The notes beneath the pieces are model-generated. The model was not told where the DNA came from and made no database searches. It saw nothing but the letters and a program-made list of their open reading frames with translations. Shown one piece after another: positions 1-64,000 of a stretch of 64,000 bases of DNA. Position 1 is the stretch's first letter, and each line of letters begins with the position of its first letter. Origin of the DNA: Acidobacteriota bacterium (lineage in GTDB: Bacteria > Acidobacteriota > UBA6911 > RPQK01 > JAJDTT01); NCBI GenBank assembly GCA_022827025.1, contig JAJDTT010000172.1:1-64000 (forward strand), in the 5' to 3' direction. A program made the position numbers and the translations under genes.

Positions 1-600
1 GACGTGCTGGACCTCGGCTGCGGCACCGGTCGGCACACCGCGTGGCTCGCCGCAGTGGGCGCCCGCGTCACGGGGGTGGACTTCTCGCACGAGATGCTCG
101 AACGGGCCCGCAGGAAGGTCACGGACACGGACGTGCACGTCATCGTCCATGACCTGCATGAACCGCTGCCCCTTGAAGACACTTCGTTCGACGCGGTGGT
201 GAGCGGCCTGGTGCTGGAGCACATCCGCGATCCGCGCGCTTTCTTCAAGGAAGCGCATCGCGTGCTGAAACCGGGGGCGCGAGCCGTCGTGTCCGCGATG
301 CACCCCGCGATGTTCCTGCGCGACAGCCGGGCGCGATTCACCGATCCCGATTCGGGGGAAGTGGTCGCCCCCGGCAGCCTTTCCCATCAGCTCGGGGATT
401 TCGTCATGGCCGCGTTGGGGGCGGGCTTCACACTGCGTGGTGTCGGCGAGTATGCTCCGGAGGCAGAATTCGTCCAGCGCTATCCGAGGGCCGAGCGCTA
501 CCTGGGGTGGCCAATGCTGGTGGTGCTTGAATTGAGGGCGCACCGGGGTAAGGAGTGTGCCTCTTTGTCCGCGCGCCCGACTATTGCGTCCAGTGCATAA
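1..600 (+). CDS. Class I SAM-dependent methyltransferase (5' partial)
   Basis: The reading frame is open from the first base, so the start lies upstream of the window; 199 codons are visible. The visible part begins inside the SAM-binding motif I (LDLGCGTGRHT), followed by the acidic end of strand 2 (GVDFSHEMLERAR) and the motif around VVSGLVLEHIRDP, the usual order in class I Rossmann methyltransferases of the Methyltransf_11 type. The substrate cannot be read from sequence. The last 20 residues (from about ECASLS on) are poorly conserved in character and may be a drifted C-terminus. About 220 bases separate it from asd, so it is probably not in the same operon. Fold assignment is secure, function is unknown. 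Confidence 0.85.
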   Translation, partial: DVLDLGCGTGRHTAWLAAVGARVTGVDFSHEMLERARRKVTDTDVHVIVHDLHEPLPLEDTSFDAVVSGLVLEHIRDPRAFFKEAHRVLKPGARAVVSAMHPAMFLRDSRARFTDPDSGEVVAPGSLSHQLGDFVMAALGAGFTLRGVGEYAPEAEFVQRYPRAERYLGWPMLVVLELRAHRGKECASLSARPTIASSA

Positions 601-818
601 TCCCGAATCAAGAAGGCGAAGCCGCTGAACTGAGCCGCAGCCTCACTCCCGCCGCCGGAAGTTCCACGGCGGACATCCTGGTATACTTTTGCTCCACGTT
701 GACAGCCTGTGGCGGACACCGTCACGGGCCGTTTACCCTTCCGCGGCAAAAAGTCACCGTCGTGTCGGCTGGAGGCCGCGGCGACCGTTGCCACGGGCCG
801 TCAAACCGGAGGTGTGTC
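601..818. other. Intergenic region upstream of asd
   Basis: A 218-base gap. It contains a TATACT hexamer near 682-687 that could be a -10 box, but no convincing -35 hexamer at the right distance, so promoter assignment is weak. The last bases carry the GGAGG ribosome binding site (808-812) that fixes the asd start at the GTG at 819. Confidence 0.3.
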
Positions 819-1898
819 GTGTCGGGCAATTTGAGCGTAGCCATCGTGGGTGCGACCGGGGCCGTCGGGCAGGAGTTTGTCCGCCTGCTGGCCGAACGCC
901 GTTTTCCCGTGGGCCGCCTCAAGCTTCTCGCCAGCCGCCGCAGCGCGGGCAAGACCGTAGAATTTCAGGGAAGGCCCCACACCATCGAGGAACTGACCGA
1001 CGACAGTTTCCAGGACGTGGAACTGGCCCTGTTCAGCGCCGGCGCGTCCATCAGCCGGAAGTTCGCTCCCCTGGCCGCAGAGGCCGGAGCCACCGTCGTC
1101 GACAACAGCTCGGCCTTTCGCATGACCCCGGGGATTCCCTTGGTGGTCCCGGAGGTCAACCCGGAAGCCCTGGAGGGCGTGGAGCTGGGCAACGGCGGGA
1201 TCATCGCCAATCCCAACTGCTCGACCATCATCATGATCGTCCCGGTGACGCCCATTCACCGTGCCGTCCGGGTCCGGCGCATCGTGGTGAGCACCTACCA
1301 GGCCGCCAGCGGCGCCGGCGCCGCAGCCATGGCCGAACTGGAGCAGCAGACCCGGGAGGTGTTGGCCGGGCGGTCCCCCACGTGTGAGATCTTCCGGCAG
1401 CAGTACGCCTTCAACCTCTTCAGCCACGACTCCGGGATCGGACCCGACGGGTACAACACGGAAGAGATGAAGATGGTCCGGGAATCCCACAAGATCTGGG
1501 GCGACTCCTCGGTGGCCATCACCGCCACCTGTGTCCGGGTTCCGGTCATGCGCGCCCATGCCGAGAGCATCAACCTGGAGCTCGAGGAGGCCCTGGATGC
1601 CGACCAGGCCAGGAGCCTGCTGGCGAACGCTCACGGAGTCTCGATTCTGGACGACCGGACCGGCAACCGCTTTCCCACGCCCCTGGACGCCTCGGGCCGG
1701 GACGACGTCTTCGTGGGCCGGATTCGCGCCGACATCAGCCGCTCCGGGAAAAACGGCGTCCACGGCCTGGACCTTTTCGTCTGCGGCGATCAGATCCGCA
1801 AGGGGGCGGCCCTCAACGCCGTCCAGATTGCCGAACGGCTGGTTGGCGACAGGACCCGCCGCTCCGCCCGGAGAGTCGAGGTCAGCCTCAGCCGATGA
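819..1898 (+). CDS. asd: Aspartate-semialdehyde dehydrogenase
   Basis: Makes L-aspartate 4-semialdehyde from aspartyl phosphate with NADPH, the branch point to lysine/diaminopimelate, threonine and methionine; cytosolic. The 359-residue product has the N-terminal NADP motif (VAIVGATGAVGQE), the catalytic cysteine region (IANPNCSTI) and the later His-containing segment typical of Asd. Start choice: the frame is open back to 555, but a GTG at 819 lies 6 bases after GGAGG and gives the usual family N-terminus directly before the Rossmann motif; longer starts add unrelated sequence. It overlaps or closely couples to the next gene (ATGA at 1895-1898, or a GTG 26 bases later). Confidence 0.95.
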   Translation: MSGNLSVAIVGATGAVGQEFVRLLAERRFPVGRLKLLASRRSAGKTVEFQGRPHTIEELTDDSFQDVELALFSAGASISRKFAPLAAEAGATVVDNSSAFRMTPGIPLVVPEVNPEALEGVELGNGGIIANPNCSTIIMIVPVTPIHRAVRVRRIVVSTYQAASGAGAAAMAELEQQTREVLAGRSPTCEIFRQQYAFNLFSHDSGIGPDGYNTEEMKMVRESHKIWGDSSVAITATCVRVPVMRAHAESINLELEEALDADQARSLLANAHGVSILDDRTGNRFPTPLDASGRDDVFVGRIRADISRSGKNGVHGLDLFVCGDQIRKGAALNAVQIAERLVGDRTRRSARRVEVSLSR

Positions 1899-1924
1899 GA
1901 GCACCGGAAGGAGGGTGGAACCAC

Positions 1925-2878
1925 GTGGTGGCGCCGACTCGACGACAGTTGCTGGAGGGAATCCTGGGACTGGGGGCCATCGGTCTTCTGAACGGTTGCC
2001 ATCCCGCGGCTGAAGATCCTTCCCCTTCGAAATCGAACAGTGAGGACATCATGAAGCTTTCCCTCTCGGCGCGCGTGGCCGAATCCTTCAGCTCCAAGGA
2101 AAGGGCGGATCTGACCCTGGCCCAGATCATCGGCCTGGCTCAGGAGCACGGTTATGAGGCCGTCTGCATGAGGGCCTCCCAGGTGGGCACCCATTCGCCG
2201 CCGGAGAGAGTCCAGGAAGCGGCCGTCTCCATCGCCCAGGCCGGCCTGACCGTCTCCATGGTCACCGGCGATTTCGCGGTTCCCCGAAACGACGAGCAGG
2301 GGCCCGACGGCCTCCGCAACATCACCCCCTACCTGGACCTGACCGAGGCGCTGGGCTCCGATCTGATCCGGATCTGCATGAAGAAGGAAGAGGACATCGA
2401 ATGGGCCGCCCGCGCCTCGGACGAGGCCCGGGAGCGGGGAATCCGCCTCGCCCACCAGGCGCATTGCGCCAGCCTGTTCGAGACGGTCCAAGGGGCGCTG
2501 GACACCCTCAAGCGGGTCGGCCGCTCCAATTTCGGCATCATCTACGAACCGGCCAACTGGTTCATCGCCGGCGAGGATTACGGGGCCGAGACCATCCGAA
2601 GCCTGGAACCCTGGATCATGAACGTCTACGTTCAGAACCATCTCCTGACTCCTTCCGGCGTGACGGTGGTCGAGACCTGGGGCCGCGGCGGCGTCGCCGT
2701 GGACCACATCGGTCTCTGGGAAGAGGGAGGCGTCGATTTCGAGGAGGTCTTCCGCGGCCTCGACGCCATCGGGTATCGAGGCTACGTGACCGTCCACCAG
2801 GCCTTCGCCGGCGTCATGCCGGTGGAAGAGGCGGTGGCCCGGAGCGCCCGGTATCTGAAACCTTTTTTGTCAGGTTGA
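1925..2878 (+). CDS. Exported sugar phosphate isomerase/epimerase-like TIM-barrel protein
   Basis: 317 residues from the GTG at 1925, chosen because a full AAGGAGG (1908-1914) sits 10 bases upstream; an ATG at 1895 overlapping the asd stop by 4 bases is the alternative. The N-terminus has a twin-arginine-like start (PTRRQLLEGILGLG) ending in LLNGC, which looks like a lipobox, so the protein is probably Tat-exported and lipid-anchored. The mature part (about residue 45 on) resembles the xylose-isomerase-like TIM barrel (AP endonuclease family 2), with metal-ligand-type acidic and His positions in segments such as HQAHCASLFET, IIYEPANWF and VTVHQAFAG. Substrate unknown. Such exported isomerase-like proteins are common in Acidobacteriota and Planctomycetota. 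Confidence 0.8.
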   Translation: MVAPTRRQLLEGILGLGAIGLLNGCHPAAEDPSPSKSNSEDIMKLSLSARVAESFSSKERADLTLAQIIGLAQEHGYEAVCMRASQVGTHSPPERVQEAAVSIAQAGLTVSMVTGDFAVPRNDEQGPDGLRNITPYLDLTEALGSDLIRICMKKEEDIEWAARASDEARERGIRLAHQAHCASLFETVQGALDTLKRVGRSNFGIIYEPANWFIAGEDYGAETIRSLEPWIMNVYVQNHLLTPSGVTVVETWGRGGVAVDHIGLWEEGGVDFEEVFRGLDAIGYRGYVTVHQAFAGVMPVEEAVARSARYLKPFLSG

Positions 2879-2954
2879 GTCCGCTCCTACACATCCGGGC
2901 GTTTCTGGCCATCTTGGTTTCCCAAGGTCGAAAATACCTGCCCTTGCGTGTTCA

Positions 2955-5096
2955 ATGGATGTCAACTTAGTGGATCCTGCGCCCGGCCTGCGGGCGGCGC
3001 TGAAGGAGCATTTCGGCTTCCCCTCCTTTCTTCCGGGGCAGGAAGAGACCATTCGCCACACCCTGGACGGCGACGATTCCATCGTGATCATGCCGACGGG
3101 CAGGGGGAAATCCCTCTGCTACCAGTTGACCGCGCTGCTGCTGGAGGGGGTCACGGTGGTGGTCTCCCCCTTGATCGCCCTGATGAAGGACCAGGTGGAC
3201 GGGCTTGAGGCCCGGGGCCTGCCCGCCACCTTCATCAACTCCTCCCTGTCCTGGCACGAAATGGACCACCGCATCCGGGAGTTGGAAAGGGGATCGTACA
3301 AGCTGGTCTACGTGGCTCCGGAACGCTTCCGGAGCCGGCGCTTCATGGAGGTGCTTCAGAATCGTCAGGTCTCCCTCGTGGCGGTGGACGAGGCCCACTG
3401 CATCAGCCACTGGGGACACGACTTCCGTCCCGAGTACCTGCGCCTGGGTCCGGTCCTGACCCGGTTCCCGCAGGCCCGGGTGATGGCCCTGACCGCCACG
3501 GCCACGCCTTACGTTCGGGAGGACATCCTGAAACAGCTCGGACTGGGGCAGGAAGGCCGTTCCGAGCCCCGGCTCCTGGTCTTTGGCCTGGAACGGCCCA
3601 ACCTCCGGCTGGTGGTCTCCCGGACGGCGAACCACCAGGCCAAGTTGGACCGGGTGATCGAAATCCTGGACGAATGGGAGTCGGGAATCGTCTACTGCGC
3701 CACCCGGAAACAGGCCGAGCGGGTCCATGCGCTATTGCGGGAGGCAGGGCGGCAGGCGAGTCTCTACCATGCGGGCCTGCCGGACCGGGAGCGCCAGGCC
3801 ATTCAGGATCGGTTCATGGGGAAGAAGGATCCGGTCGTGGTGGCCACGAATGCGTTCGGCATGGGCGTGGACCGAACCGATCTTCGCTTCGTGGTGCATT
3901 GGGACCTGCCGGGCAGCGTCGAGGCCTACTACCAGGAGATCGGACGGGCCGGCCGGGACGGGTCGCCGGCGCTCTGCGAGCTTCTCTACAACTATGCCGA
4001 CGTCCGAACCCAGGAGTTTTTTCTGGATGGCGCCAATCCGGAGCCCATTCTCCTGGAGCGGACCTGGAGCGTCCTGCGGCGAACCTGTTCCCGGGAAGAG
4101 CCGCGAATCCAGCCGTTGGCGGCATGGACCCGGGAAATCTCTTCCGAAGCCAGCGACATGTCGATTCGGACCCTCTTCTCCCTGCTGGAGCGGAGCGAGC
4201 TGATCCGGCAGGAGCCGGCCCCCGGTGGTCAGATCGCCATCACGCTGTTGGAGGGCGGCGGTCGTGTCCGCTTGGACCGGGAGGCTTCCTACCTGGTGGA
4301 GAAACGCCGCCGCGACCAGAGAAAGTTGAGGGAGATCCTCGGCTACGTCAATTCGACCCGCTGCCGGCACGGCTACATCCTGGGCTACTTCGGCGACCGG
4401 GAGGCGGCCGCCCAGTGCGACAACTGCGATCGCTGCCGCCGTTTCTCGACGGGAGAGGTCCGGGAGCCGACGGAAGAGGAGTGGGTCGTGCTGCAGAAGG
4501 CCCTGAGCTGCGTGGCCCGGATGCAGGGACGGTTCGGACTGGCCAAGGTGCTCCAGGTGCTGAGGGGATCGAAGGCGCAGGAGATCGTGGACCGGGGCCT
4601 GGACCGGCTCTCGACCCACGGTCTGCTCAAGGACCACGGGCAAGCCTACCTGCGCGCCATCCTGGAGGAGCTGATCCGGGACGGGTGCGTCCGCGTCTCT
4701 TCCGGAGAGTACCCGGTGATTTCCATCACGCCCCGGGGCCGGCGCGTCATGCTTCGCCAGGAACCGGTGGAACTCTCCTGGCCGAATCCGTCCCGAAAGC
4801 GGCCCAAGGCCAAGGCGCGGGCGGCGGGGCCGGGGTCGAGCGACCTGACATACGATGAAGCCCTTTTCGAAGAACTGAGATCGTGGAGGACGGACCGGGC
4901 GCGCGAGGCTCAAATTCCCCCCTACACCGTGCTTCACGACGCCACCCTGAAGCTATTGGCTGCCGTCCGGCCCCGCCGGCTGTCGGAGCTGGAGAGCATC
5001 AAGGGACTGGGTCCGGTGAAGATCGGCCGCTACGGCGAGGAACTGCTGGAAATCGTCGCCGGGACTCAGCCGGCGCCCTCGTCAAAGACCACCTGA
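2955..5096 (+). CDS. recQ: ATP-dependent DNA helicase RecQ
   Basis: A 713-residue 3'-5' DNA helicase of the RecQ family, acting in replication fork repair and recombination. Walker A is PTGRGKSLCYQ (about residue 47); the DEAH box DEAHCISHWGHDFRPEY is near residue 145; the helicase C domain carries the QEIGRAGRDG motif VI; the zinc-binding RecQ-Ct cysteines (CRHGY... CDNCDRC, about 470-495) and the winged-helix RQC region follow; an HRDC domain occupies about residues 632-713. All parts of full-length RecQ are present. A basic linker of about 30 residues (KRPKAKARAAG) precedes HRDC. The last 31 bases overlap the convergent nagA. Confidence 0.95.
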   Translation: MDVNLVDPAPGLRAALKEHFGFPSFLPGQEETIRHTLDGDDSIVIMPTGRGKSLCYQLTALLLEGVTVVVSPLIALMKDQVDGLEARGLPATFINSSLSWHEMDHRIRELERGSYKLVYVAPERFRSRRFMEVLQNRQVSLVAVDEAHCISHWGHDFRPEYLRLGPVLTRFPQARVMALTATATPYVREDILKQLGLGQEGRSEPRLLVFGLERPNLRLVVSRTANHQAKLDRVIEILDEWESGIVYCATRKQAERVHALLREAGRQASLYHAGLPDRERQAIQDRFMGKKDPVVVATNAFGMGVDRTDLRFVVHWDLPGSVEAYYQEIGRAGRDGSPALCELLYNYADVRTQEFFLDGANPEPILLERTWSVLRRTCSREEPRIQPLAAWTREISSEASDMSIRTLFSLLERSELIRQEPAPGGQIAITLLEGGGRVRLDREASYLVEKRRRDQRKLREILGYVNSTRCRHGYILGYFGDREAAAQCDNCDRCRRFSTGEVREPTEEEWVVLQKALSCVARMQGRFGLAKVLQVLRGSKAQEIVDRGLDRLSTHGLLKDHGQAYLRAILEELIRDGCVRVSSGEYPVISITPRGRRVMLRQEPVELSWPNPSRKRPKAKARAAGPGSSDLTYDEALFEELRSWRTDRAREAQIPPYTVLHDATLKLLAAVRPRRLSELESIKGLGPVKIGRYGEELLEIVAGTQPAPSSKTT

Positions 5097-6223
5097 CCGC
5101 CGACCACCGTTCGATGGACCCTGATCCCTTCCTCCGTCCATGAGAACTGGATCAGGCTGGCCAGCTTTCCCGCGTCCAGGGCTCCCATCCGGTCGTCCCG
5201 GGCCAAGAGCCGGGCGGGATTGAGGCTGGCCATCCGGAGGGCGTCCTGCCGGGAGGCCACCCCCATGCGGACCAGGTTGGAGACGCTCTGCCCCAGATGG
5301 GCGCCGGCCCCGGCCAGGTATGGCGTTCCGGCCAGGGAGATCCGGCCGTCGGCGGCCACCTCCACCTCTCCCGCCGCCGCCGGGTAGGTGCCGGGGGGCA
5401 GTCCGCCATGGGTGACGGCGTCGCTGATGAGGACGGTGTGCTCCACGCCCTTGCAGCGCAGAATGCACTTGAGAACCGAGGCGGGGAGGTGATGTCCGTC
5501 GGAGATGACGCTGCAGTCGAGTTCGTCTCGGGACAATTGCTCCCAGATGTAGTTGGGATGGCGCGGAAGCAGCGAGTGGGCTCCGTTTCCCAGGTGGGTC
5601 GAGAGACGGGCGCCGGCCTGGATGGCGGCGTCCAGATCGTGTGCCGAAGCGTTGGTGTGACCGATGGCGGCCACGATGCCCGCTTCCGCCAGGCGCTCGA
5701 TGAAGGGGATGGCTCCCTCCAGCTCCGGCGCCAGCGTCACCAGGAGGACTCCGCCTTCGGCGGCTTCCTGCATCCGGAGGAATTCGTCCCACGAGGGAAG
5801 CCGGACGTGCTCCAGGGGGTGGGCTCCCCGGGGACCGTCCAGCGGTGAGATGTGGGGCCCCTCCAAGTGGATTCCCGGGATCGAGCCGCCGATCAGCGGA
5901 TCCCGGCGAGCGGCCGTGATGGCCCTCAGGGAATGGAGCATCCTGTCCCGGGAGTGGGTGGTGACGGTCGGAAGGAAGGCGCCGATCCCGGCCCTCCACT
6001 GACTCCGGACCACCCTTGCCACCGATTCCGTCGAGGTCTCCGCTTCGTTGAACCCGTAACCGCCGAAGCCGTTGAGCTGGATGTCCAACAGGGCCGGAGC
6101 GATCCAGGGACCCGGCTCGGCGCGATTCTCCCGCCGGACATCGGCGATGGTCTCACCCTTCACGCCCACGGAGATGGATCGTCCGGTCCGAACGTCTCTT
6201 CCTTCATAGCGGGTGGGTGCCAT
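5066..6223 (-). CDS. nagA: N-acetylglucosamine-6-phosphate deacetylase
   Basis: Removes the acetyl group from GlcNAc-6-phosphate in amino-sugar breakdown and cell-wall recycling. The 385-residue amidohydrolase has the family marks in order: an N-terminal beta segment, the QLNGFGGYGFN motif, the metal-site Glu in HLEGPHIS, GHTNAS, HLGNGAHSLLPRHP (HLFNAM in classical NagA), and the catalytic Asp in ISDAVTHGG. The replacement of HLFNAM by HLGNGAHS suggests a divergent subfamily, so a related N-acetyl sugar phosphate could be the substrate. The upstream gene on the same strand, 24 bases away, encodes a sugar kinase/nucleotidyltransferase fusion, supporting an amino-sugar operon. Confidence 0.88.
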   Translation of the reverse strand: MAPTRYEGRDVRTGRSISVGVKGETIADVRRENRAEPGPWIAPALLDIQLNGFGGYGFNEAETSTESVARVVRSQWRAGIGAFLPTVTTHSRDRMLHSLRAITAARRDPLIGGSIPGIHLEGPHISPLDGPRGAHPLEHVRLPSWDEFLRMQEAAEGGVLLVTLAPELEGAIPFIERLAEAGIVAAIGHTNASAHDLDAAIQAGARLSTHLGNGAHSLLPRHPNYIWEQLSRDELDCSVISDGHHLPASVLKCILRCKGVEHTVLISDAVTHGGLPPGTYPAAAGEVEVAADGRISLAGTPYLAGAGAHLGQSVSNLVRMGVASRQDALRMASLNPARLLARDDRMGALDAGKLASLIQFSWTEEGIRVHRTVVGGQVVFDEGAG

Positions 6224-6247
6224 GTCTTCTTGTCTTCCTTCCCCGGG

Positions 6248-8716
6248 TCAGCGGCAGTCGATGAGACCGCTGCCCGCCACCGGCCGGCAGACGTAGGCCT
6301 CGACCTCCAGGCCCTGGGCCTCATGCCAGGCGCGAGTCAGTTGTTTCAGCGTCCGCGCCACCGCCTCGTTTCGGACCAGGATCATGGCGCAGCCCCCCAG
6401 GCCCGCGCCCGAAAGTTGAGCCCCCACGACCCCCGGTTGGGCACAGGCGAGATCCACGATCCGATCGATCTCGGGCGTGGAGCAGGCATAGCTGCCCGGC
6501 TGCATCCAGAGGCGGGCGCGCTCTCTCCTGGCGGAGTCCGGGGAGAAGGAGTCCCGGATCAGGCGGTCCAACTGCCGGTCCCCGCAGGAGGCGGAATGAG
6601 GCCGCGATCGGCCCTGCTCATGCCGGACGATGCGGTCGCCGTCGTGGCTGACCCGCATCATTTCTCCGATCCGGGAGAACCGGCGGTCCTTCAGGAGCCG
6701 GGAGAACCGGTCGCTCCGCCGGCACTCGGCGACGCCGAAGAGAGCGACTCCCCTCAGGGGATATTCCCCCAAGTCGTCGTGAGTCGAGAAGATCTCCTCG
6801 ACTCGTTCGGTCTGCTCCGGCAACTGCTTCAGAAGGCTGCTGCGGCCGGTCTCCTGGGGCAGCTGTTTCAGCAGGCGGTAGATCTCGGCCTGAGAAAGGC
6901 CCAGCTTCCCGGGGTCCAGGTCCCTGAGGTGTTTCATGGCCCCCAGGAAGGACGCCTGCTTTCGCAGCAGCATCTCGGCCAGGTCGTAGCAGGCCACCCG
7001 GTGGTTGAAGGTGTGCCTGGCCCCGTGGCTCTTGGATACGGCGGCCTGGCTGTTGGCGATGATGACCGACAGCTCCCGGGGCAGGTCGACGGTCTCTTCG
7101 ATCCGGAAGGGAAAGAACCCGATCTTGCTGACCTTGTCCTTCTCCCCGCCGCGGATGGCGGCCTGGTCGGCGATGCCGCCCCGGGACCCGACGAACCATT
7201 CCCCCTCGCCGCACAGATCGACGAATTGCCGTGTGCTCAGGGCCAGTTGGTTGAGGGCCACCGACGCCTCCGCCATGGCCACCACCAGGGCCGAGCTGCT
7301 GGAGAGGCCGGCTCCCAGGGGGATGTCCCCCCAGACGACGCAGTCCATTCCCCGCAACCTGCGGCGGGGGTAGGCGTGCTGGAGTCGCAGCACGGCGGCC
7401 CGGGCGTAGTTGCTCCAATCTCCCCGTGAGACGCTGAGAAACTGGCTGACGGTGTAGGAGCTGATGAAGTCCATCCAGGCGAGCCAGTCGGTGTCCGGCA
7501 GCAGATCGCGGATGCGAAAGGTTCTTTCGGGAAATTCGTCCGATGAGAGGTGCCGAAGAGTGACGCTGTCGTCCTCCCGGGGAGCGGCCGCCAACAGGAT
7601 CTCCCGGTTGATGGCCATGGTATTCACGTAACCGCCCCGGTGGTCCACGTGCCGGCCCATGAGGTTGAGACGCCCCGGAGCCCGGGCCAGCACCACGGGG
7701 CGAGAGGCGCCGTGGAATTCGACGAAACGCTCCAGCAGGCGCCGGCAGGCACGAATGCGCGGCTCCAGGGGGACTCCGCCGGAGCCGTACACCTGCGAAA
7801 GAGACCGCCGCAGGGGCGGGGGCTTCCGGTTCAGGATCTCGAGCCACTCCCCGGCCGGTTTCAGACGGCTCGGGTCGATCCGGGGGAGAGGCTCCGCGGG
7901 GCCGTCTCCGAGCCGCTTGCGCCGGCCCAGCGCCTCCTCGATCCGGAGCAGTTCCTCCGGCGTGTTGAACCCCATGAGATCCTGTGGGTCGGCCACCTCC
8001 AGGACCGAGGTGGAGCCGCCGTTGGCGGAAACCTGCTCGACCGTGTCCGTCAGATAGAGCTCCTGCTGGGCGTTGTCGGCGGCGAGGGCCGCCAGTGAGG
8101 AGTGCAGGGATTCGGCTCTGAAGAGATAGAGGGAGGTGTTGAGCAATCGGCTCCCGGACTCGATTCCGGCGGCGGACATCTCCTTTCCCGCGACCGCGAT
8201 GGGGACTCCCGTCTCCGACGAGCGGCGGATGTCGGCCACTTCCACCACGGCCAGGGGCCGTGACTTCGGGTCCAGCAGGATCCGGCCGGCGCTGCTCTCC
8301 GGCTCCTTGGACAGTGCCGCGAGCGTCAGGTCCGCGGCTTCCGACCGGTGACGTTCCACCAGATCCCGCACCACCTGGGCCTCGATGACCTTGTCTCCCA
8401 TGGTGATCAGGATGTCGCCGCCGATGTGCCGCTCCCGCAGGACCCGGGCGGCGCACTCGGCCGCGTGCCCCGTCCCCAGCGCTTCGGGTTGGTATGCGAA
8501 GGAGACGTCGGGGTGGACCCGGGTCACCGTCTCCATGACGTCGACGGCCCGTTGGCCCACGACCAGGAGAAAATGCTCCAGTCCGGCGGATTTGAGGGTG
8601 TCGATGATGCGGACGATGGCGGGGACTCCGGCGATGGGGAAACAGACCTTGTGGTGCCGGGAGGAGCCCATGCGCCTACCGTGTCCGCCGCAGAGAATGA
8701 CGCAGGTGGTCTCCAT
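6248..8716 (-). CDS. Fused sugar-1-phosphate nucleotidyltransferase / GHMP sugar kinase
   Basis: 822 residues counted from the ATG at 8716, just before the nucleotidyltransferase motif; the frame stays open to 8893 but that part translates repeat DNA. Residues 1-250 form a GlmU/GalU-like nucleotidyltransferase (LCGGHGRRMGSSRHHK; GDILITMGDKV). From about 330 on there is a galactokinase-type GHMP kinase: GRLNLMGRHVDH near 350, the ATP loop PLGAGLSSSSAL near 465, and GAQLSGAGLGGC near 770. Domain order is like Bacteroides Fkp (pyrophosphorylase then fucokinase), but the first half is GlmU-like and the second galactokinase-like. With nagA next door, kinase and uridylyltransferase activity on a hexosamine such as GalNAc or GlcNAc is the best guess. 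Not biochemically certain. Confidence 0.85.
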   Translation of the reverse strand: METTCVILCGGHGRRMGSSRHHKVCFPIAGVPAIVRIIDTLKSAGLEHFLLVVGQRAVDVMETVTRVHPDVSFAYQPEALGTGHAAECAARVLRERHIGGDILITMGDKVIEAQVVRDLVERHRSEAADLTLAALSKEPESSAGRILLDPKSRPLAVVEVADIRRSSETGVPIAVAGKEMSAAGIESGSRLLNTSLYLFRAESLHSSLAALAADNAQQELYLTDTVEQVSANGGSTSVLEVADPQDLMGFNTPEELLRIEEALGRRKRLGDGPAEPLPRIDPSRLKPAGEWLEILNRKPPPLRRSLSQVYGSGGVPLEPRIRACRRLLERFVEFHGASRPVVLARAPGRLNLMGRHVDHRGGYVNTMAINREILLAAAPREDDSVTLRHLSSDEFPERTFRIRDLLPDTDWLAWMDFISSYTVSQFLSVSRGDWSNYARAAVLRLQHAYPRRRLRGMDCVVWGDIPLGAGLSSSSALVVAMAEASVALNQLALSTRQFVDLCGEGEWFVGSRGGIADQAAIRGGEKDKVSKIGFFPFRIEETVDLPRELSVIIANSQAAVSKSHGARHTFNHRVACYDLAEMLLRKQASFLGAMKHLRDLDPGKLGLSQAEIYRLLKQLPQETGRSSLLKQLPEQTERVEEIFSTHDDLGEYPLRGVALFGVAECRRSDRFSRLLKDRRFSRIGEMMRVSHDGDRIVRHEQGRSRPHSASCGDRQLDRLIRDSFSPDSARRERARLWMQPGSYACSTPEIDRIVDLACAQPGVVGAQLSGAGLGGCAMILVRNEAVARTLKQLTRAWHEAQGLEVEAYVCRPVAGSGLIDCR

Positions 8717-8762
8717 CTCGGGTGGTCTTGCCGGCGGAATCCTACCAAGCCGGAGCGGCGGC

Positions 8763-9338
8763 TTTCCACCCGGCGTAACGCAGGGGCCCCCAGCACCGGG
8801 GACAGTCCCGGGTAACGCAGGGGCCCCCAGCACTGGGGACAGTCCCGAAATTGCGCCCCTGAAGTAGGAGCCGTGTGTCCGGCGGGCACGCACGGATCTG
8901 CGCGCGCACGGATCTGCGCGGGGAGCGTTGGGGACAGTCCCGAAATTGGGCGGGGACCGCGCGCGCTACGCGCTGGGGACAGTCCCCAAATTGCGCGCCC
9001 CGTTTCCCTGGGGACAGTCCCGAAATTGGGAGCCGTGTGTCTGGCGGGCACGCACGGATCTGCGCGCGCACGGATCTGCGCGGGGGGCGTTGGGGACAGT
9101 CCCGAAATTGGGCAACCGGCGTCCCTACGAAATAGCACCCAGCACTGGGGACAGTCCCGAAATTGCACGCAGGACCCGGGCGGCGCACTCGGCCGCGTGC
9201 CCCGTCCCCAGTGCTTCGGGTTGGTATGCGAAGGAGACATCGGGGTGGACCCGGGTCACCGTCTCCATGACGTCGACCGAAATTGCTGGGGACAGTCCCG
9301 AAATTGCGCCCCGTTTCCACCCGGCATAACGTAGGGGC
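8763..9338. repeat. REP-like repeat cluster with GGGGACAGTCCC palindromes
   Basis: Non-coding region between the kinase fusion and the MFS gene. Eight copies of a palindromic core (GGGGACAGTCCC, most followed by GAAATTG) start near 8798, 8835, 8930, 8975, 9010, 9092, 9147 and 9288. Nested duplications are visible: a 37-base tandem (8775-8811 and 8812-8848), an 85-base direct repeat (8867-8951 and 9029-9113, two mismatches), and a 25-base direct repeat at both ends of the cluster (8763-8787 and 9314-9338, two mismatches). No transposase is present. Open frames here with repeated GDSPEI- or GTVPK-like peptides are artefacts of the repeat. Confidence 0.9.
9168..9277 (-). pseudogene. Copied 110-base fragment of the neighbouring nucleotidyltransferase/kinase gene
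   Basis: These 110 bases match 8436-8545, inside the nucleotidyltransferase domain, with only two differences, and in the same orientation. The parental bases encode part of the segment between VDVMETV and AARVLR. The fragment is bounded on both sides by the repeat's AAATTG sequence, so it sits exactly within a repeat junction. It has no start or stop of its own and is not expected to be translated. Confidence 0.9.
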
Positions 9339-9355
9339 ACCCCTTGTGGGTGCCC
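9335..9355. repeat. Dispersed inverted repeat GGGCACCC-CTTGT-GGGTGCCC
   Basis: A perfect 8-base stem with a 5-base CTTGT loop at the end of the repeat cluster. Near-identical hairpins occur at 38423-38443, 41291-41311 and 54979-54999 in either orientation, so it is a dispersed family and not only a local terminator. Confidence 0.8.
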
Positions 9356-9460
9356 TCCGTCGCTTGCCCGGTCGATTGACTCTCAGAGGGGTGTCGCTCA
9401 AACTCAGCGGAGATGGCGGGACCGGCTCCGGTTCCGGATCAGCAGAGGAGAGGTGGATTC

Positions 9461-10993
9461 ATGTCGAATGGAATCGGTGGGCGAAGGCTGTTTCTGGGAT
9501 GTTTCTTTGCGCTGGTGGCCACCGCGTTCGGATTCGTGGTGCGGGCCATGATCCTGGACGACTGGCGGGCCCAGTTCAATCTCAGCGGAGAGCAGATCGG
9601 GTACCTGGTGGGAGCCGGACTCTACCCCTTCGCCATCTCCATCATTCTCTTCAGTCTGGTAGTGGACCGGATCGGTTACGGAGTCTCCATGGTGCTCGCC
9701 TTCGCGGGCCACCTGGCGTCGGCCGTGATCACCATCTTCGCCGGAAACTTCTCGACTCTGTACCTGGGCACGTTCCTGTTCGCCCTCTCCAACGGGATCG
9801 TCGAAGCGGTGATCAATCCGGTGGTGGCCACCATCTACGACAAGCAGAAGACCCACTACCTGAGCGTGCTCCACGCCGGCTGGCCCGGAGGACTGGTCCT
9901 GGGCGGCCTGCTGGCCATGACCCTGGGAACGGGGGATGCCCTGGGCGGTGTGGGCAGTCTGTGGCAGTGGAAGGTGGGGCTGGTGGTGATTCCCACCGTC
10001 CTCTACGGGTTCCTGTTGCTGGGCCAGAAGTTTCCCGTCCAGGAGCGGGTGGCCGCCGGAGTCCCCTACCTGGACATGCTCCGGGAATTCGGCGCCGCGA
10101 GCTGCCTGATCGTCTGCTATCTGCTGGTGCAGGGACTGGACCAGATCCTGCTTGTCAACCAGACCGCGCTGGAGCCCTGGATGAAGGTGGTGCTGGTGGT
10201 GGCGCCGACGGCCGCTTTCCTGTACTTCGTCCGCTCGCTGGGACGGCCCATGTTCATCTTCCTGCTGCTGATCATGATGCCCCTGGCGACGACCGAGCTG
10301 GGCACCGACAGTTGGATCGCCGACCTGATGAGCTCCGTTCTGGCCAGTCCCAACGCCGGCGCGCTGGTCCTGATCTACACTTCGCTCATCATGTTCGTCC
10401 TTCGCTTCTTCGCGGGCCCCATCACCCACCGCATCTCCCCCTTGGGCCTGCTGGCCGTTTCGGCCCTCATCGCCGCCGCCGGCCTTTTCTGGTTGTCCTC
10501 CGCCGGTCAGGTCGCCTCCGTGGTATTCCTGGCCGCCACGCTCTACGGTGTGGGCAAGACCTTCTTCTGGCCGGCGACCCTGGGAGTCGTGAGCGAGTCC
10601 TTTCCCCGGGGCGGAGCCTTGACCCTGAACGCCATTGCCGGGGTCGGGATGCTGGCGGTGGGCGTCCTGGGCGGACCCCTCATCGGCACCTTTCAGGACC
10701 AGGCGTTCGATCGCATGATGAAACAGGAGGACCAGGCCCTGCATGCCCAGGTCATGACCGAGAAGCTGGGGCTTCTGGGGCGGTACAATGCCTTGGATCA
10801 GTCCGCACTGGGAAGTCTCGACCAGGAGAGCCGGGAACGCGTCGGCGAGGTGGTGGTGGTCTCCAAACAGGGAACGCTGGCCCGGATCGCCGTGCTTCCC
10901 CTGGTCATGCTGGCCTGCTATCTGGTCCTGATCGCCTGGTTCCGTTCGCGCGGAGGCTACAAGCCCGAAACCATCGGTTCGTCCGGAACCTGA
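9461..10993 (+). CDS. MFS transporter
   Basis: A 510-residue major facilitator superfamily permease with about twelve hydrophobic segments in the inner membrane. The start ATG at 9461 follows a purine-rich GAGGAGAGGTGG and gives a short cytoplasmic N-terminus before the first helix (LFLGCFFALVATAFGF). The segment DRIGYG between helices 2 and 3 matches the MFS loop region. A soluble loop of about 60 residues lies before the last helix. It is divergent from the nagA/kinase operon across the repeat cluster, so a sugar or amino-sugar substrate is possible, but no motif proves it. Confidence 0.8.
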   Translation: MSNGIGGRRLFLGCFFALVATAFGFVVRAMILDDWRAQFNLSGEQIGYLVGAGLYPFAISIILFSLVVDRIGYGVSMVLAFAGHLASAVITIFAGNFSTLYLGTFLFALSNGIVEAVINPVVATIYDKQKTHYLSVLHAGWPGGLVLGGLLAMTLGTGDALGGVGSLWQWKVGLVVIPTVLYGFLLLGQKFPVQERVAAGVPYLDMLREFGAASCLIVCYLLVQGLDQILLVNQTALEPWMKVVLVVAPTAAFLYFVRSLGRPMFIFLLLIMMPLATTELGTDSWIADLMSSVLASPNAGALVLIYTSLIMFVLRFFAGPITHRISPLGLLAVSALIAAAGLFWLSSAGQVASVVFLAATLYGVGKTFFWPATLGVVSESFPRGGALTLNAIAGVGMLAVGVLGGPLIGTFQDQAFDRMMKQEDQALHAQVMTEKLGLLGRYNALDQSALGSLDQESRERVGEVVVVSKQGTLARIAVLPLVMLACYLVLIAWFRSRGGYKPETIGSSGT

Positions 10994-11197
10994 CGGGGTA
11001 CCGGGCTCCCGTGGTTGTTCGTTCCTCTTTCCGTCCGGCCAGCCGGACCGCGCAGTCCCGTGTGTTAAGCTTTTCCTAGTACTCCGTGACGATTTTTGCC
11101 ACGGTTTGCTGAGCCGTCGCCGGGGGTGACAGGTGCGGTCCGGTGGAGTGCGAGTTCCTTGTTGAGGGGATTGACCGGGATCTTTCGAGGAGTTCCA

Positions 11198-11902
11198 TTG
11201 CTGCTGCGAGCGGGTCTGATCTTGTTGCTCTTCCTGACGGTGGGCGCCGCCGTCCCGGACCCGCAGCAGATTCTGCGAAAGGATTTTTCCAGTTGGACGC
11301 TGGCTGAAGCCACCCGGATCCTGAACCGGTCCCCCTGGGCCCGAAAGCAGACCTATACCCGGGTCGTGGAAGGCGTCGGCAGCGGGATTCACGGCGAGAA
11401 GGAAATCTTCAATTCCTTCTTCGTCCGGCTGCTTTCGGCCCCGCCCATTCGCCGGGCCTATGCCCGTATTCAACAGATTCAGAACGGCTACGACGAGATG
11501 ACGCCGGCGGCGAAGAGCCGTCTCGATGCCGACATTGCCCCCGGTCTGAATCTGGACGTGAGCCGTTGGATCGTGGTCACCATCAGTTTCCGGTCCAACA
11601 ACCCCAACATGGAGCTCCGCGTTCAGCGTTTCTTCGATTCCCAGATGCTGGAGACCATGAGAGACCGGGCGTATCTGGCCACCGAGAGCTTTCCGCGGGT
11701 CGAACTGGCCGCCTACTTCGTTCCCCGGGAGGAGGCGGTGGGGGCCAAGTTCGTCTTTCCCCGCCGGATCGACGGTGTCCCGGTGGTTTCGCCGGACCAG
11801 AAGGAAATCAACTTCGAGGTCAACATTCCGTCGGTCTACCGCCGGTTGCGCGTCAATTTTTCGGTTTCCGACATGTTGGTGGAAGGGGCGCTCGTGTTGT
11901 GA
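11198..11902 (+). CDS. Exported protein of unknown function
   Basis: 234 residues from a TTG at 11198, chosen because GAGGAG ends 5 bases upstream and the result is a compact signal peptide (LLRAGLILLLFLTVGAA) followed by PDPQQ. The frame is open back to 11096 with weaker starts. The mature part has a start reading ILRKDFSSWTLAEATRILNRSPWARKQ, which fits a small family of exported proteins I associate with Acidobacteriota, but no enzymatic motif is visible. The stop overlaps a GTG (GTGA, 11899-11902) in the frame of the next gene, so the two may be translationally coupled. Confidence 0.65.
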   Translation: MLLRAGLILLLFLTVGAAVPDPQQILRKDFSSWTLAEATRILNRSPWARKQTYTRVVEGVGSGIHGEKEIFNSFFVRLLSAPPIRRAYARIQQIQNGYDEMTPAAKSRLDADIAPGLNLDVSRWIVVTISFRSNNPNMELRVQRFFDSQMLETMRDRAYLATESFPRVELAAYFVPREEAVGAKFVFPRRIDGVPVVSPDQKEINFEVNIPSVYRRLRVNFSVSDMLVEGALVL

Positions 11903-11964
11903 TCCCATCCGTTCGCTCTGCCGATCCTTCGTTCCGCCAGAAGAAGACGCATCATGGAATCCGG

Positions 11965-14652
11965 ATGGGCGCCGGTGTGTCTCGAGTCTTGAAATCGGTG
12001 CTCGTCTTCGGGCTCGTGATCGGCATCTGGGATCCGGGTTCGGCCCGGGCCAAGCGCAAGAAGGCCGAAGCAGCCTCCCAGGGGAGTGGCGCCGGTTCCG
12101 GGAAGAGCCCCCTGGATCAGATCCGCGACTACCAGATCGGACTGGCCCGCGAAACGGCCGCCTCGACCCCGACCCCCTCGCTTTCGGAGATGGTCAACCC
12201 GTTTCCCGCCAAACAGGCCGGGAGACTGAATGGATCGGTGTACTGGTTTCACCGGAACGACAACCTCGACGCCCGAAACTTCTTCGATCCCGGTGGGAAG
12301 CCGCTCCCGGAATACAAGAGGAACGAGTTCGGAGCCAGCCTGGGCGCACGGGTGGGAGACAAGATCAACCTGTTCGGCAGCCTCCGGAGCCTGCGCATCA
12401 TCAAGGGGTCGACCCTGCTCTCGCATGTGCCGGCGCCGGAGATGAAGCAGGGTGATTTCAGCAGCCTCGACGCCCCCATCGTCGATCCGCTGACGGGAGA
12501 GCCGTTTCCGGGAAATCAGATTCCCCAGAGCCGGCTGCATCCGGTCGCCCGGAATCTCTTCCGGGTCATTCCCGGTCCCAACAGCCCGGACCCCGACCGG
12601 AACTTCGTCAACAACCAGCCCCGGGTGACCAACCGGGATACCTACCTCTTTCGCTTCGACTATACCGGCGACGACGATGCCAAGAGCTATCTCCAGTACG
12701 AGCTGACGGACGGTGACGGGAAGATGGTTCATCCGCTCCCCGCCTTCGGCTGGGATCGAACGCTCCGCAGCCAATCCGTGAGCCTCTCCCACAACCGGAC
12801 CTTGGGAACCCGCTGGGTCACCGAAGGCTCCATCGGATACAACCGCTACCTGAGCCTGAGCGTGTCTCCCAACTCCGGCCAGGTGGGCTTGCTGGATTCG
12901 GTGGGAATTTCGGGACTGGCCGCTCCCGATGCCCTGACCGAAGGATACCCGGACTTCGAAGTCACGGGCTACGCTTCCTTCGGGGATACATCGTCTCCGT
13001 ACAAGTGGCTCAGCAACCGGTACTCCGGTTCGTTCTCCACCACCACGGCGCTGGGGGATCATACCCTGACCATGGGAACGAGCCTGACCCAACGCCAGGT
13101 CTATGACACGCACATCGAAGGCCGCGGCCGCGGGGAATTCGAATTCAGCGGGTTCTACACGGGTGACGGGTTTGCGGATTTCGTTCTGGGCCTGCCCAGT
13201 GTGGCCTCCCGGACGGTGGGATCGGACAGGACCGACTTGCGGCGCAACCAGTGGCAGGCCTATATCCGGGACCGCTGGCGGTTGAGTCCGATTCTGGCGC
13301 TGACGGGCGGGGTCGCCTACCATTACGCGTCTCCCTACCGGTCCACGAGCGACACCATCTCCGGTTTCTTTCCGCTCCTGTTCGAGCCCCCGGCCACGGG
13401 CCGGATCGTCGTGGCCGACAGCTTCGAGGCCCGGGCCCTCGGCTTGGAGAGGGCCGGGCGGGGCGGACTGGTCTTCCCCGACCGCAACGACTGGGCTCCC
13501 CGGATCGGGTTGTCCTACCGGCCCTTCAGGACCAACAGATTGGTATTCCGGGCCTCGTATTCCCTCTACTACTCGGTGGTGGGGAGCAGCAGTTTCAGCC
13601 GCTATCTGGGGAAGAACTATCCCTTCTACTACACGGAAAGCGCCCAATCCCCCGTGGACAGTCCCGATCTGGACCTGGCGAACCCCTTCGAGAACGTGGC
13701 GCCTCCCGAACTGTTGGTCCGCGGGATCGAGACCGGACTGAGAACGCCTTATGTGCAGGCCTGGACGTTGATTCTCGAGAACGACTTCCAGGAGGTGTGG
13801 CACCTGCGGGCCTCCTACTATGGAAACAAGAGAACCGGGTGGAGCCGGGTCCTTCCGGGAAACGTCCCCGAGCCGGCGCCCGGCCCGATCCAGCCACGGA
13901 GGCCGAACCCCGATTTCGGCCGGTTTCGGATCTTGACCGGTGCTTCCTCCGGGAGCAGCCACCGGATGTATTTGTCGGCGGAGCGGCGTCTGAGCGACGG
14001 CATGTCCCTCCGTTCCGCCTTTACGTTGCACCGTTCGCTGGACGACCGCTATCGGCGGGAACCGTCGAACCCGCGAAATCTGAAGGCCGAACGGGCTTCC
14101 GCCCGGGGGGTTCCCATTCGGCAGTTCTCCTTGAACTACATCATCGACCTGCCGCCGGGAAGGGAACGGACGCTGGGTTCCGAGGGACGGAGCCCGCTGC
14201 TGCAACTGGTGGACGGCTGGCGCCTCTCGGGCATCACCCGAATCCAGGACGGGACACCCTTCAGCGTTTTTGTGCCGGGCGACGGGAACAACGACGGGCT
14301 CGGAGGAGACCGGGCGGACCGAATTGCCATGACGCCTGGCGACCGGTTCGAATCCTCGGTGGACATGTGGTTCCCGGTGGGCGACTTCGCCGAGCCGGCG
14401 CCCTACTCCTTCGGAAATTCCGGCCGGAACATCCTGAGACGTCCCGGTTATCATGCGTGGGACATCAGCCTGATCAAGCAGACACGGCTGGTCAACGGAG
14501 ATCTCGTGGAACTTCGAGTGGAACTCTTCAACGCCTTCAACCAGGTCAATTTCCGCCAGCCCAACGCCGTCGTCGGGACCTCGCTCTTCGGAAAGATCTT
14601 CGGGGCCCAACGCTCCCGCGAGATCGAGGTCGCGCTCAGGTACTCTTTTTGA
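11965..14652 (+). CDS. TonB-receptor-type outer-membrane beta-barrel protein (Oar-like, plug absent or reduced)
   Basis: 895 residues from the ATG at 11965, which starts a signal peptide (VLKSVLVFGLVIGIW...GSARA); a GTG at 11899 overlapping the previous stop would add 22 residues. The bulk is antiparallel beta-strand, rich in aromatic and Arg/Asp residues, ending in EVALRYSF with the terminal Phe needed for BAM insertion. Early sequence (NGSVYWFHRNDNLDARNFFD) matches the post-plug segment of Oar-like TonB-dependent transporters of Acidobacteriota. What is missing is the usual carboxypeptidase-regulatory domain and most of the plug, which normally fill some 200 residues before this point. It may be a derived porin or a truncated transporter. 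Confidence 0.8.
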   Translation: MGAGVSRVLKSVLVFGLVIGIWDPGSARAKRKKAEAASQGSGAGSGKSPLDQIRDYQIGLARETAASTPTPSLSEMVNPFPAKQAGRLNGSVYWFHRNDNLDARNFFDPGGKPLPEYKRNEFGASLGARVGDKINLFGSLRSLRIIKGSTLLSHVPAPEMKQGDFSSLDAPIVDPLTGEPFPGNQIPQSRLHPVARNLFRVIPGPNSPDPDRNFVNNQPRVTNRDTYLFRFDYTGDDDAKSYLQYELTDGDGKMVHPLPAFGWDRTLRSQSVSLSHNRTLGTRWVTEGSIGYNRYLSLSVSPNSGQVGLLDSVGISGLAAPDALTEGYPDFEVTGYASFGDTSSPYKWLSNRYSGSFSTTTALGDHTLTMGTSLTQRQVYDTHIEGRGRGEFEFSGFYTGDGFADFVLGLPSVASRTVGSDRTDLRRNQWQAYIRDRWRLSPILALTGGVAYHYASPYRSTSDTISGFFPLLFEPPATGRIVVADSFEARALGLERAGRGGLVFPDRNDWAPRIGLSYRPFRTNRLVFRASYSLYYSVVGSSSFSRYLGKNYPFYYTESAQSPVDSPDLDLANPFENVAPPELLVRGIETGLRTPYVQAWTLILENDFQEVWHLRASYYGNKRTGWSRVLPGNVPEPAPGPIQPRRPNPDFGRFRILTGASSGSSHRMYLSAERRLSDGMSLRSAFTLHRSLDDRYRREPSNPRNLKAERASARGVPIRQFSLNYIIDLPPGRERTLGSEGRSPLLQLVDGWRLSGITRIQDGTPFSVFVPGDGNNDGLGGDRADRIAMTPGDRFESSVDMWFPVGDFAEPAPYSFGNSGRNILRRPGYHAWDISLIKQTRLVNGDLVELRVELFNAFNQVNFRQPNAVVGTSLFGKIFGAQRSREIEVALRYSF

Positions 14653-14663
14653 GAGGCGTGGAA

Positions 14664-14683
14664 GGGCGACTTTCCAGTCGCCC
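14664..14683. terminator. Hairpin after the outer-membrane barrel gene
   Basis: Perfect 8-base stem GGGCGACT with loop TTCC, 12 bases after the stop at 14652. There is only a weak pyrimidine tract afterwards, so it may stop transcription or be a member of the GCGACT hairpin family also seen at 27601. Confidence 0.55.
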
Positions 14684-14786
14684 TCCTTCATCTCCCACAA
14701 GTGAGAAACTCCGACCCGTAGGATAGACTCTTCCCAATAGTCGGTCCTTGCTCGATCTGATGCGGATCGACACGAGGAGATTCTTC

Positions 14787-15566
14787 ATGAACGCGTCACC
14801 ATTCCCTCCCGTTCCGGAGATCCTCCCTTCCGGGGTCCGGGGGGCGCTGATGTTTCTGTTTGCGGTTCTGTTCTCGCTGATTGCCGCCTGCGGGTCCCAG
14901 GACTCCGGGGATTCCGCCTCGGCGGCCGCCGACTATCCCCGGCTGCGCCGGGAGATGGTGGAGTCGCAACTCCGTTCTCGAGACATCTGGGACCGCAAAG
15001 TGCTGGAGGCCATGGTCAAGGTCCCCAGGCACGAGTTCGTTCCCCAGGCGGTGAAGCATCTGGCGTACGAGGATCACCCGTTGCCCATCGGCCTGCGTCA
15101 GACTATTTCCCAGCCCTACATCGTCGCTCTGATGACGCAGTTGGCGGATCCGCGCAAGGAAGCGAAGGCGCTGGAGATCGGAACCGGATCCGGTTACCAG
15201 GCGGCGGTCCTGGCGGAGCTGGTGGATCAGGTCTACACCATAGAGATCGTCCCCGAGCTGGCCCGCCGGTCGGCGGCCTTGCTCAAGCGCCTCGGCTACG
15301 AGAACGTTTTCGCCCGGGCGGGGGACGGTTACCTGGGATGGCCCGAGGCGGCTCCCTTCGACGTCATCCTGGTGACGGCCGCCGCCGGCCGGATTCCCGA
15401 GCCCCTCCAGGAGCAATTGGCCGAAGGAGGCCGCCTGGTCATTCCCGTGGGTGATCCGGGACGGGTCCAGAAGCTGCTCCTGTTGACCAAGGAGGAGGGC
15501 AGGATCCGCCGCCAGGACGTGCTCTCCGTCCGTTTCGTGCCCATGACCGGGAAGATCCGTCAATAG
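14787..15566 (+). CDS. pcm: Protein-L-isoaspartate O-methyltransferase, lipoprotein form
   Basis: 259 residues; methylates isoaspartyl residues in damaged proteins so they can be repaired. The SAM motif ALEIGTGSGYQAAVLAEL, the PLPIGLRQTISQPYIVA segment and the motif around RAGDGYLGWPEAAPFD are all typical of PCMT. The ATG at 14787 follows GAGGAG. Unusually, the protein begins with a signal sequence ending in the lipobox LIAAC, so the enzyme is predicted to be anchored in the periplasm, away from most cytosolic substrates. SAM supply there is a puzzle. The preceding gene encodes an outer-membrane protein and the next gene is convergent. Confidence 0.9.
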   Translation: MNASPFPPVPEILPSGVRGALMFLFAVLFSLIAACGSQDSGDSASAAADYPRLRREMVESQLRSRDIWDRKVLEAMVKVPRHEFVPQAVKHLAYEDHPLPIGLRQTISQPYIVALMTQLADPRKEAKALEIGTGSGYQAAVLAELVDQVYTIEIVPELARRSAALLKRLGYENVFARAGDGYLGWPEAAPFDVILVTAAAGRIPEPLQEQLAEGGRLVIPVGDPGRVQKLLLLTKEEGRIRRQDVLSVRFVPMTGKIRQ

Positions 15567-15573
15567 CCTCCCG

Positions 15574-16887
15574 TCACGGCACCGATTCCGAGCGTCTCCG
15601 GTAATAGTAGTAGACGGGGAGCCCGGCACAGACGGTGGCCACGCCGGCCAGGGATTCTGCGGGATGGGAGAGTGCGACGCTGACCAGGATCGCGAGACTC
15701 GTCAGGACGAAGATCCAGGGCAGCACCCGCTGCAAGATCCAGGCTCCGCGGCTCGAGCCGGGGTCGACCGGTAATCGAAGCAGCGCCGAGACCGTCACTG
15801 CCGAGAAGAGGATGACCACGAATCCCGAAAACAGCAGGATCTGCCTCAAGGTCCCCATCCAGACCAGGGCCAGAGCGATGCCGCTCTGGAACCAGATGGC
15901 CTTCAGGGGGATTTTCTTCTGCAGGTGCACTTCTCCCAGCCAGGAGGGAAAGAGCCGTTCCCGCGACATGGCGAAGTAGATTCGTGGACCGGCGATGGAC
16001 ATGGCGGTGACGGAGCTCAGGATCGAGACCAGTATCAGCAGCGTCAAGATCCATTCTCCCGACGGCAACACGGCCGCGGCGGCCAACCGGGCGACGGCCA
16101 CCTCTCCCTGCAATCGCTCCAGGGGAAGCGCCGTCAGGTAGGCCAGGTTGACACCGATGTAGAGGATGGTGACCAATCCCGTTCCCAGCAGCAGGGACCT
16201 GGGGAGGTTGCGGGCCGGATCCCGAATCTCCTCGGCGATGTAGGCCGCGGCGTTCCAGCCGCTGTAGGAGAACATGACCAGGACCAGAGCCGAGGCCACC
16301 GGGACCAGCGTCTCCAGGTCCCAGGCGCCGGCCGGATTCAACTCGTGGAGGACGCCGGTCTTCCGGGTGTTGAAAAGCACCAGGCAGGTGAACGCGGCGA
16401 GCAGTCCCAGGTTCAGGAGGGTCACCGTGGAATGGAGGCGGGTTCCGAACTTGAGCCCCACGGTGAGCAGGGTGGTGACCGCCAGGAGAACCAGGGTCGC
16501 CACCGCCTGGTTCCCCAGAGGTCCCGATGCGAGGGGCAGGTAGGGCTCCAGGTAGATGGCGAGTCCCAGCGAAGCGGCGGCCACGGGGCCCGAGAACCCG
16601 ATGATCAGCGACGCCCAGCCGGAGAGGAATGCGGCCAACGGGCCGTAGACCGGGTAGAGGAAAGCGAACTCTCCGCCGGCCCTGGGGGTCCGGGCCCCCA
16701 ACTGGGCGTAGCAGAGGGCTCCGGTCAGGGACAGCAGGCCGCCCGCCACCCAGATTCCCACGAGCCACGGAGAATTCCCGATTTCCTGGGCGATGAGTCC
16801 GGAAGTGGTGAAGATCCCCGTCCCGACGATGTTTCCCACCACTAGGAAGACGGCGGAAGCCAGGCCGATTTCCCGAAAAAGCTTCAT
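15574..16887 (-). CDS. APC-family amino acid permease
   Basis: 437 residues with about twelve transmembrane helices. The first helix has the conserved APC motif VVGNIVGTGIFTTSG (substrate and sodium site in the unwound helix 1 of the LeuT fold), and GGEFAFLYPVYGPLAAFLSGW is typical of the helix 3 region. It resembles the LAT/SteT-type serine-threonine exchanger group, but the substrate cannot be fixed. The gene converges on pcm with 7 bases between stops, so each probably has its own promoter. Confidence 0.88.
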   Translation of the reverse strand: MKLFREIGLASAVFLVVGNIVGTGIFTTSGLIAQEIGNSPWLVGIWVAGGLLSLTGALCYAQLGARTPRAGGEFAFLYPVYGPLAAFLSGWASLIIGFSGPVAAASLGLAIYLEPYLPLASGPLGNQAVATLVLLAVTTLLTVGLKFGTRLHSTVTLLNLGLLAAFTCLVLFNTRKTGVLHELNPAGAWDLETLVPVASALVLVMFSYSGWNAAAYIAEEIRDPARNLPRSLLLGTGLVTILYIGVNLAYLTALPLERLQGEVAVARLAAAAVLPSGEWILTLLILVSILSSVTAMSIAGPRIYFAMSRERLFPSWLGEVHLQKKIPLKAIWFQSGIALALVWMGTLRQILLFSGFVVILFSAVTVSALLRLPVDPGSSRGAWILQRVLPWIFVLTSLAILVSVALSHPAESLAGVATVCAGLPVYYYYRRRSESVP

Positions 16888-16963
16888 TCCGGCCTCCGTT
16901 GGAGCCCCGGGGCCGCGTTCGGGGTCGTCTCGGCGAGATGCCGGAGCCGTGTGCCGGCCGGCA

Positions 16964-17842
16964 TCAGGGTCCCACCAGTTCGGAGACCACCTGGTCCATG
17001 GTCTCCTGACTCTGGTAGTTGATCAGGCGCCGGACCACCTTTCCGGAAGAATCCAGGAGAAAGAGCGTGGGGAAGACGTTGACGTTTCCGTAGGCCTCGT
17101 GGGCCGCCGGGGTCAGGTGGACGTTGGGAAAGGAGACCCCGTGCTTTTTCAGGTATTCGATGCGTTCCCGGTCGTTCACCGTCAACTCCAGGATCCGGTC
17201 GGCATTGAGGCCCACCACTCGGAGTTGATCGTTTTCGTACCGCTGGTGGAGCGATTCCAGGATGGGCGAAATCCGGGAGCAGGGCGGGCAGCCGGTGAAC
17301 CAGAAATAGAGGAGGGCGTTGGACCCTCTCAAGCTCTCGCTGGACAGCCTCGTGCCCTCCAGGGTCAGCAAATCGAAGCCGGGTGCGGTTTTTCCTTCCC
17401 AGCCGGTGACGCGGACCGGGTTGCCGTGACGTTGCAAAAAGGCCGCCAGGCCTTGCCGGTGAACTCTGGTGATCTCTCCGGCCTGGTCCCGGTCGAACAT
17501 CTTGGGGACCCGGCGATCGATTTCCATGACGGTGAGCAACAGGTCAATGGATTGCACGCCGACGCCGAACCGTTCTCCGATCTGCGCCCGCTTCGGGGGC
17601 TGGCCCGTCCGTTCCAACTCGCTCTCGACGAAGGCGGGGATGCGGAACAGGATCTCGAAGAGCCTCCCGATGAACTCTTTCTCCTCTTTGCCGAAGTGGG
17701 GATCGTTCTGGAGCTGGGAGAAGCTGACGGCGGTTCCCTGGCGAAGCAGGTCCTGGATGGCGTTCAAGACCCGGGTTTCGGTTTGGGAAGGAGCAGCGGG
17801 TCCCAGGGCGAGCAGCAGGATCAGGGGGAGTGAGTTCGTCAT
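16964..17842 (-). CDS. Exported TlpA-like thioredoxin-fold protein
   Basis: 292 residues from the ATG at 17842, with a signal peptide (MTNSLPLILLLALGPAAPSQ). Residues about 20-140 form a helical N-terminal region without clear family. The C-terminal half is a TlpA/ResA-type thioredoxin domain: GKTAPGFDLLTLEG, the redox pair in FTGCPPCSR, and cis-Pro region VFPTLFLLDSSGKVV. It is expected to act in the periplasm in disulfide reduction or redox sensing. The gene lies downstream of the TMEM14-like gene with 26 bases between, probably one transcript. Confidence 0.85.
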   Translation of the reverse strand: MTNSLPLILLLALGPAAPSQTETRVLNAIQDLLRQGTAVSFSQLQNDPHFGKEEKEFIGRLFEILFRIPAFVESELERTGQPPKRAQIGERFGVGVQSIDLLLTVMEIDRRVPKMFDRDQAGEITRVHRQGLAAFLQRHGNPVRVTGWEGKTAPGFDLLTLEGTRLSSESLRGSNALLYFWFTGCPPCSRISPILESLHQRYENDQLRVVGLNADRILELTVNDRERIEYLKKHGVSFPNVHLTPAAHEAYGNVNVFPTLFLLDSSGKVVRRLINYQSQETMDQVVSELVGP

Positions 17843-17868
17843 GGTCACACGTTCCGGGTTCTGAAGAA

Positions 17869-18177
17869 TTACTTGGCTGTCAACAGGATGACGGCGACGA
17901 CGGCCCCGAGGAGGACCAGAAGTCCGGCCGGCATGAAGCGCCGGGTCACATTGAGACGGTAGAGGGACAGTACCGTCAGTCCCAGAACCAGCCACAGCGG
18001 CAGGTCTGCGGGGATCCCGCTTTCGGCGCCTGCGAACAGCGCCGAGAGGATGAGAGCCACTCCAAAGAGAAGGCCCAGGCCGAGGGAGAGCAGGCTGCGG
18101 GCCTTGAGATAGCCCAGCAGCCCTCCCAGGGTCACCAGGGCTCCGTAAATGACGACCGCCGCTTCGGGAAGATTCAT
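17869..18177 (-). CDS. TMEM14-family small membrane protein
   Basis: 102 residues with four hydrophobic helices. The segment GGLLGYLKARSLLSL matches the Gly-rich GGxxGYxKAxSxxSL signature of the TMEM14 family, known from eukaryotic and some bacterial membrane proteins; its role in bacteria is unknown. The start at 18177 leaves 13 bases before the MITE-like element. Confidence 0.75.
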   Translation of the reverse strand: MNLPEAAVVIYGALVTLGGLLGYLKARSLLSLGLGLLFGVALILSALFAGAESGIPADLPLWLVLGLTVLSLYRLNVTRRFMPAGLLVLLGAVVAVILLTAK

Positions 18178-18190
18178 GATTTTCTCCTCA

Positions 18191-18356
18191 CTAGGAGCCT
18201 GCGCGGCAGAAATTAATCTACTGCGAAAGCGTAGAATCGGTCCATATTCGTGCGATTTCTCGGCGAATAGAACAACTATGCACCTCTAAATCGTGAAAAT
18301 CTGGCCTCGATTCTCCACTTTCTCGCTACGATCATTTCTACCGCGCAGACTCCTAG
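18191..18356. mobile_element. MITE-like palindromic element
   Basis: A 166-base element beginning and ending in CTAG. The left end (CTAGGAGCCTGCGCGGCAGA) and the reverse complement of the right end (CTAGGAGTCTGCGCGGTAGA) match at 18 of 20 positions, and the imperfect inverted similarity continues through about 80 bases per arm, so nearly the whole element can fold back on itself. It has no coding capacity. The right end supplies the TAG stop of the TMEM220-like gene. A related 52-base copy lies at 51047-51098. Confidence 0.85.
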
Positions 18357-18697
18357 GCCGCCCGTCCTTTCCTCGCAATTCGCTGATGCCTCGCCAGGAC
18401 CAGGGACCAGACGGCGGTGACCAGGAGGCCGCCCGACTCGCTGAGTTCCTCCTGGCGGTAGTTCAAAGTTCCTTCGGGGAGTGCGGCGCCCACGTAGAGC
18501 GCAGACGCGAGGCACGCGGCCGCGAAGAACTCCACCCAGGGCTCGGGCAGCTTCCTCCCCGTTCGGTGCATCCAGGACCAGAGCGCCGCCAAACCGTAGA
18601 CGGGCATCCAGAAATAGAGGTCGGGATCGTTGTACTGAAGGATCGTGGCGGCGGAATAGAGGATGAGCATCACGCGGCTCACGACCCTCAGCCCCAT
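18353..18697 (-). CDS. TMEM220-family membrane protein
   Basis: 114 residues, four hydrophobic helices, with the LQYNDPDLYFWMPVYG segment diagnostic of the TMEM220 family. Function unknown. Its stop codon TAG (18355-18353) is formed by the CTAG end of the palindromic element, so the C-terminus (HQRIARKGRAA) may have been changed by that insertion. The start is 4 bases after the end of the MoaD-like gene, so they are co-transcribed. Confidence 0.75.
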   Translation of the reverse strand: MGLRVVSRVMLILYSAATILQYNDPDLYFWMPVYGLAALWSWMHRTGRKLPEPWVEFFAAACLASALYVGAALPEGTLNYRQEELSESGGLLVTAVWSLVLARHQRIARKGRAA

Positions 18698-18701
18698 GAC
18701 G

Positions 18702-18971
18702 CTACCGGTTTCCTCCGGCGATGGCCGGCAGAAAATGAACTTCGCTACCGGGCTCCAGGCGGGCTCGAAGACCCTCGGGCGAAATCACGCCGTCGATCGA
18801 AACCGCGACGCCGCTGCGCAGCCGATCGCCCTCGCGGAGACGCTCGCCGATTCCAGGGTACTCCTGGTCCAACTGATCGATGAGTTGTCGAACGGTCTGT
18901 CCGCGAACCTCCACCTGCACCCGTCCATCCGTGAGCTCTCGCATCGGCGGCGGAATCCAGGCTGTGGGCAT
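18702..18971 (-). CDS. MoaD/ThiS-family sulfur-carrier-like protein
   Basis: 89 residues with ubiquitin-like features: GQTVRQLIDQLDQEYPGIGERL, then the motif VSIDGV and the C-terminal LPAIAGG. MoaD and ThiS end in Gly-Gly, which is activated by adenylation; here two residues (Asn-Arg) follow GG, so the protein would need trimming or is not thiocarboxylated. It lies 43 bases after the molybdenum subunit gene, which fits a role in molybdenum cofactor supply or sulfuration for that enzyme. No MoaE or adenylyltransferase is in the window. Confidence 0.8.
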   Translation of the reverse strand: MPTAWIPPPMRELTDGRVQVEVRGQTVRQLIDQLDQEYPGIGERLREGDRLRSGVAVSIDGVISPEGLRARLEPGSEVHFLPAIAGGNR

Positions 18972-19014
18972 GGAACTCTTGTGCGACCCTCCCGGCTCGG
19001 AGCCGGGCGGCGGT

Positions 19015-21312
19015 TCAACCGGAACCGTTTCCTTTTTTCTCCAGGATCGCGTTCAACACCCTGGGCGGGCTCATGGGGAGGTCCCTGAGCCTCAACCCGG
19101 TCGCCTGGTAGACGGCGTTGGCGATGGCGGCCGGCGGCGGCACGATGGGGACCTCTCCGACTCCCCGCACGCCGAAGGGATGTCCCGGATTCGGCACCTC
19201 CACGATCTTGGTGTCGATCATGGGGAGGTCCAGGCTCGTGGGCATCCGGTAGTCCAGAAAGCTGCCGTTCAGGAGATGGCCTTGTTCGTTGTAGACATAT
19301 TCTTCGTTCAGAGCCCAGCCGATGCCCTGGACGGCTCCGCCCTGCATCTGGCCCTCGACGTAGGACGGGTGGATGGCCCGTCCGGCATCCTGGACCACGG
19401 TGAAGCGAAGGATTTCCACCTTTCCGGTGTCCGGGTCCACCTCCACGTCGGCGATCTGGGTACAGAAGGCGCCGCCGACGCCCTTGGGATCGACGGTGGC
19501 CCGGCCCACGATGGGGCCGCCGGTCTCGTCCAGCTTGGCGGCCAACTCGGCGAAGGAAATACTCCGGCCCGATCCGTCGTTGGCCACGTAGTCCCCGTCC
19601 TGGGCCTCCACCTGGTCCTCCGGGATCTCCCAGAGGACGGCCGCGCGGCCGACCATCTGACCCTGAATGTCCTTGGCCGCCTCGTACGCCGCGTAACCGG
19701 TGGAGAAGGTGACCCGGCTGCCGCCGGTCACGTCGGTATAACCGACGGCGTCCGTGTCCGCCACGATGGGCCGGACGCTCTCGGCCGGAATGCCCAGGAC
19801 TTCGGCCATCTGCATGGCCACGGAAGTCCGGGTGCCGCCGATGTCGGTGGAGCCCTCCACCAGGCTCACCCTTCCGTCCGGGTTCACGCTGGCGTGGACG
19901 CTGGATTTGAGTCCCACGTTGAACCAGAAGCCGCTGGCCACGCCGCGGCCGCGGTTGGGTCCTTCCAGGGGAGCCGCGTAGTGCGGGTGTTCGCGGGCGG
20001 CTTCGGTCGTTTCCACACATCCGATCCGCGGCCAGACCGGTCCGTCCACCCGCCGGTCTCCCTCGCGGGAGGCGTTCTTGATGCGGAATTCGATGGGGTC
20101 CATTCCCAGCTTTTCACAAATCTCGTCCACCACCGTCTCGGAGGCGAACTCGGCATGGGTCGCTCCGGGAGCCCGGTAGGCGGATGACTTGGGCTTGTTG
20201 ACCAATACGTCGAAGCCGTCGATGACGCCGTTGGGAAGGTTGTAGGGTGCGAACACGCACATGCAGGCGGCGCCGATGGGCGATCCCGGAAATCCGCCGG
20301 CGTCGAAGGCGGCCCAGAAACTCCCGGCGGTCAAGGTCCCGTCCTTCTTGGCGCCCATCTTGACGCGCATGAACGAAGCCGGCGTCGGGCCGGTCGCCTG
20401 CAGGACCTCCTCCCGGGTCATGAGGATCTTCACCGGCCGGCCGGTGGCCTTGGACAACAACGCCGCCGTGGGCTCCAGGTAGGTGGCGATCTTGCCGCCG
20501 AAGCCGCCGCCGATCTCGGTGGGCACCACCTTCACCTGGGAGATGGGGACCCCCAGGATCTCGGAGGTCTGGGCGCGGCTGGTGAAGGAGCCCTGGGTGC
20601 TCAGCCAGATGGTGAGCTGGCCGTCGGAGTTCCAGAAGGCGGTGCAGTTGTGGGGTTCGATGTATCCCTGGTGCACGGTCTGGGTGGTGAATTCCCTCTC
20701 CACCACGATGTCCGCTTCCGCAAACCCCTGCTCCACGTCACCCAACTCGAAGTGGATATGATCGGCGACGTTGGTCGGTTTGTCCCCGGTGGTCCCGAAG
20801 GACTTGGTGCGGAGGTTCTCGTCCAGCAGCGGCGCCCCGTCCTTCATGGCCTCCATCACGTCCATCACGGGGGGAAGAAGTTCGTATTCCACCTCGATCA
20901 GGCCCGCGGCTTCCTCGGCCAGGTGAGGGTCGGTGGCCGCCACGGCGGCGACGGCGTGTCCCTGGTAAAGAACCTTGTCCCGGGCCAGGACGTTGAGGGA
21001 GAGATGGCGCAAGGGCGCCGACGCCTCCCCCAGGTTGGCGACCTTGTCCCCCGGGTCGGGCAGGTCCTGACCCGTGACCACCGCCTTCACGCCAGGCAGG
21101 GCCAGCGCTTTGCCGGCGTCGATGGAGACGATCCTGGCGTGGGCATGGGGGCTGCGCAGGACGTTGCCGTGCAGCATGCCCGTCAGGTACACGTCGGCGC
21201 CGTACTGGGCTCTTCCGGTGACCTTGTCCACTCCGTCGTGGCGGATGGGACGGGTGCCGATGACCTTGTATTCGGACTGGGTTTCCGGTGCGGTTTTGGT
21301 TGCTGGTGCCAT
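19015..21312 (-). CDS. Xanthine dehydrogenase-family molybdopterin-binding subunit
   Basis: 765 residues, the large catalytic subunit of a molybdenum hydroxylase. The start ATG at 21312 follows GAGGGGGAG. It has the N-terminal aldehyde oxidase a/b-hammerhead domain (TGRAQYGADVYLTGMLHG) and the Mo-binding domain with FGGKIATYLEPTAALLS, SSAYRAPGATHAE and the catalytic Glu in RGVGEVPIVPPPAA. The AYRAPG form is that of XDH/aldehyde-oxidoreductase types; the AYRCSFR active-site loop of CO dehydrogenase is absent, so it is not a form I CO dehydrogenase. Substrate unknown. It ends a FAD-FeS-Mo operon order. Confidence 0.92.
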   Translation of the reverse strand: MAPATKTAPETQSEYKVIGTRPIRHDGVDKVTGRAQYGADVYLTGMLHGNVLRSPHAHARIVSIDAGKALALPGVKAVVTGQDLPDPGDKVANLGEASAPLRHLSLNVLARDKVLYQGHAVAAVAATDPHLAEEAAGLIEVEYELLPPVMDVMEAMKDGAPLLDENLRTKSFGTTGDKPTNVADHIHFELGDVEQGFAEADIVVEREFTTQTVHQGYIEPHNCTAFWNSDGQLTIWLSTQGSFTSRAQTSEILGVPISQVKVVPTEIGGGFGGKIATYLEPTAALLSKATGRPVKILMTREEVLQATGPTPASFMRVKMGAKKDGTLTAGSFWAAFDAGGFPGSPIGAACMCVFAPYNLPNGVIDGFDVLVNKPKSSAYRAPGATHAEFASETVVDEICEKLGMDPIEFRIKNASREGDRRVDGPVWPRIGCVETTEAAREHPHYAAPLEGPNRGRGVASGFWFNVGLKSSVHASVNPDGRVSLVEGSTDIGGTRTSVAMQMAEVLGIPAESVRPIVADTDAVGYTDVTGGSRVTFSTGYAAYEAAKDIQGQMVGRAAVLWEIPEDQVEAQDGDYVANDGSGRSISFAELAAKLDETGGPIVGRATVDPKGVGGAFCTQIADVEVDPDTGKVEILRFTVVQDAGRAIHPSYVEGQMQGGAVQGIGWALNEEYVYNEQGHLLNGSFLDYRMPTSLDLPMIDTKIVEVPNPGHPFGVRGVGEVPIVPPPAAIANAVYQATGLRLRDLPMSPPRVLNAILEKKGNGSG

Positions 21313-21332
21313 CAGTCTTGACTCCCCCTCGG

Positions 21333-21833
21333 TTAACCGTTGCCGTTGGTCGGCCCGGCAGTGTCCAACACGGCTCGAATGATCTTGTCGTAACCTGTGC
21401 AGCGGCAGAGATTTCCCGCCAGCCAAAGGCGAACGTCATGTTCGGAAGGATCGGGATTCCGGTCCAGAAGGGCTTTGGCGGCGATGATGAAGCCGGGCGT
21501 GCAGACGCCGCACTGGAGGGCGGCGTGTTCCAGGAACTTCTGCTGCAAGGGGTGCAGTTCGCCCGATTCCGACGCCAACCCCTCGATAGTGGTGACCTCG
21601 GCGCCCTGAACCTCGCCGGCCATGACCACGCAGGAGTTGACGAGGCGCCCGTCCAGGATGACGTTGCAGGCGCCGCAGTTGCCGTTGTTGCACCCTTCCT
21701 TGCTGCCGGTAAGTTGGAGAATGTCGCGCAGAACCTCCAACAGGCTGTGGCGCGGCTCGCACAGGAACTCGGTGTGTTCGTTGTTGATCCGGGTCTGAAT
21801 ATGTAGCTTTTGATCGGCGGCTGTCACGCTCAT
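21333..21833 (-). CDS. (2Fe-2S)-binding subunit of molybdenum hydroxylase
   Basis: 166 residues. The plant-ferredoxin cluster cysteines appear as GCNNGNCGAC plus a later NSC, and the second [2Fe-2S] site as QCGVCTPGF and NLCRCTGY, the classical pattern of XdhC/CoxS. It passes electrons from the Mo subunit to the FAD subunit. ATG 21833 is chosen over GTG 21842 because GGAG (21847-21844) would be too close to the GTG. It starts 6 bases after the stop of the FAD subunit gene and ends 20 bases before the Mo subunit start. Confidence 0.93.
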   Translation of the reverse strand: MSVTAADQKLHIQTRINNEHTEFLCEPRHSLLEVLRDILQLTGSKEGCNNGNCGACNVILDGRLVNSCVVMAGEVQGAEVTTIEGLASESGELHPLQQKFLEHAALQCGVCTPGFIIAAKALLDRNPDPSEHDVRLWLAGNLCRCTGYDKIIRAVLDTAGPTNGNG

Positions 21834-21838
21834 GAATT

Positions 21839-22714
21839 TCACTCTCCTCTGGCTCGGGCGACGGCCTTCACGAGTGTCCTGCGGGTCAGGACCCCGGACA
21901 AGTGTATCCGCTGCTCGATGGTTCCCCGCATGTCGCTGATGGGGCGGGCCGCATTGCCGGCCGCCGCGGCGGCCTCGTCGATGACGGCGTCCGAGACCGG
22001 CTTCCCCGACAACACCTCGCCGGCTTCCTCCACCAGCAACGGGGTGGGGGCTACCGCACCCAATCCCACGCGGCCGGAGACGAAGGTGTCGCCGGCGTCA
22101 TTCAGCACCACTGACGATCCCGCCCCGACGACGGCGATATCCATTTCGTTTCGCGGGATGAACCGGAGATAGTGCGCTCCCGAGTTGGGGGCAGGGGTCG
22201 GGATCCGCAGGGAGACCAGCAACTCTCCCCGCCCCAGCACGTTGCGGCCGGGCGCGGTGCAGAAGCTTTCCACCGGGACTTCGCGCTGGCCGCCGGGACC
22301 GGCGATCACGCACACGGCCTGGTGTGCGATCAGGGCGGGAATGGTGTCCGCTGCCGGGGAGGAGTTGCAAAGGTTGCCGCCGAAGGAAGCGCGGCTCTGG
22401 ATGGCCGTTCCTCCCACCAGCTCGGCGGCGTCCACCAGCCCCGGGTACAGGGACGCGATCTCGGCGTGCTCGTAGAATTCGCAGCAGGGGACCGCGGCCC
22501 CCAGGAGCAGTCCCTGGTCTGCATCGTGAGTCAGTTGTCTGAGCTGGGGAATCCGCTTGACGTCCACCATCAGGTCCAGGTCGCGATGGCCCTCCCTCAC
22601 TTGGACGATGATGTCGGTTCCCCCGGCCAGAGGGCGGGCGCGGCCGTCGTATTCGGCCAGCAGCGCTGTCGCCTCCTCCAGCGTCTCGGGGCATGCGTAA
22701 CCTAGTGCCTTCAC
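21839..22714 (-). CDS. FAD-binding subunit of molybdenum hydroxylase
   Basis: 291 residues, CoxM/XdhB family. It has PLAGGTDIIVQVR for the FAD pyrophosphate, the second FAD motif GGTAIQSRASFGGNLCNSSPAAD, and the C-terminal CO_deh_flav_C domain. It is the first gene of the operon (FAD, FeS, Mo, MoaD-like, TMEM220), read leftwards. The upstream spacer to the divergent phosphatase gene is 362 bases. Confidence 0.92.
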   Translation of the reverse strand: MKALGYACPETLEEATALLAEYDGRARPLAGGTDIIVQVREGHRDLDLMVDVKRIPQLRQLTHDADQGLLLGAAVPCCEFYEHAEIASLYPGLVDAAELVGGTAIQSRASFGGNLCNSSPAADTIPALIAHQAVCVIAGPGGQREVPVESFCTAPGRNVLGRGELLVSLRIPTPAPNSGAHYLRFIPRNEMDIAVVGAGSSVVLNDAGDTFVSGRVGLGAVAPTPLLVEEAGEVLSGKPVSDAVIDEAAAAAGNAARPISDMRGTIEQRIHLSGVLTRRTLVKAVARARGE

Positions 22715-23076
22715 AGTGTTGTCTTCTCCTCTCGTCTGTGGGGGAACGTCATCCCGTTCGACTACCTGAATCCCGCGTGGTTCGATCCGGAAGGGTCATT
22801 CTACACCGTCGGAGACCCTGGGTGCAGAAGCCCTGCGCACTCCCACTCATATTCGGGAAAAACCTCGGAAAGTCAACTCCAAATCGCCTCCTCGTGGGAT
22901 TCGGGAGATTCCCCGTCGGCCTGTAGGCTTTTGGAATCGAGGCGTGTCTATAATGCGCACGGGACTTCCGCCGGGCAACGATGCCGGAAGGCGGCCGCCC
23001 GGCCCGGTGAAACATCGGCCATACGAACCCGTATCTGACCGATGACCGGTGCGGGCCGCCAAGATGGGAGCAACGG
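22715..23076. other. Divergent intergenic region
   Basis: 362 bases between the molybdenum hydroxylase operon (leftward) and the phosphatase/kinase pair (rightward). A perfect TATAAT lies at 22949-22954 on the plus strand. No other structured element or small gene was recognised. Confidence 0.6.
22926..22954 (+). promoter_or_regulatory. Candidate promoter for the phosphatase-kinase pair
   Basis: A consensus TATAAT -10 box (22949-22954) about 120 bases before the start. The region 17 bases upstream reads GGCTTT, a poor -35 match, so an activator or extended contacts may be needed. Confidence 0.45.
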
Positions 23077-24771
23077 TTGAATTCCGAGAGGGGATTCCTG
23101 CCGTTGGTGATCATGAGAGAAGAGATGGGGGCTCATTACCTGGAATGGCGGCAGGGCGGCCGGCCCCGCCGGATGGCGCTGCGGAAAAAGGAGCTGTTCA
23201 TCGGGCGCAGATCCGATTCGGATATCGTCCTGACCGATCCCTACGTCTCAAGGCGGCATGCCCGGCTGCTACAGCAGCACCGGGTCTACAAGGTCATCGA
23301 TCTGAACAGCACGCACGGGACCTTCGTCAATGGGAACCGCGTCCGGGAACGGGTCCTGGAGGCCGGCGACAAGATCCGGATGGGACCCGGTCCGAGCGAG
23401 TTCAACTACACGGGTCTGGTGGAGCAGGCCGGGAACCGGCCCCTGAACCTGGAGGAGTCGGTCCTGCAGCTTTCTTCGGTGCTTCCCTCCGTTGCGTCGG
23501 CCGCCTCGGAGTTGGAGAAGATCTCCCATATCCTGGATTTCCAATATCAGTGGGGCCGGACCTTTTCGGCGGACCGGATGTTGGGTCAACTGCTGGAGTC
23601 GGCGTTGCGGGTGAGCGGCGCGGAGCGGGGATTTCTGCTGACCCTCACGGGACGGAAGTTCGACTACGTGGTGGGGATGGACCATCGGGGCGAACGCCTC
23701 TCCGAGAGCGAGTTCAGCACCAGCCATACGGTGGTCGAGCAGGTGGCCGAACAAGGGGAGCCGCTGTTGATGACCGAGGGCATCGACCAGCAGTTCGCCG
23801 CCCAGGAGAGTATCGTCAACATGCGGCTTCGAGCCGTGGCCTGCATGCCCTTGAAATGGATCTCCGGCGACGGCGACCGGCCGTCGGTGCGAGGCATCCT
23901 CTACCTGGACAGCCGGAAGGCCATGCACATGCTCAGCGGCCTGGATCAGAAGATCCTGACCCGGCTGGCCCTGGAGGCCTCCAACGTCTTCGAGAAGCTG
24001 GGACTGATCCAGAGCCTGGAGGAGCGCAAGCGGGTCCAGCAGGAACTGGCCCTGGCCCAGGCGACGCAACGCGCTCTGCTTCCCCAGGACCTTCCCCATT
24101 CCCGGTCCTTCAGCGTCCATGCCTCCAGCACGCCCACGCGTTACGTGGGGGGCGACTACTATGACTTTCTCGATCCGGACAGCAATGACCTGACGGGCGT
24201 TCTGGCGGACGTGTCGGGAAAGGGCGTCCCCGCGGCGCTGCTGAGCTCTTTTCTCCAGGGGGTCCTGGAGGTTGGATTCGGTTCCAGCCTGTCCTTGGGG
24301 GAGGCCGTCACCGGAGCCAACAACCACCTCTTCCAGAAGACTCCGAGCAACCGTTTCGTCACCCTCTTCCTCTTCCGGGTCAAAACCTCGGGCGAGGGGG
24401 CGTACGTGAGCGCCGGCCACAATCCCGCGTACGTCTGCCGCGTGTCGAACGGCGGGATCGAGGAGCTCAATCCGTGCGGCATGATCCTGGGCGCCTTTGA
24501 AGACGTCGCCTACGAGTCCGTTGCCTTTCACCTGAACGTCGGCGACATTCTCGTCGTATATTCGGATGGGGTGACCGAGGCCATGGATCCAAACGGGGAA
24601 ATGTTCGGCGAAACGCGCCTCATGGACGTCGTCCGGGAATCGGCGGCGTCCGGCGGGGCCGCTGTCCAGGACGCCATCCTGGCAGCCGTCCGGAGTTTCA
24701 TGGGAAAAGCCTCGGCCTACGACGATCTCACGGTTCTGGTGGTGGAGAGGCTGGACTCCGGAAATGCCTGA
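23077..24771 (+). CDS. FHA-GAF-PP2C (SpoIIE-type) serine phosphatase
   Basis: 564 residues. Domains in order: FHA (about 38-108; FIGRRSDSDIVL, SRRHARLL, NSTHGTFVNGNRV), which binds phosphothreonine; GAF (about 155-325), a ligand or redox sensor; and a SpoIIE/RsbU-type PP2C phosphatase (about 350-562; GGDYYDFL, LADVSGKGVPAALLSS, VVYSDGVTEAM). Such proteins often dephosphorylate anti-sigma factor antagonists or kinase targets. The TTG start at 23077 has GGGAG 6 bases upstream; ATG codons at 23113 and 23125 are alternatives. The stop overlaps the start of the kinase gene by 8 bases. Confidence 0.9.
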   Translation: MNSERGFLPLVIMREEMGAHYLEWRQGGRPRRMALRKKELFIGRRSDSDIVLTDPYVSRRHARLLQQHRVYKVIDLNSTHGTFVNGNRVRERVLEAGDKIRMGPGPSEFNYTGLVEQAGNRPLNLEESVLQLSSVLPSVASAASELEKISHILDFQYQWGRTFSADRMLGQLLESALRVSGAERGFLLTLTGRKFDYVVGMDHRGERLSESEFSTSHTVVEQVAEQGEPLLMTEGIDQQFAAQESIVNMRLRAVACMPLKWISGDGDRPSVRGILYLDSRKAMHMLSGLDQKILTRLALEASNVFEKLGLIQSLEERKRVQQELALAQATQRALLPQDLPHSRSFSVHASSTPTRYVGGDYYDFLDPDSNDLTGVLADVSGKGVPAALLSSFLQGVLEVGFGSSLSLGEAVTGANNHLFQKTPSNRFVTLFLFRVKTSGEGAYVSAGHNPAYVCRVSNGGIEELNPCGMILGAFEDVAYESVAFHLNVGDILVVYSDGVTEAMDPNGEMFGETRLMDVVRESAASGGAAVQDAILAAVRSFMGKASAYDDLTVLVVERLDSGNA

Positions 24772-27595
24772 CGACCTGCTCGGCAGCTACGAGATCATCG
24801 GACCTCTCGGGGCCGGGGGAATGGGCGAGGTCTACCGCGCCCGGGATACCCGCCTGAACCGGCAGGTCGCCATCAAGATCCTCCCTGCGGGCTACGCCGA
24901 GGACTCGGGACGCCTGTCCCGTTTCCAGCGGGAAGCGCGGGTTCTGGCATCGCTCAACCACTCCAACATTGCCGCCATCTACGGATTCGAGGAGGCGAAC
25001 GACCGGAAGTTCTTCATTCTGGAACTGGTGGATGGCAAGACGTTGGCGCAGCTCCTGGAAAACGGTTCTCTGCCCTTGAAGAAAGCCGTGCGTTACGCGG
25101 TGGAGATTGCTCGAGGCGTGGAGGCCGCCCATGACAAAGGGGTCATCCACCGCGACCTGAAGCCAGCCAACGTGATGATTACGCCCGACGACCGGGTCAA
25201 GGTTCTGGACTTCGGCCTGGCCAAGGCGATCGCCGGGAGTTCCGAGCCTTCGGACCTGACTCATTCTCCCACCCTGATGGACGAGAAGACGAGAGAGGGT
25301 GTGATCCTGGGGACGGCCCCCTACATGAGTCCCGAACAGGTGGAAGGGATGCCGCTGGATCGGCGGACGGACATTTTTTCCATCGGGTCGCTGATCTACG
25401 AAATGGTCACCGGCCGCAAGGCCTTTCCGGGAAAGACTCAGGCGAGGGTGCTGGCGGGGATTCTGGAGAAGGAGCCCGGGCCCCTGGGAAAGCGGGTGCG
25501 CGGCGTCCCCCAGCAATTGGAGTGGGTCGTGGCCCGTTGCCTCCGGAAGGATCCCGAGAGGCGTTTCCAACACATGCGGGACCTGCGTCTGGCGCTGGAA
25601 GATGTGCTCCAGGAGTTGCGGAGCCCCCGGCGGTGGGGACAGCGGGTTTCGTCATTGACGATCCGGCAGCTTTCCGTCGCCGGCCTGGCGCTGGCGGCGC
25701 TTCTGTTCGGGGGGTTGTGGTGGGGAACCGCCGGGGATCCTTCCAGGCTGGCTCCGCCACCCGTGCTGACCCGGGTGACGTCGGTCTCCGGGCTCACAGT
25801 CGATCCGGCCATCTCCCGCCGGGGACGGCTGTTGGGGTATGCGTCGGACCGGAGCGGCGAGGGAAACCTGGACATCTGGGTTCAGCAACTGGGCGGAGGC
25901 GGCTCCCGCCGGACTCGGGACCCGGCCGACGACCACCAGCCTGCCTTTCATCCCGACGGGACCAGGATGGTGTTCCGCTCGGAGCGGCGCGGAGGGGGGC
26001 TCTACTGGACCACGACCCTGGGGGACGAGGTCGGGGACCGGTTCATCGTCGATGGGGGCCGGCGGCCAAGAGTCTCGCCCCGAGGCGACCGGATCGCCTA
26101 TTGGAGGGGGCGAATCGGCCCCGACTTCAAGCGGGGCTCCCTCTTCACCACCGGCTGGAGTTCCGGCCGGGCCCGGACTCAACTGGCGGAAAGTTTCGCG
26201 GTCGCGAGTCATCCCATCTGGTCTCCCCGGGGGGATCACATCGTATTCCTGGGCTGGGAATCCTCCGGACGCGACGAAGACTTCGACTGGTGGATCCTGC
26301 GGTTGGAGGACGGTGAGATCCGAAGGCTGGGTCTGGCGGCCCTGTTGCCCGAGGCCGGGATCTCCGGTCTGGTGATCCCCGGTGTCTGGGTGCCCATCGA
26401 CAACTTCATCGTCTTCTCCGCCCGCCGCGGGGACAGTGTCAACTTGTGGCGTATTGCGGTCTCGCCCCGAACCCTGTCCCTCTCGGGCGTACCCCGGCAG
26501 ATCACTTCAGGCGTCGGCCCCGAGCTGGAGCCTTTCTCGGTCCTGCCCGGCCGAATCGCCTTTTCCTCGCAGATCGAGAACCTGGACCTCTGGAGTCTGG
26601 CCATCGACGCCGACCGGGGACGTGTGCCGGAGGGGGCGCGTCTGGAGAGGCTCACGCAACATGCGGGCGAGGATTCCCATCCGTCCCTATCCCAGGATGG
26701 AGGCCGGATGGCGTTCGAGTCCGCCCGCTCCGGGAACCGGGACATCTGGCTCATGGAACTGGAGTCGGGCGAGAAGATCAACCTCACCGAGAGTCCTGGA
26801 GACGAGCGCCGCCCCAGGATCCGGTCCGATGGGAGTCAGGTCGCATACAACGCCGGCGAGTCCGATTCGGAAAGCCGGGGCATTTACCGGATGGAGGCCC
26901 GGAGACAGACTCCCAGGACAACGGTCTGTCAGGATTGCGGCAGCACCCTGGATTGGTCCTCCCAGGGAGACGAGATCCTGGTGGTGCGCCGGATCGGTGG
27001 AGAAAGACGATTCAGAGTCGACCTTCTGGACGTGACCAGCGGGAGCCGGCTCAAGCTGCTGGAGCATCCCCGGTACAGCGTGGTCCAGGCCAGGCTCGAT
27101 CCTGCTGACAAATGGGTCGCGTTCACGGTGTCCGAAGGTCCTCTTCAGGCCAGAATCTACGTGGCGCCCTTCCGCCAGGAGGAACTCCATGAAAGCGGGG
27201 GCATCCCGCCCGAGCGATGGGTGGCCGTCACGGACGGCCAGGACAGGGACGGGATGACCGGCTGGTCCCCGAACGGAAGACTCCTGTACTTCGTCTCCAA
27301 CCGCGGGGGAGCCCGCGGCATCTGGGTGCAGGAGCTGGACCCGGTGGACAGGCGGCCGGTGGGAGATCCCAGGTTGGTCTGGCATTTTCGCGAGACCCGC
27401 CTGTCGCTGGCAGGTGTCTCGCTCAGTTCACTGCGGACCAACGTCGCCCGGGACAAGCTCGTTTTCACTCTGAAGGAGCGGATGGGAGACATTTGGATGG
27501 CCCATCTTCCCATGGAGGAAGACCGGTTCGGGCGTCCGTCCTGGAGGCCCGGGGAGGAGCGGATCATCGACCTGTATCCCTACCGCCGCCGCTGA
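24764..27595 (+). CDS. Transmembrane Ser/Thr protein kinase with PD40 beta-propeller
   Basis: 943 residues. An N-terminal Hanks-type kinase (1-290) has GAGGMGEVY, the Lys in VAIKIL, HRDLKPANV, DFGLAK and GTAPYMSPEQ, so it looks active. One membrane helix follows (about 303-322, LALAALLFGGLWWG), then an extracytoplasmic part made of WD40-like PD40/TolB repeats (IWVQQLGGGGSRRTR and similar; later NLWRIA, DIWLMELESGE, GIWVQELDP). The propeller probably senses a ligand. The start overlaps the phosphatase stop, so kinase and FHA phosphatase are likely made together. Confidence 0.93.
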   Translation: MPDDLLGSYEIIGPLGAGGMGEVYRARDTRLNRQVAIKILPAGYAEDSGRLSRFQREARVLASLNHSNIAAIYGFEEANDRKFFILELVDGKTLAQLLENGSLPLKKAVRYAVEIARGVEAAHDKGVIHRDLKPANVMITPDDRVKVLDFGLAKAIAGSSEPSDLTHSPTLMDEKTREGVILGTAPYMSPEQVEGMPLDRRTDIFSIGSLIYEMVTGRKAFPGKTQARVLAGILEKEPGPLGKRVRGVPQQLEWVVARCLRKDPERRFQHMRDLRLALEDVLQELRSPRRWGQRVSSLTIRQLSVAGLALAALLFGGLWWGTAGDPSRLAPPPVLTRVTSVSGLTVDPAISRRGRLLGYASDRSGEGNLDIWVQQLGGGGSRRTRDPADDHQPAFHPDGTRMVFRSERRGGGLYWTTTLGDEVGDRFIVDGGRRPRVSPRGDRIAYWRGRIGPDFKRGSLFTTGWSSGRARTQLAESFAVASHPIWSPRGDHIVFLGWESSGRDEDFDWWILRLEDGEIRRLGLAALLPEAGISGLVIPGVWVPIDNFIVFSARRGDSVNLWRIAVSPRTLSLSGVPRQITSGVGPELEPFSVLPGRIAFSSQIENLDLWSLAIDADRGRVPEGARLERLTQHAGEDSHPSLSQDGGRMAFESARSGNRDIWLMELESGEKINLTESPGDERRPRIRSDGSQVAYNAGESDSESRGIYRMEARRQTPRTTVCQDCGSTLDWSSQGDEILVVRRIGGERRFRVDLLDVTSGSRLKLLEHPRYSVVQARLDPADKWVAFTVSEGPLQARIYVAPFRQEELHESGGIPPERWVAVTDGQDRDGMTGWSPNGRLLYFVSNRGGARGIWVQELDPVDRRPVGDPRLVWHFRETRLSLAGVSLSSLRTNVARDKLVFTLKERMGDIWMAHLPMEEDRFGRPSWRPGEERIIDLYPYRRR

Positions 27596-27600
27596 GGAGC

Positions 27601-27757
27601 GGCGACTTTCTAGTCGCCGGCCGGGATCGGCGTCCTTCCGGGCGCCGGGAATGGCGACGTGGAGCGGCGGCATGGAGCGGCGACATCCCTGTCGCCGAAT
27701 AGGAGGGGCGTCTTATAGGCGCCCTGTCGGGGGTTAGGGACGGTAGTCCCCCTTAAC
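27601..27757. repeat. Cluster of short hairpins with 4-5-base loops
   Basis: The spacer 27596-27936 holds consecutive small inverted repeats: GGCGACT-TTCT-AGTCGCC (27601-27618), GGCGTCC-TTCC-GGGCGCC (27629-27646), GGCGACA-TCCC-TGTCGCC (27679-27696), an imperfect one with loop around TTATA (27706-27724), and GTTAGGGAC with GTCCC...TTAAC (27733-27757). Stem sequences differ while the layout stays the same, as in REP/BIME clusters. Between 27758 and 27936 nothing else was recognised except a weaker GCGACTAGAAATCGC hairpin near 27769. Confidence 0.8.
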
Positions 27758-27936
27758 AGTACGGACGCCGCGACTAGAAATCGCCCCCCCTCCTGGCCCT
27801 GCACAGCATGACGAGCTTGCGGCTGATGCTGAGCTGAGCGCGGTGTCCGCTGGACGTCCCTTCTTGGACAAGCGAAAATCAGATCGTCGGGACAAGTTCG
27901 AAGTCGGCACATCTCCGCAAAGGAAGGAAATTTCAG

Positions 27937-29124
27937 ATGGTCACCATCCAGAAGATCCGTCTTGATGGATTTCTGTCATTTGCTCCCGGTTCGCCGGAGT
28001 TCGAGTTGCGAGATTTGAACGTGCTGATCGGTCCGAACGGGTCCGGGAAGTCGAACTTCATCGAAGCGCTGGAACTGCTTTCCGCGACGCCGCGCAACCT
28101 TGCCCAGGACGTTCGGGTCGGTGGAGGCGCGGGCGAGTGGATCTGGAAAGGTTACCCTGTGAAGAGTTCGGCGGAGATCGACGTAGTGTTGAAGGCGGGC
28201 ACTCCCACGGGGCGTCCGATTCGGTATCGAATCGAGTTGACGGAAGCTCTGAACCGCTTGGAGGTGATCGATGAAGCGATCGAGGAGGTGGAACCACTTC
28301 CAGGCAAATCGGACGTATTCTTCTTTTACCGTTTTCAGCGGGGCCATCCCATGATCAGTGTTCGTGACGCTGAAGCGGCTGATGGGGCGGTTAAACGGCA
28401 GCTTCAGCGGGACCACCTGGACCCGGACCAATCGGTACTGGGGCAAAGGAAGGATCCGGAGCAATATCCGGAAGTCACCTGGGCAGGTCAGAGGTTCGGC
28501 GCCATTCAAACCTTTCGAGAGTGGACGTTCGGCCGTTCGGGTCCGCTTCGAAGACCCCAATCGGCGTTTCTTCCCGAGGACCGGCTCCTGATGGACAACA
28601 GCAACTTGGCATTGGTGTTGAGCGAGATTGAACACGCTGGAGTTGTGCGTTTCGATAATCTGCTTCGACGGTTCTTTCCGCGCTTCCAAAGAATGTCCAC
28701 CCGGATCTCCGGTGGTGCCGTCCAGTTCTACGTGCACGAGGCCGACTTCGACAGACCGATTTCCGCGACACGGCTGTCCGATGGCACGGTTCGGTTCATA
28801 GCATTGCTGGCAGCGTTGTTGAGCCCCTCGCCGCCGCCGTTGTTGTGCATTGAGGAACCCGAACTTGGATTGCATCCTGATGCGGTCGCACTGGTCGCTG
28901 ACCTGCTCGTCGATGCCTCCAAACGCACGCAGCTCATTGTTACAACACATTCCGATGCCCTGGTGTCAGCTTTGACCAATCAGCCGGATGCCGTCGTTGC
29001 CTGTGAACGGCCCGGAGCCGGGACCGAATTGCGGCGTCTCGATCCGAAGAATCTCGCCGCGTGGCTGGAGGACTATAGACTGGGCGATCTGTGGCGGATG
29101 GGTGAATTGGGAGCAAACCCGTGA
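27937..29124 (+). CDS. AAA-family ATPase (SMC/OLD-like), candidate defence component
   Basis: 395 residues. Walker A is IGPNGSGKSNFIE (about residue 31), the ABC-type signature LSDGTVRFIALLAAL near 277, Walker B LLCIEEPELGLHP near 303, and the H-loop TTHSDALVSAL near 335, the layout of AAA_21-type ATPases related to RecF/SMC and to the ATPases of OLD and PARIS-like defence systems. It lacks a TOPRIM domain of its own. The next gene overlaps it by 4 bases (GTGA) and encodes a DUF4276 protein, a frequent partner. Hairpins flank the pair on both sides, and GC content looks lower than in adjacent genes, suggesting an acquired cassette. Confidence 0.85.
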   Translation: MVTIQKIRLDGFLSFAPGSPEFELRDLNVLIGPNGSGKSNFIEALELLSATPRNLAQDVRVGGGAGEWIWKGYPVKSSAEIDVVLKAGTPTGRPIRYRIELTEALNRLEVIDEAIEEVEPLPGKSDVFFFYRFQRGHPMISVRDAEAADGAVKRQLQRDHLDPDQSVLGQRKDPEQYPEVTWAGQRFGAIQTFREWTFGRSGPLRRPQSAFLPEDRLLMDNSNLALVLSEIEHAGVVRFDNLLRRFFPRFQRMSTRISGGAVQFYVHEADFDRPISATRLSDGTVRFIALLAALLSPSPPPLLCIEEPELGLHPDAVALVADLLVDASKRTQLIVTTHSDALVSALTNQPDAVVACERPGAGTELRRLDPKNLAAWLEDYRLGDLWRMGELGANP

Positions 29125-29735
29125 GGGGCATTGCAATCTATTTGGAGGGCGGCGGTAGAGGTCAAGCAACCAGGGCTGCTCTTCGCCAGGGAATGGACGC
29201 GTTCCTACGGCCGCTCAAGCAAGCGGCCCGGGCCAAGGCATTGCGCTGGAGGCTGGTCTGTTGTGGCTCACGCAGTGAAACGTTCCGAAAATTCGAATAT
29301 TCAACGAGTAACGGTGAGGACATGGTCGTGTTGCTGGTGGACGCTGAAGGTCCGGTAGTCGAGAGGCCCCGTGAGCACTTGCACTCGCGCGACGGATGGG
29401 ATCTGGATTTCGCCTCAAGCGATAGGGTTCACCTTATGGTGCAGACTATGGAAGCCTGGATCGTTTCGGATTCGGACGCCCTGAACAGGTACTACGGACA
29501 GGGCTTCAACCGGACGGCATTGCCGCAGACGGAAAACCTTGAGAGTGTGAGTAAGCTGGACGTTGAACGGTCGTTGAGACAGGCGACGGAGCACACGCAA
29601 AAAGGCCGGTACCAGAAAATCAGGCACGCGAGAGATCTGCTGGGAATGATCAATGCGGAGGAAACCAAGAGACGATGCCGGCATTGTGCGCGATTGTTTC
29701 ACGTTCTCGGCCGACTAATAGAAGAAGCAGACTGA
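29121..29735 (+). CDS. DUF4276 family protein (TOPRIM-like), partner of the AAA ATPase
   Basis: 204 residues from a GTG overlapping the upstream stop. Recognised as DUF4276 from the N-terminal IYLEGGG, the LVCCGSRSETFRKF segment, VVLLVDAEGPV, the HLMVQTMEAWIVSD block and the YYGQGFN motif. DUF4276 proteins are thought to have a TOPRIM-like fold with acidic metal ligands (the Glu of LEGGG, the acidic cluster of VDAEG and the Glu of MEAWI), suggesting a nuclease effector. With the ATPase in front this makes a two-gene system similar in logic to PARIS or Gabija, but it matches neither. No immune function is proven here. Confidence 0.8.
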   Translation: MRGIAIYLEGGGRGQATRAALRQGMDAFLRPLKQAARAKALRWRLVCCGSRSETFRKFEYSTSNGEDMVVLLVDAEGPVVERPREHLHSRDGWDLDFASSDRVHLMVQTMEAWIVSDSDALNRYYGQGFNRTALPQTENLESVSKLDVERSLRQATEHTQKGRYQKIRHARDLLGMINAEETKRRCRHCARLFHVLGRLIEEAD

Positions 29736-29757
29736 TCGGTTTGAGTTGAGGAAGCGC

Positions 29758-29775
29758 AGCCGCTACGGAGCGGCT
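29758..29775 (+). terminator. Hairpin after the ATPase/DUF4276 pair
   Basis: Perfect 7-base stem AGCCGCT with loop ACGG, followed by GTTTCC, 23 bases after the DUF4276 stop. It may act as a terminator or be another member of the local hairpin family. Confidence 0.5.
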
Positions 29776-29807
29776 GTTTCCGGCCGCCGCACTCCCAAGT
29801 GAACAAT

Positions 29808-30563
29808 ATGAAAGGACTCCTGCTGATTGGACTTGCAATCGTCCTCACCGGTTGCAACCCGGGACAGGTTGGATCCCCCCGGGTCTACCTGGAGGACTTC
29901 GAGCAGGGCAACGGCGGCTGGTACGCCGACCGGCACTACGCGCTTCCCGTGTGGGACGGCGTGGCCTATTGCCACGGCCCCTGGTTCCTGGACTCCAACC
30001 ACGCCCCGCCCGGAGCCGGCTATCTCCACCTGGTGATGTGGCTGTACACGGACGGCAGGTGGTACCAGCATCCCACGGCGGCCACGCGCCTGCCCTACAC
30101 CAACAACTCGTTCGTGGAGCAGGGCTACTCCACGCGCCTGACCAACGCCCGGATGACGGTCCGCCTGCGGGGAGAGTTGCAGGCCCGGGGAGCCGAGCTT
30201 CTGCTGCTGGCCCAATCCGAGACCGGCAAGACCACGGCCAACATGGTCCTGACCGGGCAGCCCTTCCGGGTCACGAAGGAGTGGAGCGAGCAGACCGTGA
30301 CTCTGGCGCCCGACCCCGGCCAGTGGACCTGCCTGGGTTCCCGTCACGACCGGACCGAACTCTACGGTTGCGACGAGATCGGGAAGGTGCTGGAGGACGT
30401 GAACATCGACCTCATCTTCGTCCTGTTCCCGTTGGAGATCGTCCCTCTCTCAGACGAGGTGACGGACCTTCACACCCCCAGGGCGGGAATGGACTACCCC
30501 GTGGACCAGGATCGCCTGCCCAAGGGTTTGATCATGTTCGACTGGGTGAAGATCGAATACTGA
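29808..30563 (+). CDS. Lipoprotein of unknown function
   Basis: 251 residues with a lipoprotein signal (MKGLLLIGLAIVLTGC). The ATG at 29808 is preferred over a GTG at 29799 since it gives the compact signal; the ribosome site is weak. The mature part (LEDFEQGNGGWYADRHYALPVWDG) looks like a carbohydrate-binding-like beta-sandwich, as seen in secreted proteins that begin with 'ED.E.g.gGW', but no catalytic residues are visible. It converges on the M19 dipeptidase gene, with 3 bases between stop codons. Confidence 0.7.
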   Translation: MKGLLLIGLAIVLTGCNPGQVGSPRVYLEDFEQGNGGWYADRHYALPVWDGVAYCHGPWFLDSNHAPPGAGYLHLVMWLYTDGRWYQHPTAATRLPYTNNSFVEQGYSTRLTNARMTVRLRGELQARGAELLLLAQSETGKTTANMVLTGQPFRVTKEWSEQTVTLAPDPGQWTCLGSRHDRTELYGCDEIGKVLEDVNIDLIFVLFPLEIVPLSDEVTDLHTPRAGMDYPVDQDRLPKGLIMFDWVKIEY

Positions 30564-30566
30564 AGA

Positions 30567-31670
30567 TCAGGAATTCCAGACCCGTTCGAACAGCCTGAGC
30601 GCATTGCCGCTCAAAATCCCTTCGACGTCATTGGAGCTGAATCCCGCATCGGACAGGACGGTCGCAAAGTTGGCCACGTCCGCCATGGTGTCCACGTCCT
30701 TGGGCGTCATCTCGGCTCCGAATCCGCCGTCCATGTCGGTCCCCACGGCGACGTGCTCCAGAGTGCCGCCGGCCAGATCGCCGATATGCTCGATGATGGG
30801 GATGAACCCGTCCATGCCGTACTTGCCCCCGCTGCCGTCGATGGCGGGCCGGTTGCCCCATTCGATGGCCGGATCGATGAAGCTCTGGCAGAAGACCATG
30901 CCGATGACCCCGTCCCGGCGGATCACCTCGCGGATCATGTCGTCGGTGAGATGGCGCTGGCCCTTGATCAGGGCCCGGGCGGAGCAATGCGTGGCGCAGA
31001 TGGGGCCGTCCCAGATCTCCAGGGACTCCCAAACGGCCTGGTCGGCCATGTGGGTGATGTCCAGGATGATCCCGGCCTCGCGCATGGCCCGGTAGAGAGC
31101 CGGGGCGGGAGCCTTGATCCCCCCCTCGGTGCCGGTGCCGTGGATATAGGTGTTGTCACCGAAGTGAGCGGGCCCCACCACGCGCAGTCCGGCATTCCAC
31201 CAGAACTCCACGTCGTCGGGGTCGGCGATGGGATCCGCGCTCTCCATGGACAGGACATGGTAGATGGGGGTGTCCGGCTTCGGATCCTTCCAAACCTCGA
31301 CGGCCTCTTCCAGATCGGCCCAACCGTGCACCGGTTTGAGCTGGCCCCGGCGGGCCATGGCCTGGTAGTAGGCCAGGTGTCCCCGTCCCATGCCGATGCA
31401 CTGTTCCTGGGTCCGCAGGCCATCCTTCATGCGCCCCGATCGGGTCTGGGTCCGCGACATGATGGTGCTGAGGATGACGCCGACGCCACCCTGGCGGAGT
31501 TCCGGAAAGGTGGTGGTGCAGGTGCCGCAGGTGTGGCCGGGAGCGACCTGGGGAGGTTCCCGCCGTTCCTGCTCCCGGACCTGCTCTGCCGTCAGAGTCA
31601 GGTCCCGATTCCAGTAGAGCGCGTCCCAGGCCAGGTCCAGATGCAGGTCGACGATCAGTGGTTTGCTCAT
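30567..31670 (-). CDS. Membrane dipeptidase (peptidase family M19)
   Basis: 367 residues from the ATG at 31670. M19 dipeptidases are binuclear zinc enzymes that cleave dipeptides, including D-residue and cyclic substrates. The signature IVDLHLDLAWD (first HxD), the bridging Glu in MESADPIADPDD, the HFGDNTY segment, LDITHMADQAVW, and the histidine of ICATHCSAR match the family. Later parts include VAVGTDMDGGFG. No signal peptide is present, so it is probably cytosolic, unlike the mammalian GPI-anchored form. Longer starts exist but translate into the intergenic spacer. Confidence 0.9.
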   Translation of the reverse strand: MSKPLIVDLHLDLAWDALYWNRDLTLTAEQVREQERREPPQVAPGHTCGTCTTTFPELRQGGVGVILSTIMSRTQTRSGRMKDGLRTQEQCIGMGRGHLAYYQAMARRGQLKPVHGWADLEEAVEVWKDPKPDTPIYHVLSMESADPIADPDDVEFWWNAGLRVVGPAHFGDNTYIHGTGTEGGIKAPAPALYRAMREAGIILDITHMADQAVWESLEIWDGPICATHCSARALIKGQRHLTDDMIREVIRRDGVIGMVFCQSFIDPAIEWGNRPAIDGSGGKYGMDGFIPIIEHIGDLAGGTLEHVAVGTDMDGGFGAEMTPKDVDTMADVANFATVLSDAGFSSNDVEGILSGNALRLFERVWNS

Positions 31671-31978
31671 GTCGCAAGGATAGCCGGGTTGCGGCGGGGA
31701 GAACAGGGGAATTGAAGTCACAGATCCCAAAGGCGAGACGTTACAGGTTAAGGCTTGTCGTTCTTGGTCGCTCAGGATCTTGATACACGTCTGCAAGCGC
31801 TTGACACGCGCCTGAGAGCGGTGGAGCGTGGGTTGGATCGGATCTCCGTCTCCATGGGGATCGCGGAACGGTAGATCAGGATCGATCAATCCACCACGAG
31901 GGCTGGCGGCTGGGCATGGTGGGACCGGGCGCAAATCCTCCGTCGCGTGTGCAAGCTGTCCGTCTCCGTCCCTGCCGC
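31671..31978. other. Intergenic region without recognisable gene
   Basis: 308 bases between the dipeptidase and the VapB island. Open frames exist on both strands but none shows a domain, signal or ribosome site. A TTGACA at 31801-31806 has no -10 box at the right distance. Confidence 0.4.
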
Positions 31979-32011
31979 TCAGGTCTGTGCCCAGTTCTCG
32001 ACCGTGTACAT
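31979..32011 (-). pseudogene. Possible remnant of a vapC toxin gene
   Basis: Just after the vapB stop, overlapping by one base, an ATG begins a frame of ten codons reading MYTVENWAQT then TGA. VapC PIN toxins start with an MY-type N-terminus directly overlapping vapB and end with a segment of the type GL.VENW. The short frame looks like these two ends fused by an internal deletion of almost the entire PIN domain. The match is short, so this is an inference. Confidence 0.35.
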
Positions 32012-32253
32012 CAGCACAGTTCATCCCGAGCATCGAGCGGAGGCTCGCGGCGCGTCGGCAACGATCCCCGCGAGTCCGATTCGAACCAGACGCTCCAGTT
32101 CTTGGCTCGCGCAAGCAGGGTGAGTTGATCCCCCTCCTTGATCACCTCGACCTCGGTGACATCGAATCGGCAGGCAGCCGGTAGCTGAACCGCCTGACTC
32201 CGACCGCTCCGGAATACCTTGGCGATTCCCCGGTAATCTGGAGTTTTTTTCAT
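32011..32253 (-). CDS. vapB: VapB-family (AbrB-fold) antitoxin, orphan
   Basis: 80 residues from the ATG at 32253, preceded by GGAGA. The segment AKVFRSGRSQAVQLPAACRFD followed by EVEVIKEGDQLTL is the swapped-hairpin AbrB/SpoVT DNA-binding domain of VapB antitoxins. It should bind its own promoter and, through its C-terminus (WFESD), a VapC PIN toxin. No intact vapC follows; only a possible 10-codon remnant is left. It may now act as an unpaired regulator or be decaying. Confidence 0.8.
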   Translation of the reverse strand: MKKTPDYRGIAKVFRSGRSQAVQLPAACRFDVTEVEVIKEGDQLTLLARAKNWSVWFESDSRGSLPTRREPPLDARDELC

Positions 32254-32314
32254 AGACGATCTCCGACCGGGAGCACGAGACAAATGTGATGCTGTTGGCG
32301 ACGAGCAGAAACCG

Positions 32315-32530
32315 TCAGAGATTGGACCCAAACGGTCTGGCAGTGTGTGCGTATGCCGTACACGCACGGATGTCGTCCAACTCCAGTCCAGGATAGTCTT
32401 CCACAATGGTCTCTGGCGTGACGCTTTGGGTCAACAGGCTCAGGACGAGTTCCGCCGAGACCCTCATATCGCGAATGATGGGTTTGCCGCCAAAGACATC
32501 GGGGCGCGCGGTAATGCGGGAAAACAACAT
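32315..32530 (-). CDS. DUF433 family antitoxin-like protein
   Basis: 71 residues from the ATG at 32530 (a TTG at 32575 would add 15 residues). DUF433 features are clear: ITARPDVFGGKPIIRDMRVSAELVL, then SVTPETIVEDYPGLELDDIRACTAYA. These small winged or helix-turn-helix proteins usually pair with a DUF5615 PIN-like toxin in type II modules. None is found next to it; the neighbours are vapB downstream and the AbiE toxin gene upstream. The C-terminus (HTARPFGSNL) is short. It is therefore an orphan or a remnant. Confidence 0.75.
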   Translation of the reverse strand: MLFSRITARPDVFGGKPIIRDMRVSAELVLSLLTQSVTPETIVEDYPGLELDDIRACTAYAHTARPFGSNL

Positions 32531-32571
32531 GGACTGTTCCAACGAAAAGGCAGGTCGGCGTGTTGGAATTC

Positions 32572-33654
32572 TCAACGCGAACGCTGCGAAATCGAAGGCC
32601 TCCTTTTGCCAAAGCTACCGTTGATCTCCGCCTCAGCAAACTGAAGCTGTTCCATAATCCATCCGAATTCCGGGACATCGCCGAGTATCATGCCCTCCAA
32701 CGTTCTGTAACCCCGTTCGATTACAGTACGCAGTTCCGGTTGTGGAACCAGCCTCACCGTACCAGGTACGGCTTCTTCGAACCGTTTCCATGCCTGCCGA
32801 AACGCGATGAGGTTGTGGTTCCGCACCGCAGCAAGCAGGCCGAAATCGGATAACGCCGCCCTGCCCGTTTCGGTCACCGTGATCATGGCAACATCGTAGT
32901 AATGGCGCAAGATGCGGTTCGTATTGGAGGGTAGTCGATTTGCGTCTCGACAGCCGCAATAGAGTCCATGCAGAATCAGTAGCTTTTCCCAATATGTGCG
33001 TTCTGGTGCGATCACGCCGATATTGCTTACGGTGAATGACCAATCGGGAAGTTCGTTCGCGACGTAAGGTGTAACCGTGCGGCCCAAGCTGGGATCGAGC
33101 GCGGATCTTGCGCCAGCTTCGATCCTCACATTGGACGCCAGGTAGGTAACATCTCCGCTCGGATATAGTGCCGGGTATTCAACGAGGAGGGTCTGCCCGC
33201 TCTCGTCGCCCTCGTCCACGAAAATGTCGCATCCTTCCGCCAATTCCTTGATCAAACTTGTCAAATTTGATTTCAAACCCCCTCGAATGTAACTGCCGCA
33301 CACGGACGCGAGTTCCTTGAATAGAGCCTTCCGTTTCTTGTTCGACAGATCACGAGCACTGGTTGGGTCGTGCTCGCCACTGAAGCCGAGGCCACCGCGA
33401 TCAACGACCAGATCAATATCTTCGGAGAACCGGCGAATTAGTCCGAACACCTTGGATAAGGATGTCCCACCCTTGAAGATCAGCTTCGGGTGGTTTGCCG
33501 GGAGCTTGTTAAAGAGTACGTCGAGGACGAGACAGACCCAGAAATCTTTCTCCACGTAGCTGGGGAGAGTATCGAGACGACTCGCTGCCACTTCGTACAC
33601 ATCTCGCTTGTCTTGCTCCGGGAGGGAGAGAACAGACTCAAAGGCTCCATTCAT
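32572..33654 (-). CDS. abiEii: AbiEii/AbiGii nucleotidyltransferase toxin (type IV TA)
   Basis: 360 residues. The nucleotidyltransferase core LIFKGGTSLSKVFGLIRRFSEDIDLVV (about 60-85) is the GGS...DID active-site motif of AbiEii toxins, including MenA-like enzymes that add nucleotides to tRNA. EKDFWVCLVLDVLF and AYRTYWEKLL-type segments (here ERTYWEKLLILHG) are also typical. AbiE modules give abortive infection and plasmid stability. The antitoxin gene lies directly upstream with a 4-base overlap (ATGA). The family's full length is present, so the toxin looks intact. Confidence 0.9.
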   Translation of the reverse strand: MNGAFESVLSLPEQDKRDVYEVAASRLDTLPSYVEKDFWVCLVLDVLFNKLPANHPKLIFKGGTSLSKVFGLIRRFSEDIDLVVDRGGLGFSGEHDPTSARDLSNKKRKALFKELASVCGSYIRGGLKSNLTSLIKELAEGCDIFVDEGDESGQTLLVEYPALYPSGDVTYLASNVRIEAGARSALDPSLGRTVTPYVANELPDWSFTVSNIGVIAPERTYWEKLLILHGLYCGCRDANRLPSNTNRILRHYYDVAMITVTETGRAALSDFGLLAAVRNHNLIAFRQAWKRFEEAVPGTVRLVPQPELRTVIERGYRTLEGMILGDVPEFGWIMEQLQFAEAEINGSFGKRRPSISQRSR

Positions 33655-34274
33655 GAGGCAATGGATTGATCACTCGCAATGCTTTGTGCAAGTCGCGACG
33701 CCCAACCAGGCAGGTCGTTTCTGTTGCGATAGAGGTTGCGCTTGATGTTGTTCGGGAGACGGCGTCTCAGTATCAAAACGACATGAATGTCACTGGCAGC
33801 GTCGCGGCCAAGCCACCGCAGCGCTTGAACTACCGGTGCCGCCGATCTTCCCGCCCACTGCATGACACTGGGACTCGCGTGTCGAAATCGAATCGTTCGC
33901 CCGTCGATCTTGACGGTTCGTGATGCACCATCCGTCACGAAGCAGGCTTTAGCGGGAACCGCAGTCGTCAATCCAAGCTGGTTTGCAGCCGCCAAGCCGT
34001 CAGGGAGGATTCGGACTGCGTCGCGTCGTGCAATCGCCCCGATGGCGGCGTCCAGGTCGGCTGGCGCAGAACGATTGAGTATTCGACTGATCCGTGGCAC
34101 ATCGTACAAGCCCTGGCCTATTCGGCGCAGACGCCCGGCCTTGGCAAGACGCGAAAGAGCTTGGTCGACAGCCTCGCGGCTTCCTAGATCCAGAAAGTCC
34201 TTTGGTGTACACACCCAGCTTCGACTGTCCTTTGCGGACACCCTCTTCATGATCTTGTCGGTCATCGGGAGCAT
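33651..34274 (-). CDS. AbiEi-like antitoxin (DUF6088 family)
   Basis: 207 residues. A winged-helix N-terminus (PKDFLDLGSREAVDQALSRL, then KAGRLRRIGQGLYDVPR) is the form seen in AbiEi/DUF6088 transcriptional-regulator antitoxins, followed by a C-terminal antitoxin domain. It represses its own operon and neutralises the AbiEii toxin, encoded next with a 4-base overlap. The start at 34274 follows AGGA; an ATG at 34265 is possible. Divergent hig genes begin to the right across a small palindromic operator-like site. Confidence 0.8.
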   Translation of the reverse strand: MLPMTDKIMKRVSAKDSRSWVCTPKDFLDLGSREAVDQALSRLAKAGRLRRIGQGLYDVPRISRILNRSAPADLDAAIGAIARRDAVRILPDGLAAANQLGLTTAVPAKACFVTDGASRTVKIDGRTIRFRHASPSVMQWAGRSAAPVVQALRWLGRDAASDIHVVLILRRRLPNNIKRNLYRNRNDLPGWASRLAQSIASDQSIAS

Positions 34275-34288
34275 TTGATCCTGACCCT

Positions 34289-34546
34289 TTGTTTCTCCTA
34301 GCGGTTGTCAGAAATATACGGAATATTTCTTATACAACATGCTGCCACTTTGCTCAAGTTCGGCCTCGATGCATCGTTGCTGCGATAGCGTTGACCGACC
34401 TTCGGGCCCCACCTTCGCATCGGCTCGAATCTCTGCGTCGTGACCGAACAGGCCAGCACAGCATCCGCATCAGCGGCGAGTGGCGCGTGTGCTTTCGCCG
34501 GACGGACCGTAGAGCCATGGAGCTTGAAGTTGTCGACTATCACTGA
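34289..34546 (+). pseudogene. HigB-family toxin, probably 5'-truncated
   Basis: The C-terminal 60 residues (LTDLRAPPSHRLESL, TGQHSIRISGEWRVCF, ELEVVDYH) are those of RelE/HigB mRNA-cleaving toxins. The first 30 residues expected in the family (MI.SF..K...., then R.L) are not found in any frame; instead the frame runs into an AT-rich region that holds a palindrome and promoter-like bases. An 85-residue frame starting at a TTG (34289) exists but would read through that regulatory region. Most likely the toxin has lost its start, while the antitoxin gene 11 bases downstream is intact. Confidence 0.6.
34311..34329. promoter_or_regulatory. Palindromic operator-like site between abiE and hig genes
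   Basis: Perfect inverted repeat GAAATAT-ACGGA-ATATTTC in an AT-rich patch between the divergent abiE operon and hig genes. TTGTCA (34305) lies to the left and TATACA (34331) to the right. It is a good candidate for HigA or AbiEi autoregulation. Confidence 0.55.
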
Positions 34547-34557
34547 GGAGGAAACAG

Positions 34558-34851
34558 ATGGCCACCGCAGTCGCACCGGTCCATCCGGGAGAACATTTGG
34601 CGGAGATTCTGGGAGAACTCGACATCAGCCGGTATCGTCTCGCAAAGGCGATGGGCGTGCCGCCGATACGCATCAACGGCATCGTCCACTGCCGCAGGTC
34701 CATTGCGGCGGACACGGCGCTACGGATCGGCAAGGCATTGGGGATGACCCCCGAGTTCTGGATGAACCTTCAGCGGATGTACGATCTCGATTTGACCCGC
34801 TCTTCCCTGGACACCAGCGCGATCGAACCACTGGTGGAGGCGTCCGAGTGA
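34558..34851 (+). CDS. higA: HigA-family antitoxin (XRE helix-turn-helix)
   Basis: 97 residues. HPGEHLAEILGELDISRYRLAKAMGV is the HigA N-terminus with its XRE helix-turn-helix, followed by INGIVHCRRSIAADTALRIGKALGMTPEFWMNLQ, the recognition and dimer region. A strong AGGAGG ends 7 bases upstream. It normally binds and silences HigB and represses the operon; here the partner toxin seems truncated. Confidence 0.9.
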   Translation: MATAVAPVHPGEHLAEILGELDISRYRLAKAMGVPPIRINGIVHCRRSIAADTALRIGKALGMTPEFWMNLQRMYDLDLTRSSLDTSAIEPLVEASE

Positions 34852-34970
34852 ATGCGGATGGCGTCCCTGTGCCCGGAGATCGGTATGGATTTCTCCCGCC
34901 GGGTCAGCGTAGACTGGAACCCAGACTTTTGTTTCCGGTGGACGCCGGGTTGCTATGAGGAGGATCTCTC

Positions 34971-35558
34971 ATGTCCAGTCTCTCTGATCTGTTTCCAACC
35001 GCTGTTTGTCTCGTCTTGGCGGTCGTGCTGGCTGGCGCCGTCAGCCTCGGAGGTGGCGAAAAGGCCGCGCCCGCTCTCGACTTCACCCTGAAATCCCTGG
35101 ACGGCAAGGACGTGGATCTGAGCGCCTACAAGGGCAAGGTCGTGATGATCGTGAACGTGGCCAGCAAGTGCGGGCTGACGCCGCAATACGAGCAGCTTCA
35201 GGATCTGCACGAGAAGTACTCGGGGCAGGGCCTGGCGATCCTCGGATTCCCCTGCAACCAGTTCAAGGGCCAGGAACCCGGCAGCGACGAGGAGATCCGG
35301 AAGTTCTGCGAGGCCAACTACGGCGTCGAGTTCGACATGTTCTCCAAGATCGAGGTCAACGGCGACGGCGCGGCCGGTCTCTACAAGTACCTCAAGTCGG
35401 TCTCGACCGAGCCCAAGGGACCCGGCGAGATCAGTTGGAACTTCGAGAAGTTCGTTCTGGACCGGTCCGGAAAGGTCGTGGCCCGGTACGAGCCCCGGAC
35501 GCGTCCCGACGATCCCGCGGTCGTCAGCCTGATCGAGAGCCAGCTCTCCCAACAGTAG
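34971..35558 (+). CDS. Glutathione peroxidase family protein, exported
   Basis: 195 residues. The family triad is visible: peroxidatic Cys in NVASKCGLTPQY, Gln in GFPCNQFKGQEPGS, and Trp in WNFEKFVLD. It uses Cys rather than selenocysteine, like most bacterial GPx, which usually draw electrons from thioredoxin. The N-terminal hydrophobic segment (LFPTAVCLVLAVVLAGAVSLG) suggests export. An AGGAGG lies upstream. The next gene, a sodium symporter, begins 54 bases later. Confidence 0.9.
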   Translation: MSSLSDLFPTAVCLVLAVVLAGAVSLGGGEKAAPALDFTLKSLDGKDVDLSAYKGKVVMIVNVASKCGLTPQYEQLQDLHEKYSGQGLAILGFPCNQFKGQEPGSDEEIRKFCEANYGVEFDMFSKIEVNGDGAAGLYKYLKSVSTEPKGPGEISWNFEKFVLDRSGKVVARYEPRTRPDDPAVVSLIESQLSQQ

Positions 35559-35611
35559 AGTCCAGCCCCGCGGCGCGCTCCTGGCGAGGTCCGGCGGGAT
35601 AGGAGAAGGCC

Positions 35612-37126
35612 TTGCCCGGTGGACTGACTGCGGTCGACTGGGCCATTCTCCTCCTCTACGCCCTGGGAACCGTCGTCCTGGGGTACACCTACGGCCGCCG
35701 GCAGAAGACGACCCGGGAGTACTTTACCGGCAGCGGCCGGATGAACCCGATTCTCATCGGGTTCTCCATGTTTGCCACGCTGCTGAGCACCATTTCCTAT
35801 CTGGCCGTCCCCGGAGAAGCCATCTCCAAGGGACCCGGCGCGCTGTTCAACCTGCTGACCTACCCCTTCGTCTACCTGGTGGTGGCCTCCGCCATCATTC
35901 CCCTCTACATGAGGAGCCGCGTGACCAGTGCGTACGAGCTCCTGGAAGAGCGGCTGGGCTTGAGCATCCGGCTGCTGGGGTCGGTGCTGTTTCTCCTGGT
36001 CCGCCTCATCTGGATGTCCCTCCTGATCTACCTGTCGGCCAAAGCCATGACCGTCATGATGGGCTTGGCCGAGTCCTGGATCCCTCTGGTCACCCTTCTG
36101 ACCGGTCTCGTGGCGGTTCTTTACACGTCTCTGGGGGGGCTCCGGGTGGTGGTGGTCACCGACACCTTCCAGACGCTTCTCATGTTGGGCGGCGCCTTTC
36201 TGGCCATCGGCCTCGTGACCTGGGAGGTGGGCGGCCTGAGCTGGTTTCCCACCGGCTGGCAGCCGCACTGGGACGTTCAACCCGTGTTCAGTTTCGATCC
36301 CGGCGTGCGGATCAGCATCCTCGGATCCATTTTCTACGTCTTCGTCATCTCCGTCTGTCTCGCCGGGGGAGACCAGACCATGGTCCAGCGCTACATGTCG
36401 ACCCGGGATGCCGGCTCGGCCCGGCGCGCGTTCCTGACCAACCAGATCGTGGCTGCGGTGGTCGTTCTGGCTCTCTGGATGGTGGGGTTTGCCCTGCTGG
36501 GCTACTACCAGGAGTTCCCCGGAAAACTTCCTGCCGGGATCGACCTCGGCGTGAACGGGGACGACGTCTTTCCCTATTTCATCGCTCACGTGCTGCCGCC
36601 GGGCATTTCGGGGCTGGTGGTCGCCGCCATGTTCGCAGCAGCCATGTCCAGCGTCGATTCCGGGGTCAATTCCATCACGGCCGTCGTCAGCCGGGATTTT
36701 CTCGAGCGCTTCGGCAGGCTGCCCGAGAGCGAACGCGTGCGAACCCGCATCGCCAAGGTCCTGGCCTTCGTCGTCGGGGGCGTCATCGTGGTGGGCAGCT
36801 CGTTTCTGGAGCAGGTGCCGGGAAACATCTGGGCGGTCAGCAACAAGACGTCGTCCCTCCTCGTGGCCCCCATTTTCGGGCTCTTCGTCTATGCCTTCAT
36901 GGTTCCCTTCGCCAAGCCGCTGGGGGTCTGGGTGGGAACGGTTCTGGGCGTTGCGGCCGCCGCATCGATCGCCTTCTCCGGACCCATCTTCGGCATGGAT
37001 CCGGTCACGGGCGAGGACCCGGTCAGCTTCATGTGGGTGGTGCCGGCCGCCCTGGCCGTGGACCTCTCCGCCGGGACGATCGTCAGCTACTGGCAGCACC
37101 GGCGGCGGGGGAGAGTTGCGCTATAG
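35612..37126 (+). CDS. Sodium:solute symporter (SSS family)
   Basis: 504 residues with about 13 membrane helices and the LeuT-like SSS fold. GGLTAVDWAILLLYALGTVVLGYTYGRRQKTT is a typical start, GSGRMNPILIGFSMFATLLSTISYLAVPGEA the sodium-site region, and FAAAMSSVDSGVNSITAVVSRDF the conserved helix 8-9 segment. TTG at 35612 is used, with AGGAG 6 bases upstream. The substrate cannot be named; the neighbouring convergent gene is a sialidase-like protein, so a sugar acid is one possibility. The genes overlap by 6 bases at their ends. Confidence 0.88.
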   Translation: MPGGLTAVDWAILLLYALGTVVLGYTYGRRQKTTREYFTGSGRMNPILIGFSMFATLLSTISYLAVPGEAISKGPGALFNLLTYPFVYLVVASAIIPLYMRSRVTSAYELLEERLGLSIRLLGSVLFLLVRLIWMSLLIYLSAKAMTVMMGLAESWIPLVTLLTGLVAVLYTSLGGLRVVVVTDTFQTLLMLGGAFLAIGLVTWEVGGLSWFPTGWQPHWDVQPVFSFDPGVRISILGSIFYVFVISVCLAGGDQTMVQRYMSTRDAGSARRAFLTNQIVAAVVVLALWMVGFALLGYYQEFPGKLPAGIDLGVNGDDVFPYFIAHVLPPGISGLVVAAMFAAAMSSVDSGVNSITAVVSRDFLERFGRLPESERVRTRIAKVLAFVVGGVIVVGSSFLEQVPGNIWAVSNKTSSLLVAPIFGLFVYAFMVPFAKPLGVWVGTVLGVAAAASIAFSGPIFGMDPVTGEDPVSFMWVVPAALAVDLSAGTIVSYWQHRRRGRVAL

Positions 37127-38279
37127 CGACCAGCGGGCCTGGCGCAGCACCGCCCGGGGCGAACTGGCCAGCTTCTCGTACCAGATGCTCAGCAGGGTGC
37201 CGTCGTTCAGTTCGACCGTGGACGGGTAGCCCAGGTCTCCCGAGTGGCCGTCCGCCGAAAGCGTGACCGGTTCGGACCAGGAACGGCCGTTGTCGGTGCT
37301 CACCCGGGCCTGGTTTCCGTAGGGCCGGCGACGGTAACCGTAGGTCATCACCAGCCGGCCGTCGCGGAGCCGGAGCAGGTGGGAGGGGAGGCCCCAGACG
37401 CCGATGGGATGGGGCACCGACCAGGTCCGGCCGCCGTCGCCCGATTCCGATTGCAGCGTCTCCCGTGCGTTGGCGTCGTTGTGGTTCCGGATCTGGATGA
37501 TGAGGGTGCCGTCGGCCGCCTCGACGCCGTGCAGCTCGTGATAGTTGTCCTGGCTGTCGCCCGGACGGATGGGAATCACCCCGGCCCAGCGCCAGCTCCG
37601 CCCGTCATCGGCGGATTCGCAGGCTCCGATCCGGCCCTCGCCATGCCCGAACTGCTTTCCGGGGTAGAGCAATCGTCCGTCGGAGAGCGGAACGGGCCCG
37701 TGGGGGCTGTTGACGGGGACCCGGTAGGGGGGCCGACCAGGTGTCGCCGCCGTCGGTGGACCGGAGCATCCACCCGCCCAAAAGGGCCTCCCGACGGTGG
37801 ACCGGGATCCGGGCGTGGGCGGCTTGCCAGCGGGTCATCTTCTCCTCCGACCAGGCCCCGCCACTGCCCCGGCTTTCGGCCGGAGCCTTGGCCAACAGGC
37901 GCTCGTAAGCCACCGAGGTGAAAGTCGTGACCAGCAGGCTTCCCTTGCGAGTCTCCAGAACGCCGGCGTCCCGGTCGTCGAGTGGGCCGTCCATCAGGAC
38001 GCGGGGCCAAGTCCAGGTCCGGCCTTCGTCGTGGGAGCGCATCAGCTCCACCCATCCGAAGGGGCAGACGTGGCCTTCCCGCCCACCGGAGCAGACCAGG
38101 AGCAGCTCGCCGCTGGAGCGCCGCGCGACAGTGGGCCACCCATGATAGAGATGGGGACGGAGGCTGACGACCGAGGTTTCCTTGACGGAACCTGCGCGGA
38201 CGCGGCGACCGCTGGAGAACGCGGTGATGGAAGTGACGGTGGCGGCGGTTCGGATCATTTCTCGTCGATTCAACTTCAT
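37121..38279 (-). pseudogene. Secreted sialidase-like (BNR repeat) protein, frameshifted
   Basis: Start ATG at 38279 gives MKLNRREMIRTAATVTSITAF, a Tat-like signal. Repeats of the Asp-box type are visible (SHDEGRTWTW, STDGGDTWSA, ADDGRSWRWA, SGDGGRTWSV, STDNGRSWSE) as in BNR sialidases. The frame breaks at 37727-37732, six consecutive G (C on the coding strand): reading five restores APYRVPVNSPHG and joins the two halves into a 385-residue protein ending at 37121. Total length 1159 bases, one more than a multiple of three, fits a single-base insertion. It may be a real pseudogene or a homopolymer sequencing error. Confidence 0.85.
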
Positions 38280-38582
38280 AAGTGTTCGGTTCCTCGCCCA
38301 CGGCGGACTCACGTTATGATAATCCACTGCGGACGGCTCCGGTAGAGTCGTGCCCGCCCGGCACCGGTCACCGGGATCGTCCCGGGGGGGCTTGGTCCTG
38401 GTGGCGTGGTTTGGACCGAAGAGGGCACCCACAAGGGGTGTTCCTACGGAGATTCGAAATCGAGTCTCGACCCGTTGACGAATACACGTATTTGCGGGCC
38501 GTCACAGTAGGACGTGAAGTGTCCGGTCCAGGCTGCCGGCCTCCGGCTCGTTGCCGAATCGGAGCCGCGTTCAGGAGGTGGA
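38280..38582. other. Intergenic region
   Basis: 303 bases between the divergent sialidase-like and PLP-enzyme genes. It holds one copy of the dispersed hairpin family (38423-38443, the second arm imperfect) and the strong AGGAGGTGGA before the next start. A TATGATAAT stretch at 38315 has no matching -35 box. Confidence 0.5.
38423..38443. repeat. Dispersed inverted repeat copy (imperfect)
   Basis: GGGCACCC-ACAAG-GGGTGTTC: the reverse-orientation form of the hairpin found at 9335, with two changes in the second arm. Flanking bases (TCCTACGGAG on the right) also match the other copies. Confidence 0.6.
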
Positions 38583-39764
38583 ATGTCTGATACCAATGAC
38601 CATTCAGAGCCGGCCCGCCGGCTGGCAACGCGCGCCGTCCATGCCGGCGAGCCCGAGCCTCGAATCGAGGGAGCGGTGAGCATGCCGATCTTCCAGTCGG
38701 CCACCTTCGAGACGGCGGGCGAGAAGAGCTACGACGCGGTTCGCTACGTCCGTCTCAACAACACCCCCAATCACCAGGCCCTCCACGCCAAGCTGGCGTC
38801 GCTGGAGGGGGGCGAGGCGGCGGTCGTCGCCTCCAGCGGCATGGCGGCCATCACCACCACGCTGTTGGCGTTGCTCTCCCGCGGAGACCACCTGCTGGCA
38901 TTGGAAGGGCTCTACGGCGGGACCCACACCTTCGTCACTCGCGACCTGGCGGAATTCGGGATCGGACACGACCTGATGGACGGGAACCGGCCCGAGACCT
39001 GGTCCGCGCTCCTGGAACCGTCCACCCGCGCTATCTACGTGGAGACCATCACCAATCCCCTGATGCAGGTCCCGGACCTGGAGCAGGTGGTTCGCTTCGC
39101 CCGGACGCACGGTCTAGTCTCCATCATCGACAGCACTTTCGCCACGCCCGTCAACTACCGGCCCCTGGAGTCGGGCTTCGACCTCGTCCTCCACAGCGGC
39201 ACCAAGTACCTCAACGGTCATTCGGACCTGGCGGCCGGGGCCGTCGTCGGGCCCCGGGAGTTGGTGCGCCGGGTGACCCACAGGTTGAATCATCTGGGAG
39301 GCGTCCTCGACCCTCACGCCTGCTTCCTGCTGCATCGGGGGATCAAGACCCTGGTCCTGCGAGTGCGGCAACAGAACGAAAACGCCCTGGCGCTGGCGCG
39401 TTTCCTGGCGGAGAGCCCGGCCGTCGAAGGGGTCAACTATCCCGGTCTGGAGACCCATCCCCAGCATGGCCGGGCCCGGAAGATGTTCTCCGGGTTCGGC
39501 GGAATGCTGAGCTTCGACGTGCGGGGCGGTGTCGAGGCGGCCGATTCGTTGCTGAACCGTCTGCGAATTCCCCGGTCGGCGCCCAGTCTGGGAGGCGTGG
39601 AGACGTTGATCACCCGTCCGGCCACCACATCCCATGCCGGAGTGCCGCCGGAGGAGCGGGTGCGAATGGGGATCTCCGACTCCCTGGTCCGGGTTTCGGT
39701 GGGAATCGAGGCCCCGGGAGATCTGGTGGAGGATTTCGAGCAGGGTCTCGAAGGAATCTCGTGA
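38583..39764 (+). CDS. Cystathionine gamma-synthase/lyase-family PLP enzyme
   Basis: 393 residues. Cys/Met-metabolism PLP fold: ATRAVHAGEPEPRIEGAVSMPI (N-terminal family start), VASSGMAAITTTLLALL, the Asp in SIIDSTFATPVNYRPL, and the PLP lysine in VLHSGTKYLNGHSD. It could be cystathionine synthase, beta- or gamma-lyase, or methionine gamma-lyase; the family cannot be split by eye. ATG 38583 is preceded by AGGAGGTGGA. Downstream on the same strand is a second PLP enzyme of the aminotransferase type. Confidence 0.88.
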   Translation: MSDTNDHSEPARRLATRAVHAGEPEPRIEGAVSMPIFQSATFETAGEKSYDAVRYVRLNNTPNHQALHAKLASLEGGEAAVVASSGMAAITTTLLALLSRGDHLLALEGLYGGTHTFVTRDLAEFGIGHDLMDGNRPETWSALLEPSTRAIYVETITNPLMQVPDLEQVVRFARTHGLVSIIDSTFATPVNYRPLESGFDLVLHSGTKYLNGHSDLAAGAVVGPRELVRRVTHRLNHLGGVLDPHACFLLHRGIKTLVLRVRQQNENALALARFLAESPAVEGVNYPGLETHPQHGRARKMFSGFGGMLSFDVRGGVEAADSLLNRLRIPRSAPSLGGVETLITRPATTSHAGVPPEERVRMGISDSLVRVSVGIEAPGDLVEDFEQGLEGIS

Positions 39765-39881
39765 CCGGCACCGGTCGGACCCTGGACCGGAGAGACATTC
39801 CGCCGCCGGTGGTGACTTTTGCCGCAGCCCGTCAGTAGACTGGAATTCACGAATCGCATCGATAGAATCAGGAGCACGTAT

Positions 39882-41252
39882 ATGAAGTCCGTGGACGAGC
39901 GATACTATGACGACCACCCCGGGTCCCTCCGCCTGGCGGGCGGCGGACGCCGCGCCTTTCCCGACGGCGCCACGCACGACTCGCGCTGGATCACCCCCTT
40001 TCCCATCTACATGACCCGTTCCGAGGGGGCCCACAAGTGGGACGTGGACGGAAACCGTTACGTCGACTACGTGGTAGGGCATGGGGCGATCCTGCTGGGA
40101 CACTCTCACCCCGCCATCGTGGAGGCGGTCCGGGAGCAGATGGGACGGGGCACCCATGTGGGCGGGGCCACCGAGCTCGAGATCCGCTGGGCCGAGATCG
40201 TGAACAAGCTGGTGCCTTGCTCCGAGAAGGTCCGTTTCCACTCGTCGGGGACGGAGGCGGACCTGATGGCCTTCCGCCTGGTCCGGGCCTACACGGGCCG
40301 GGACAAGATTCTCAAGTTTCACCATCACTTCCACGGCTGGAGCGACTACGTCGTCCTGAGTCCCGAGGGGGAGGCCGCCGGAGTTCCGCAGGGGATGGCC
40401 GAAACCGTGGTCCAGGTGGCGCCGGAGATCGGCGAGGTGGAGCGGGCCCTGGACCGCGAGCCCGAAATCGCCGCCGTGATCCTGGAGCCGACGGGCGCCT
40501 TTGGCGGCATGCTCCCGGTCACTCCGGAATTCCTTCGCCAGTTGAGGGACGTCACCCTCAGGGCCGGGGTGCTGCTGATCTTCGACGAAGTGATCACCGG
40601 GTTTCGCACCTCGCTGGGGGGAGTCCAGGGACGTTACGGGGTCACGCCCGATCTGAGCACTCACGCCAAAATCCTGGCCGGGGGCCTTCCGGGGGCCGCC
40701 GTCGTGGGGAAGGCGGAGATCCTGGACATGATCCAGCACCGGGGCGACCCCGAGTGGGACGCCCGGCGCCGGGTCGCCCATCCCGGCACTTTCAATGCCA
40801 ATCCCCTGTCGGCGGTGGCCGGGGCCACGTGCCTGGAAATCCTGGACCGGGAGCCGGTCAACGAACGAGTGGAGGCGATGACCGAGAGGCTCAAATCGGG
40901 ACTCAATGGAGTTCTGGCAGGGTTGGGAATTCCGGGGTTCGCGTACGGCCTTGCATCGGGAGTGTTCGTCGCCTTGGGCGTCGAGGGGGAGTGGGACGAA
41001 GAGAACGGCTGCACCGTTCCCGACGCCACCCTCAATGCCTCCAAAGATCCGGCCCGGGCGGGCGCCCTGCGAAAGGCCCTGCTGAACGAAGGGGTGGACA
41101 TCCAGGGAGGCTGGAGCTGGCGCCTGACCGCGGCTCACACTGAAGAGGACGTGGACTTTTCCGTGGAAGCCTACGAAAAGGCGCTTCGGGCCTTGATTCG
41201 GGAGGGGTGGCCGGTCTCCGGAGTGGCGGCCGCGGAGACCGCGGCGGGGTAA
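39882..41252 (+). CDS. Class III aminotransferase (glutamate-1-semialdehyde aminomutase-like)
   Basis: 456 residues from the ATG at 39882, preceded by CAGGAG; an earlier TTG at 39819 is less likely. It has DVDGNRYVDYVVGHGAILLGHSHP, FHSSGTEADLMAFRLVRAYTGR (PLP phosphate and ring contacts), LIFDEVITGFR with the Asp, and the Lys in HAKILAGGLPGAA. This resembles HemL, but the family also contains many aminotransferases with unknown substrates, and hemL cannot be claimed. About 230 bases separate it from the next gene. Confidence 0.85.
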   Translation: MKSVDERYYDDHPGSLRLAGGGRRAFPDGATHDSRWITPFPIYMTRSEGAHKWDVDGNRYVDYVVGHGAILLGHSHPAIVEAVREQMGRGTHVGGATELEIRWAEIVNKLVPCSEKVRFHSSGTEADLMAFRLVRAYTGRDKILKFHHHFHGWSDYVVLSPEGEAAGVPQGMAETVVQVAPEIGEVERALDREPEIAAVILEPTGAFGGMLPVTPEFLRQLRDVTLRAGVLLIFDEVITGFRTSLGGVQGRYGVTPDLSTHAKILAGGLPGAAVVGKAEILDMIQHRGDPEWDARRRVAHPGTFNANPLSAVAGATCLEILDREPVNERVEAMTERLKSGLNGVLAGLGIPGFAYGLASGVFVALGVEGEWDEENGCTVPDATLNASKDPARAGALRKALLNEGVDIQGGWSWRLTAAHTEEDVDFSVEAYEKALRALIREGWPVSGVAAAETAAG

Positions 41253-41290
41253 CCCGATCCTGAAGACGGACCGTCCCGCAAATCCAGTCG

Positions 41291-41311
41291 GGGCGCCCCT
41301 TGTGGGCGCCC
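41291..41311. repeat. Dispersed inverted repeat GGGCGCCC-CTTGT-GGGCGCCC
   Basis: Perfect 8-base stem with the same CTTGT loop as the copy at 9335, 38 bases after the aminotransferase stop. It can double as a weak terminator. Confidence 0.75.
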
Positions 41312-41479
41312 GCTTCGTTCCGAACCAGACTTGGACCCAGCCAACCGCCGGGATGTTGTGCGGCGGTCACGGCGGATCGTCCGGACGATCTCGATAGCTG
41401 ACGCCGGGCGGGCGACCACAAGGGTCGACCCTGCTTGCCTTCTCGCGCCATAGCGGCTACAACCGGGATCGGCACTCCC

Positions 41480-42172
41480 ATGCGCGCTCATTATTTTCAG
41501 CACGTTCCCTTCGAAGGCCTCGGTTGCATCCGGCCCTGGCTGGTCGACGCCGGGTACGAGGTGACCTGCACGAGGTTCTTTGAATCGCCGGGAGTTCCCG
41601 AGCTGGACGAGGTCGACTTCCTCATCGCCATGGGCGGTCCCATGAGCGTCAACGACGAGGAGGAGCTTCCCTGGCTGGTGGCGGAGAAGCGGTTCATCCG
41701 CCGGGCCATTGAGGCGGGAAAGCCGGTCTTGGGAATCTGCCTCGGCGCACAGCTCATCGCCAGCGCCCTGGGAGCCCGGGTCTACCCCAACGAGATGAAG
41801 GAGATCGGCTGGTTTCCCCTGCATGGGATCGGCGGCGGTCCCGGCTGCTTCCGGTTTCCCGAAACCATCCGGGCGTTTCATTGGCACGGCGAGACCTTCG
41901 ATCTGCCTCCCGGGGCGGTCCACCTGGCGCGAAGCGCCGGTTGTGAGAATCAGGCGTTCCAGGTCGGGAGAGCGGCCATCGGCACGCAGTTTCACCTGGA
42001 GACCACCCCGGAGGCGGCGGAAAAGCTGGTGGTCAACTGCCGGGCGGAACTGACCCGCTCCCGGTACGTGCAGTCGGATAGCGAACTGCTCCAAGCGCCG
42101 GCCGGCAACTACGGGGCCGTCAACGGACTGATGGTGGAGATGCTCTCGTTCCTGACCAGGGCCGGAAGTTAG
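41480..42172 (+). CDS. Class I glutamine amidotransferase-like protein
   Basis: 230 residues. The catalytic nucleophile elbow is GICLGAQLIASALG with the Cys, and the His-Glu pair is in IGTQFHLETTPEA, as in GMP-synthase-like and GATase1 proteins that act alone. AMGGPMSVND supplies the oxyanion hole. Such lone amidotransferases often hydrolyse gamma-glutamyl amides. The stop overlaps the end of the convergent PQQ dehydrogenase gene by 4 bases. Confidence 0.85.
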   Translation: MRAHYFQHVPFEGLGCIRPWLVDAGYEVTCTRFFESPGVPELDEVDFLIAMGGPMSVNDEEELPWLVAEKRFIRRAIEAGKPVLGICLGAQLIASALGARVYPNEMKEIGWFPLHGIGGGPGCFRFPETIRAFHWHGETFDLPPGAVHLARSAGCENQAFQVGRAAIGTQFHLETTPEAAEKLVVNCRAELTRSRYVQSDSELLQAPAGNYGAVNGLMVEMLSFLTRAGS

Positions 42173-44445
42173 CCTGGCCCGTTCCCCTCCTGCGACCGGT
42201 TCCGGCTCTGTTGCACCGGTAGGCTCCGTATCCACTCCCGGACCAGCCGGACCCCCTCTTCATCCACCACGTTGGAGGCGATGTGGGGCATGCGGCCCAG
42301 GCCCAGCATGGCCATGCGATGGGGGATGATGGAGCGGTCCGGGTGCCCCGGCACCACCAGCCGCGGCTGATCCAGGTCGAAGCCGCCATGAGCCGCGATG
42401 GTGTCGACGATGCCGGTCTGCGCCAGCGGCATGGAGCCGATCAGTTGGAAGTCGGCGTTGCCGCCCCCCCACTTCACGTGACAGTGGGAGCAGTTGGCGT
42501 GAAGGTAGGAGCGCGCCCGCCGTTCGGTTTCCAGATCGGGATTCCCGTAGTCGGCGAGCCGGGCCAGCTTCTCTGGCCGAGCCGGCAGAGGTTTGGTGAA
42601 GACCCCCAGGTGATCCAGAGTCCGAAGCTGGTTGGCCACCACTCCCCCGTAGTCGTGGTCCTTGTTCATCTGCAGGGTGGTGATCCCCAGGATGTACTTG
42701 GCGGCCGTGGTGTGACACAAGGTGCACTCGGCTCGGCTGGGGAACCGCCACGTCTGCTCGCTGGTGCCGCCGTCCGCCTCCCGAATGGTGTACGCCCGGT
42801 CCAGGCCCTCGCTGTCCAACAGCTCGGCGTCGGTCTGCTCCTCGTTCCAGAGGTAGACATATCCCTTCCAGACCTGCGCTCCCACTTCATCGGATCCGGG
42901 AATCCGCTCGTGGTGAAGAAGCCGCGTCTCCAATCGCCTGAGGCTGTCGGGGTTTCCCCTCTCCATCTCGAGGGAGAAGGTCTTGACCAGGACGGTTCCG
43001 TCGGGAAATTTCCAACCCGGGGGGACTCCCGGCGCCGGCTGCGGGTAGATCACCGTGTCGTACTCGATCTGCGACAGGCCCGGCAACGCGATGTAGCGTT
43101 CCTTGGCGGCGTGATCCGACCAGAGGGCGGCGTTGACCGAATAGGGGATCAGGCCCGGGGCGGGGGTCATCTCCCCGGTGGAAGTGAACAGGCCGGTCTC
43201 GCTCAGCCGCCGGGGGAATTCGGCCGCCTGCCCGGAGGATGCGGGCCGCGGGACCAGGCGGTGAAGCTGGCCGCCGACGAAGTCCAGGAAGAGGAGCTCG
43301 TTTTGCCGGTCCTGTCCGATGGCGACGATTCGAAGCAGGGTGTCGGCCAATTGGCGGTGATTCTCGACCTGCGCGCCGTCGTAATCGAGAGACCAGATCT
43401 TTCCGGTGTCATGGTCCCCGTAGACATAGGCGTCGGCCAGGGATTTCAAACGCGCTCCCTGGTAGACATAGCCCCCGGTGACGGACCGGAAGTCGGTGTG
43501 GGAATGCTCCACCAGAGGAGGCAGAATGGGCGTGGGGCCCAAGGGGCGGTCGGGCCGGAAGGGATGGGTCGCCTCCATGACGCTCCAGCCGTAATTTCCT
43601 CCCTTCTCGATGATGTGGATCATCTCCCAGAGGTCCTGGCCGATCTCGCCGACCCACAGGCGGCGGGCCGGGCCGAAGCTGAACTTCCAGGGTTGACGGA
43701 GTCCATAGGCCCAGACCTCCGGCCGGAATCCCTCTTTCCCCACGTAGGGATTGTCGGGCGGGATGGCGTAGTTTCTCCCGGCATCGGCGCGGTTCACGTC
43801 GATTCGCAGGATGGACCCCATGAAGTCGTCGGGGTTCTGGCCGGTGACCAGGCTGTCGGCGATGCCGCTCGCGTCACCGGTGCCCAGATAGAGGTATCCG
43901 TCCGGACCGAACCGGATGCAGCCCCCGTTGTGGCCGCCCGAAGGCCAGACGAGGAGGACCGTTTCCGAGTCCCGGTCGCCGGTGAGGGGTTGCCCCGGGT
44001 TCGCCCGGTAACGGGAGAGTTGGCTGCCCTCGGGCAGTTCCTTGACGTGATGGTCCACCTGGCTCACGAAGAAGAACCGGTTCTCCTGGAATTCGGGGTG
44101 GAACTCGAGTCCGTAGACGGGTTTCCCCACGTCCATGAACAGATGCTTCTCGGTGACTCCGGGACGGTTCTCGAAGACGTAGATCTTGCCGAAGCGCTCG
44201 GCCACGGCGATGAGGTTGGTGCCGGGAACCGTCGTCACCTCCAGAGGCTGGTCGAAGCGAATGTCCGGGAACGCGACCTCCGTGGTGTAGGGATCGGGCG
44301 GATCGGGCGTGCCTTGGACCCGCGAGGTGGTCCACGCTTCCCGGTGCTCGATGCCGACGGGTGCCGGATCCGTCAGCGGGGACCAGAGGATGATTCCCGC
44401 CACGACCGCGGCCAAGATTGCAGCCAGCAGAACTTTTCTGCCCAT
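42169..44445 (-). CDS. PQQ-dependent sugar dehydrogenase fused to a dihaem cytochrome c domain
   Basis: 758 residues from the ATG at 44445, with AAGGAGAG upstream. A membrane-anchor or signal (LLAAILAAVVAGIILW) leads to a GSDH/sorbosone-type beta-propeller (about 50-415): GHNGGCIRFGPDGYLYLGTGD, then WKFSFGPARRLWVGEIGQD and GGYVYQGAR. The second half (about 420-745) resembles the SO2930-type dihaem c domain (GLIPYSVNAALWSDHAAKERY), with two CxxCH haem sites, CTLCH and CSHCH. The fusion lets the PQQ site pass electrons directly to haem in the periplasm. No PQQ synthesis genes are in the window. Confidence 0.9.
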   Translation of the reverse strand: MGRKVLLAAILAAVVAGIILWSPLTDPAPVGIEHREAWTTSRVQGTPDPPDPYTTEVAFPDIRFDQPLEVTTVPGTNLIAVAERFGKIYVFENRPGVTEKHLFMDVGKPVYGLEFHPEFQENRFFFVSQVDHHVKELPEGSQLSRYRANPGQPLTGDRDSETVLLVWPSGGHNGGCIRFGPDGYLYLGTGDASGIADSLVTGQNPDDFMGSILRIDVNRADAGRNYAIPPDNPYVGKEGFRPEVWAYGLRQPWKFSFGPARRLWVGEIGQDLWEMIHIIEKGGNYGWSVMEATHPFRPDRPLGPTPILPPLVEHSHTDFRSVTGGYVYQGARLKSLADAYVYGDHDTGKIWSLDYDGAQVENHRQLADTLLRIVAIGQDRQNELLFLDFVGGQLHRLVPRPASSGQAAEFPRRLSETGLFTSTGEMTPAPGLIPYSVNAALWSDHAAKERYIALPGLSQIEYDTVIYPQPAPGVPPGWKFPDGTVLVKTFSLEMERGNPDSLRRLETRLLHHERIPGSDEVGAQVWKGYVYLWNEEQTDAELLDSEGLDRAYTIREADGGTSEQTWRFPSRAECTLCHTTAAKYILGITTLQMNKDHDYGGVVANQLRTLDHLGVFTKPLPARPEKLARLADYGNPDLETERRARSYLHANCSHCHVKWGGGNADFQLIGSMPLAQTGIVDTIAAHGGFDLDQPRLVVPGHPDRSIIPHRMAMLGLGRMPHIASNVVDEEGVRLVREWIRSLPVQQSRNRSQEGNGPG

Positions 44446-44468
44446 GCCGAACTCTCCTTGATTACAGG

Positions 44469-45227
44469 CTAAAGGGTCATGGCTCCATCGATGACCACTG
44501 CCTGGCCGGTCATGTAGACGGATTCGTCGGACGCCAGGTAGAGGGCCAGGGCCGCAATTTCCTCGGCTTGGCAGAGGCGGCCCATGGGCTGCCGGGCGAT
44601 GAAATCGCGCCTGGCCTGCTCGGGGTCCGCCGCCGTGTTGATCCGCGACTGGAGGGACGGGGTGTCCACGGTCGCCGGACAGATGCAGTTGGCGCGAATC
44701 CCGTTGCCGATGTAATCGATGGCCAGGCTCTTGGTCAGGCCCACCACCGCGGCCTTGGAGGTCGAGTAGACCCCCCGTTTCACGACTCCGGAAAAGCCGG
44801 CCACGGAGGCGGTGTTGATGATGTTCCCCGAGCCTTGCCGCAGCATGACGGGCAGCGCGTGGCGGCAGGTCCGGAACATGCTCTTGACGTTGATGTCCAG
44901 GGCCTGGTCCCAGTCCTCTTCGCTCGCCTCCAGCAGCGTCCCCTGATGCACGACGCCCGCGTTGTTGAACAGGATGTCGATCCGCCCCAACTCCCGGGCC
45001 GTCCACTCGACGGCTTCCCGGCACCGGATGGAGGAGGTCACGTCGACGCAAAGGCCGTGGCAGGCGAATCCCTGGTCCCGAATCTCGCCCACCAGCCGGT
45101 CCAGTCCCGCCGAATCGAGGTCCAGCGCCACGACCGTGGCTCCCTCGGCGGCGAACAGGCGGGAGGAGGCCTCTCCGATGCCGGCGGCGGCTCCGGTGAT
45201 GATGGCGATCTTGTCCTTGAGGCGCAT
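44469..45227 (-). CDS. SDR-family oxidoreductase
   Basis: 252 residues from the ATG at 45227; a GTG 21 bases upstream (45248) is possible. The cofactor motif is ITGAAAGIGEASS, with NNAG at NILFNNAGVV (here DILFNNAGVV), the catalytic Ser in NTASVAG, and YSTSKAAV for Tyr and Lys. It is a classical NAD(P) short-chain dehydrogenase, related to 3-oxoacyl-ACP reductase and hydroxysteroid types; LDLDSAG suggests NAD preference (Asp at the end of strand 2). Next to the PQQ dehydrogenase but 23 bases upstream, so possibly the same operon. Confidence 0.88.
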   Translation of the reverse strand: MRLKDKIAIITGAAAGIGEASSRLFAAEGATVVALDLDSAGLDRLVGEIRDQGFACHGLCVDVTSSIRCREAVEWTARELGRIDILFNNAGVVHQGTLLEASEEDWDQALDINVKSMFRTCRHALPVMLRQGSGNIINTASVAGFSGVVKRGVYSTSKAAVVGLTKSLAIDYIGNGIRANCICPATVDTPSLQSRINTAADPEQARRDFIARQPMGRLCQAEEIAALALYLASDESVYMTGQAVVIDGAMTL

Positions 45228-45347
45228 TTCGAAGGCCAGTTTTATCACCCGGTTCCGAAGCTTCGCAAGCTGTCCGGCCTCACCTGAATTCCAAACCCGG
45301 AGTCCCTGAGCATGGTCCCTGATGGCCGATCGGGGGGTCCCGCCAAT

Positions 45348-45378
45348 TTGCGCCGCCGCTGAATATTGGTGATAGAAT
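45348..45378 (+). promoter_or_regulatory. Weak promoter candidate for ilvB
   Basis: TTGCGC (45348-45353), 19 bases of spacer, and TAGAAT (45373-45378), about 59 bases before the start. The match is loose. No leader peptide or T-box-like structure was recognised. Confidence 0.3.
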
Positions 45379-45436
45379 CCGAGATTCGTCTGGTGTCGAT
45401 GGGATTTCCCCGAAATCGCAACAACTGACAGGTGAC

Positions 45437-47194
45437 ATGGTCATGGCTACCTCAAGCGTCCCCCGTAGCGCCCCCTCCCGAGTTCAAAAACTCCAGGGCT
45501 CGGACATTCTGGCCGAGGCTCTGGTGCGGGAGAACGTAGAGGTGATTTTCGGGTATCCGGGCGGCGCCTCGATGGAGATTCACCAGGCTCTGACTCGGCT
45601 GGGAGTCCAGGACAAGATCCGGGTCATCCTTCCCCGCCATGAGCAGGGCGGCATCTTCATGGCGGAGGGGTATGCCAAGGCCACGGGCAAGGTCGGCGTT
45701 GCCCTGGCGACGTCCGGTCCGGGAGCCACCAACCTGGTGACGGGAATCGCCGACGCCAAGATGGACTCGGTCCCCATCGTGGCCGTCACCGGACAGGTGC
45801 CCCAGACCATGATCGGGAAGGACGCCTTCCAGGAGACGGACATCGTCGGGATCACCCGTCCCATCACCAAGCACAACTACCTGGTCCAGAAGGTCTCGGA
45901 CCTGCCCCACATCGTCAAGGAGGCCTTCTACGTGGCCTCCAGCGGGCGGCCCGGTCCGGTTCTGATCGACATCCCCAAGGACGTTCAGCAGTCCATCGCC
46001 AAGCCCAAGTGGCCGTCCCGCGTGGACCTCCGGAGCTATCGTCCGAAGATCAAGGCCAGGGACCGGGAACTGGGTCAGATCGCACGGGCGATTCGCAAGT
46101 CCAGGAGGCCCATCATCTACGCCGGCAACGGCATCATCTGCTCCAATGCCTCCGGTGAGTTGCGCCGCTTCGTGGAGAAGACGGGCATTCCCACGGTCAT
46201 GACGGTCCTGGGCCTGGGCAGTTTCCCGGCCGGCCATCCGCTCTGCTTCGACATGCTGGGCATGCATGGCGCCTTCTACGCCAACTACGCGGTCAACAAC
46301 GCCGATCTGCTGCTGGCTTTCGGAGTTCGCTTCGATGACCGCGTCACCGGAAAGGCCGAGGAGTTCGCCAAGCACGGCACCATCGTCCACGTGGACATCG
46401 ATTCCTCGGAGATCAACAAGATCAAGCCGGCCCAGATTCCGGTGACCGGGGACGTCCACGACCTCTTGCGGCGTCTCAACCGGATGGACCTGGGCAAGAC
46501 GGACTATTCCGGTTGGATGTGGAACCTGATGGAGGTGAAGCGTTCCAAGCCCTTCCGCTACCGTCAGGAGGGAGACCGGATCATGCCGCAGTACGTTCTG
46601 GACCTCCTCTCACAGAAGACCCGGGGCAAGGCCATTCTCACCACCGGGGTGGGTCAGCACCAGATGTGGGCAGCGCAATATTTCAAGTTCGTCTACCCCC
46701 GCACGCTCCTGACTTCGGCGGGTCTGGGGGCCATGGGATTCGGCTATCCGGCGGCCCTGGGCGCCAAGCTGGGTTGCCCCGACTGGGAGGTCATCGACGT
46801 GGACGGAGACGGAAGCTTCGTCATGAACATCCAGGAGCTGGCGACCGCCTATGCCGAGGAGATCCCGGTCAAGGCGCTGATCCTGAACAACCAGCACCTG
46901 GGCATGGTGGTCCAGTGGGAGGATCGCTTCTACGCCAGCAATCGGGCCCACACTTTCATCGGCGATCCCCGGGATCCGAAGAACATCTATCCCGACTTTG
47001 TCAGACTGGCCGAGGGATTTGGGCTCCCGGCGCGCCGGATCACGAAGCGGGAGGAAGTCTCCGATGCCCTGGACGAGATGCTGGCCTGTAAGACCGCCTA
47101 CGTTCTGGACGTCGTGATCCCCTATACCGAGCACGTCCTGCCCATGATTCCGTCGGGACACACTTTCGCCGATATCATCTACGACGAGGGATAG
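45437..47194 (+). CDS. ilvB: Acetolactate synthase large subunit
   Basis: 585 residues. It joins two pyruvates, or pyruvate and 2-oxobutyrate, in branched-chain amino acid synthesis. The catalytic Glu is in PRHEQGG, the FAD region in GDVHDLL and adjacent loops, and the ThDP motif in VDGDGSFVMNIQELATAYAEEIPVKALILNNQ. The start ATG at 45437 follows AGGTGA; ATG 45443 is possible. No ilvN (ACT-domain regulatory subunit) lies on either side, so the regulatory subunit, if any, is elsewhere. Confidence 0.93.
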   Translation: MVMATSSVPRSAPSRVQKLQGSDILAEALVRENVEVIFGYPGGASMEIHQALTRLGVQDKIRVILPRHEQGGIFMAEGYAKATGKVGVALATSGPGATNLVTGIADAKMDSVPIVAVTGQVPQTMIGKDAFQETDIVGITRPITKHNYLVQKVSDLPHIVKEAFYVASSGRPGPVLIDIPKDVQQSIAKPKWPSRVDLRSYRPKIKARDRELGQIARAIRKSRRPIIYAGNGIICSNASGELRRFVEKTGIPTVMTVLGLGSFPAGHPLCFDMLGMHGAFYANYAVNNADLLLAFGVRFDDRVTGKAEEFAKHGTIVHVDIDSSEINKIKPAQIPVTGDVHDLLRRLNRMDLGKTDYSGWMWNLMEVKRSKPFRYRQEGDRIMPQYVLDLLSQKTRGKAILTTGVGQHQMWAAQYFKFVYPRTLLTSAGLGAMGFGYPAALGAKLGCPDWEVIDVDGDGSFVMNIQELATAYAEEIPVKALILNNQHLGMVVQWEDRFYASNRAHTFIGDPRDPKNIYPDFVRLAEGFGLPARRITKREEVSDALDEMLACKTAYVLDVVIPYTEHVLPMIPSGHTFADIIYDEG

Positions 47195-47218
47195 CGCCGA
47201 ACTGGAAAGGATCTGTCG

Positions 47219-47512
47219 ATGCCGGGCGAGTTGAAATCCGCTTGGGAACTGGCTCTCGAGAAGCTGGAGGCTCAGGAAGAATATACGGTCGTGAGCCTGA
47301 ACGACGAGCAGCGGGAAGCCATCGCCCAGGTCCGAAGCAAGTTCCAGGCCCGCATCGCCGAGGTCGAGATCCACAAGCAGGCCCAGATCGCCGCGGCCGC
47401 CGAGACGGGGGCTGCGGACAAGATCCAGGAGCTGAACCAGCAGCTTTCCCGGGACAAGGCCCGCCTGAATCGCCAGATGGAGCGGGAGATCCGCAAAATC
47501 CGCGGCGAATAG
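47219..47512 (+). CDS. Small coiled-coil protein of unknown function
   Basis: 97 residues, rich in Ala, Glu, Gln and Arg with heptad-like spacing (IQELNQQLSRDKARLNRQMEREI), so a charged coiled coil is likely. The ATG at 47219 is 24 bases after the ilvB stop, with GGAAAGGA upstream. No known domain; the short highly charged type is often conserved in Acidobacteriota. Confidence 0.65.
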   Translation: MPGELKSAWELALEKLEAQEEYTVVSLNDEQREAIAQVRSKFQARIAEVEIHKQAQIAAAAETGAADKIQELNQQLSRDKARLNRQMEREIRKIRGE

Positions 47513-47514
47513 CT

Positions 47515-47600
47515 GATTTTCTTCACGGTTTCCTCCGTCCCGACGTTTCTACAAACAGGGAACAGACTCGTCGCAGCAGTGCCGGCACTTGGAGCGGACG
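47515..47600 (+). repeat. Imperfect direct repeat, first copy
   Basis: This stretch and 47955-48040 share ATTTTCTTCACGGT and CCTCCGT plus looser similarity over about 70 bases. They flank the 88-residue membrane-protein gene. Origin unknown. Confidence 0.4.
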
Positions 47601-47649
47601 CTGTGTGATTCATCGGTGGGAAGGTAGACTGGACTGAGTCGGAGCGCTC

Positions 47650-47916
47650 ATGGGAGTCATGGTCAGCGAGATTTACGATGCGTTCATTGACGCAGGTGCG
47701 GATGAGGCCAAGGCGAGAGCGGCGGCGGCAGCCGTTCCAATCAGTGGCCGTTTGGCCACTAAGCAGGATATCGCGCGGCTGGAAACCAGACTCTACCGAG
47801 CCCTCTGGATCCAGGCAGGAGGGATCGTGGGTGCTCTTGTCGGCCTGGTCGGCACCGCGATTGCGGTGGCCTGTTTCCTGGAGCGTTTTCTCCCCGACGG
47901 AGCGCTCGGACCATAA
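47650..47916 (+). CDS. Small membrane protein with coiled-coil segment (DUF1640/CCDC90-like)
   Basis: 88 residues: an amphipathic start (VSEIYDAFIDAGADEAKARAAA), a basic-acidic stretch (LATKQDIARLETRLYRAL) and one C-terminal hydrophobic helix (GGIVGALVGLVGTAIAVACF). This arrangement is common in small CCDC90/DUF1640-like bacterial proteins, sometimes near toxin-antitoxin genes. ATG or GTG alternatives exist close by. Function unknown. Confidence 0.6.
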   Translation: MGVMVSEIYDAFIDAGADEAKARAAAAAVPISGRLATKQDIARLETRLYRALWIQAGGIVGALVGLVGTAIAVACFLERFLPDGALGP

Positions 47917-47954
47917 TCGAGCCGGCGCGGGAATGCGCCGAGCTTCGAGTCTCC

Positions 47955-48040
47955 CTCCATTTTCTTCACGGTAGCCTCCGTTTTTCCGTCCGTACGAACG
48001 AAGGGCAGGAATCGTGCCAGTAGTGACAGCATTATCTGCT
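47955..48040 (+). repeat. Imperfect direct repeat, second copy
   Basis: Second copy of the pair at 47515-47600; see that entry. It precedes the FitA-type antitoxin gene. Confidence 0.4.
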
Positions 48041-48093
48041 AGCATTGGGTCCGGCTCACGTGTCAAGAATGCAGAACGGAGGGAAGCGCCGCG

Positions 48094-48351
48094 ATGAGTT
48101 CCGTCATCACCGTCCGTGGAATCGATCCCGGCGACAAGTCCTGGCTCAAACGGGAAGCGCGGGAGATCGGCGTCTCCATGGAAGAGTTCGTCCGCCGGCT
48201 CATCCGTGAACAACGGGAGAGGGCCGAACGGCGCACCAGGCCGTCCGAGGTGTTCGAGCGGTTCTTCGGGCCGGAGCACGGAGTCGACCTGCCGCCGCCC
48301 GCCCGCTATGGATACCGGCCGGTCGTGTTCGCCGGCGAGGATGAAGCGTGA
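48094..48351 (+). CDS. FitA-like ribbon-helix-helix antitoxin
   Basis: 85 residues. The start SSVITVRGIDPGDKSWLKREAREIG with VSMEEFVRRLIREQ is the RHH DNA-binding fold of FitA/StbC antitoxins. The C-terminal tail (PSEVFERFFGPEHGVDLPPP) should wrap the PIN toxin. The toxin gene overlaps by 4 bases (GTGA). Confidence 0.88.
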   Translation: MSSVITVRGIDPGDKSWLKREAREIGVSMEEFVRRLIREQRERAERRTRPSEVFERFFGPEHGVDLPPPARYGYRPVVFAGEDEA

Positions 48352-48797
48352 AAGCATCCGTTGCCTGGATTCTCGACACGAACATCGTGTCGGAGATGAT
48401 GCGGCCCCATCCGGAACCCCGGGTCGAAAGATTTATCGACAGCATCGCCGGTCAAGGGATCGGTCTCGCGTCCATTACCGTGTGGGAGATTCTCGATGGA
48501 ATCGGGCGGATCGAGCCCGGCGGGCGGCGGGAGGATCTGGTCCGCCGTTTTGAAGGCATTCTGGACAGCCTCTTCCAGGATCGGGTGTTCGACTGGACGG
48601 CTGCAGATGCCCGGGCCTGTGCTCGTATCATGGAAGCCAAACGGCGGCGGGGAGAGCCCCTCGACGGCCATCTTCCCGACGCCATGCTGGCGGGAACGGC
48701 GATCCGGCACGGTTGGTCCATCGTGACGCGAAACCAGCGGGATTTTCGCAACACCGGCGTCATCACGGTCAATCCGTGGTCGGACGCGAATCCCTAG
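48348..48797 (+). CDS. FitB/VapC-like PIN-domain toxin
   Basis: 149 residues. PIN ribonuclease acidic residues appear in WILDTNIVSEMMRP (first Asp), SITVWEILDGIGRIE (Glu), LPDAMLAGTA (Asp) and VTRNQRDF, the normal quartet. With the RHH antitoxin just before it, this forms a complete type II toxin-antitoxin pair. It appears intact, unlike the vap and hig modules near 32-34.5 kb. Confidence 0.9.
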   Translation: MKASVAWILDTNIVSEMMRPHPEPRVERFIDSIAGQGIGLASITVWEILDGIGRIEPGGRREDLVRRFEGILDSLFQDRVFDWTAADARACARIMEAKRRRGEPLDGHLPDAMLAGTAIRHGWSIVTRNQRDFRNTGVITVNPWSDANP

Positions 48798-48866
48798 ACT
48801 CGCATTTCCCGCCACCGGCGCGATGGTCCCGCAGAGATGTGCCCACCGTTGTTGCCGGACGTTTCG

Positions 48867-49931
48867 TCAACACCTGAGGACCTGCGGCTGCTGCAGAGTG
48901 ACGCAGTGGATGCCTCCCAGCCCCCGGATCAGGTCGCGGCAATTCAGGCTGACGGCCCGGCGTCGCGGGAAAAGCTCCTGCAGGGTCGTGCGGGCGGTTT
49001 CATCCTGGGGACATCCGAACCCGGGGACCAGGACCAAACGGTTGGCAACGTAGAAATTCAGATAGGAAGCCGGGAGCCCTATGAGTCCGGTCTCCCGCGG
49101 AGAGGGCAACGGGAGGGTCAGGATCCGGTACCGGCGTCCGTCCGGTCGCCGGGCCAGGGCCAGCCGCCGCCGGTTGTCCTTCAGTTTGCGGTGATGCGGT
49201 TGGCTGGAGTCCTCATCCACCGCACAGGCGATGGTGTCGGGGCGGACGAACCGCGCCAGGTTGTCCACGTGGCCGTCCGTATCGTCACCCGGCAACCCGT
49301 CTCCCAGCCAGATCGTCCGGCATGCGCCCAAATGGCTCCGCAGGGCGTCTTCCACTTCTTTCCGGCTTCGTCCCGGGTTTCGGTTGGGGTTGAGCAGACA
49401 GGTCCCGGAGGCCAGGACGACGCCTTGGCCGTCCACGTCGATGGCGCCTCCCTCCAGCACCAGCCCGGGCCGGAAACGAGGCATGCTCAATAGCGGGGCC
49501 AGTCGGTTCGGGACGTCTCCGTCGACCGCCAACTCCGGGTATCGGCCTCCCCAGGCGTTGAAGCGCCACTGGTTGAAGCCGGCGGCGGCCTGTTCTCCGC
49601 CGGAGCGAATCAGGAAGTTGGGGCCGTAATCCCGGATCCACGCGTCCCCCGTCGGGATCCGGTGGAATCGAACCCGCCGCCGGGTGGCCGGGTCCAAACG
49701 GCTGCGGACATCCTCCTCCTGCTCCCGGTGGTCCACCAGCAGGTCGATTCGCTCGCCGGATGCCAGCAGCCGCATCATCTCCAGGAAGAGCGCCTGTACC
49801 CGTCCCACGCGTCCGGGCCACGTCTCCCGGTTCTTGGGCCAGGCCAGCCAGGTGGATTCGTGGGGATGCCACTCGGGAGGCATGAAGAAGCCGAGTCTTC
49901 GAGGAGTCGGTGCGCCGGTTCCGGACGCCAT
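48867..49931 (-). CDS. aguA: Agmatine deiminase
   Basis: 354 residues from the ATG at 49931. It hydrolyses agmatine to N-carbamoylputrescine and ammonia. Family motifs: GDAWIRDYGPNFLI, GGRYPE, LEGGAIDVDGQGVVLASG, DDTDGHVDNLARFV, and the catalytic Cys near the C-terminus in GGIHCVTLQQPQ. Its start lies one base after the stop of the amidase gene (TGAGATG), so the two are read as one operon for putrescine synthesis. Confidence 0.92.
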   Translation of the reverse strand: MASGTGAPTPRRLGFFMPPEWHPHESTWLAWPKNRETWPGRVGRVQALFLEMMRLLASGERIDLLVDHREQEEDVRSRLDPATRRRVRFHRIPTGDAWIRDYGPNFLIRSGGEQAAAGFNQWRFNAWGGRYPELAVDGDVPNRLAPLLSMPRFRPGLVLEGGAIDVDGQGVVLASGTCLLNPNRNPGRSRKEVEDALRSHLGACRTIWLGDGLPGDDTDGHVDNLARFVRPDTIACAVDEDSSQPHHRKLKDNRRRLALARRPDGRRYRILTLPLPSPRETGLIGLPASYLNFYVANRLVLVPGFGCPQDETARTTLQELFPRRRAVSLNCRDLIRGLGGIHCVTLQQPQVLRC

Positions 49932-49932
49932 C

Positions 49933-50862
49933 TCAGAGGTCCGGAGAATCCGGCTTGGAACCCCACCGGGACAGGAGGCCGTCATAACTCTCGATCCGGC
50001 GATCTCTGAGAAAGGGCCAGATTCTCCGCGTGGCCTCCACCTCCGGCAACCGGCATTCCACGACCAGGACCTGGTCCCGGTCATCCGATGCCCGGGCCAG
50101 GACCCTTCCCCAGGGGTCGCAGACGAAAGAGCGGCCCCAGAACCCGATGGCGCCCTCCTCGCCCACCCGGTTGACCGCCGCCACGAAGACCCCGTTGGCG
50201 ATGGCGTGCGAGCGTTGGACGGTCTCCCAGGCGTCCAGTTGCTCCCGCCGCTCCCGGGGCGAGTCGTCCCAGAACCAGCCGATGGCGCTGGGGTAGAGAA
50301 GGATCTGAGCGCCTCCCAACGCCGTGGCTCGTGCGGCTTCGGGAAACCACTGATCCCAGCAGATGAGCACTCCGATGGACCCTTGCCGGGTGGCGTGAGC
50401 CTGGAAGCCCAGGTCCCCCGGCGTGAAATAGAACTTCTCGTAGTAGCCGGGGTCGTCCGGGATGTGCATCTTGCGATACAGCCCCGAGGATCGGCCGCCG
50501 GCGTCCAGGATCAGGGCCGAGTTGTGGTAGAGGCCGGGAGCGCGCCGCTCGAAGAGGGGAGCGACGAGAACCACGCCGAGGTCCCGCGCCAGTCCCGACA
50601 GCCGCCGGGAAGCCGGTCCCGGGATCGGCTCCGCCCAATCGAAGAACGCCGGGTCCTCCCGCTGGCAGAAGTACGGGTACTGGAAGAGTTCCTGAAGGCA
50701 GACGACATGGGCACCTCCGGCGGCCGCTTCCCGCACCCCTTCCAGCGCCCGTTGCAGGTTCTCCTCCGGATCGGGAGTGCAGCGGCTCTGCACCAGGCCC
50801 AGGCGGAGGCCACTCGATGCGGAAGGCTCGGTGGTGTCTTGGCCGGGTTCGGATCCGGTCAT
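49933..50862 (-). CDS. aguB: N-carbamoylputrescine amidase
   Basis: 309 residues of the nitrilase superfamily. The Glu-Lys-Cys triad is in QELFQYPYFC, RKMHIPDDPGYYEKFYFTPGD and LICWDQWFPEAA, and the order and the PDDPGYYEKFYF motif are typical of AguB. It releases putrescine, CO2 and ammonia from N-carbamoylputrescine. The first about 18 residues (GSEPGQDTTEPSASSG) are extra. GAGGAC upstream supports the ATG at 50862. Confidence 0.93.
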   Translation of the reverse strand: MTGSEPGQDTTEPSASSGLRLGLVQSRCTPDPEENLQRALEGVREAAAGGAHVVCLQELFQYPYFCQREDPAFFDWAEPIPGPASRRLSGLARDLGVVLVAPLFERRAPGLYHNSALILDAGGRSSGLYRKMHIPDDPGYYEKFYFTPGDLGFQAHATRQGSIGVLICWDQWFPEAARATALGGAQILLYPSAIGWFWDDSPRERREQLDAWETVQRSHAIANGVFVAAVNRVGEEGAIGFWGRSFVCDPWGRVLARASDDRDQVLVVECRLPEVEATRRIWPFLRDRRIESYDGLLSRWGSKPDSPDL

Positions 50863-51046
50863 TCGAAGGTCCTCTTGGTCCGTCCGGCGCGGCGTGACCG
50901 CGGGTCCGCCGCGTCGCGGGACCTGAAATGTCGCAGTTCAGGTCGGGCGTGCACATGATACAGGGGGAGGGGAGAGAGAAAATAAGGAAAGAGGAATCCT
51001 TGCCGCCGGGTGGATGTCCCGACGGCTATGACCTCGGACTGATAGG

Positions 51047-51098
51047 CTAGGAGTCTGCGCTTTCGCAGCAGGTTGATTTCTGCCGCGCAGGCTCCTGG
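51047..51098. mobile_element. Short palindromic MITE-like copy
   Basis: 52 bases beginning CTAGGAGTCTGCGC and ending GCGCAGGCTCCTGG, with inverted termini. Read on the minus strand it matches the first 45 bases of the element at 18191, so it is a related element with the middle missing. It sits between the amidase and NfeD genes. Confidence 0.75.
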
Positions 51099-51131
51099 TA
51101 GAACCGGCTGGGACGGAACGGAGGCGGATAG

Positions 51132-51584
51132 ATGGATTCTCTTCAGGAATGGCTCACACCCCAACTCGTCTGGTTCGCGCTGGGGGTCGTCCTGCTGCTC
51201 ATGGAGTTCGCCAATCCCGGAGTGGTCCTCATCTTCTTCGCGCTGGGGGCCTGGCTGGTGGCCCTCCTCTGCCTGATGGTGGAGGTCTCCCTGAACCTGC
51301 AGTTGGGGGTGTTCGTCGTCACGTCCGTGGTCCTGCTGCTGGTCTTCCGGAGCAGGATCAAGGGGCGGATCGACCGGCGCCAGGGGACGCCCGAAGAGGG
51401 CGAGTCCGACGAGTTCGTGGGCCGGCGCGCGTTGGTGACCCGTGAGATCGGGTCCGACCGGGCCGGCCGCGTCGATTGCCGGGGCACCACCTGGGCGGCC
51501 GAGGCCGGGGAGACGATTCCCGAGGGCGCGGCAGTCGAAATTGTAGAAAAAGAGAACCTGACGTTGGTCGTCAAGAGGATTTGA
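51132..51584 (+). CDS. NfeD family membrane protein
   Basis: 150 residues: three or so membrane helices (LVWFALGVVLLLMEFANPGVVLIFFALGAW at the start), then a soluble OB-fold NfeD domain (FVGRRALVTREIGSDRAGRVDCRGTTWAAEA). NfeD proteins work with stomatin/SPFH proteins in membrane microdomains; such a gene follows 33 bases later. Confidence 0.9.
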   Translation: MDSLQEWLTPQLVWFALGVVLLLMEFANPGVVLIFFALGAWLVALLCLMVEVSLNLQLGVFVVTSVVLLLVFRSRIKGRIDRRQGTPEEGESDEFVGRRALVTREIGSDRAGRVDCRGTTWAAEAGETIPEGAAVEIVEKENLTLVVKRI

Positions 51585-51617
51585 CTTCGCAGGCATCGGG
51601 CCTGCCGGGAGGTGACC

Positions 51618-52568
51618 ATGGTGGACTTCAGCACGGTTGTTCTGATCGGCCTGATCTTGTTGGCGCTGATCGCGTTCTTCAAGACCATCCGGATCGTTCC
51701 CCAGCGGTCCGCCTTCATCGTGGAGCGCCTGGGCAAGTACCGGGCCACGCTGGAGGCCGGATTCCATGTCCTGACGCCCTTTGTGGACAAGGTCGCGTAC
51801 CGGCATACTCTCAAGGAGCAGGCGGTGGACGTTCCGCCTCAGACCTGCATCACGCAGGACAACATCTCGGTGGAGGTGGACGGCATTCTCTATCTTCAGG
51901 TGATCGACCCCGGGAAGGCCTCCTACGGGATCAACAACTACCAGTTCGCGTCCACGCAGTTGGCCCAGACCACCATGAGGAGCGTCATCGGCCGGCTGGA
52001 GCTGGACCGCACCTTCGAGGAACGGGAAGCCATCAACTCGGAGATCGTCGACGCCGTGGACAAGGCGTCCGATCCCTGGGGCGTGAAGGTGACCCGCTAC
52101 GAGGTCAAGAACATCGTTCCTCCCCAGAGCATCAAGGACGCCATGGAAAAGCAGATGCGGGCCGAGCGGGAGAAGCGGGCCGTCGTGGCGCAGTCGGAAG
52201 GTGAGAAACAGGCGAAGATCAACGTCGCCGAGGGGGACAAGCAGGAGTTGATCAAGCGCTCGGAGGGGGAGAAGCAACGCCGGATCAACGAAGCCATGGG
52301 TCAGGCGGCGGAGATCGAGAAGGTGGCCGAGGCCACGGCCAAGGGGATCCGGGAAATCGCCTCCGCCATCAATGAGAGGAACGGCCAGGATGCCGTCAAC
52401 CTGCGGGTCGCGGAGCAGTACATCAAGGAGTTCGGCAATCTGGCGCGGACCAACAATTCCCTGATCATCCCCTCCAACCTGTCCGACATGGCCGGCATGA
52501 TCGCCTCGGCCATGACGGTGGTTCAGCAGGCTCGCAAGGAGGTCGGGTCCGGGCCGGCCGGCCGTTGA
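51618..52568 (+). CDS. SPFH/Band 7 (stomatin-like) membrane protein
   Basis: 316 residues. One N-terminal membrane helix (VVLIGLILLALIAFF), then the SPFH domain (RIVPQRSAFIVERLGKYRATLEAGFH; VDVPPQTCITQDNISVEVDGILYLQV), and a long coiled coil (MEKQMRAEREKRAVVAQSEGEKQ). It matches the prokaryotic stomatin paralogs in NfeD-stomatin operons. ATG 51618 has GGGAGGTG just upstream; a GTG 6 bases before is possible. Confidence 0.92.
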   Translation: MVDFSTVVLIGLILLALIAFFKTIRIVPQRSAFIVERLGKYRATLEAGFHVLTPFVDKVAYRHTLKEQAVDVPPQTCITQDNISVEVDGILYLQVIDPGKASYGINNYQFASTQLAQTTMRSVIGRLELDRTFEEREAINSEIVDAVDKASDPWGVKVTRYEVKNIVPPQSIKDAMEKQMRAEREKRAVVAQSEGEKQAKINVAEGDKQELIKRSEGEKQRRINEAMGQAAEIEKVAEATAKGIREIASAINERNGQDAVNLRVAEQYIKEFGNLARTNNSLIIPSNLSDMAGMIASAMTVVQQARKEVGSGPAGR

Positions 52569-52627
52569 CGGACCCCGGCCGGACTGCTATGATCCGCACC
52601 CGTTCCAGCGGCGCCCGCCAGAGGTCC

Positions 52628-53608
52628 ATGCGCAGACTCCAAGCCGTCAAGATCCGCGTGCGTGAGTTGAAGATGGTGGGTCGAGCTCTGCTCTCCCAGC
52701 GTCACCCGATTCTGGCCCACATCATTCCCATGCGGCGTTGCAATCTCTCCTGCTCCTACTGCAACGAGTACGACGACTTCTCGCCTCCCATCCCCACCGA
52801 AGTGATGTTGGAGCGGATCGATCACCTGGCCCGGCTGGGGACCTCCATCGTCACCATCAGCGGCGGAGAGCCTTTGATGCATCGGGAATTGGAGTCCGTC
52901 ATCACCCGGATCCGGGACCGGAACATGATCGCCGGTCTCATCACCAACGGGTACCTCCTGGCGCGCAAGAGGATCCGGTCCCTGAATCGCTCCGGGTTGG
53001 AGCATCTGCAGATCAGCATCGACAACGTGAAGCCCGACAGGAACTCCATGAAGAGCCTGAAGGTGCTGGACAAGAAACTGCTCTACCTGTCGGAGCTGGC
53101 CGAGTTCCAGGTCAACATCAATACGGTCCTGGGTTCCGGGGTGAATCATCCCGAAGACGCCCTGATCATCGCCCGGCGAGCCGTGGACCTGGGGTTCACC
53201 TGCACCGTCGGCGTCATCCATGACGGACACGGCGGCCTCAAGCCCCTCAGCCCCGAGGAGGTGCGCATCTTCCACCAGGTCAAGAGCATGGCGAAGAGGG
53301 GCTACTCTCGCCTGAACAAGGGCTTTCAGGAGAATCTGGCGGCCGGCCGGCCCAACGACTGGCGCTGCCGGGCCGGATCCCGCTACCTGTACGTCTGCGA
53401 AGACGGACTCGTTCACTACTGTTCCCAGCAGCGCGGGTACCCGGGGATTCCTCTGGCGGAATACACTCTGGCGGATATCCGGCGGGAGCACCGGACCCCA
53501 AAAAGTTGCGCTCCGTACTGCACCGTTTCGTGTGTCCACCAAGCCTCCCTGGTCGACGAGTGGCGGGCTCCCCAGGGGCTCGAAATCCTCCCGGAATCGG
53601 GGGCGTAA
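52628..53608 (+). CDS. Radical SAM protein of unknown function
   Basis: 326 residues from the ATG at 52628, although the frame is open from a TTG at 52565 and ATG 52589 is possible. The cluster motif is CNLSCSYC (MRRCNLSCSYCNEYDDF), followed by TISGGEPLMHRELES, LITNGYLL and DISIDNV-type segments (here LQISIDNVKPD). A C-terminal SPASM-like cysteine region (CEDGLVHYCSQQRGY; CAPYCTVSCVHQ) suggests extra iron-sulfur clusters. Such proteins modify peptides or small molecules; the substrate is unknown. It follows the stomatin gene closely and precedes ubiX. Confidence 0.85.
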   Translation: MRRLQAVKIRVRELKMVGRALLSQRHPILAHIIPMRRCNLSCSYCNEYDDFSPPIPTEVMLERIDHLARLGTSIVTISGGEPLMHRELESVITRIRDRNMIAGLITNGYLLARKRIRSLNRSGLEHLQISIDNVKPDRNSMKSLKVLDKKLLYLSELAEFQVNINTVLGSGVNHPEDALIIARRAVDLGFTCTVGVIHDGHGGLKPLSPEEVRIFHQVKSMAKRGYSRLNKGFQENLAAGRPNDWRCRAGSRYLYVCEDGLVHYCSQQRGYPGIPLAEYTLADIRREHRTPKSCAPYCTVSCVHQASLVDEWRAPQGLEILPESGA

Positions 53609-53695
53609 CAGGGCAGCGGAAGCGTTCCGGCTGGAACGGCGGAGAGCCGGCGTCAAACGCCTCCCCGTGACTCGCCGCGCCCGAAAGGCGGATGC

Positions 53696-54292
53696 ATGAG
53701 TTCTCGTCCACTGGTCGTCGGGTTGTCGGGCGCGTCGGCGCCCATCTACGGGATCCGGCTGCTGGAACTTCTGCGCGCCGACCCGGAGGTGGAGACTCAC
53801 CTGGTCTATACGCGGACCGTGCCCAGGACCGTCGAGCTGGAGACCAGCTACGGCCTGGACCAGGTGCGGGACCTGGCCGACGTGGTCCATGAACCGGGCG
53901 ACATGGCGGCTGCGATTTCCAGCGGATCCTTCAAGACCCGGGGTATGATCGTCGCTCCCTGCTCGGTCCACACCGCCTCCTGCCTGGCGAATTCCATTAC
54001 CAAGGACCTCTTGACCCGGGCGGCGGACGTGACCCTGAAGGAGAGAAGACCGCTGGTGCTGCTGGTGCGCGAGTCTCCCCTGCACCTGGGCCATCTGCGG
54101 CGGCTGGTGGAAGTGGCGGAGCTGGGAGCGATCGTCGCCCCGCCCATTCCCTCCTTCTACCACCGTCCCGACAGTCTCCAGGATCTGGTGGACCACAGCC
54201 TGGGGCGGGCCCTGGATGTCTTCGATATCTCCGTCCAAGGAATGAAGCGCTGGTCCACGCCGGCGGGTTCAGTCGCTCGCCGCGGAGAGTGA
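53696..54292 (+). CDS. ubiX: UbiX-family flavin prenyltransferase
   Basis: 198 residues. FMN-binding GLSGASAPIYGIRLLELL, the APCSVHTASCLANSITKDLLTRAADVTLKERRPLVLLVRESPLHLGHL block with the conserved Arg-Glu, are those of UbiX, which makes prenylated FMN for UbiD decarboxylases. No ubiD is in the window. The gene follows the radical SAM gene by 87 bases. Confidence 0.9.
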   Translation: MSSRPLVVGLSGASAPIYGIRLLELLRADPEVETHLVYTRTVPRTVELETSYGLDQVRDLADVVHEPGDMAAAISSGSFKTRGMIVAPCSVHTASCLANSITKDLLTRAADVTLKERRPLVLLVRESPLHLGHLRRLVEVAELGAIVAPPIPSFYHRPDSLQDLVDHSLGRALDVFDISVQGMKRWSTPAGSVARRGE

Positions 54293-54304
54293 TACTATCA
54301 GCCC

Positions 54305-54904
54305 ATGACAAAGGTCCTGGAGGGTCTCGAAAGTGTGCCCAATGCGGCGCTGCCGACACGTTTCGGACCGTTCCGGATCTACGGATTCGAGAGCGAAGAG
54401 GACGACGAGCAACTGGTGGCGCTGGTGCGCCGGCCACTGAGTGACCATAGGCCCACCCTGGTTCGGATCCACTCGCAGTGCGTGACCGGCGACATCTTCC
54501 ACTCACTCCGCTGCGATTGCGGGGAACAGTTGGAAAGGGCTCTTCAGATGATCGCCCAGGCCGGCAGCGGCGTCCTGCTATATCAGTTTCAGGAAGGCCG
54601 CGGAATCGGCCTCATCAACAAGCTGCACGCATACCAGTTCCAGGATCAGGGAGCCGACACGGTGGAGGCCAACGCCCGGCTGGGTTTCGAGGCGGACCTG
54701 CGCTGCTATCGTTTCTGCGCGTCGGTGCTTCTCCGGTTGGGGCTTTCCCGGATTCGTCTCATGTCCAACAATCCCGCAAAGATTCGCGGCCTGGAGGCGG
54801 AAGGGCTCCAGGTGGTGGAACGGGTTCCCCTGGTCGTCGAGCCCTCACCGGTATCGCGGGAGTATCTGAAGACCAAGAAGGAAAAGCTGGGGCACCTGTT
54901 GTAG
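54305..54904 (+). CDS. ribA: GTP cyclohydrolase II
   Basis: 199 residues; opens GTP in the first step of riboflavin synthesis. The zinc site appears as HSQCVTGDIFHSLRCDCGEQL and the substrate motif YQFQEGRGIGLINKL; the end has SNNPAKIRGLEAEG. A stand-alone form without the RibB domain. It begins 12 bases after ubiX, consistent with flavin-linked co-expression. Confidence 0.93.
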   Translation: MTKVLEGLESVPNAALPTRFGPFRIYGFESEEDDEQLVALVRRPLSDHRPTLVRIHSQCVTGDIFHSLRCDCGEQLERALQMIAQAGSGVLLYQFQEGRGIGLINKLHAYQFQDQGADTVEANARLGFEADLRCYRFCASVLLRLGLSRIRLMSNNPAKIRGLEAEGLQVVERVPLVVEPSPVSREYLKTKKEKLGHLL

Positions 54905-54978
54905 CGGTCCTCCGGGATGGGGATCCGGTCGAATGTCGTGACGACATTTGCTACGGACTGTCGGGTGGAGACGAAGGA

Positions 54979-54999
54979 GGGCACCCGCAAGGGGCGCCC
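54979..54999. repeat. Dispersed inverted repeat, reverse orientation
   Basis: GGGCACCC-GCAAG-GGGCGCCC: stem of 8 with one G-T-type change, same family as at 9335 and 41291. It lies between ribA and the convergent thioredoxin-TPR gene and may act as a bidirectional terminator. Confidence 0.7.
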
Positions 55000-55860
55000 C
55001 TACGGCCTTTCCGCAAGAATGTCGCGGGCCTTCGATACGTGGATGTGCTCCGGATAATCCTGCACGTAGGCCGCGAGGACCTTCTCGGCTTGATCCCGGT
55101 TCCCTGAGTGGTAGTAGATCTGGCCCCTCAGGAAGGTGCTGTCGGCGATGTAATCGCTCTGCGGGAAGCTGGATTCCATGGAATCGAGTTCCAGAAGCGC
55201 CATCTCCTCGTTCCCCTGGGAGGCCAGGCTCAGGGCCAGGTAGTAGTAGCTCAGGTCGGCCTTCCCCGAACTGTTCTCCGGATCCAATTCGATGACCCGG
55301 CGCAGCCGTTCGATGGCCGCGGAGAAATCCCCGCGCTCGATGTATTTCTCGGCCAGGCGATACTGGACGTCGATGGAATCGGGTTCCCGGCTCGCCGTTC
55401 GCAAGAGGCTGACGAAGGAGCCCGGGCCGCCGGCCGCGGCCGCCACCTGCTCCCGAAACGGTCCCGGGGGGACGAAACCAGAAATCCGTTCCATCTCCTG
55501 TCCCTCGCCGTCGAGCAGCAGCAGGCCCGGATAGCCGGTGATGTTGAATCTCTCCTGGAGTTGCCGGCCCTCCTCGTCCGTTTCGGCGTTGAGCTTGAGC
55601 CAGACGTAGCTGTCGGACATCTCGTCGATCACGGCCTTGTCGGTGAAGGTCTCGGCCTCCATCTTCTTGCAGTATCCGCACCAATCCGTGTAGAGGTACG
55701 CCAGGATGAGCTTTCCTTCCTCCTGCGCCTGCTTCAGGGCCTGTCCATAGCTCTGAATCCAGGGCAGCCGGTCGGGCAGGGACCGGTAGAGGGAGTACCC
55801 CACCAGCAGAATCAGGCAAAGGCCCAGAGTCGCGAGCAGAAGACTGGTGTCTCTTCGCAT
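55000..55860 (-). CDS. Thioredoxin-fold protein with C-terminal TPR repeats
   Basis: 286 residues. A signal anchor (LLLATLGLCLILLVGY), then a thioredoxin domain of the DUF255/Thioredoxin_7 type with the motif DWCGYCKKMEAETF and cis-Pro ITGYPGLLLLD (30-140), and TPR repeats (about 160-286; VQYRLAEKYIERGDFSAAIERLRRVIELDPE). It is probably periplasmic and acts in disulfide exchange within a complex. Shares one base with the upstream gene (start on its stop). Confidence 0.85.
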   Translation of the reverse strand: MRRDTSLLLATLGLCLILLVGYSLYRSLPDRLPWIQSYGQALKQAQEEGKLILAYLYTDWCGYCKKMEAETFTDKAVIDEMSDSYVWLKLNAETDEEGRQLQERFNITGYPGLLLLDGEGQEMERISGFVPPGPFREQVAAAAGGPGSFVSLLRTASREPDSIDVQYRLAEKYIERGDFSAAIERLRRVIELDPENSSGKADLSYYYLALSLASQGNEEMALLELDSMESSFPQSDYIADSTFLRGQIYYHSGNRDQAEKVLAAYVQDYPEHIHVSKARDILAERP

Positions 55861-56429
55861 CAGGGTTGCTCCAACGTCACGTCATCCGAGGTTCGGGCGA
55901 TGCCGTCGGGTCCCGCCGACCGGAGATCGTAGTCCCTGGCCGAAAGGTTCCGGAAAACGTACGGGTTGAACCAGCCATCCAACTCGGTGGTGGGCTGCAT
56001 GTACTCCGGGGCCAGGTGGTCCATCAGCTCGCGGTAGCTCCCGGCCGGCGGCAGTTCCCCGCGATCCGAGCGGTAACGGCTGATGGCGGAGTCGATCAGC
56101 TTCAGGTCGGAGCGCGTCCGCAACGACCTCTCCTCGTCCAGCGCCGCCAGGATGGTCTCCAGCTTCTCCCAGCGCCGGTCGCCCACCCGTATCTCTTCGA
56201 TGACCCACGCCCGGTCTTTTCGAATGAGCTTGACGGCGGTCTTGAGAGTCACCTCGGCGACGGCGTGGTTCCCGGTGCGGCGCACTTTCTCGATCTGGAC
56301 CTGCCCGTCGCCGAGCCGGGCCTGATCCAGGTTGCTCAGGCCGTCCACGATCTGCCTTTCCAGACTCTTGCCGCAAGCCAGGAGAGGCAGGAAGAGCACT
56401 GCCGCGAGTATCCGCTTCACACTATTCAT
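55860..56429 (-). CDS. Lipoprotein with pseudopilin (GspG)-like C-terminal domain
   Basis: 189 residues. A lipoprotein signal (ILAAVLFLPLLACGK) leads to a region with no clear homology (about 20-110), then a short GspG-like segment ELPPAGSYRELMDHL with LDGWFNPYVFR and a final YDLRSAGPDG.ARTSDDV, the calcium-site end of major pseudopilins. It lacks the prepilin N-terminus, so it is not a pilin subunit but has borrowed the C-terminal fold. The gene precedes the thioredoxin-TPR gene in one operon. Confidence 0.75.
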   Translation of the reverse strand: MNSVKRILAAVLFLPLLACGKSLERQIVDGLSNLDQARLGDGQVQIEKVRRTGNHAVAEVTLKTAVKLIRKDRAWVIEEIRVGDRRWEKLETILAALDEERSLRTRSDLKLIDSAISRYRSDRGELPPAGSYRELMDHLAPEYMQPTTELDGWFNPYVFRNLSARDYDLRSAGPDGIARTSDDVTLEQP

Positions 56430-56499
56430 GTTAGCAGCGTGCCGCGACTCTCGCTATGCACACGGCGCCGCTGCCGTACCGGGGTGGTAGATTGCCCGG

Positions 56500-58623
56500 A
56501 TGCCGCTGCGGTTGGAAATGCCGGTGCAGTACGTGAAGGGCGTGGGGCCGGCCCGGGCCGCCATGCTGCAGAAAGCCAAGATCGGCACCGTGGAGGATCT
56601 CCTCAACTACAGGCCGTTCCGCTACGAGGACCGGTCCAGCTTCCGGCTCATGAACCAGCTAAGGGTCGGAGAGGACGCCCTGGTGGAGGGTGAGATCGCC
56701 GTCTGCGGGAACTATTCCACCCCCATGAAGAAGGTCCGGATCTTCGAAATGGTGGTGGAGGACCGGTCGGGAGCGCTTGCGGTCAAGTTCTTCAACCAGC
56801 CCTACCTCCAACACGTCCTCCGGAACGGACAGCGGCTGATTCTCTACGGCCAGGTTCGCCGCGACGACTACACTCAACGCCCGGTGCTCCTGAACCCGGA
56901 ATGGGAGCTCGTGGTCTCCTCGTCGGATGCGGCGATCCATTCCGGACGGATCGTGCCCATCTACCGGCGGGTGGGAAAACTGACCACCCGGTCTCTGCGC
57001 GTCATCGTCCATCGCGCCGTGACCGGGTTGCAGCGGGATATTCACGACCCGATTCCGGACCGGTTGCTGGAGAAGCATGGCCTCCCGGACCGCCGCCGGG
57101 CGTGGCGCGAACTCCATTTCCCCGCCAGGCCGGAGGACCGGAAGCGGGAGGCGTTCCTGGAGGACCTGGAGTCGAGCGCGGCTCCGGCTCAGCGCAGATT
57201 CGTCTTCGAGGAGTTCTTCCTGTTTCACCTGGGTCTCCAGGCGGTGCGGCGGGACCGGGAGTCCCTGCCCAAGACCCGGCGGATCGAGATCAACGATGGG
57301 GTTCGCGAGGTGGTGAAGGGGATCCTCCCCTTCCATCCCACGTCGGCCCAGAAGAGAGTGGTGGGCGAGATCGTCGGCGATCTGCGGAGCGGCAACGTCA
57401 TGAGACGGCTGCTCCATGGGGACGTGGGCTCGGGCAAGACCATCGTCGCCCTCCAGGCCATGGTGGTGGTGCTGGAGAACGGGTTCCAGACCGCTCTCAT
57501 GGCGCCCACGGAGATCCTGGCCGAGCAGCACTTCCAGACTCTTTCGCGCTACCTGCGGGACACCGGTTACAGTCTGGCGCTGCTCACGGGCCGGGTCCGG
57601 GGCAAGCGGCGCCAGGGCATCCTGGAGCGGATCCGTTCGGGCGGCGTCCAACTGGTCATCGGGACACACGCCCTGATCGAGGCCCCAGTCCGGTTTCGGG
57701 ACCTGGGTCTGGCGGTGATCGACGAGCAACACCGTTTCGGAGTCCTGCAAAGGTCCCGGCTCATGGGGAAGGGGGATCAGCCCGACGTGTTGATCATGAC
57801 CGCCACTCCGATTCCCAGAAGCCTGGCCCTGACGGTGTACGGCGACCTGGACCTCTCGGTGCTGGACGAGCTGCCTCCGGGACGGCAGCCGGTCGAGACG
57901 GTCCTCTATTCGGAGCGGGACCGGCACCGGGTCTACGGCCTGCTGCAGCGGGAGCTGGCCCAGGGCCGGCAGGCGTACGTGGTGTACCCGTTGATCGAGG
58001 AATCGGACAAGCTGGAACTGCGCGCCGCCGAGGAGATGACGGGCCAACTCCGGAAAGTGTTCCCCGGCTACAAGCTGGGTCTGATCCACGGCCGTCTCAA
58101 GAGTGAGGAGAAAGATGCGCAGATGCAGGCCCTGCGCGACGGAACGATACAGATCCTGGTGGCGACGACGGTCGTGGAGGTGGGCCTGGACGTTCCCAAC
58201 GCGACGGTCATGGTGGTGGAGCATGCCGACCGTTTCGGCCTCTCTCAACTCCACCAGCTGCGGGGCCGGATCGGACGCGGACGCCACCGGGGGACCTGCG
58301 TCCTCATGACCGGCGAGGCTCCATCCGAGAATGCCTTCCGCCGCTTGGATATCATGTGCCGGACTTCCGACGGCTTCCGCATCGCCGAGGAGGACCTGGA
58401 GATTCGGGGTCCGGGGGAGTTCGTGGGGACCCGGCAGTCGGGGATTCCCCAGTTCCGGTTCGGCAACATCGTCCGGGACCGCCGCGTGCTGGAGTTGGCG
58501 GCCCGGGAGGCCCGGGATCATTTCAGCTTATTGACCGGGGACGCAAAGGGAGCGGGCAAGGACGAATTGGCCCGGTTGGCAGACCAGTGGCGGAGTCGAT
58601 TCGGTCTCTTCGACGTGGGTTGA
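56500..58623 (+). CDS. recG: ATP-dependent DNA helicase RecG
   Basis: 707 residues. Wedge and OB domain at the start (VQYVKGVGPARAAMLQKAKI; about 10-150), DEAD/DEAH helicase with GDVGSGKTIVALQAM near 306 and IDEQHRFGVLQ near 407, then helicase C (HGRLKSEEKDAQM; ATTVVEVGLDVPNA; QLRGRIGRG). It remodels stalled forks. ATG at 56500 is the natural start. Divergent from the lipoprotein gene over 70 bases. Confidence 0.94.
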   Translation: MPLRLEMPVQYVKGVGPARAAMLQKAKIGTVEDLLNYRPFRYEDRSSFRLMNQLRVGEDALVEGEIAVCGNYSTPMKKVRIFEMVVEDRSGALAVKFFNQPYLQHVLRNGQRLILYGQVRRDDYTQRPVLLNPEWELVVSSSDAAIHSGRIVPIYRRVGKLTTRSLRVIVHRAVTGLQRDIHDPIPDRLLEKHGLPDRRRAWRELHFPARPEDRKREAFLEDLESSAAPAQRRFVFEEFFLFHLGLQAVRRDRESLPKTRRIEINDGVREVVKGILPFHPTSAQKRVVGEIVGDLRSGNVMRRLLHGDVGSGKTIVALQAMVVVLENGFQTALMAPTEILAEQHFQTLSRYLRDTGYSLALLTGRVRGKRRQGILERIRSGGVQLVIGTHALIEAPVRFRDLGLAVIDEQHRFGVLQRSRLMGKGDQPDVLIMTATPIPRSLALTVYGDLDLSVLDELPPGRQPVETVLYSERDRHRVYGLLQRELAQGRQAYVVYPLIEESDKLELRAAEEMTGQLRKVFPGYKLGLIHGRLKSEEKDAQMQALRDGTIQILVATTVVEVGLDVPNATVMVVEHADRFGLSQLHQLRGRIGRGRHRGTCVLMTGEAPSENAFRRLDIMCRTSDGFRIAEEDLEIRGPGEFVGTRQSGIPQFRFGNIVRDRRVLELAAREARDHFSLLTGDAKGAGKDELARLADQWRSRFGLFDVG

Positions 58624-58639
58624 TCCCTCGTAAACGGAC

Positions 58640-59302
58640 ATGAGGATCATCGCCGGGAGATTCCGCGGAAAGAGGCTGGCCAGTTTCAGGGCCGATATCC
58701 GGCCCACCACGGACCGGGCCCGGGAGACCCTCTTCAACATCGTTCGGCACCGGGTCCCGGGTTCCGTCTGGCTCGACCTGTTCGCGGGATCGGGTGCCGT
58801 GGGAATCGAGGCCATCAGCCGGGGCGCCCGTTACGTCATCTTCAACGACCGGTTTCGAGAATCCACGGCGCTGCTCCGGAAGAACCTGGCCCGTTGCCGG
58901 GTGGAGGAGGGATTCGAGATTCACCAGAAGGATTCCTTCACCCTTCTGAGGAATCTCCGGCCTCCCGCGGCCGACTTCGTCTTTCTGGATCCGCCCTACA
59001 AGTTCAAACGCCACGCCAAGCTGCTGGGGAGGCTCTCGGCCATGCCCTGGATCCACCCGGGGAGCACCATCGTCCTGGAGGTGTTCAAGAAGACTCCGCG
59101 TCCGGAAACCACCCGCCGGATCACTTGGACCCGTACGGTTCGGGTCGGCGACAACAAGCTTCTCTTTTACGCGTTGCCGGAAGAGCCGCGGGAACCGGGC
59201 AGCGGACGGCCGGAGGAAACGGGAACTGCCTCCAAGCCGGAAATCGTCACCTCGTCCGCCGACCCAGGTTCACGTACTCGCGATAGAGGCTCCTGGCCTT
59301 GA
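58640..59302 (+). CDS. rsmD: 16S rRNA (guanine966-N2)-methyltransferase RsmD
   Basis: 220 residues. Typical start MRIIAGRFRGKRL; PTTDRARETLFNIV; SAM motif WLDLFAGSGAVGIEAISRGA; and catalytic DPPY in FVFLDPPYKF. The C-terminal tail of about 30 residues (EPGSGRPEETG...) is longer than usual and overlaps the convergent sigma-factor gene by 56 bases. Starts 16 bases after recG. Confidence 0.92.
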   Translation: MRIIAGRFRGKRLASFRADIRPTTDRARETLFNIVRHRVPGSVWLDLFAGSGAVGIEAISRGARYVIFNDRFRESTALLRKNLARCRVEEGFEIHQKDSFTLLRNLRPPAADFVFLDPPYKFKRHAKLLGRLSAMPWIHPGSTIVLEVFKKTPRPETTRRITWTRTVRVGDNKLLFYALPEEPREPGSGRPEETGTASKPEIVTSSADPGSRTRDRGSWP

Positions 59303-59813
59303 GCCGGCGGCGCAATCGTTCGACGCCGGCCAGCATGCGGCTGCGCAGGGTGCTGTAGGGGATTCCCTTGATCCGGCAGAGATCCTTCAGCTTCATGTCC
59401 CGCGGTCCCATGATCATCCAGATCGCCTCCTGCTGAACGCCCGGCAGCTCGGACATGGCCGCCGTGATCTCCCGGAGAATGGCGCGTCTGAGATTCTGCC
59501 TCTCTTTTTGGAGCAGGAGAGTGAGGGGGTCGGAAGCGCCCTTATGGTTCGGGAGCGTGAATTCTCCCGGTTCCTCCGGAAGAGGCAGGTAGACGCGGCG
59601 CCGGGATGCGCGGTAGTGGTCGATGCTGGCGTTGAAGACCGACCGTCGCAGGTAGCGGTAGGTTTCCAACTCGTCAGGAAAGCTCCGCCCCGAGGCCAGT
59701 ACCTGGGAAAGAGCGTCCTGGAGTATGTCCTCCACGCGTGCGTCGTCGAACAGGAAGCCGCGAACAATGGATCGAAGAGCGGTGTACTTTTTTTGCCAAA
59801 CCCGTTCCAGCAT
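59247..59813 (-). CDS. ECF-like RNA polymerase sigma factor
   Basis: 188 residues. Region 2 is seen in DDARVEDILQDALSQVLASG and TYRYLRRSVFNASIDHYRASRR, and region 4 in LPGVQQEAIWMIMGPRDMKLKDLCRIKGIPYSTLRSRMLAGVERLRRRL, a helix-turn-helix. No anti-sigma factor gene lies next to it. A strong promoter with an operator-like inverted repeat is upstream, so the gene seems regulated at transcription. The 3' end overlaps rsmD. Confidence 0.88.
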   Translation of the reverse strand: MLERVWQKKYTALRSIVRGFLFDDARVEDILQDALSQVLASGRSFPDELETYRYLRRSVFNASIDHYRASRRRVYLPLPEEPGEFTLPNHKGASDPLTLLLQKERQNLRRAILREITAAMSELPGVQQEAIWMIMGPRDMKLKDLCRIKGIPYSTLRSRMLAGVERLRRRLKARSLYREYVNLGRRTR

Positions 59814-59881
59814 GCGGTATGCACCCGCTTCGCAGAAACGGAAATTAGCAAGACGCTGCAGGCAACGCAGGGGGTGGGAAA

Positions 59882-59901
59882 CACCTGCAGCGAAACAGGT
59901 G
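59882..59901. promoter_or_regulatory. Operator-like inverted repeat upstream of the sigma factor gene
   Basis: CACCTG-CAGCGAAA-CAGGTG, perfect 6-base arms with an 8-base spacer, at the predicted transcription start of the sigma gene promoter. A repressor binding here would block initiation. Confidence 0.5.
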
Positions 59902-59905
59902 CGCT

Positions 59906-59935
59906 ATTGTAGGGATTCGATCCCGCCGGTGTCAA
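59906..59935 (-). promoter_or_regulatory. Sigma-70-type promoter for the sigma factor gene
   Basis: On the minus strand TTGACA (59935-59930), an 18-base spacer and TACAAT (59911-59906), five of six at -10 and perfect at -35. It gives a leader of about 85 bases before the ATG at 59813. One of the clearest promoters in the window. Confidence 0.75.
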
Positions 59936-60091
59936 CGCCGATTTCGAATCCTGGCTGAGGCATGCGGCCGGAAGGCGCGGACGCCATTCCCGCGATCCCT
60001 GCATCGACGTTTCCGAGGAAATATCGTGCGCCCTCCCGTCGTCGCCGCGGTTGTCATTCGAGCATGCCCTGCGTAACATGATGCGGATCTC

Positions 60092-60577
60092 ATGGCGGAG
60101 CGGGTCGTCGCAATCTATCCGGGGTCCTTCGATCCCGTGACCAACGGTCATCTCGACATCATCCGCCGGAGCCGGAACGTCTTCGACACGGTGATCGTGG
60201 CGGTTCTGCAAAACCTTGAGAAGAAACCCCTTTTCAGTGCCGAGGAACGGCTGCGGATGCTACGGCATGTCACCGGCTCGTGGGAAAATGTCAAGGTCGA
60301 TTCCTTCGACGGCCTCTTGGTGGGATATGCGGTCGAAAAGGGTGCCCGGGTCATCGTCCGGGGCATCCGGGCCGTCACCGATTACGAATATGAATTTCAG
60401 ATGGCCCTGATGAACCGGAGGATGGAGTCTTGCATCGAAACCATATTCATGCTGCCTTCCTCCGAGTACTCGTACCTGAGTTCCAGTCTGGTCAAGGAGG
60501 TCTACGCCTTGGGAGGGAAGATCACCGGCTTGGTGCCTGAGGTCGTAGAGTCGAGTTTGCGCGCTTTGGACGGATAA
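60092..60577 (+). CDS. coaD: Phosphopantetheine adenylyltransferase
   Basis: 161 residues; makes dephospho-CoA. Contains the (T/H)xGH-type ATP motif PGSFDPVTNGHLDII, the VVRGIRAVTDYEYEFQMA segment (IVRGIRAV) and the family end SSSLVKEVYALGG. The length is normal for the family. Confidence 0.95.
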   Translation: MAERVVAIYPGSFDPVTNGHLDIIRRSRNVFDTVIVAVLQNLEKKPLFSAEERLRMLRHVTGSWENVKVDSFDGLLVGYAVEKGARVIVRGIRAVTDYEYEFQMALMNRRMESCIETIFMLPSSEYSYLSSSLVKEVYALGGKITGLVPEVVESSLRALDG

Positions 60578-60626
60578 AGGGATCTCTGTGGTAGAGTCCG
60601 GGTCTTGTAACGAAAGGGAGAGTCCT

Positions 60627-61916
60627 GTGAGTCCGATAAAGAGCAGGTTCGGTCTTGGCTTTCTGGCCTTGGTATCGGTTGTGCTGGTCGTGGTCGTGCT
60701 GTTTCAGAGACACAGGATCGACCTCGAGGGACGTGGACCGCTCTCCCCGATGGTCCCGGAGACGGTGTCCGGCACCGGAACTCAGGTTCCCGAGTCCGAC
60801 TCCGTGACGGTTCGCAAGGCCGCCATTCCCCGCGGCGCCACGTTGGCGACCGTCCTGCGTGGGTTCGACGTGTCCGGCCCTGAGATCCACCGCTTGGTGG
60901 AGGACACTCGCCACGTTTACAACCTGGACCGGGTCCGGCCCGGGAATCGTCTCGTATTGGAATTGGGGCTCGACGGATCGCTCCGGAGCGTGCGCTACGA
61001 CATCGACGAGGAGGAGTACCTGGTCGGCCGGCAGATGCGGGACCGTTTCGTGGCGACTCGCCACAGATACGACCTCCAACTCGAGGAGGAAAGGGTCTTC
61101 GGGGAGATCCGGACCAGTCTGACGGAAGCCCTGATCTCCCAGGGCGAGAATTATGCCCTCGTCTCCAAGGTACTGGATATTCTCGGCTGGGATCTCGACT
61201 TCACCCAGTTGCAGCCTCAAGATTCGGTTACCCTGCTGGTGGAGAAGAAGTATCGGGCCGGCCGGTTCGTCAAGTACGGCGACGTGCTGGCCGTCCGTTT
61301 CGACCAGATGGACAGGAGCCTGTTCGGGTTCCTGTTCACCGATCCGGCGACGGGCAAGAAGGATTACTTCGACGAGAAGGGGAACTCTTTGCGGAAAGCG
61401 TTTCTCCGGGTGCCGTTCAAGTTCGATCCGCGCATCACTTCCGGCTTCTCCTATTCCCGGTACCATCCGATTCTGAAGCGCCGCCGCCCGCACCTGGGAG
61501 TCGACTACGGCGCTCCCACCGGTACCGAGGTGATCTCGGTCGCTGCCGGGACCGTCTCATTCACCGGTCGCAAAGGGGGCTATGGAAAGATGGTGAGGAT
61601 CCGCCACGGAAAATATTCCACCAGCTACGCGCATCTGTCCCGGATCCAGGTTCGCCGGGGCCAGCGCGTGGAGCAGGGGGACGTCATCGGGAGAGTCGGT
61701 TCCACCGGCCTTTCCACGGGACCGCACCTGGACTATCGGATCCAGGATCGGAGCGGACGGTTTCTGAACCCCGCCAAACTGAAGTCTCCACCCGAGAAAC
61801 CGGTGGCTCCACAGCATCTGGACGCTTTTCGGGGCGTACGAAGCGATCTGATGCAGCGTCTGAGTTCATTTCCCGCCAACGCCGAATATTTCACCCGCAA
61901 GGCGAAGAGCGGATAA
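60627..61916 (+). CDS. M23 metallopeptidase with signal anchor
   Basis: 429 residues from GTG 60627, preceded by GGGAGAG; earlier start at 60588 less likely. A membrane helix (FLALVSVVLVVVVLF) is followed by an OapA/LysM-like region (TLATVLRGFDVSGPEIHRLV...NRLVLELG) and an M23 LytM domain: HLGVDYGAPTGTEV with His and Asp, YAHLSRIQVRRGQRV and GPHLDYRI. It cleaves peptidoglycan cross-links or activates amidases in the periplasm. It begins 49 bases after coaD. Confidence 0.9.
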   Translation: MSPIKSRFGLGFLALVSVVLVVVVLFQRHRIDLEGRGPLSPMVPETVSGTGTQVPESDSVTVRKAAIPRGATLATVLRGFDVSGPEIHRLVEDTRHVYNLDRVRPGNRLVLELGLDGSLRSVRYDIDEEEYLVGRQMRDRFVATRHRYDLQLEEERVFGEIRTSLTEALISQGENYALVSKVLDILGWDLDFTQLQPQDSVTLLVEKKYRAGRFVKYGDVLAVRFDQMDRSLFGFLFTDPATGKKDYFDEKGNSLRKAFLRVPFKFDPRITSGFSYSRYHPILKRRRPHLGVDYGAPTGTEVISVAAGTVSFTGRKGGYGKMVRIRHGKYSTSYAHLSRIQVRRGQRVEQGDVIGRVGSTGLSTGPHLDYRIQDRSGRFLNPAKLKSPPEKPVAPQHLDAFRGVRSDLMQRLSSFPANAEYFTRKAKSG

Positions 61917-61929
61917 ACCGCAACCGGAA

Positions 61930-64000
61930 TCAGTGCAGAATCTCACCGGTGCCGCCGGCCGGTTCAACGACGGTGACCGTCATCCCGGAGAGGCTCTTCA
62001 GAAGATCGGGCAGATCGTATTTCCGCAGGGCCGCGTGGACCGTGTTCACCAACTGGTTGACGGGCGCCTCGGTCTGGATCACGTTGGACCAGGAGACCAG
62101 CGACCGGCGTAGCTCCAGTGAGGTGAAAAGCGCCGGCTCCAGGGCCGCGGCGTGAAGGGCGGCGGGTCCGGCCTCGCCGATGCCCACCAGGTGAACCTTC
62201 CGCGCGGCATCGGACTCGGGGACGGAGGCCAAGTGGCGGGCGATGGCCAGAATCTCCTCGGCCCGCATCCCCAGGTACGATCGGCCCAGCATGTAGGCCA
62301 TGTAGAATTCTTCCCAGTCCGCTCCGAACAACGGACCGTAGCCCCACTTTCCCTTGGCCGGCTGAGTTTCTCCAACGCCTCGCAGGTCGACGGCCAGGAC
62401 TTCGCGCCCGTCCCGCACCAGCCTTTCGATGGGGCCGTCCGGTCCGGAATCCACCTGCTTGCCTTCGCCATGAAGGTACAGGACCACGTCCCGGCCGCCG
62501 GCATCGGGGACGAAGCGCAGGGCGGGGAGCCGGATGCCCGGCTCCGGGTGAAGGACCTGCTTGTGAATCGTATACCCGGGGCGGGGCAGGGTTCCCGCAT
62601 CGTCCGCCGTCAAGAGGGGGAGTTGGTCCAGCCGGCGGATTCCCGCCAGGCGCCGGACCTCCTCCAGCGCTTCATCTCCGGGAGTCCGCTGCCAGTAGGC
62701 GCGCCTCAGCACGGCGAGCTCCATTTCCCGCTCCCGGTTGAGCTGGAAGACCGAAACGGCGCCGGGAATGAGCTGGACCTGGCCGTCCGGGCTGCACCGG
62801 ACCACCGGAAGCCGAACCGGGCGGAACTCGCTGTAGTCCGGCCCCGAGGCCGTGATGAACTCCTGCATGGTCCCTTCATCCTCACTCAGGAGAGGGGAAT
62901 CGTCCTCGCGGAGGGCGTCGTCGATTCCCAGGAGCCAGCGGCGCATCCAGCGGGCCATTCCCTCCCGCAGGGGCCGAAAGAAGCCGTGGACCACGTCGGC
63001 TTCCACCAGGTCGACTCTTTCCGGGTATCCCATGCGCCCGTAGAATCGTTTGGCCTCCCTCAGGGACCGCCACGATCCGGAGATGTCGAACATGTCGTCG
63101 CGGGTGGCGGCGCAGATGAGGGTCGGTTTCGGCGCCCGGATCATGAGGTAGTCGGCATGTCCGAGACCCTGGGCGATTTCGCCGTAGACCTGTTGCTCCG
63201 AGTCTCCCGGCCCCTGCGTGTGCAGCATCTCCTTCACGTGAGTGACGTAGCAGGAGGGCGCGGCGCAGGCCACGCGCTCGTCCAGCGCCATGAGAAGAGT
63301 GGTCACCAATCCGCCTCCGGAATTGCCCGTGAGTCCGATCCGGTCCGGATCGATCTCCTCCCGGCTGGTCAGGTAGTCGATGCCCCGGATCCCGTCCCAG
63401 ATCCGGTAGGTGGCGGCGCTGAGGCCCAGGGGAATGGAACTCACCGCCACCAACATGTGCTCGATTCCGTTCTCGAAGCGGGGCCGTCCTTGGGAGTCGA
63501 GAATCTGGTGGCGCTCCCCCTGGCCGATGGGGTCGTAACACAATGCCGCCATTCCACCTTTGGCCAGAAGGACCCCGGCCCGCTGGTACATTTCGGTAGA
63601 CTTGGCGCTGGGCGCGTGCCCGCAGGCGATCAGGACGCCGGGATAGGGAGGCGGCCCCTCGGGAAGGTAGAGGAGCGCCGTGACGTAATGTCCCGGACGG
63701 CTCTGATACAGGATGCGCTCGACGCTGTAGCCGTCTCGTTCGTGGTGGCCCACGATGCGAGCCTGAAGCGGCGTCCTCTCGGGAAAGTCCCCGAGTTGGG
63801 CCCGCAGGAATTCCCGCATGCGGCGCTGGTGCTCCCTCATCTGCTCGACCGTCTTGAGTTCCTCGAACGCCGCCTCGCGGCGCAGGAACGCCTTCTCGGC
63901 CTGGTCCAGGAGATAACGGCGAACCATCTTCCTGGTCTCCACCTGGTTGATCCTTTCGGGGAGAACGCGCAAGGTTTGGGAGGCCTGGGATGAGTCAGCG
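61930..64000 (-). CDS. Two-domain alpha/beta-hydrolase esterase (5' partial)
   Basis: The frame stays open to the window edge (upstream residues read ADSSQASQTLRVLP), so the start is outside; 690 codons are visible. First domain: acetylxylan-esterase/dienelactone-hydrolase-type fold with the nucleophile motif GLTGNSGGGLVTT (GxSxG), the CYDPIGQGERHQI loop and FDISGSWRSL; the charge-relay His is probably in VVHGFFRP. Second, C-terminal part (about 440-680) is a hydrolase-like Rossmann repeat (VVLYLHGEGKQ, AVDLRGVGETQPA) lacking a clear nucleophile Ser (GIGEAG). This duplicated form is common in exported esterases of Acidobacteriota and Planctomycetota. Substrate unknown. Confidence 0.85.
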   Translation of the reverse strand, partial: ADSSQASQTLRVLPERINQVETRKMVRRYLLDQAEKAFLRREAAFEELKTVEQMREHQRRMREFLRAQLGDFPERTPLQARIVGHHERDGYSVERILYQSRPGHYVTALLYLPEGPPPYPGVLIACGHAPSAKSTEMYQRAGVLLAKGGMAALCYDPIGQGERHQILDSQGRPRFENGIEHMLVAVSSIPLGLSAATYRIWDGIRGIDYLTSREEIDPDRIGLTGNSGGGLVTTLLMALDERVACAAPSCYVTHVKEMLHTQGPGDSEQQVYGEIAQGLGHADYLMIRAPKPTLICAATRDDMFDISGSWRSLREAKRFYGRMGYPERVDLVEADVVHGFFRPLREGMARWMRRWLLGIDDALREDDSPLLSEDEGTMQEFITASGPDYSEFRPVRLPVVRCSPDGQVQLIPGAVSVFQLNREREMELAVLRRAYWQRTPGDEALEEVRRLAGIRRLDQLPLLTADDAGTLPRPGYTIHKQVLHPEPGIRLPALRFVPDAGGRDVVLYLHGEGKQVDSGPDGPIERLVRDGREVLAVDLRGVGETQPAKGKWGYGPLFGADWEEFYMAYMLGRSYLGMRAEEILAIARHLASVPESDAARKVHLVGIGEAGPAALHAAALEPALFTSLELRRSLVSWSNVIQTEAPVNQLVNTVHAALRKYDLPDLLKSLSGMTVTVVEPAGGTGEILH

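Follow-up and report, generated by a model that had tools for sequence, protein, structure and literature searches.

How a piece of coding sequence comes to lie inside an array of short repeats beside the gene it was copied from is the question raised by an intergenic region of the window, the whole 64,000-nucleotide stretch analyzed here (contig JAJDTT010000172.1 of an Acidobacteriota bacterium). The region separates two divergent genes. The parent gene (6251-8716, minus strand) encodes a nucleotidyltransferase fused to a GHMP (galactokinase-like) kinase, with the Pfam domains NTP_transf_3, GalKase_gal_bdg, GHMP_kinases_N and GHMP_kinases_C, and has orthologues of 88-92% identity in three genomes of the same genus. 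Its divergent neighbor is an MFS transporter gene (9461-10993, plus strand; Pfam MFS_1), and the captured fragment is placed between the two, upstream of the parent gene.

Identity of the Captured Fragment

The fragment (9168-9277, minus strand, in the orientation of the parent) and the donor stretch (8436-8545, minus strand, codons 58-94 of the parent gene) form direct repeats of 110 nt with two mismatches, C/T at offset 45 and G/A at offset 72. The copy reported in the initial annotation is therefore confirmed, with 108 of 110 positions identical, and the match between fragment and parent has a BLAST E value of 5e-50 among the loci compared. The donor is intact, in direct orientation and 623 bp from the fragment, which is open in the reading frame of the parent. 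The only other match to the fragment in the 5.3-Mb genome is the parent gene itself (40 of 290 candidates scored, the remainder being mostly a short dispersed repeat), and a search of plasmids with the fragment region returned no match. The AAATTG motif described on both sides of the fragment is present at 9160-9165 on the left, where it is followed by CA, and on the right as part of CGAAATTG immediately after 9277.

Fragment and parent differ at 2 of 110 positions compared with 5-6 of 110 between the parent and its counterparts in the sister genomes G002 and G003, a low divergence that is only suggestive of a recent capture. At the two mismatch sites, G002 and G003 have the A of the fragment at one and the C of the parent at the other, and any age read from these two sites would be ambiguous.

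The Repeat Array and Its Unit

The array is about 550 bp long and is enclosed by two copies of TTTCCACCCGGCRTAACGYAGGGGC placed 551 bases apart. The left copy (8763-8791, plus strand) belongs to repeat family D6 and is single in the sister genomes; the right copy (9314-9342, plus strand) continues into a dispersed GTAGGGGCACCCCTTGTGGGTGCCC repeat. Between them, at 8798-9306, are eight GGGGACAGTCCC cores, seven of which read GGGGACAGTCCC(G/C)AAATTG, all on the plus strand with irregular spacings of 35 to 141; none of 100 shuffles of the window reached such a count. The core occurs in 47 exact copies in the genome and in 9-19 copies in each sister genome, and many of the genomic copies are grouped in local arrays, about eight in number, each array having a tail and flanking letters of its own. 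The tail found here, CGAAATTG, is unique to the window locus. The full unit with its AAATTG tail has no other occurrence in the genome and none in 396 sampled genomes of the phylum, which makes its tail private to the locus. Viral contigs searched with the unit gave no match, and a literature search for the literal core sequence found no paper.

The core GGGACAGTCCC is palindromic. Matching outer arms are present on the units of contig C97, of G002 and of the RAYT genes, and the window units have no left arm. The window unit reads TGGGGACAGTCCCGAAATTG, with neither a GTAG nor a CGTC head next to the palindrome. A 12-nt inverted match between unit and fragment, AGCACTGGGGAC, lies inside the fragment and away from the junctions.

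The array also contains a 95-nt piece (8857-8951, plus strand) with a second copy at 9019-9113 (94% identity) and an internal GCACGGATCTGCGCG doublet. A source elsewhere in the genome was sought for this piece and for a 112-nt spacer on contig C108, and none was found for either. Bordering the array at 9329-9360 is a second dispersed palindromic repeat, GTAGGGGCACCCCTTGTGGGTGCCC, which resembles a classical GTAG REP family in its GTAG start and its approximately 290 first-look candidates in the genome. On contig C1 (L149), a 107-nt piece (35-141 and 261-367, 99% identity) is duplicated on the flanks of a small array with the same core and has the inverted ends GCGGTCGTCC and GGACGACCGC.

Association with RAYT Genes

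The sequence GGGGACAGTC is located 130-250 bases upstream of multi-copy genes of the REP-associated tyrosine transposase (RAYT) type in G000, G001 and G003. The best NCBIfam match of this core-linked gene family is REP_Tyr_transpos, at 54.5 bits and under the cut-off of 80. The exact core at the RAYT genes of this genus is found upstream only, in the direction of the gene. In Lachnospiraceae/Clostridia genomes, found by the unit pattern, palindromes of the CAATTTGGGGACAGTCCCCAAATTG type or close variants flank Y1 transposase (RAYT) genes on both sides. The core upstream of the RAYT genes of the genus and the related palindromes flanking RAYT genes elsewhere point to an array that is RAYT-linked and REP-like, and the initial label of REP-like is broadly right.

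Three textbook features of REPs and BIMEs are missing: the units have no GTAG/CGTC head and do not alternate in orientation, and the local RAYT genes have no inverted flanks. Assignment to the GTAG or CGTC REP superfamilies was rejected on the missing head, and assignment as a BIME on the single strand and the irregular spacing. A CRISPR array was likewise rejected, the spacing being irregular and the insert gene-derived. Two PF01797 matches found first, on contigs C110 and C22, have no core nearby and were set aside; the core-bearing RAYT family is distinct from them. RAYT genes are usually single-copy. The RAYT family here is multi-copy (L137-L148; G000, G001, G002 and G003); G001 has seven long copies, and the genome of the window has many partial ones, located at contig ends.

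The Site in Related Genomes

The array and the fragment are absent from the same gap in all three genomes of the genus compared, G001, G002 and G003. In G002 and G003 the gap has a single similar flank that runs directly into a dispersed GGGGCACCCCTTG repeat, and in G001 it is occupied by other sequence. The expansion is thus most simply derived in the lineage of the window, and the sister-genome comparison proposed in the initial annotation identifies the fragment as the derived copy.

Captures at Other Arrays

Inspection of other arrays with the same core in the genus shows that capture recurs, and the initial picture of an isolated oddity is not supported. The array on C97 contains two captures. 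One, of 79% identity, is copied from the last codons of a DUF6178 gene together with its downstream repeat, 1.7 kb away, and the other derives from the end of an SSF symporter gene next to the array. On C14, the array carries 142 nt copied, with 96% identity, from the start of the TIM-barrel gene beside it. In G003 (C24), the array duplicates the leader and some 230 codons of a gene for a ceramidase-like protein (98.4% identity over 948 nt), immediately upstream of the longer copy. All of these captures are in direct orientation with sources within 2 kb. When local coding-to-intergenic copies are counted automatically and uniformly, the array loci give 5 in 118 kb and the background 10 in 336 kb, with no clear excess, so enrichment at arrays over background is not supported by the count. 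In the background contigs, other repeat families also produce local duplications that add to the background count.

The C313 array (L100, 254-386) matches C82 over 133 nt at 98%, and this match was set aside as a possible assembly overlap because it stops exactly at the end of the C82 contig. On contig C119 (L164; 9559-9707 and 14400-14548), the last 149 bases of a gene have an intergenic copy of 86% identity 4.7 kb from that gene, with no array core nearby. Contigs C22 and C110 (L155, L163) are dense in other local repeat families of 50-230 nt, some of them inverted, which indicates a genome rich in intergenic duplications.

Mechanism of the Insertion

The junctions of the insert are defined at the base level. 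The 9-mer CGAAATTGC is present at 9158-9166 and again at 9278-9286, both on the plus strand, and brackets the insert with one extra A at 9167. With 9167-9286 removed, the period between two array units is exactly 21 nt, and the spacing of adjacent units in other arrays is 19-24 bases. A nearby intact donor, a direct copy and a short junction duplication (CGAAATTGC) are all features of template switching.

The array is probably best explained as RAYT-type and grown in situ, with the insert made in two template switches at a fork that had stalled or been nicked. The RAYT-type (REP-like) array would have grown in the divergent intergenic region after the split of the lineage from its relatives. 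During copying of the array, the nascent strand would have exited beyond CGAAATTGC, been extended by 110 nt on the adjacent gene, about 0.6 kb distant, and re-entered the array nine bases upstream of its exit, which would double CGAAATTGC and leave the fragment inserted. The trigger would probably have been a fork stalled by array hairpins or a unit nicked by RAYT, with neutral debris as the most likely outcome. Template switching at the repeat, suggested in the initial annotation, is the mechanism that best fits the 9-bp duplication, the local intact donor and the empty site in the three relatives. Counting against it, the junction microhomology is approximately 1 base, which leaves the switch points unexplained by homology, and array loci show no clear excess of local copies.

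Transposition of the RAYT or IS200/IS605-like type, in which a single-stranded piece with repeat ends is excised or copied into the array, with the 9-bp repeat arising as a target-site effect, could draw on the multi-copy RAYT genes of the genus with their upstream core and on the array sequence flanking the insert. Template switching fits better, because the source is local, the orientation is single and the intact donor lies in a gene with no array unit on either side. The sources of all the captures are local and direct, and IS200/IS605 elements are not known to make target duplications. Transposition is accordingly an unlikely origin of the insert. An ordinary tandem duplication of the block from 8436 to beyond the array, followed by loss of the stretch between fragment and array, has precedent in the tandem duplications of array and gene start on C14 and in G003, yet it requires two events with both deletion ends at the edges of the fragment and does not by itself account for the doubling of CGAAATTGC; this route seems quite unlikely.

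That the second copy was wrongly joined during metagenome assembly is very unlikely, even for a draft genome of 318 contigs and with an assembly gap within one sister array. Both copies lie within one 66-kb contig, they differ at two sites, and comparable captures of different ages are present at other loci. At 44 bases, the longest exact run common to the two copies is rather short to mislead an assembler, which makes a mis-join through the repeat unlikely. A selected function, with the fragment either having a regulatory role, such as RNA pairing with the mRNA of the parent, or providing homology for copy-number change of the gene start, has in its favor the position in a divergent promoter region, the 98% identity to the parent and the frame kept open. 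Against this, absence from the relatives means that nothing is conserved, and the captures in other arrays involve unrelated genes. The one Rfam match to the region was rejected (24.1 bits compared with a gathering score of 80), and the search for a function in Rfam and by conservation in the three sister genomes found none. Because fragment and parent are in the same orientation, transcription in the direction of the parent would yield sense and not antisense RNA, and the RNA pairing first envisaged is not borne out. A selected role is considered extremely unlikely.

Relation to Known Systems

REP clusters in which flanking DNA is reiterated are already known (PMC3733652). In a difference from those clusters, the piece found here comes from within the neighboring coding sequence, at a site that does not adjoin the array, and the window repeat does not have the GTAG or CGTC head that defines the families of that study. 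Segments between REPs in clusters are of variable length and have no mutual homology (PMC2817692). The array resembles the RAYT-associated REPs and BIMEs of that work in its short repeats, its intergenic clustering, its link to a REP-associated tyrosine transposase and its variable inter-repeat length, and differs in having unidirectional units, a private tail in each array, the exact core only upstream of RAYT genes and no inverted flanks. Gene-fragment-carrying transposons of the Pack-MULE type (PMC8277862) likewise hold fragments of host genes between repeats of a mobile-element family; unlike that type as outlined there, the present case has no terminal inverted repeats around a mobile unit, its sources are local and the captured piece is not seen elsewhere in the genome.

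The case extends the known reiteration of flanking DNA to a piece copied from inside a neighboring gene, with an empty site in relatives. It provides a base-level junction for the growth of a REP-like cluster and its pick-up of host DNA, with the empty site seen in three relatives and several separate cases within one genus. It is improbable that RAYT activity at the arrays actively drives capture of nearby gene pieces across the lineage, duplicating and truncating repeat-adjacent genes and leaving private locus-specific arrays. If RAYT nicking is the trigger, the locus would link RAYT transposases to local gene duplication and truncation.
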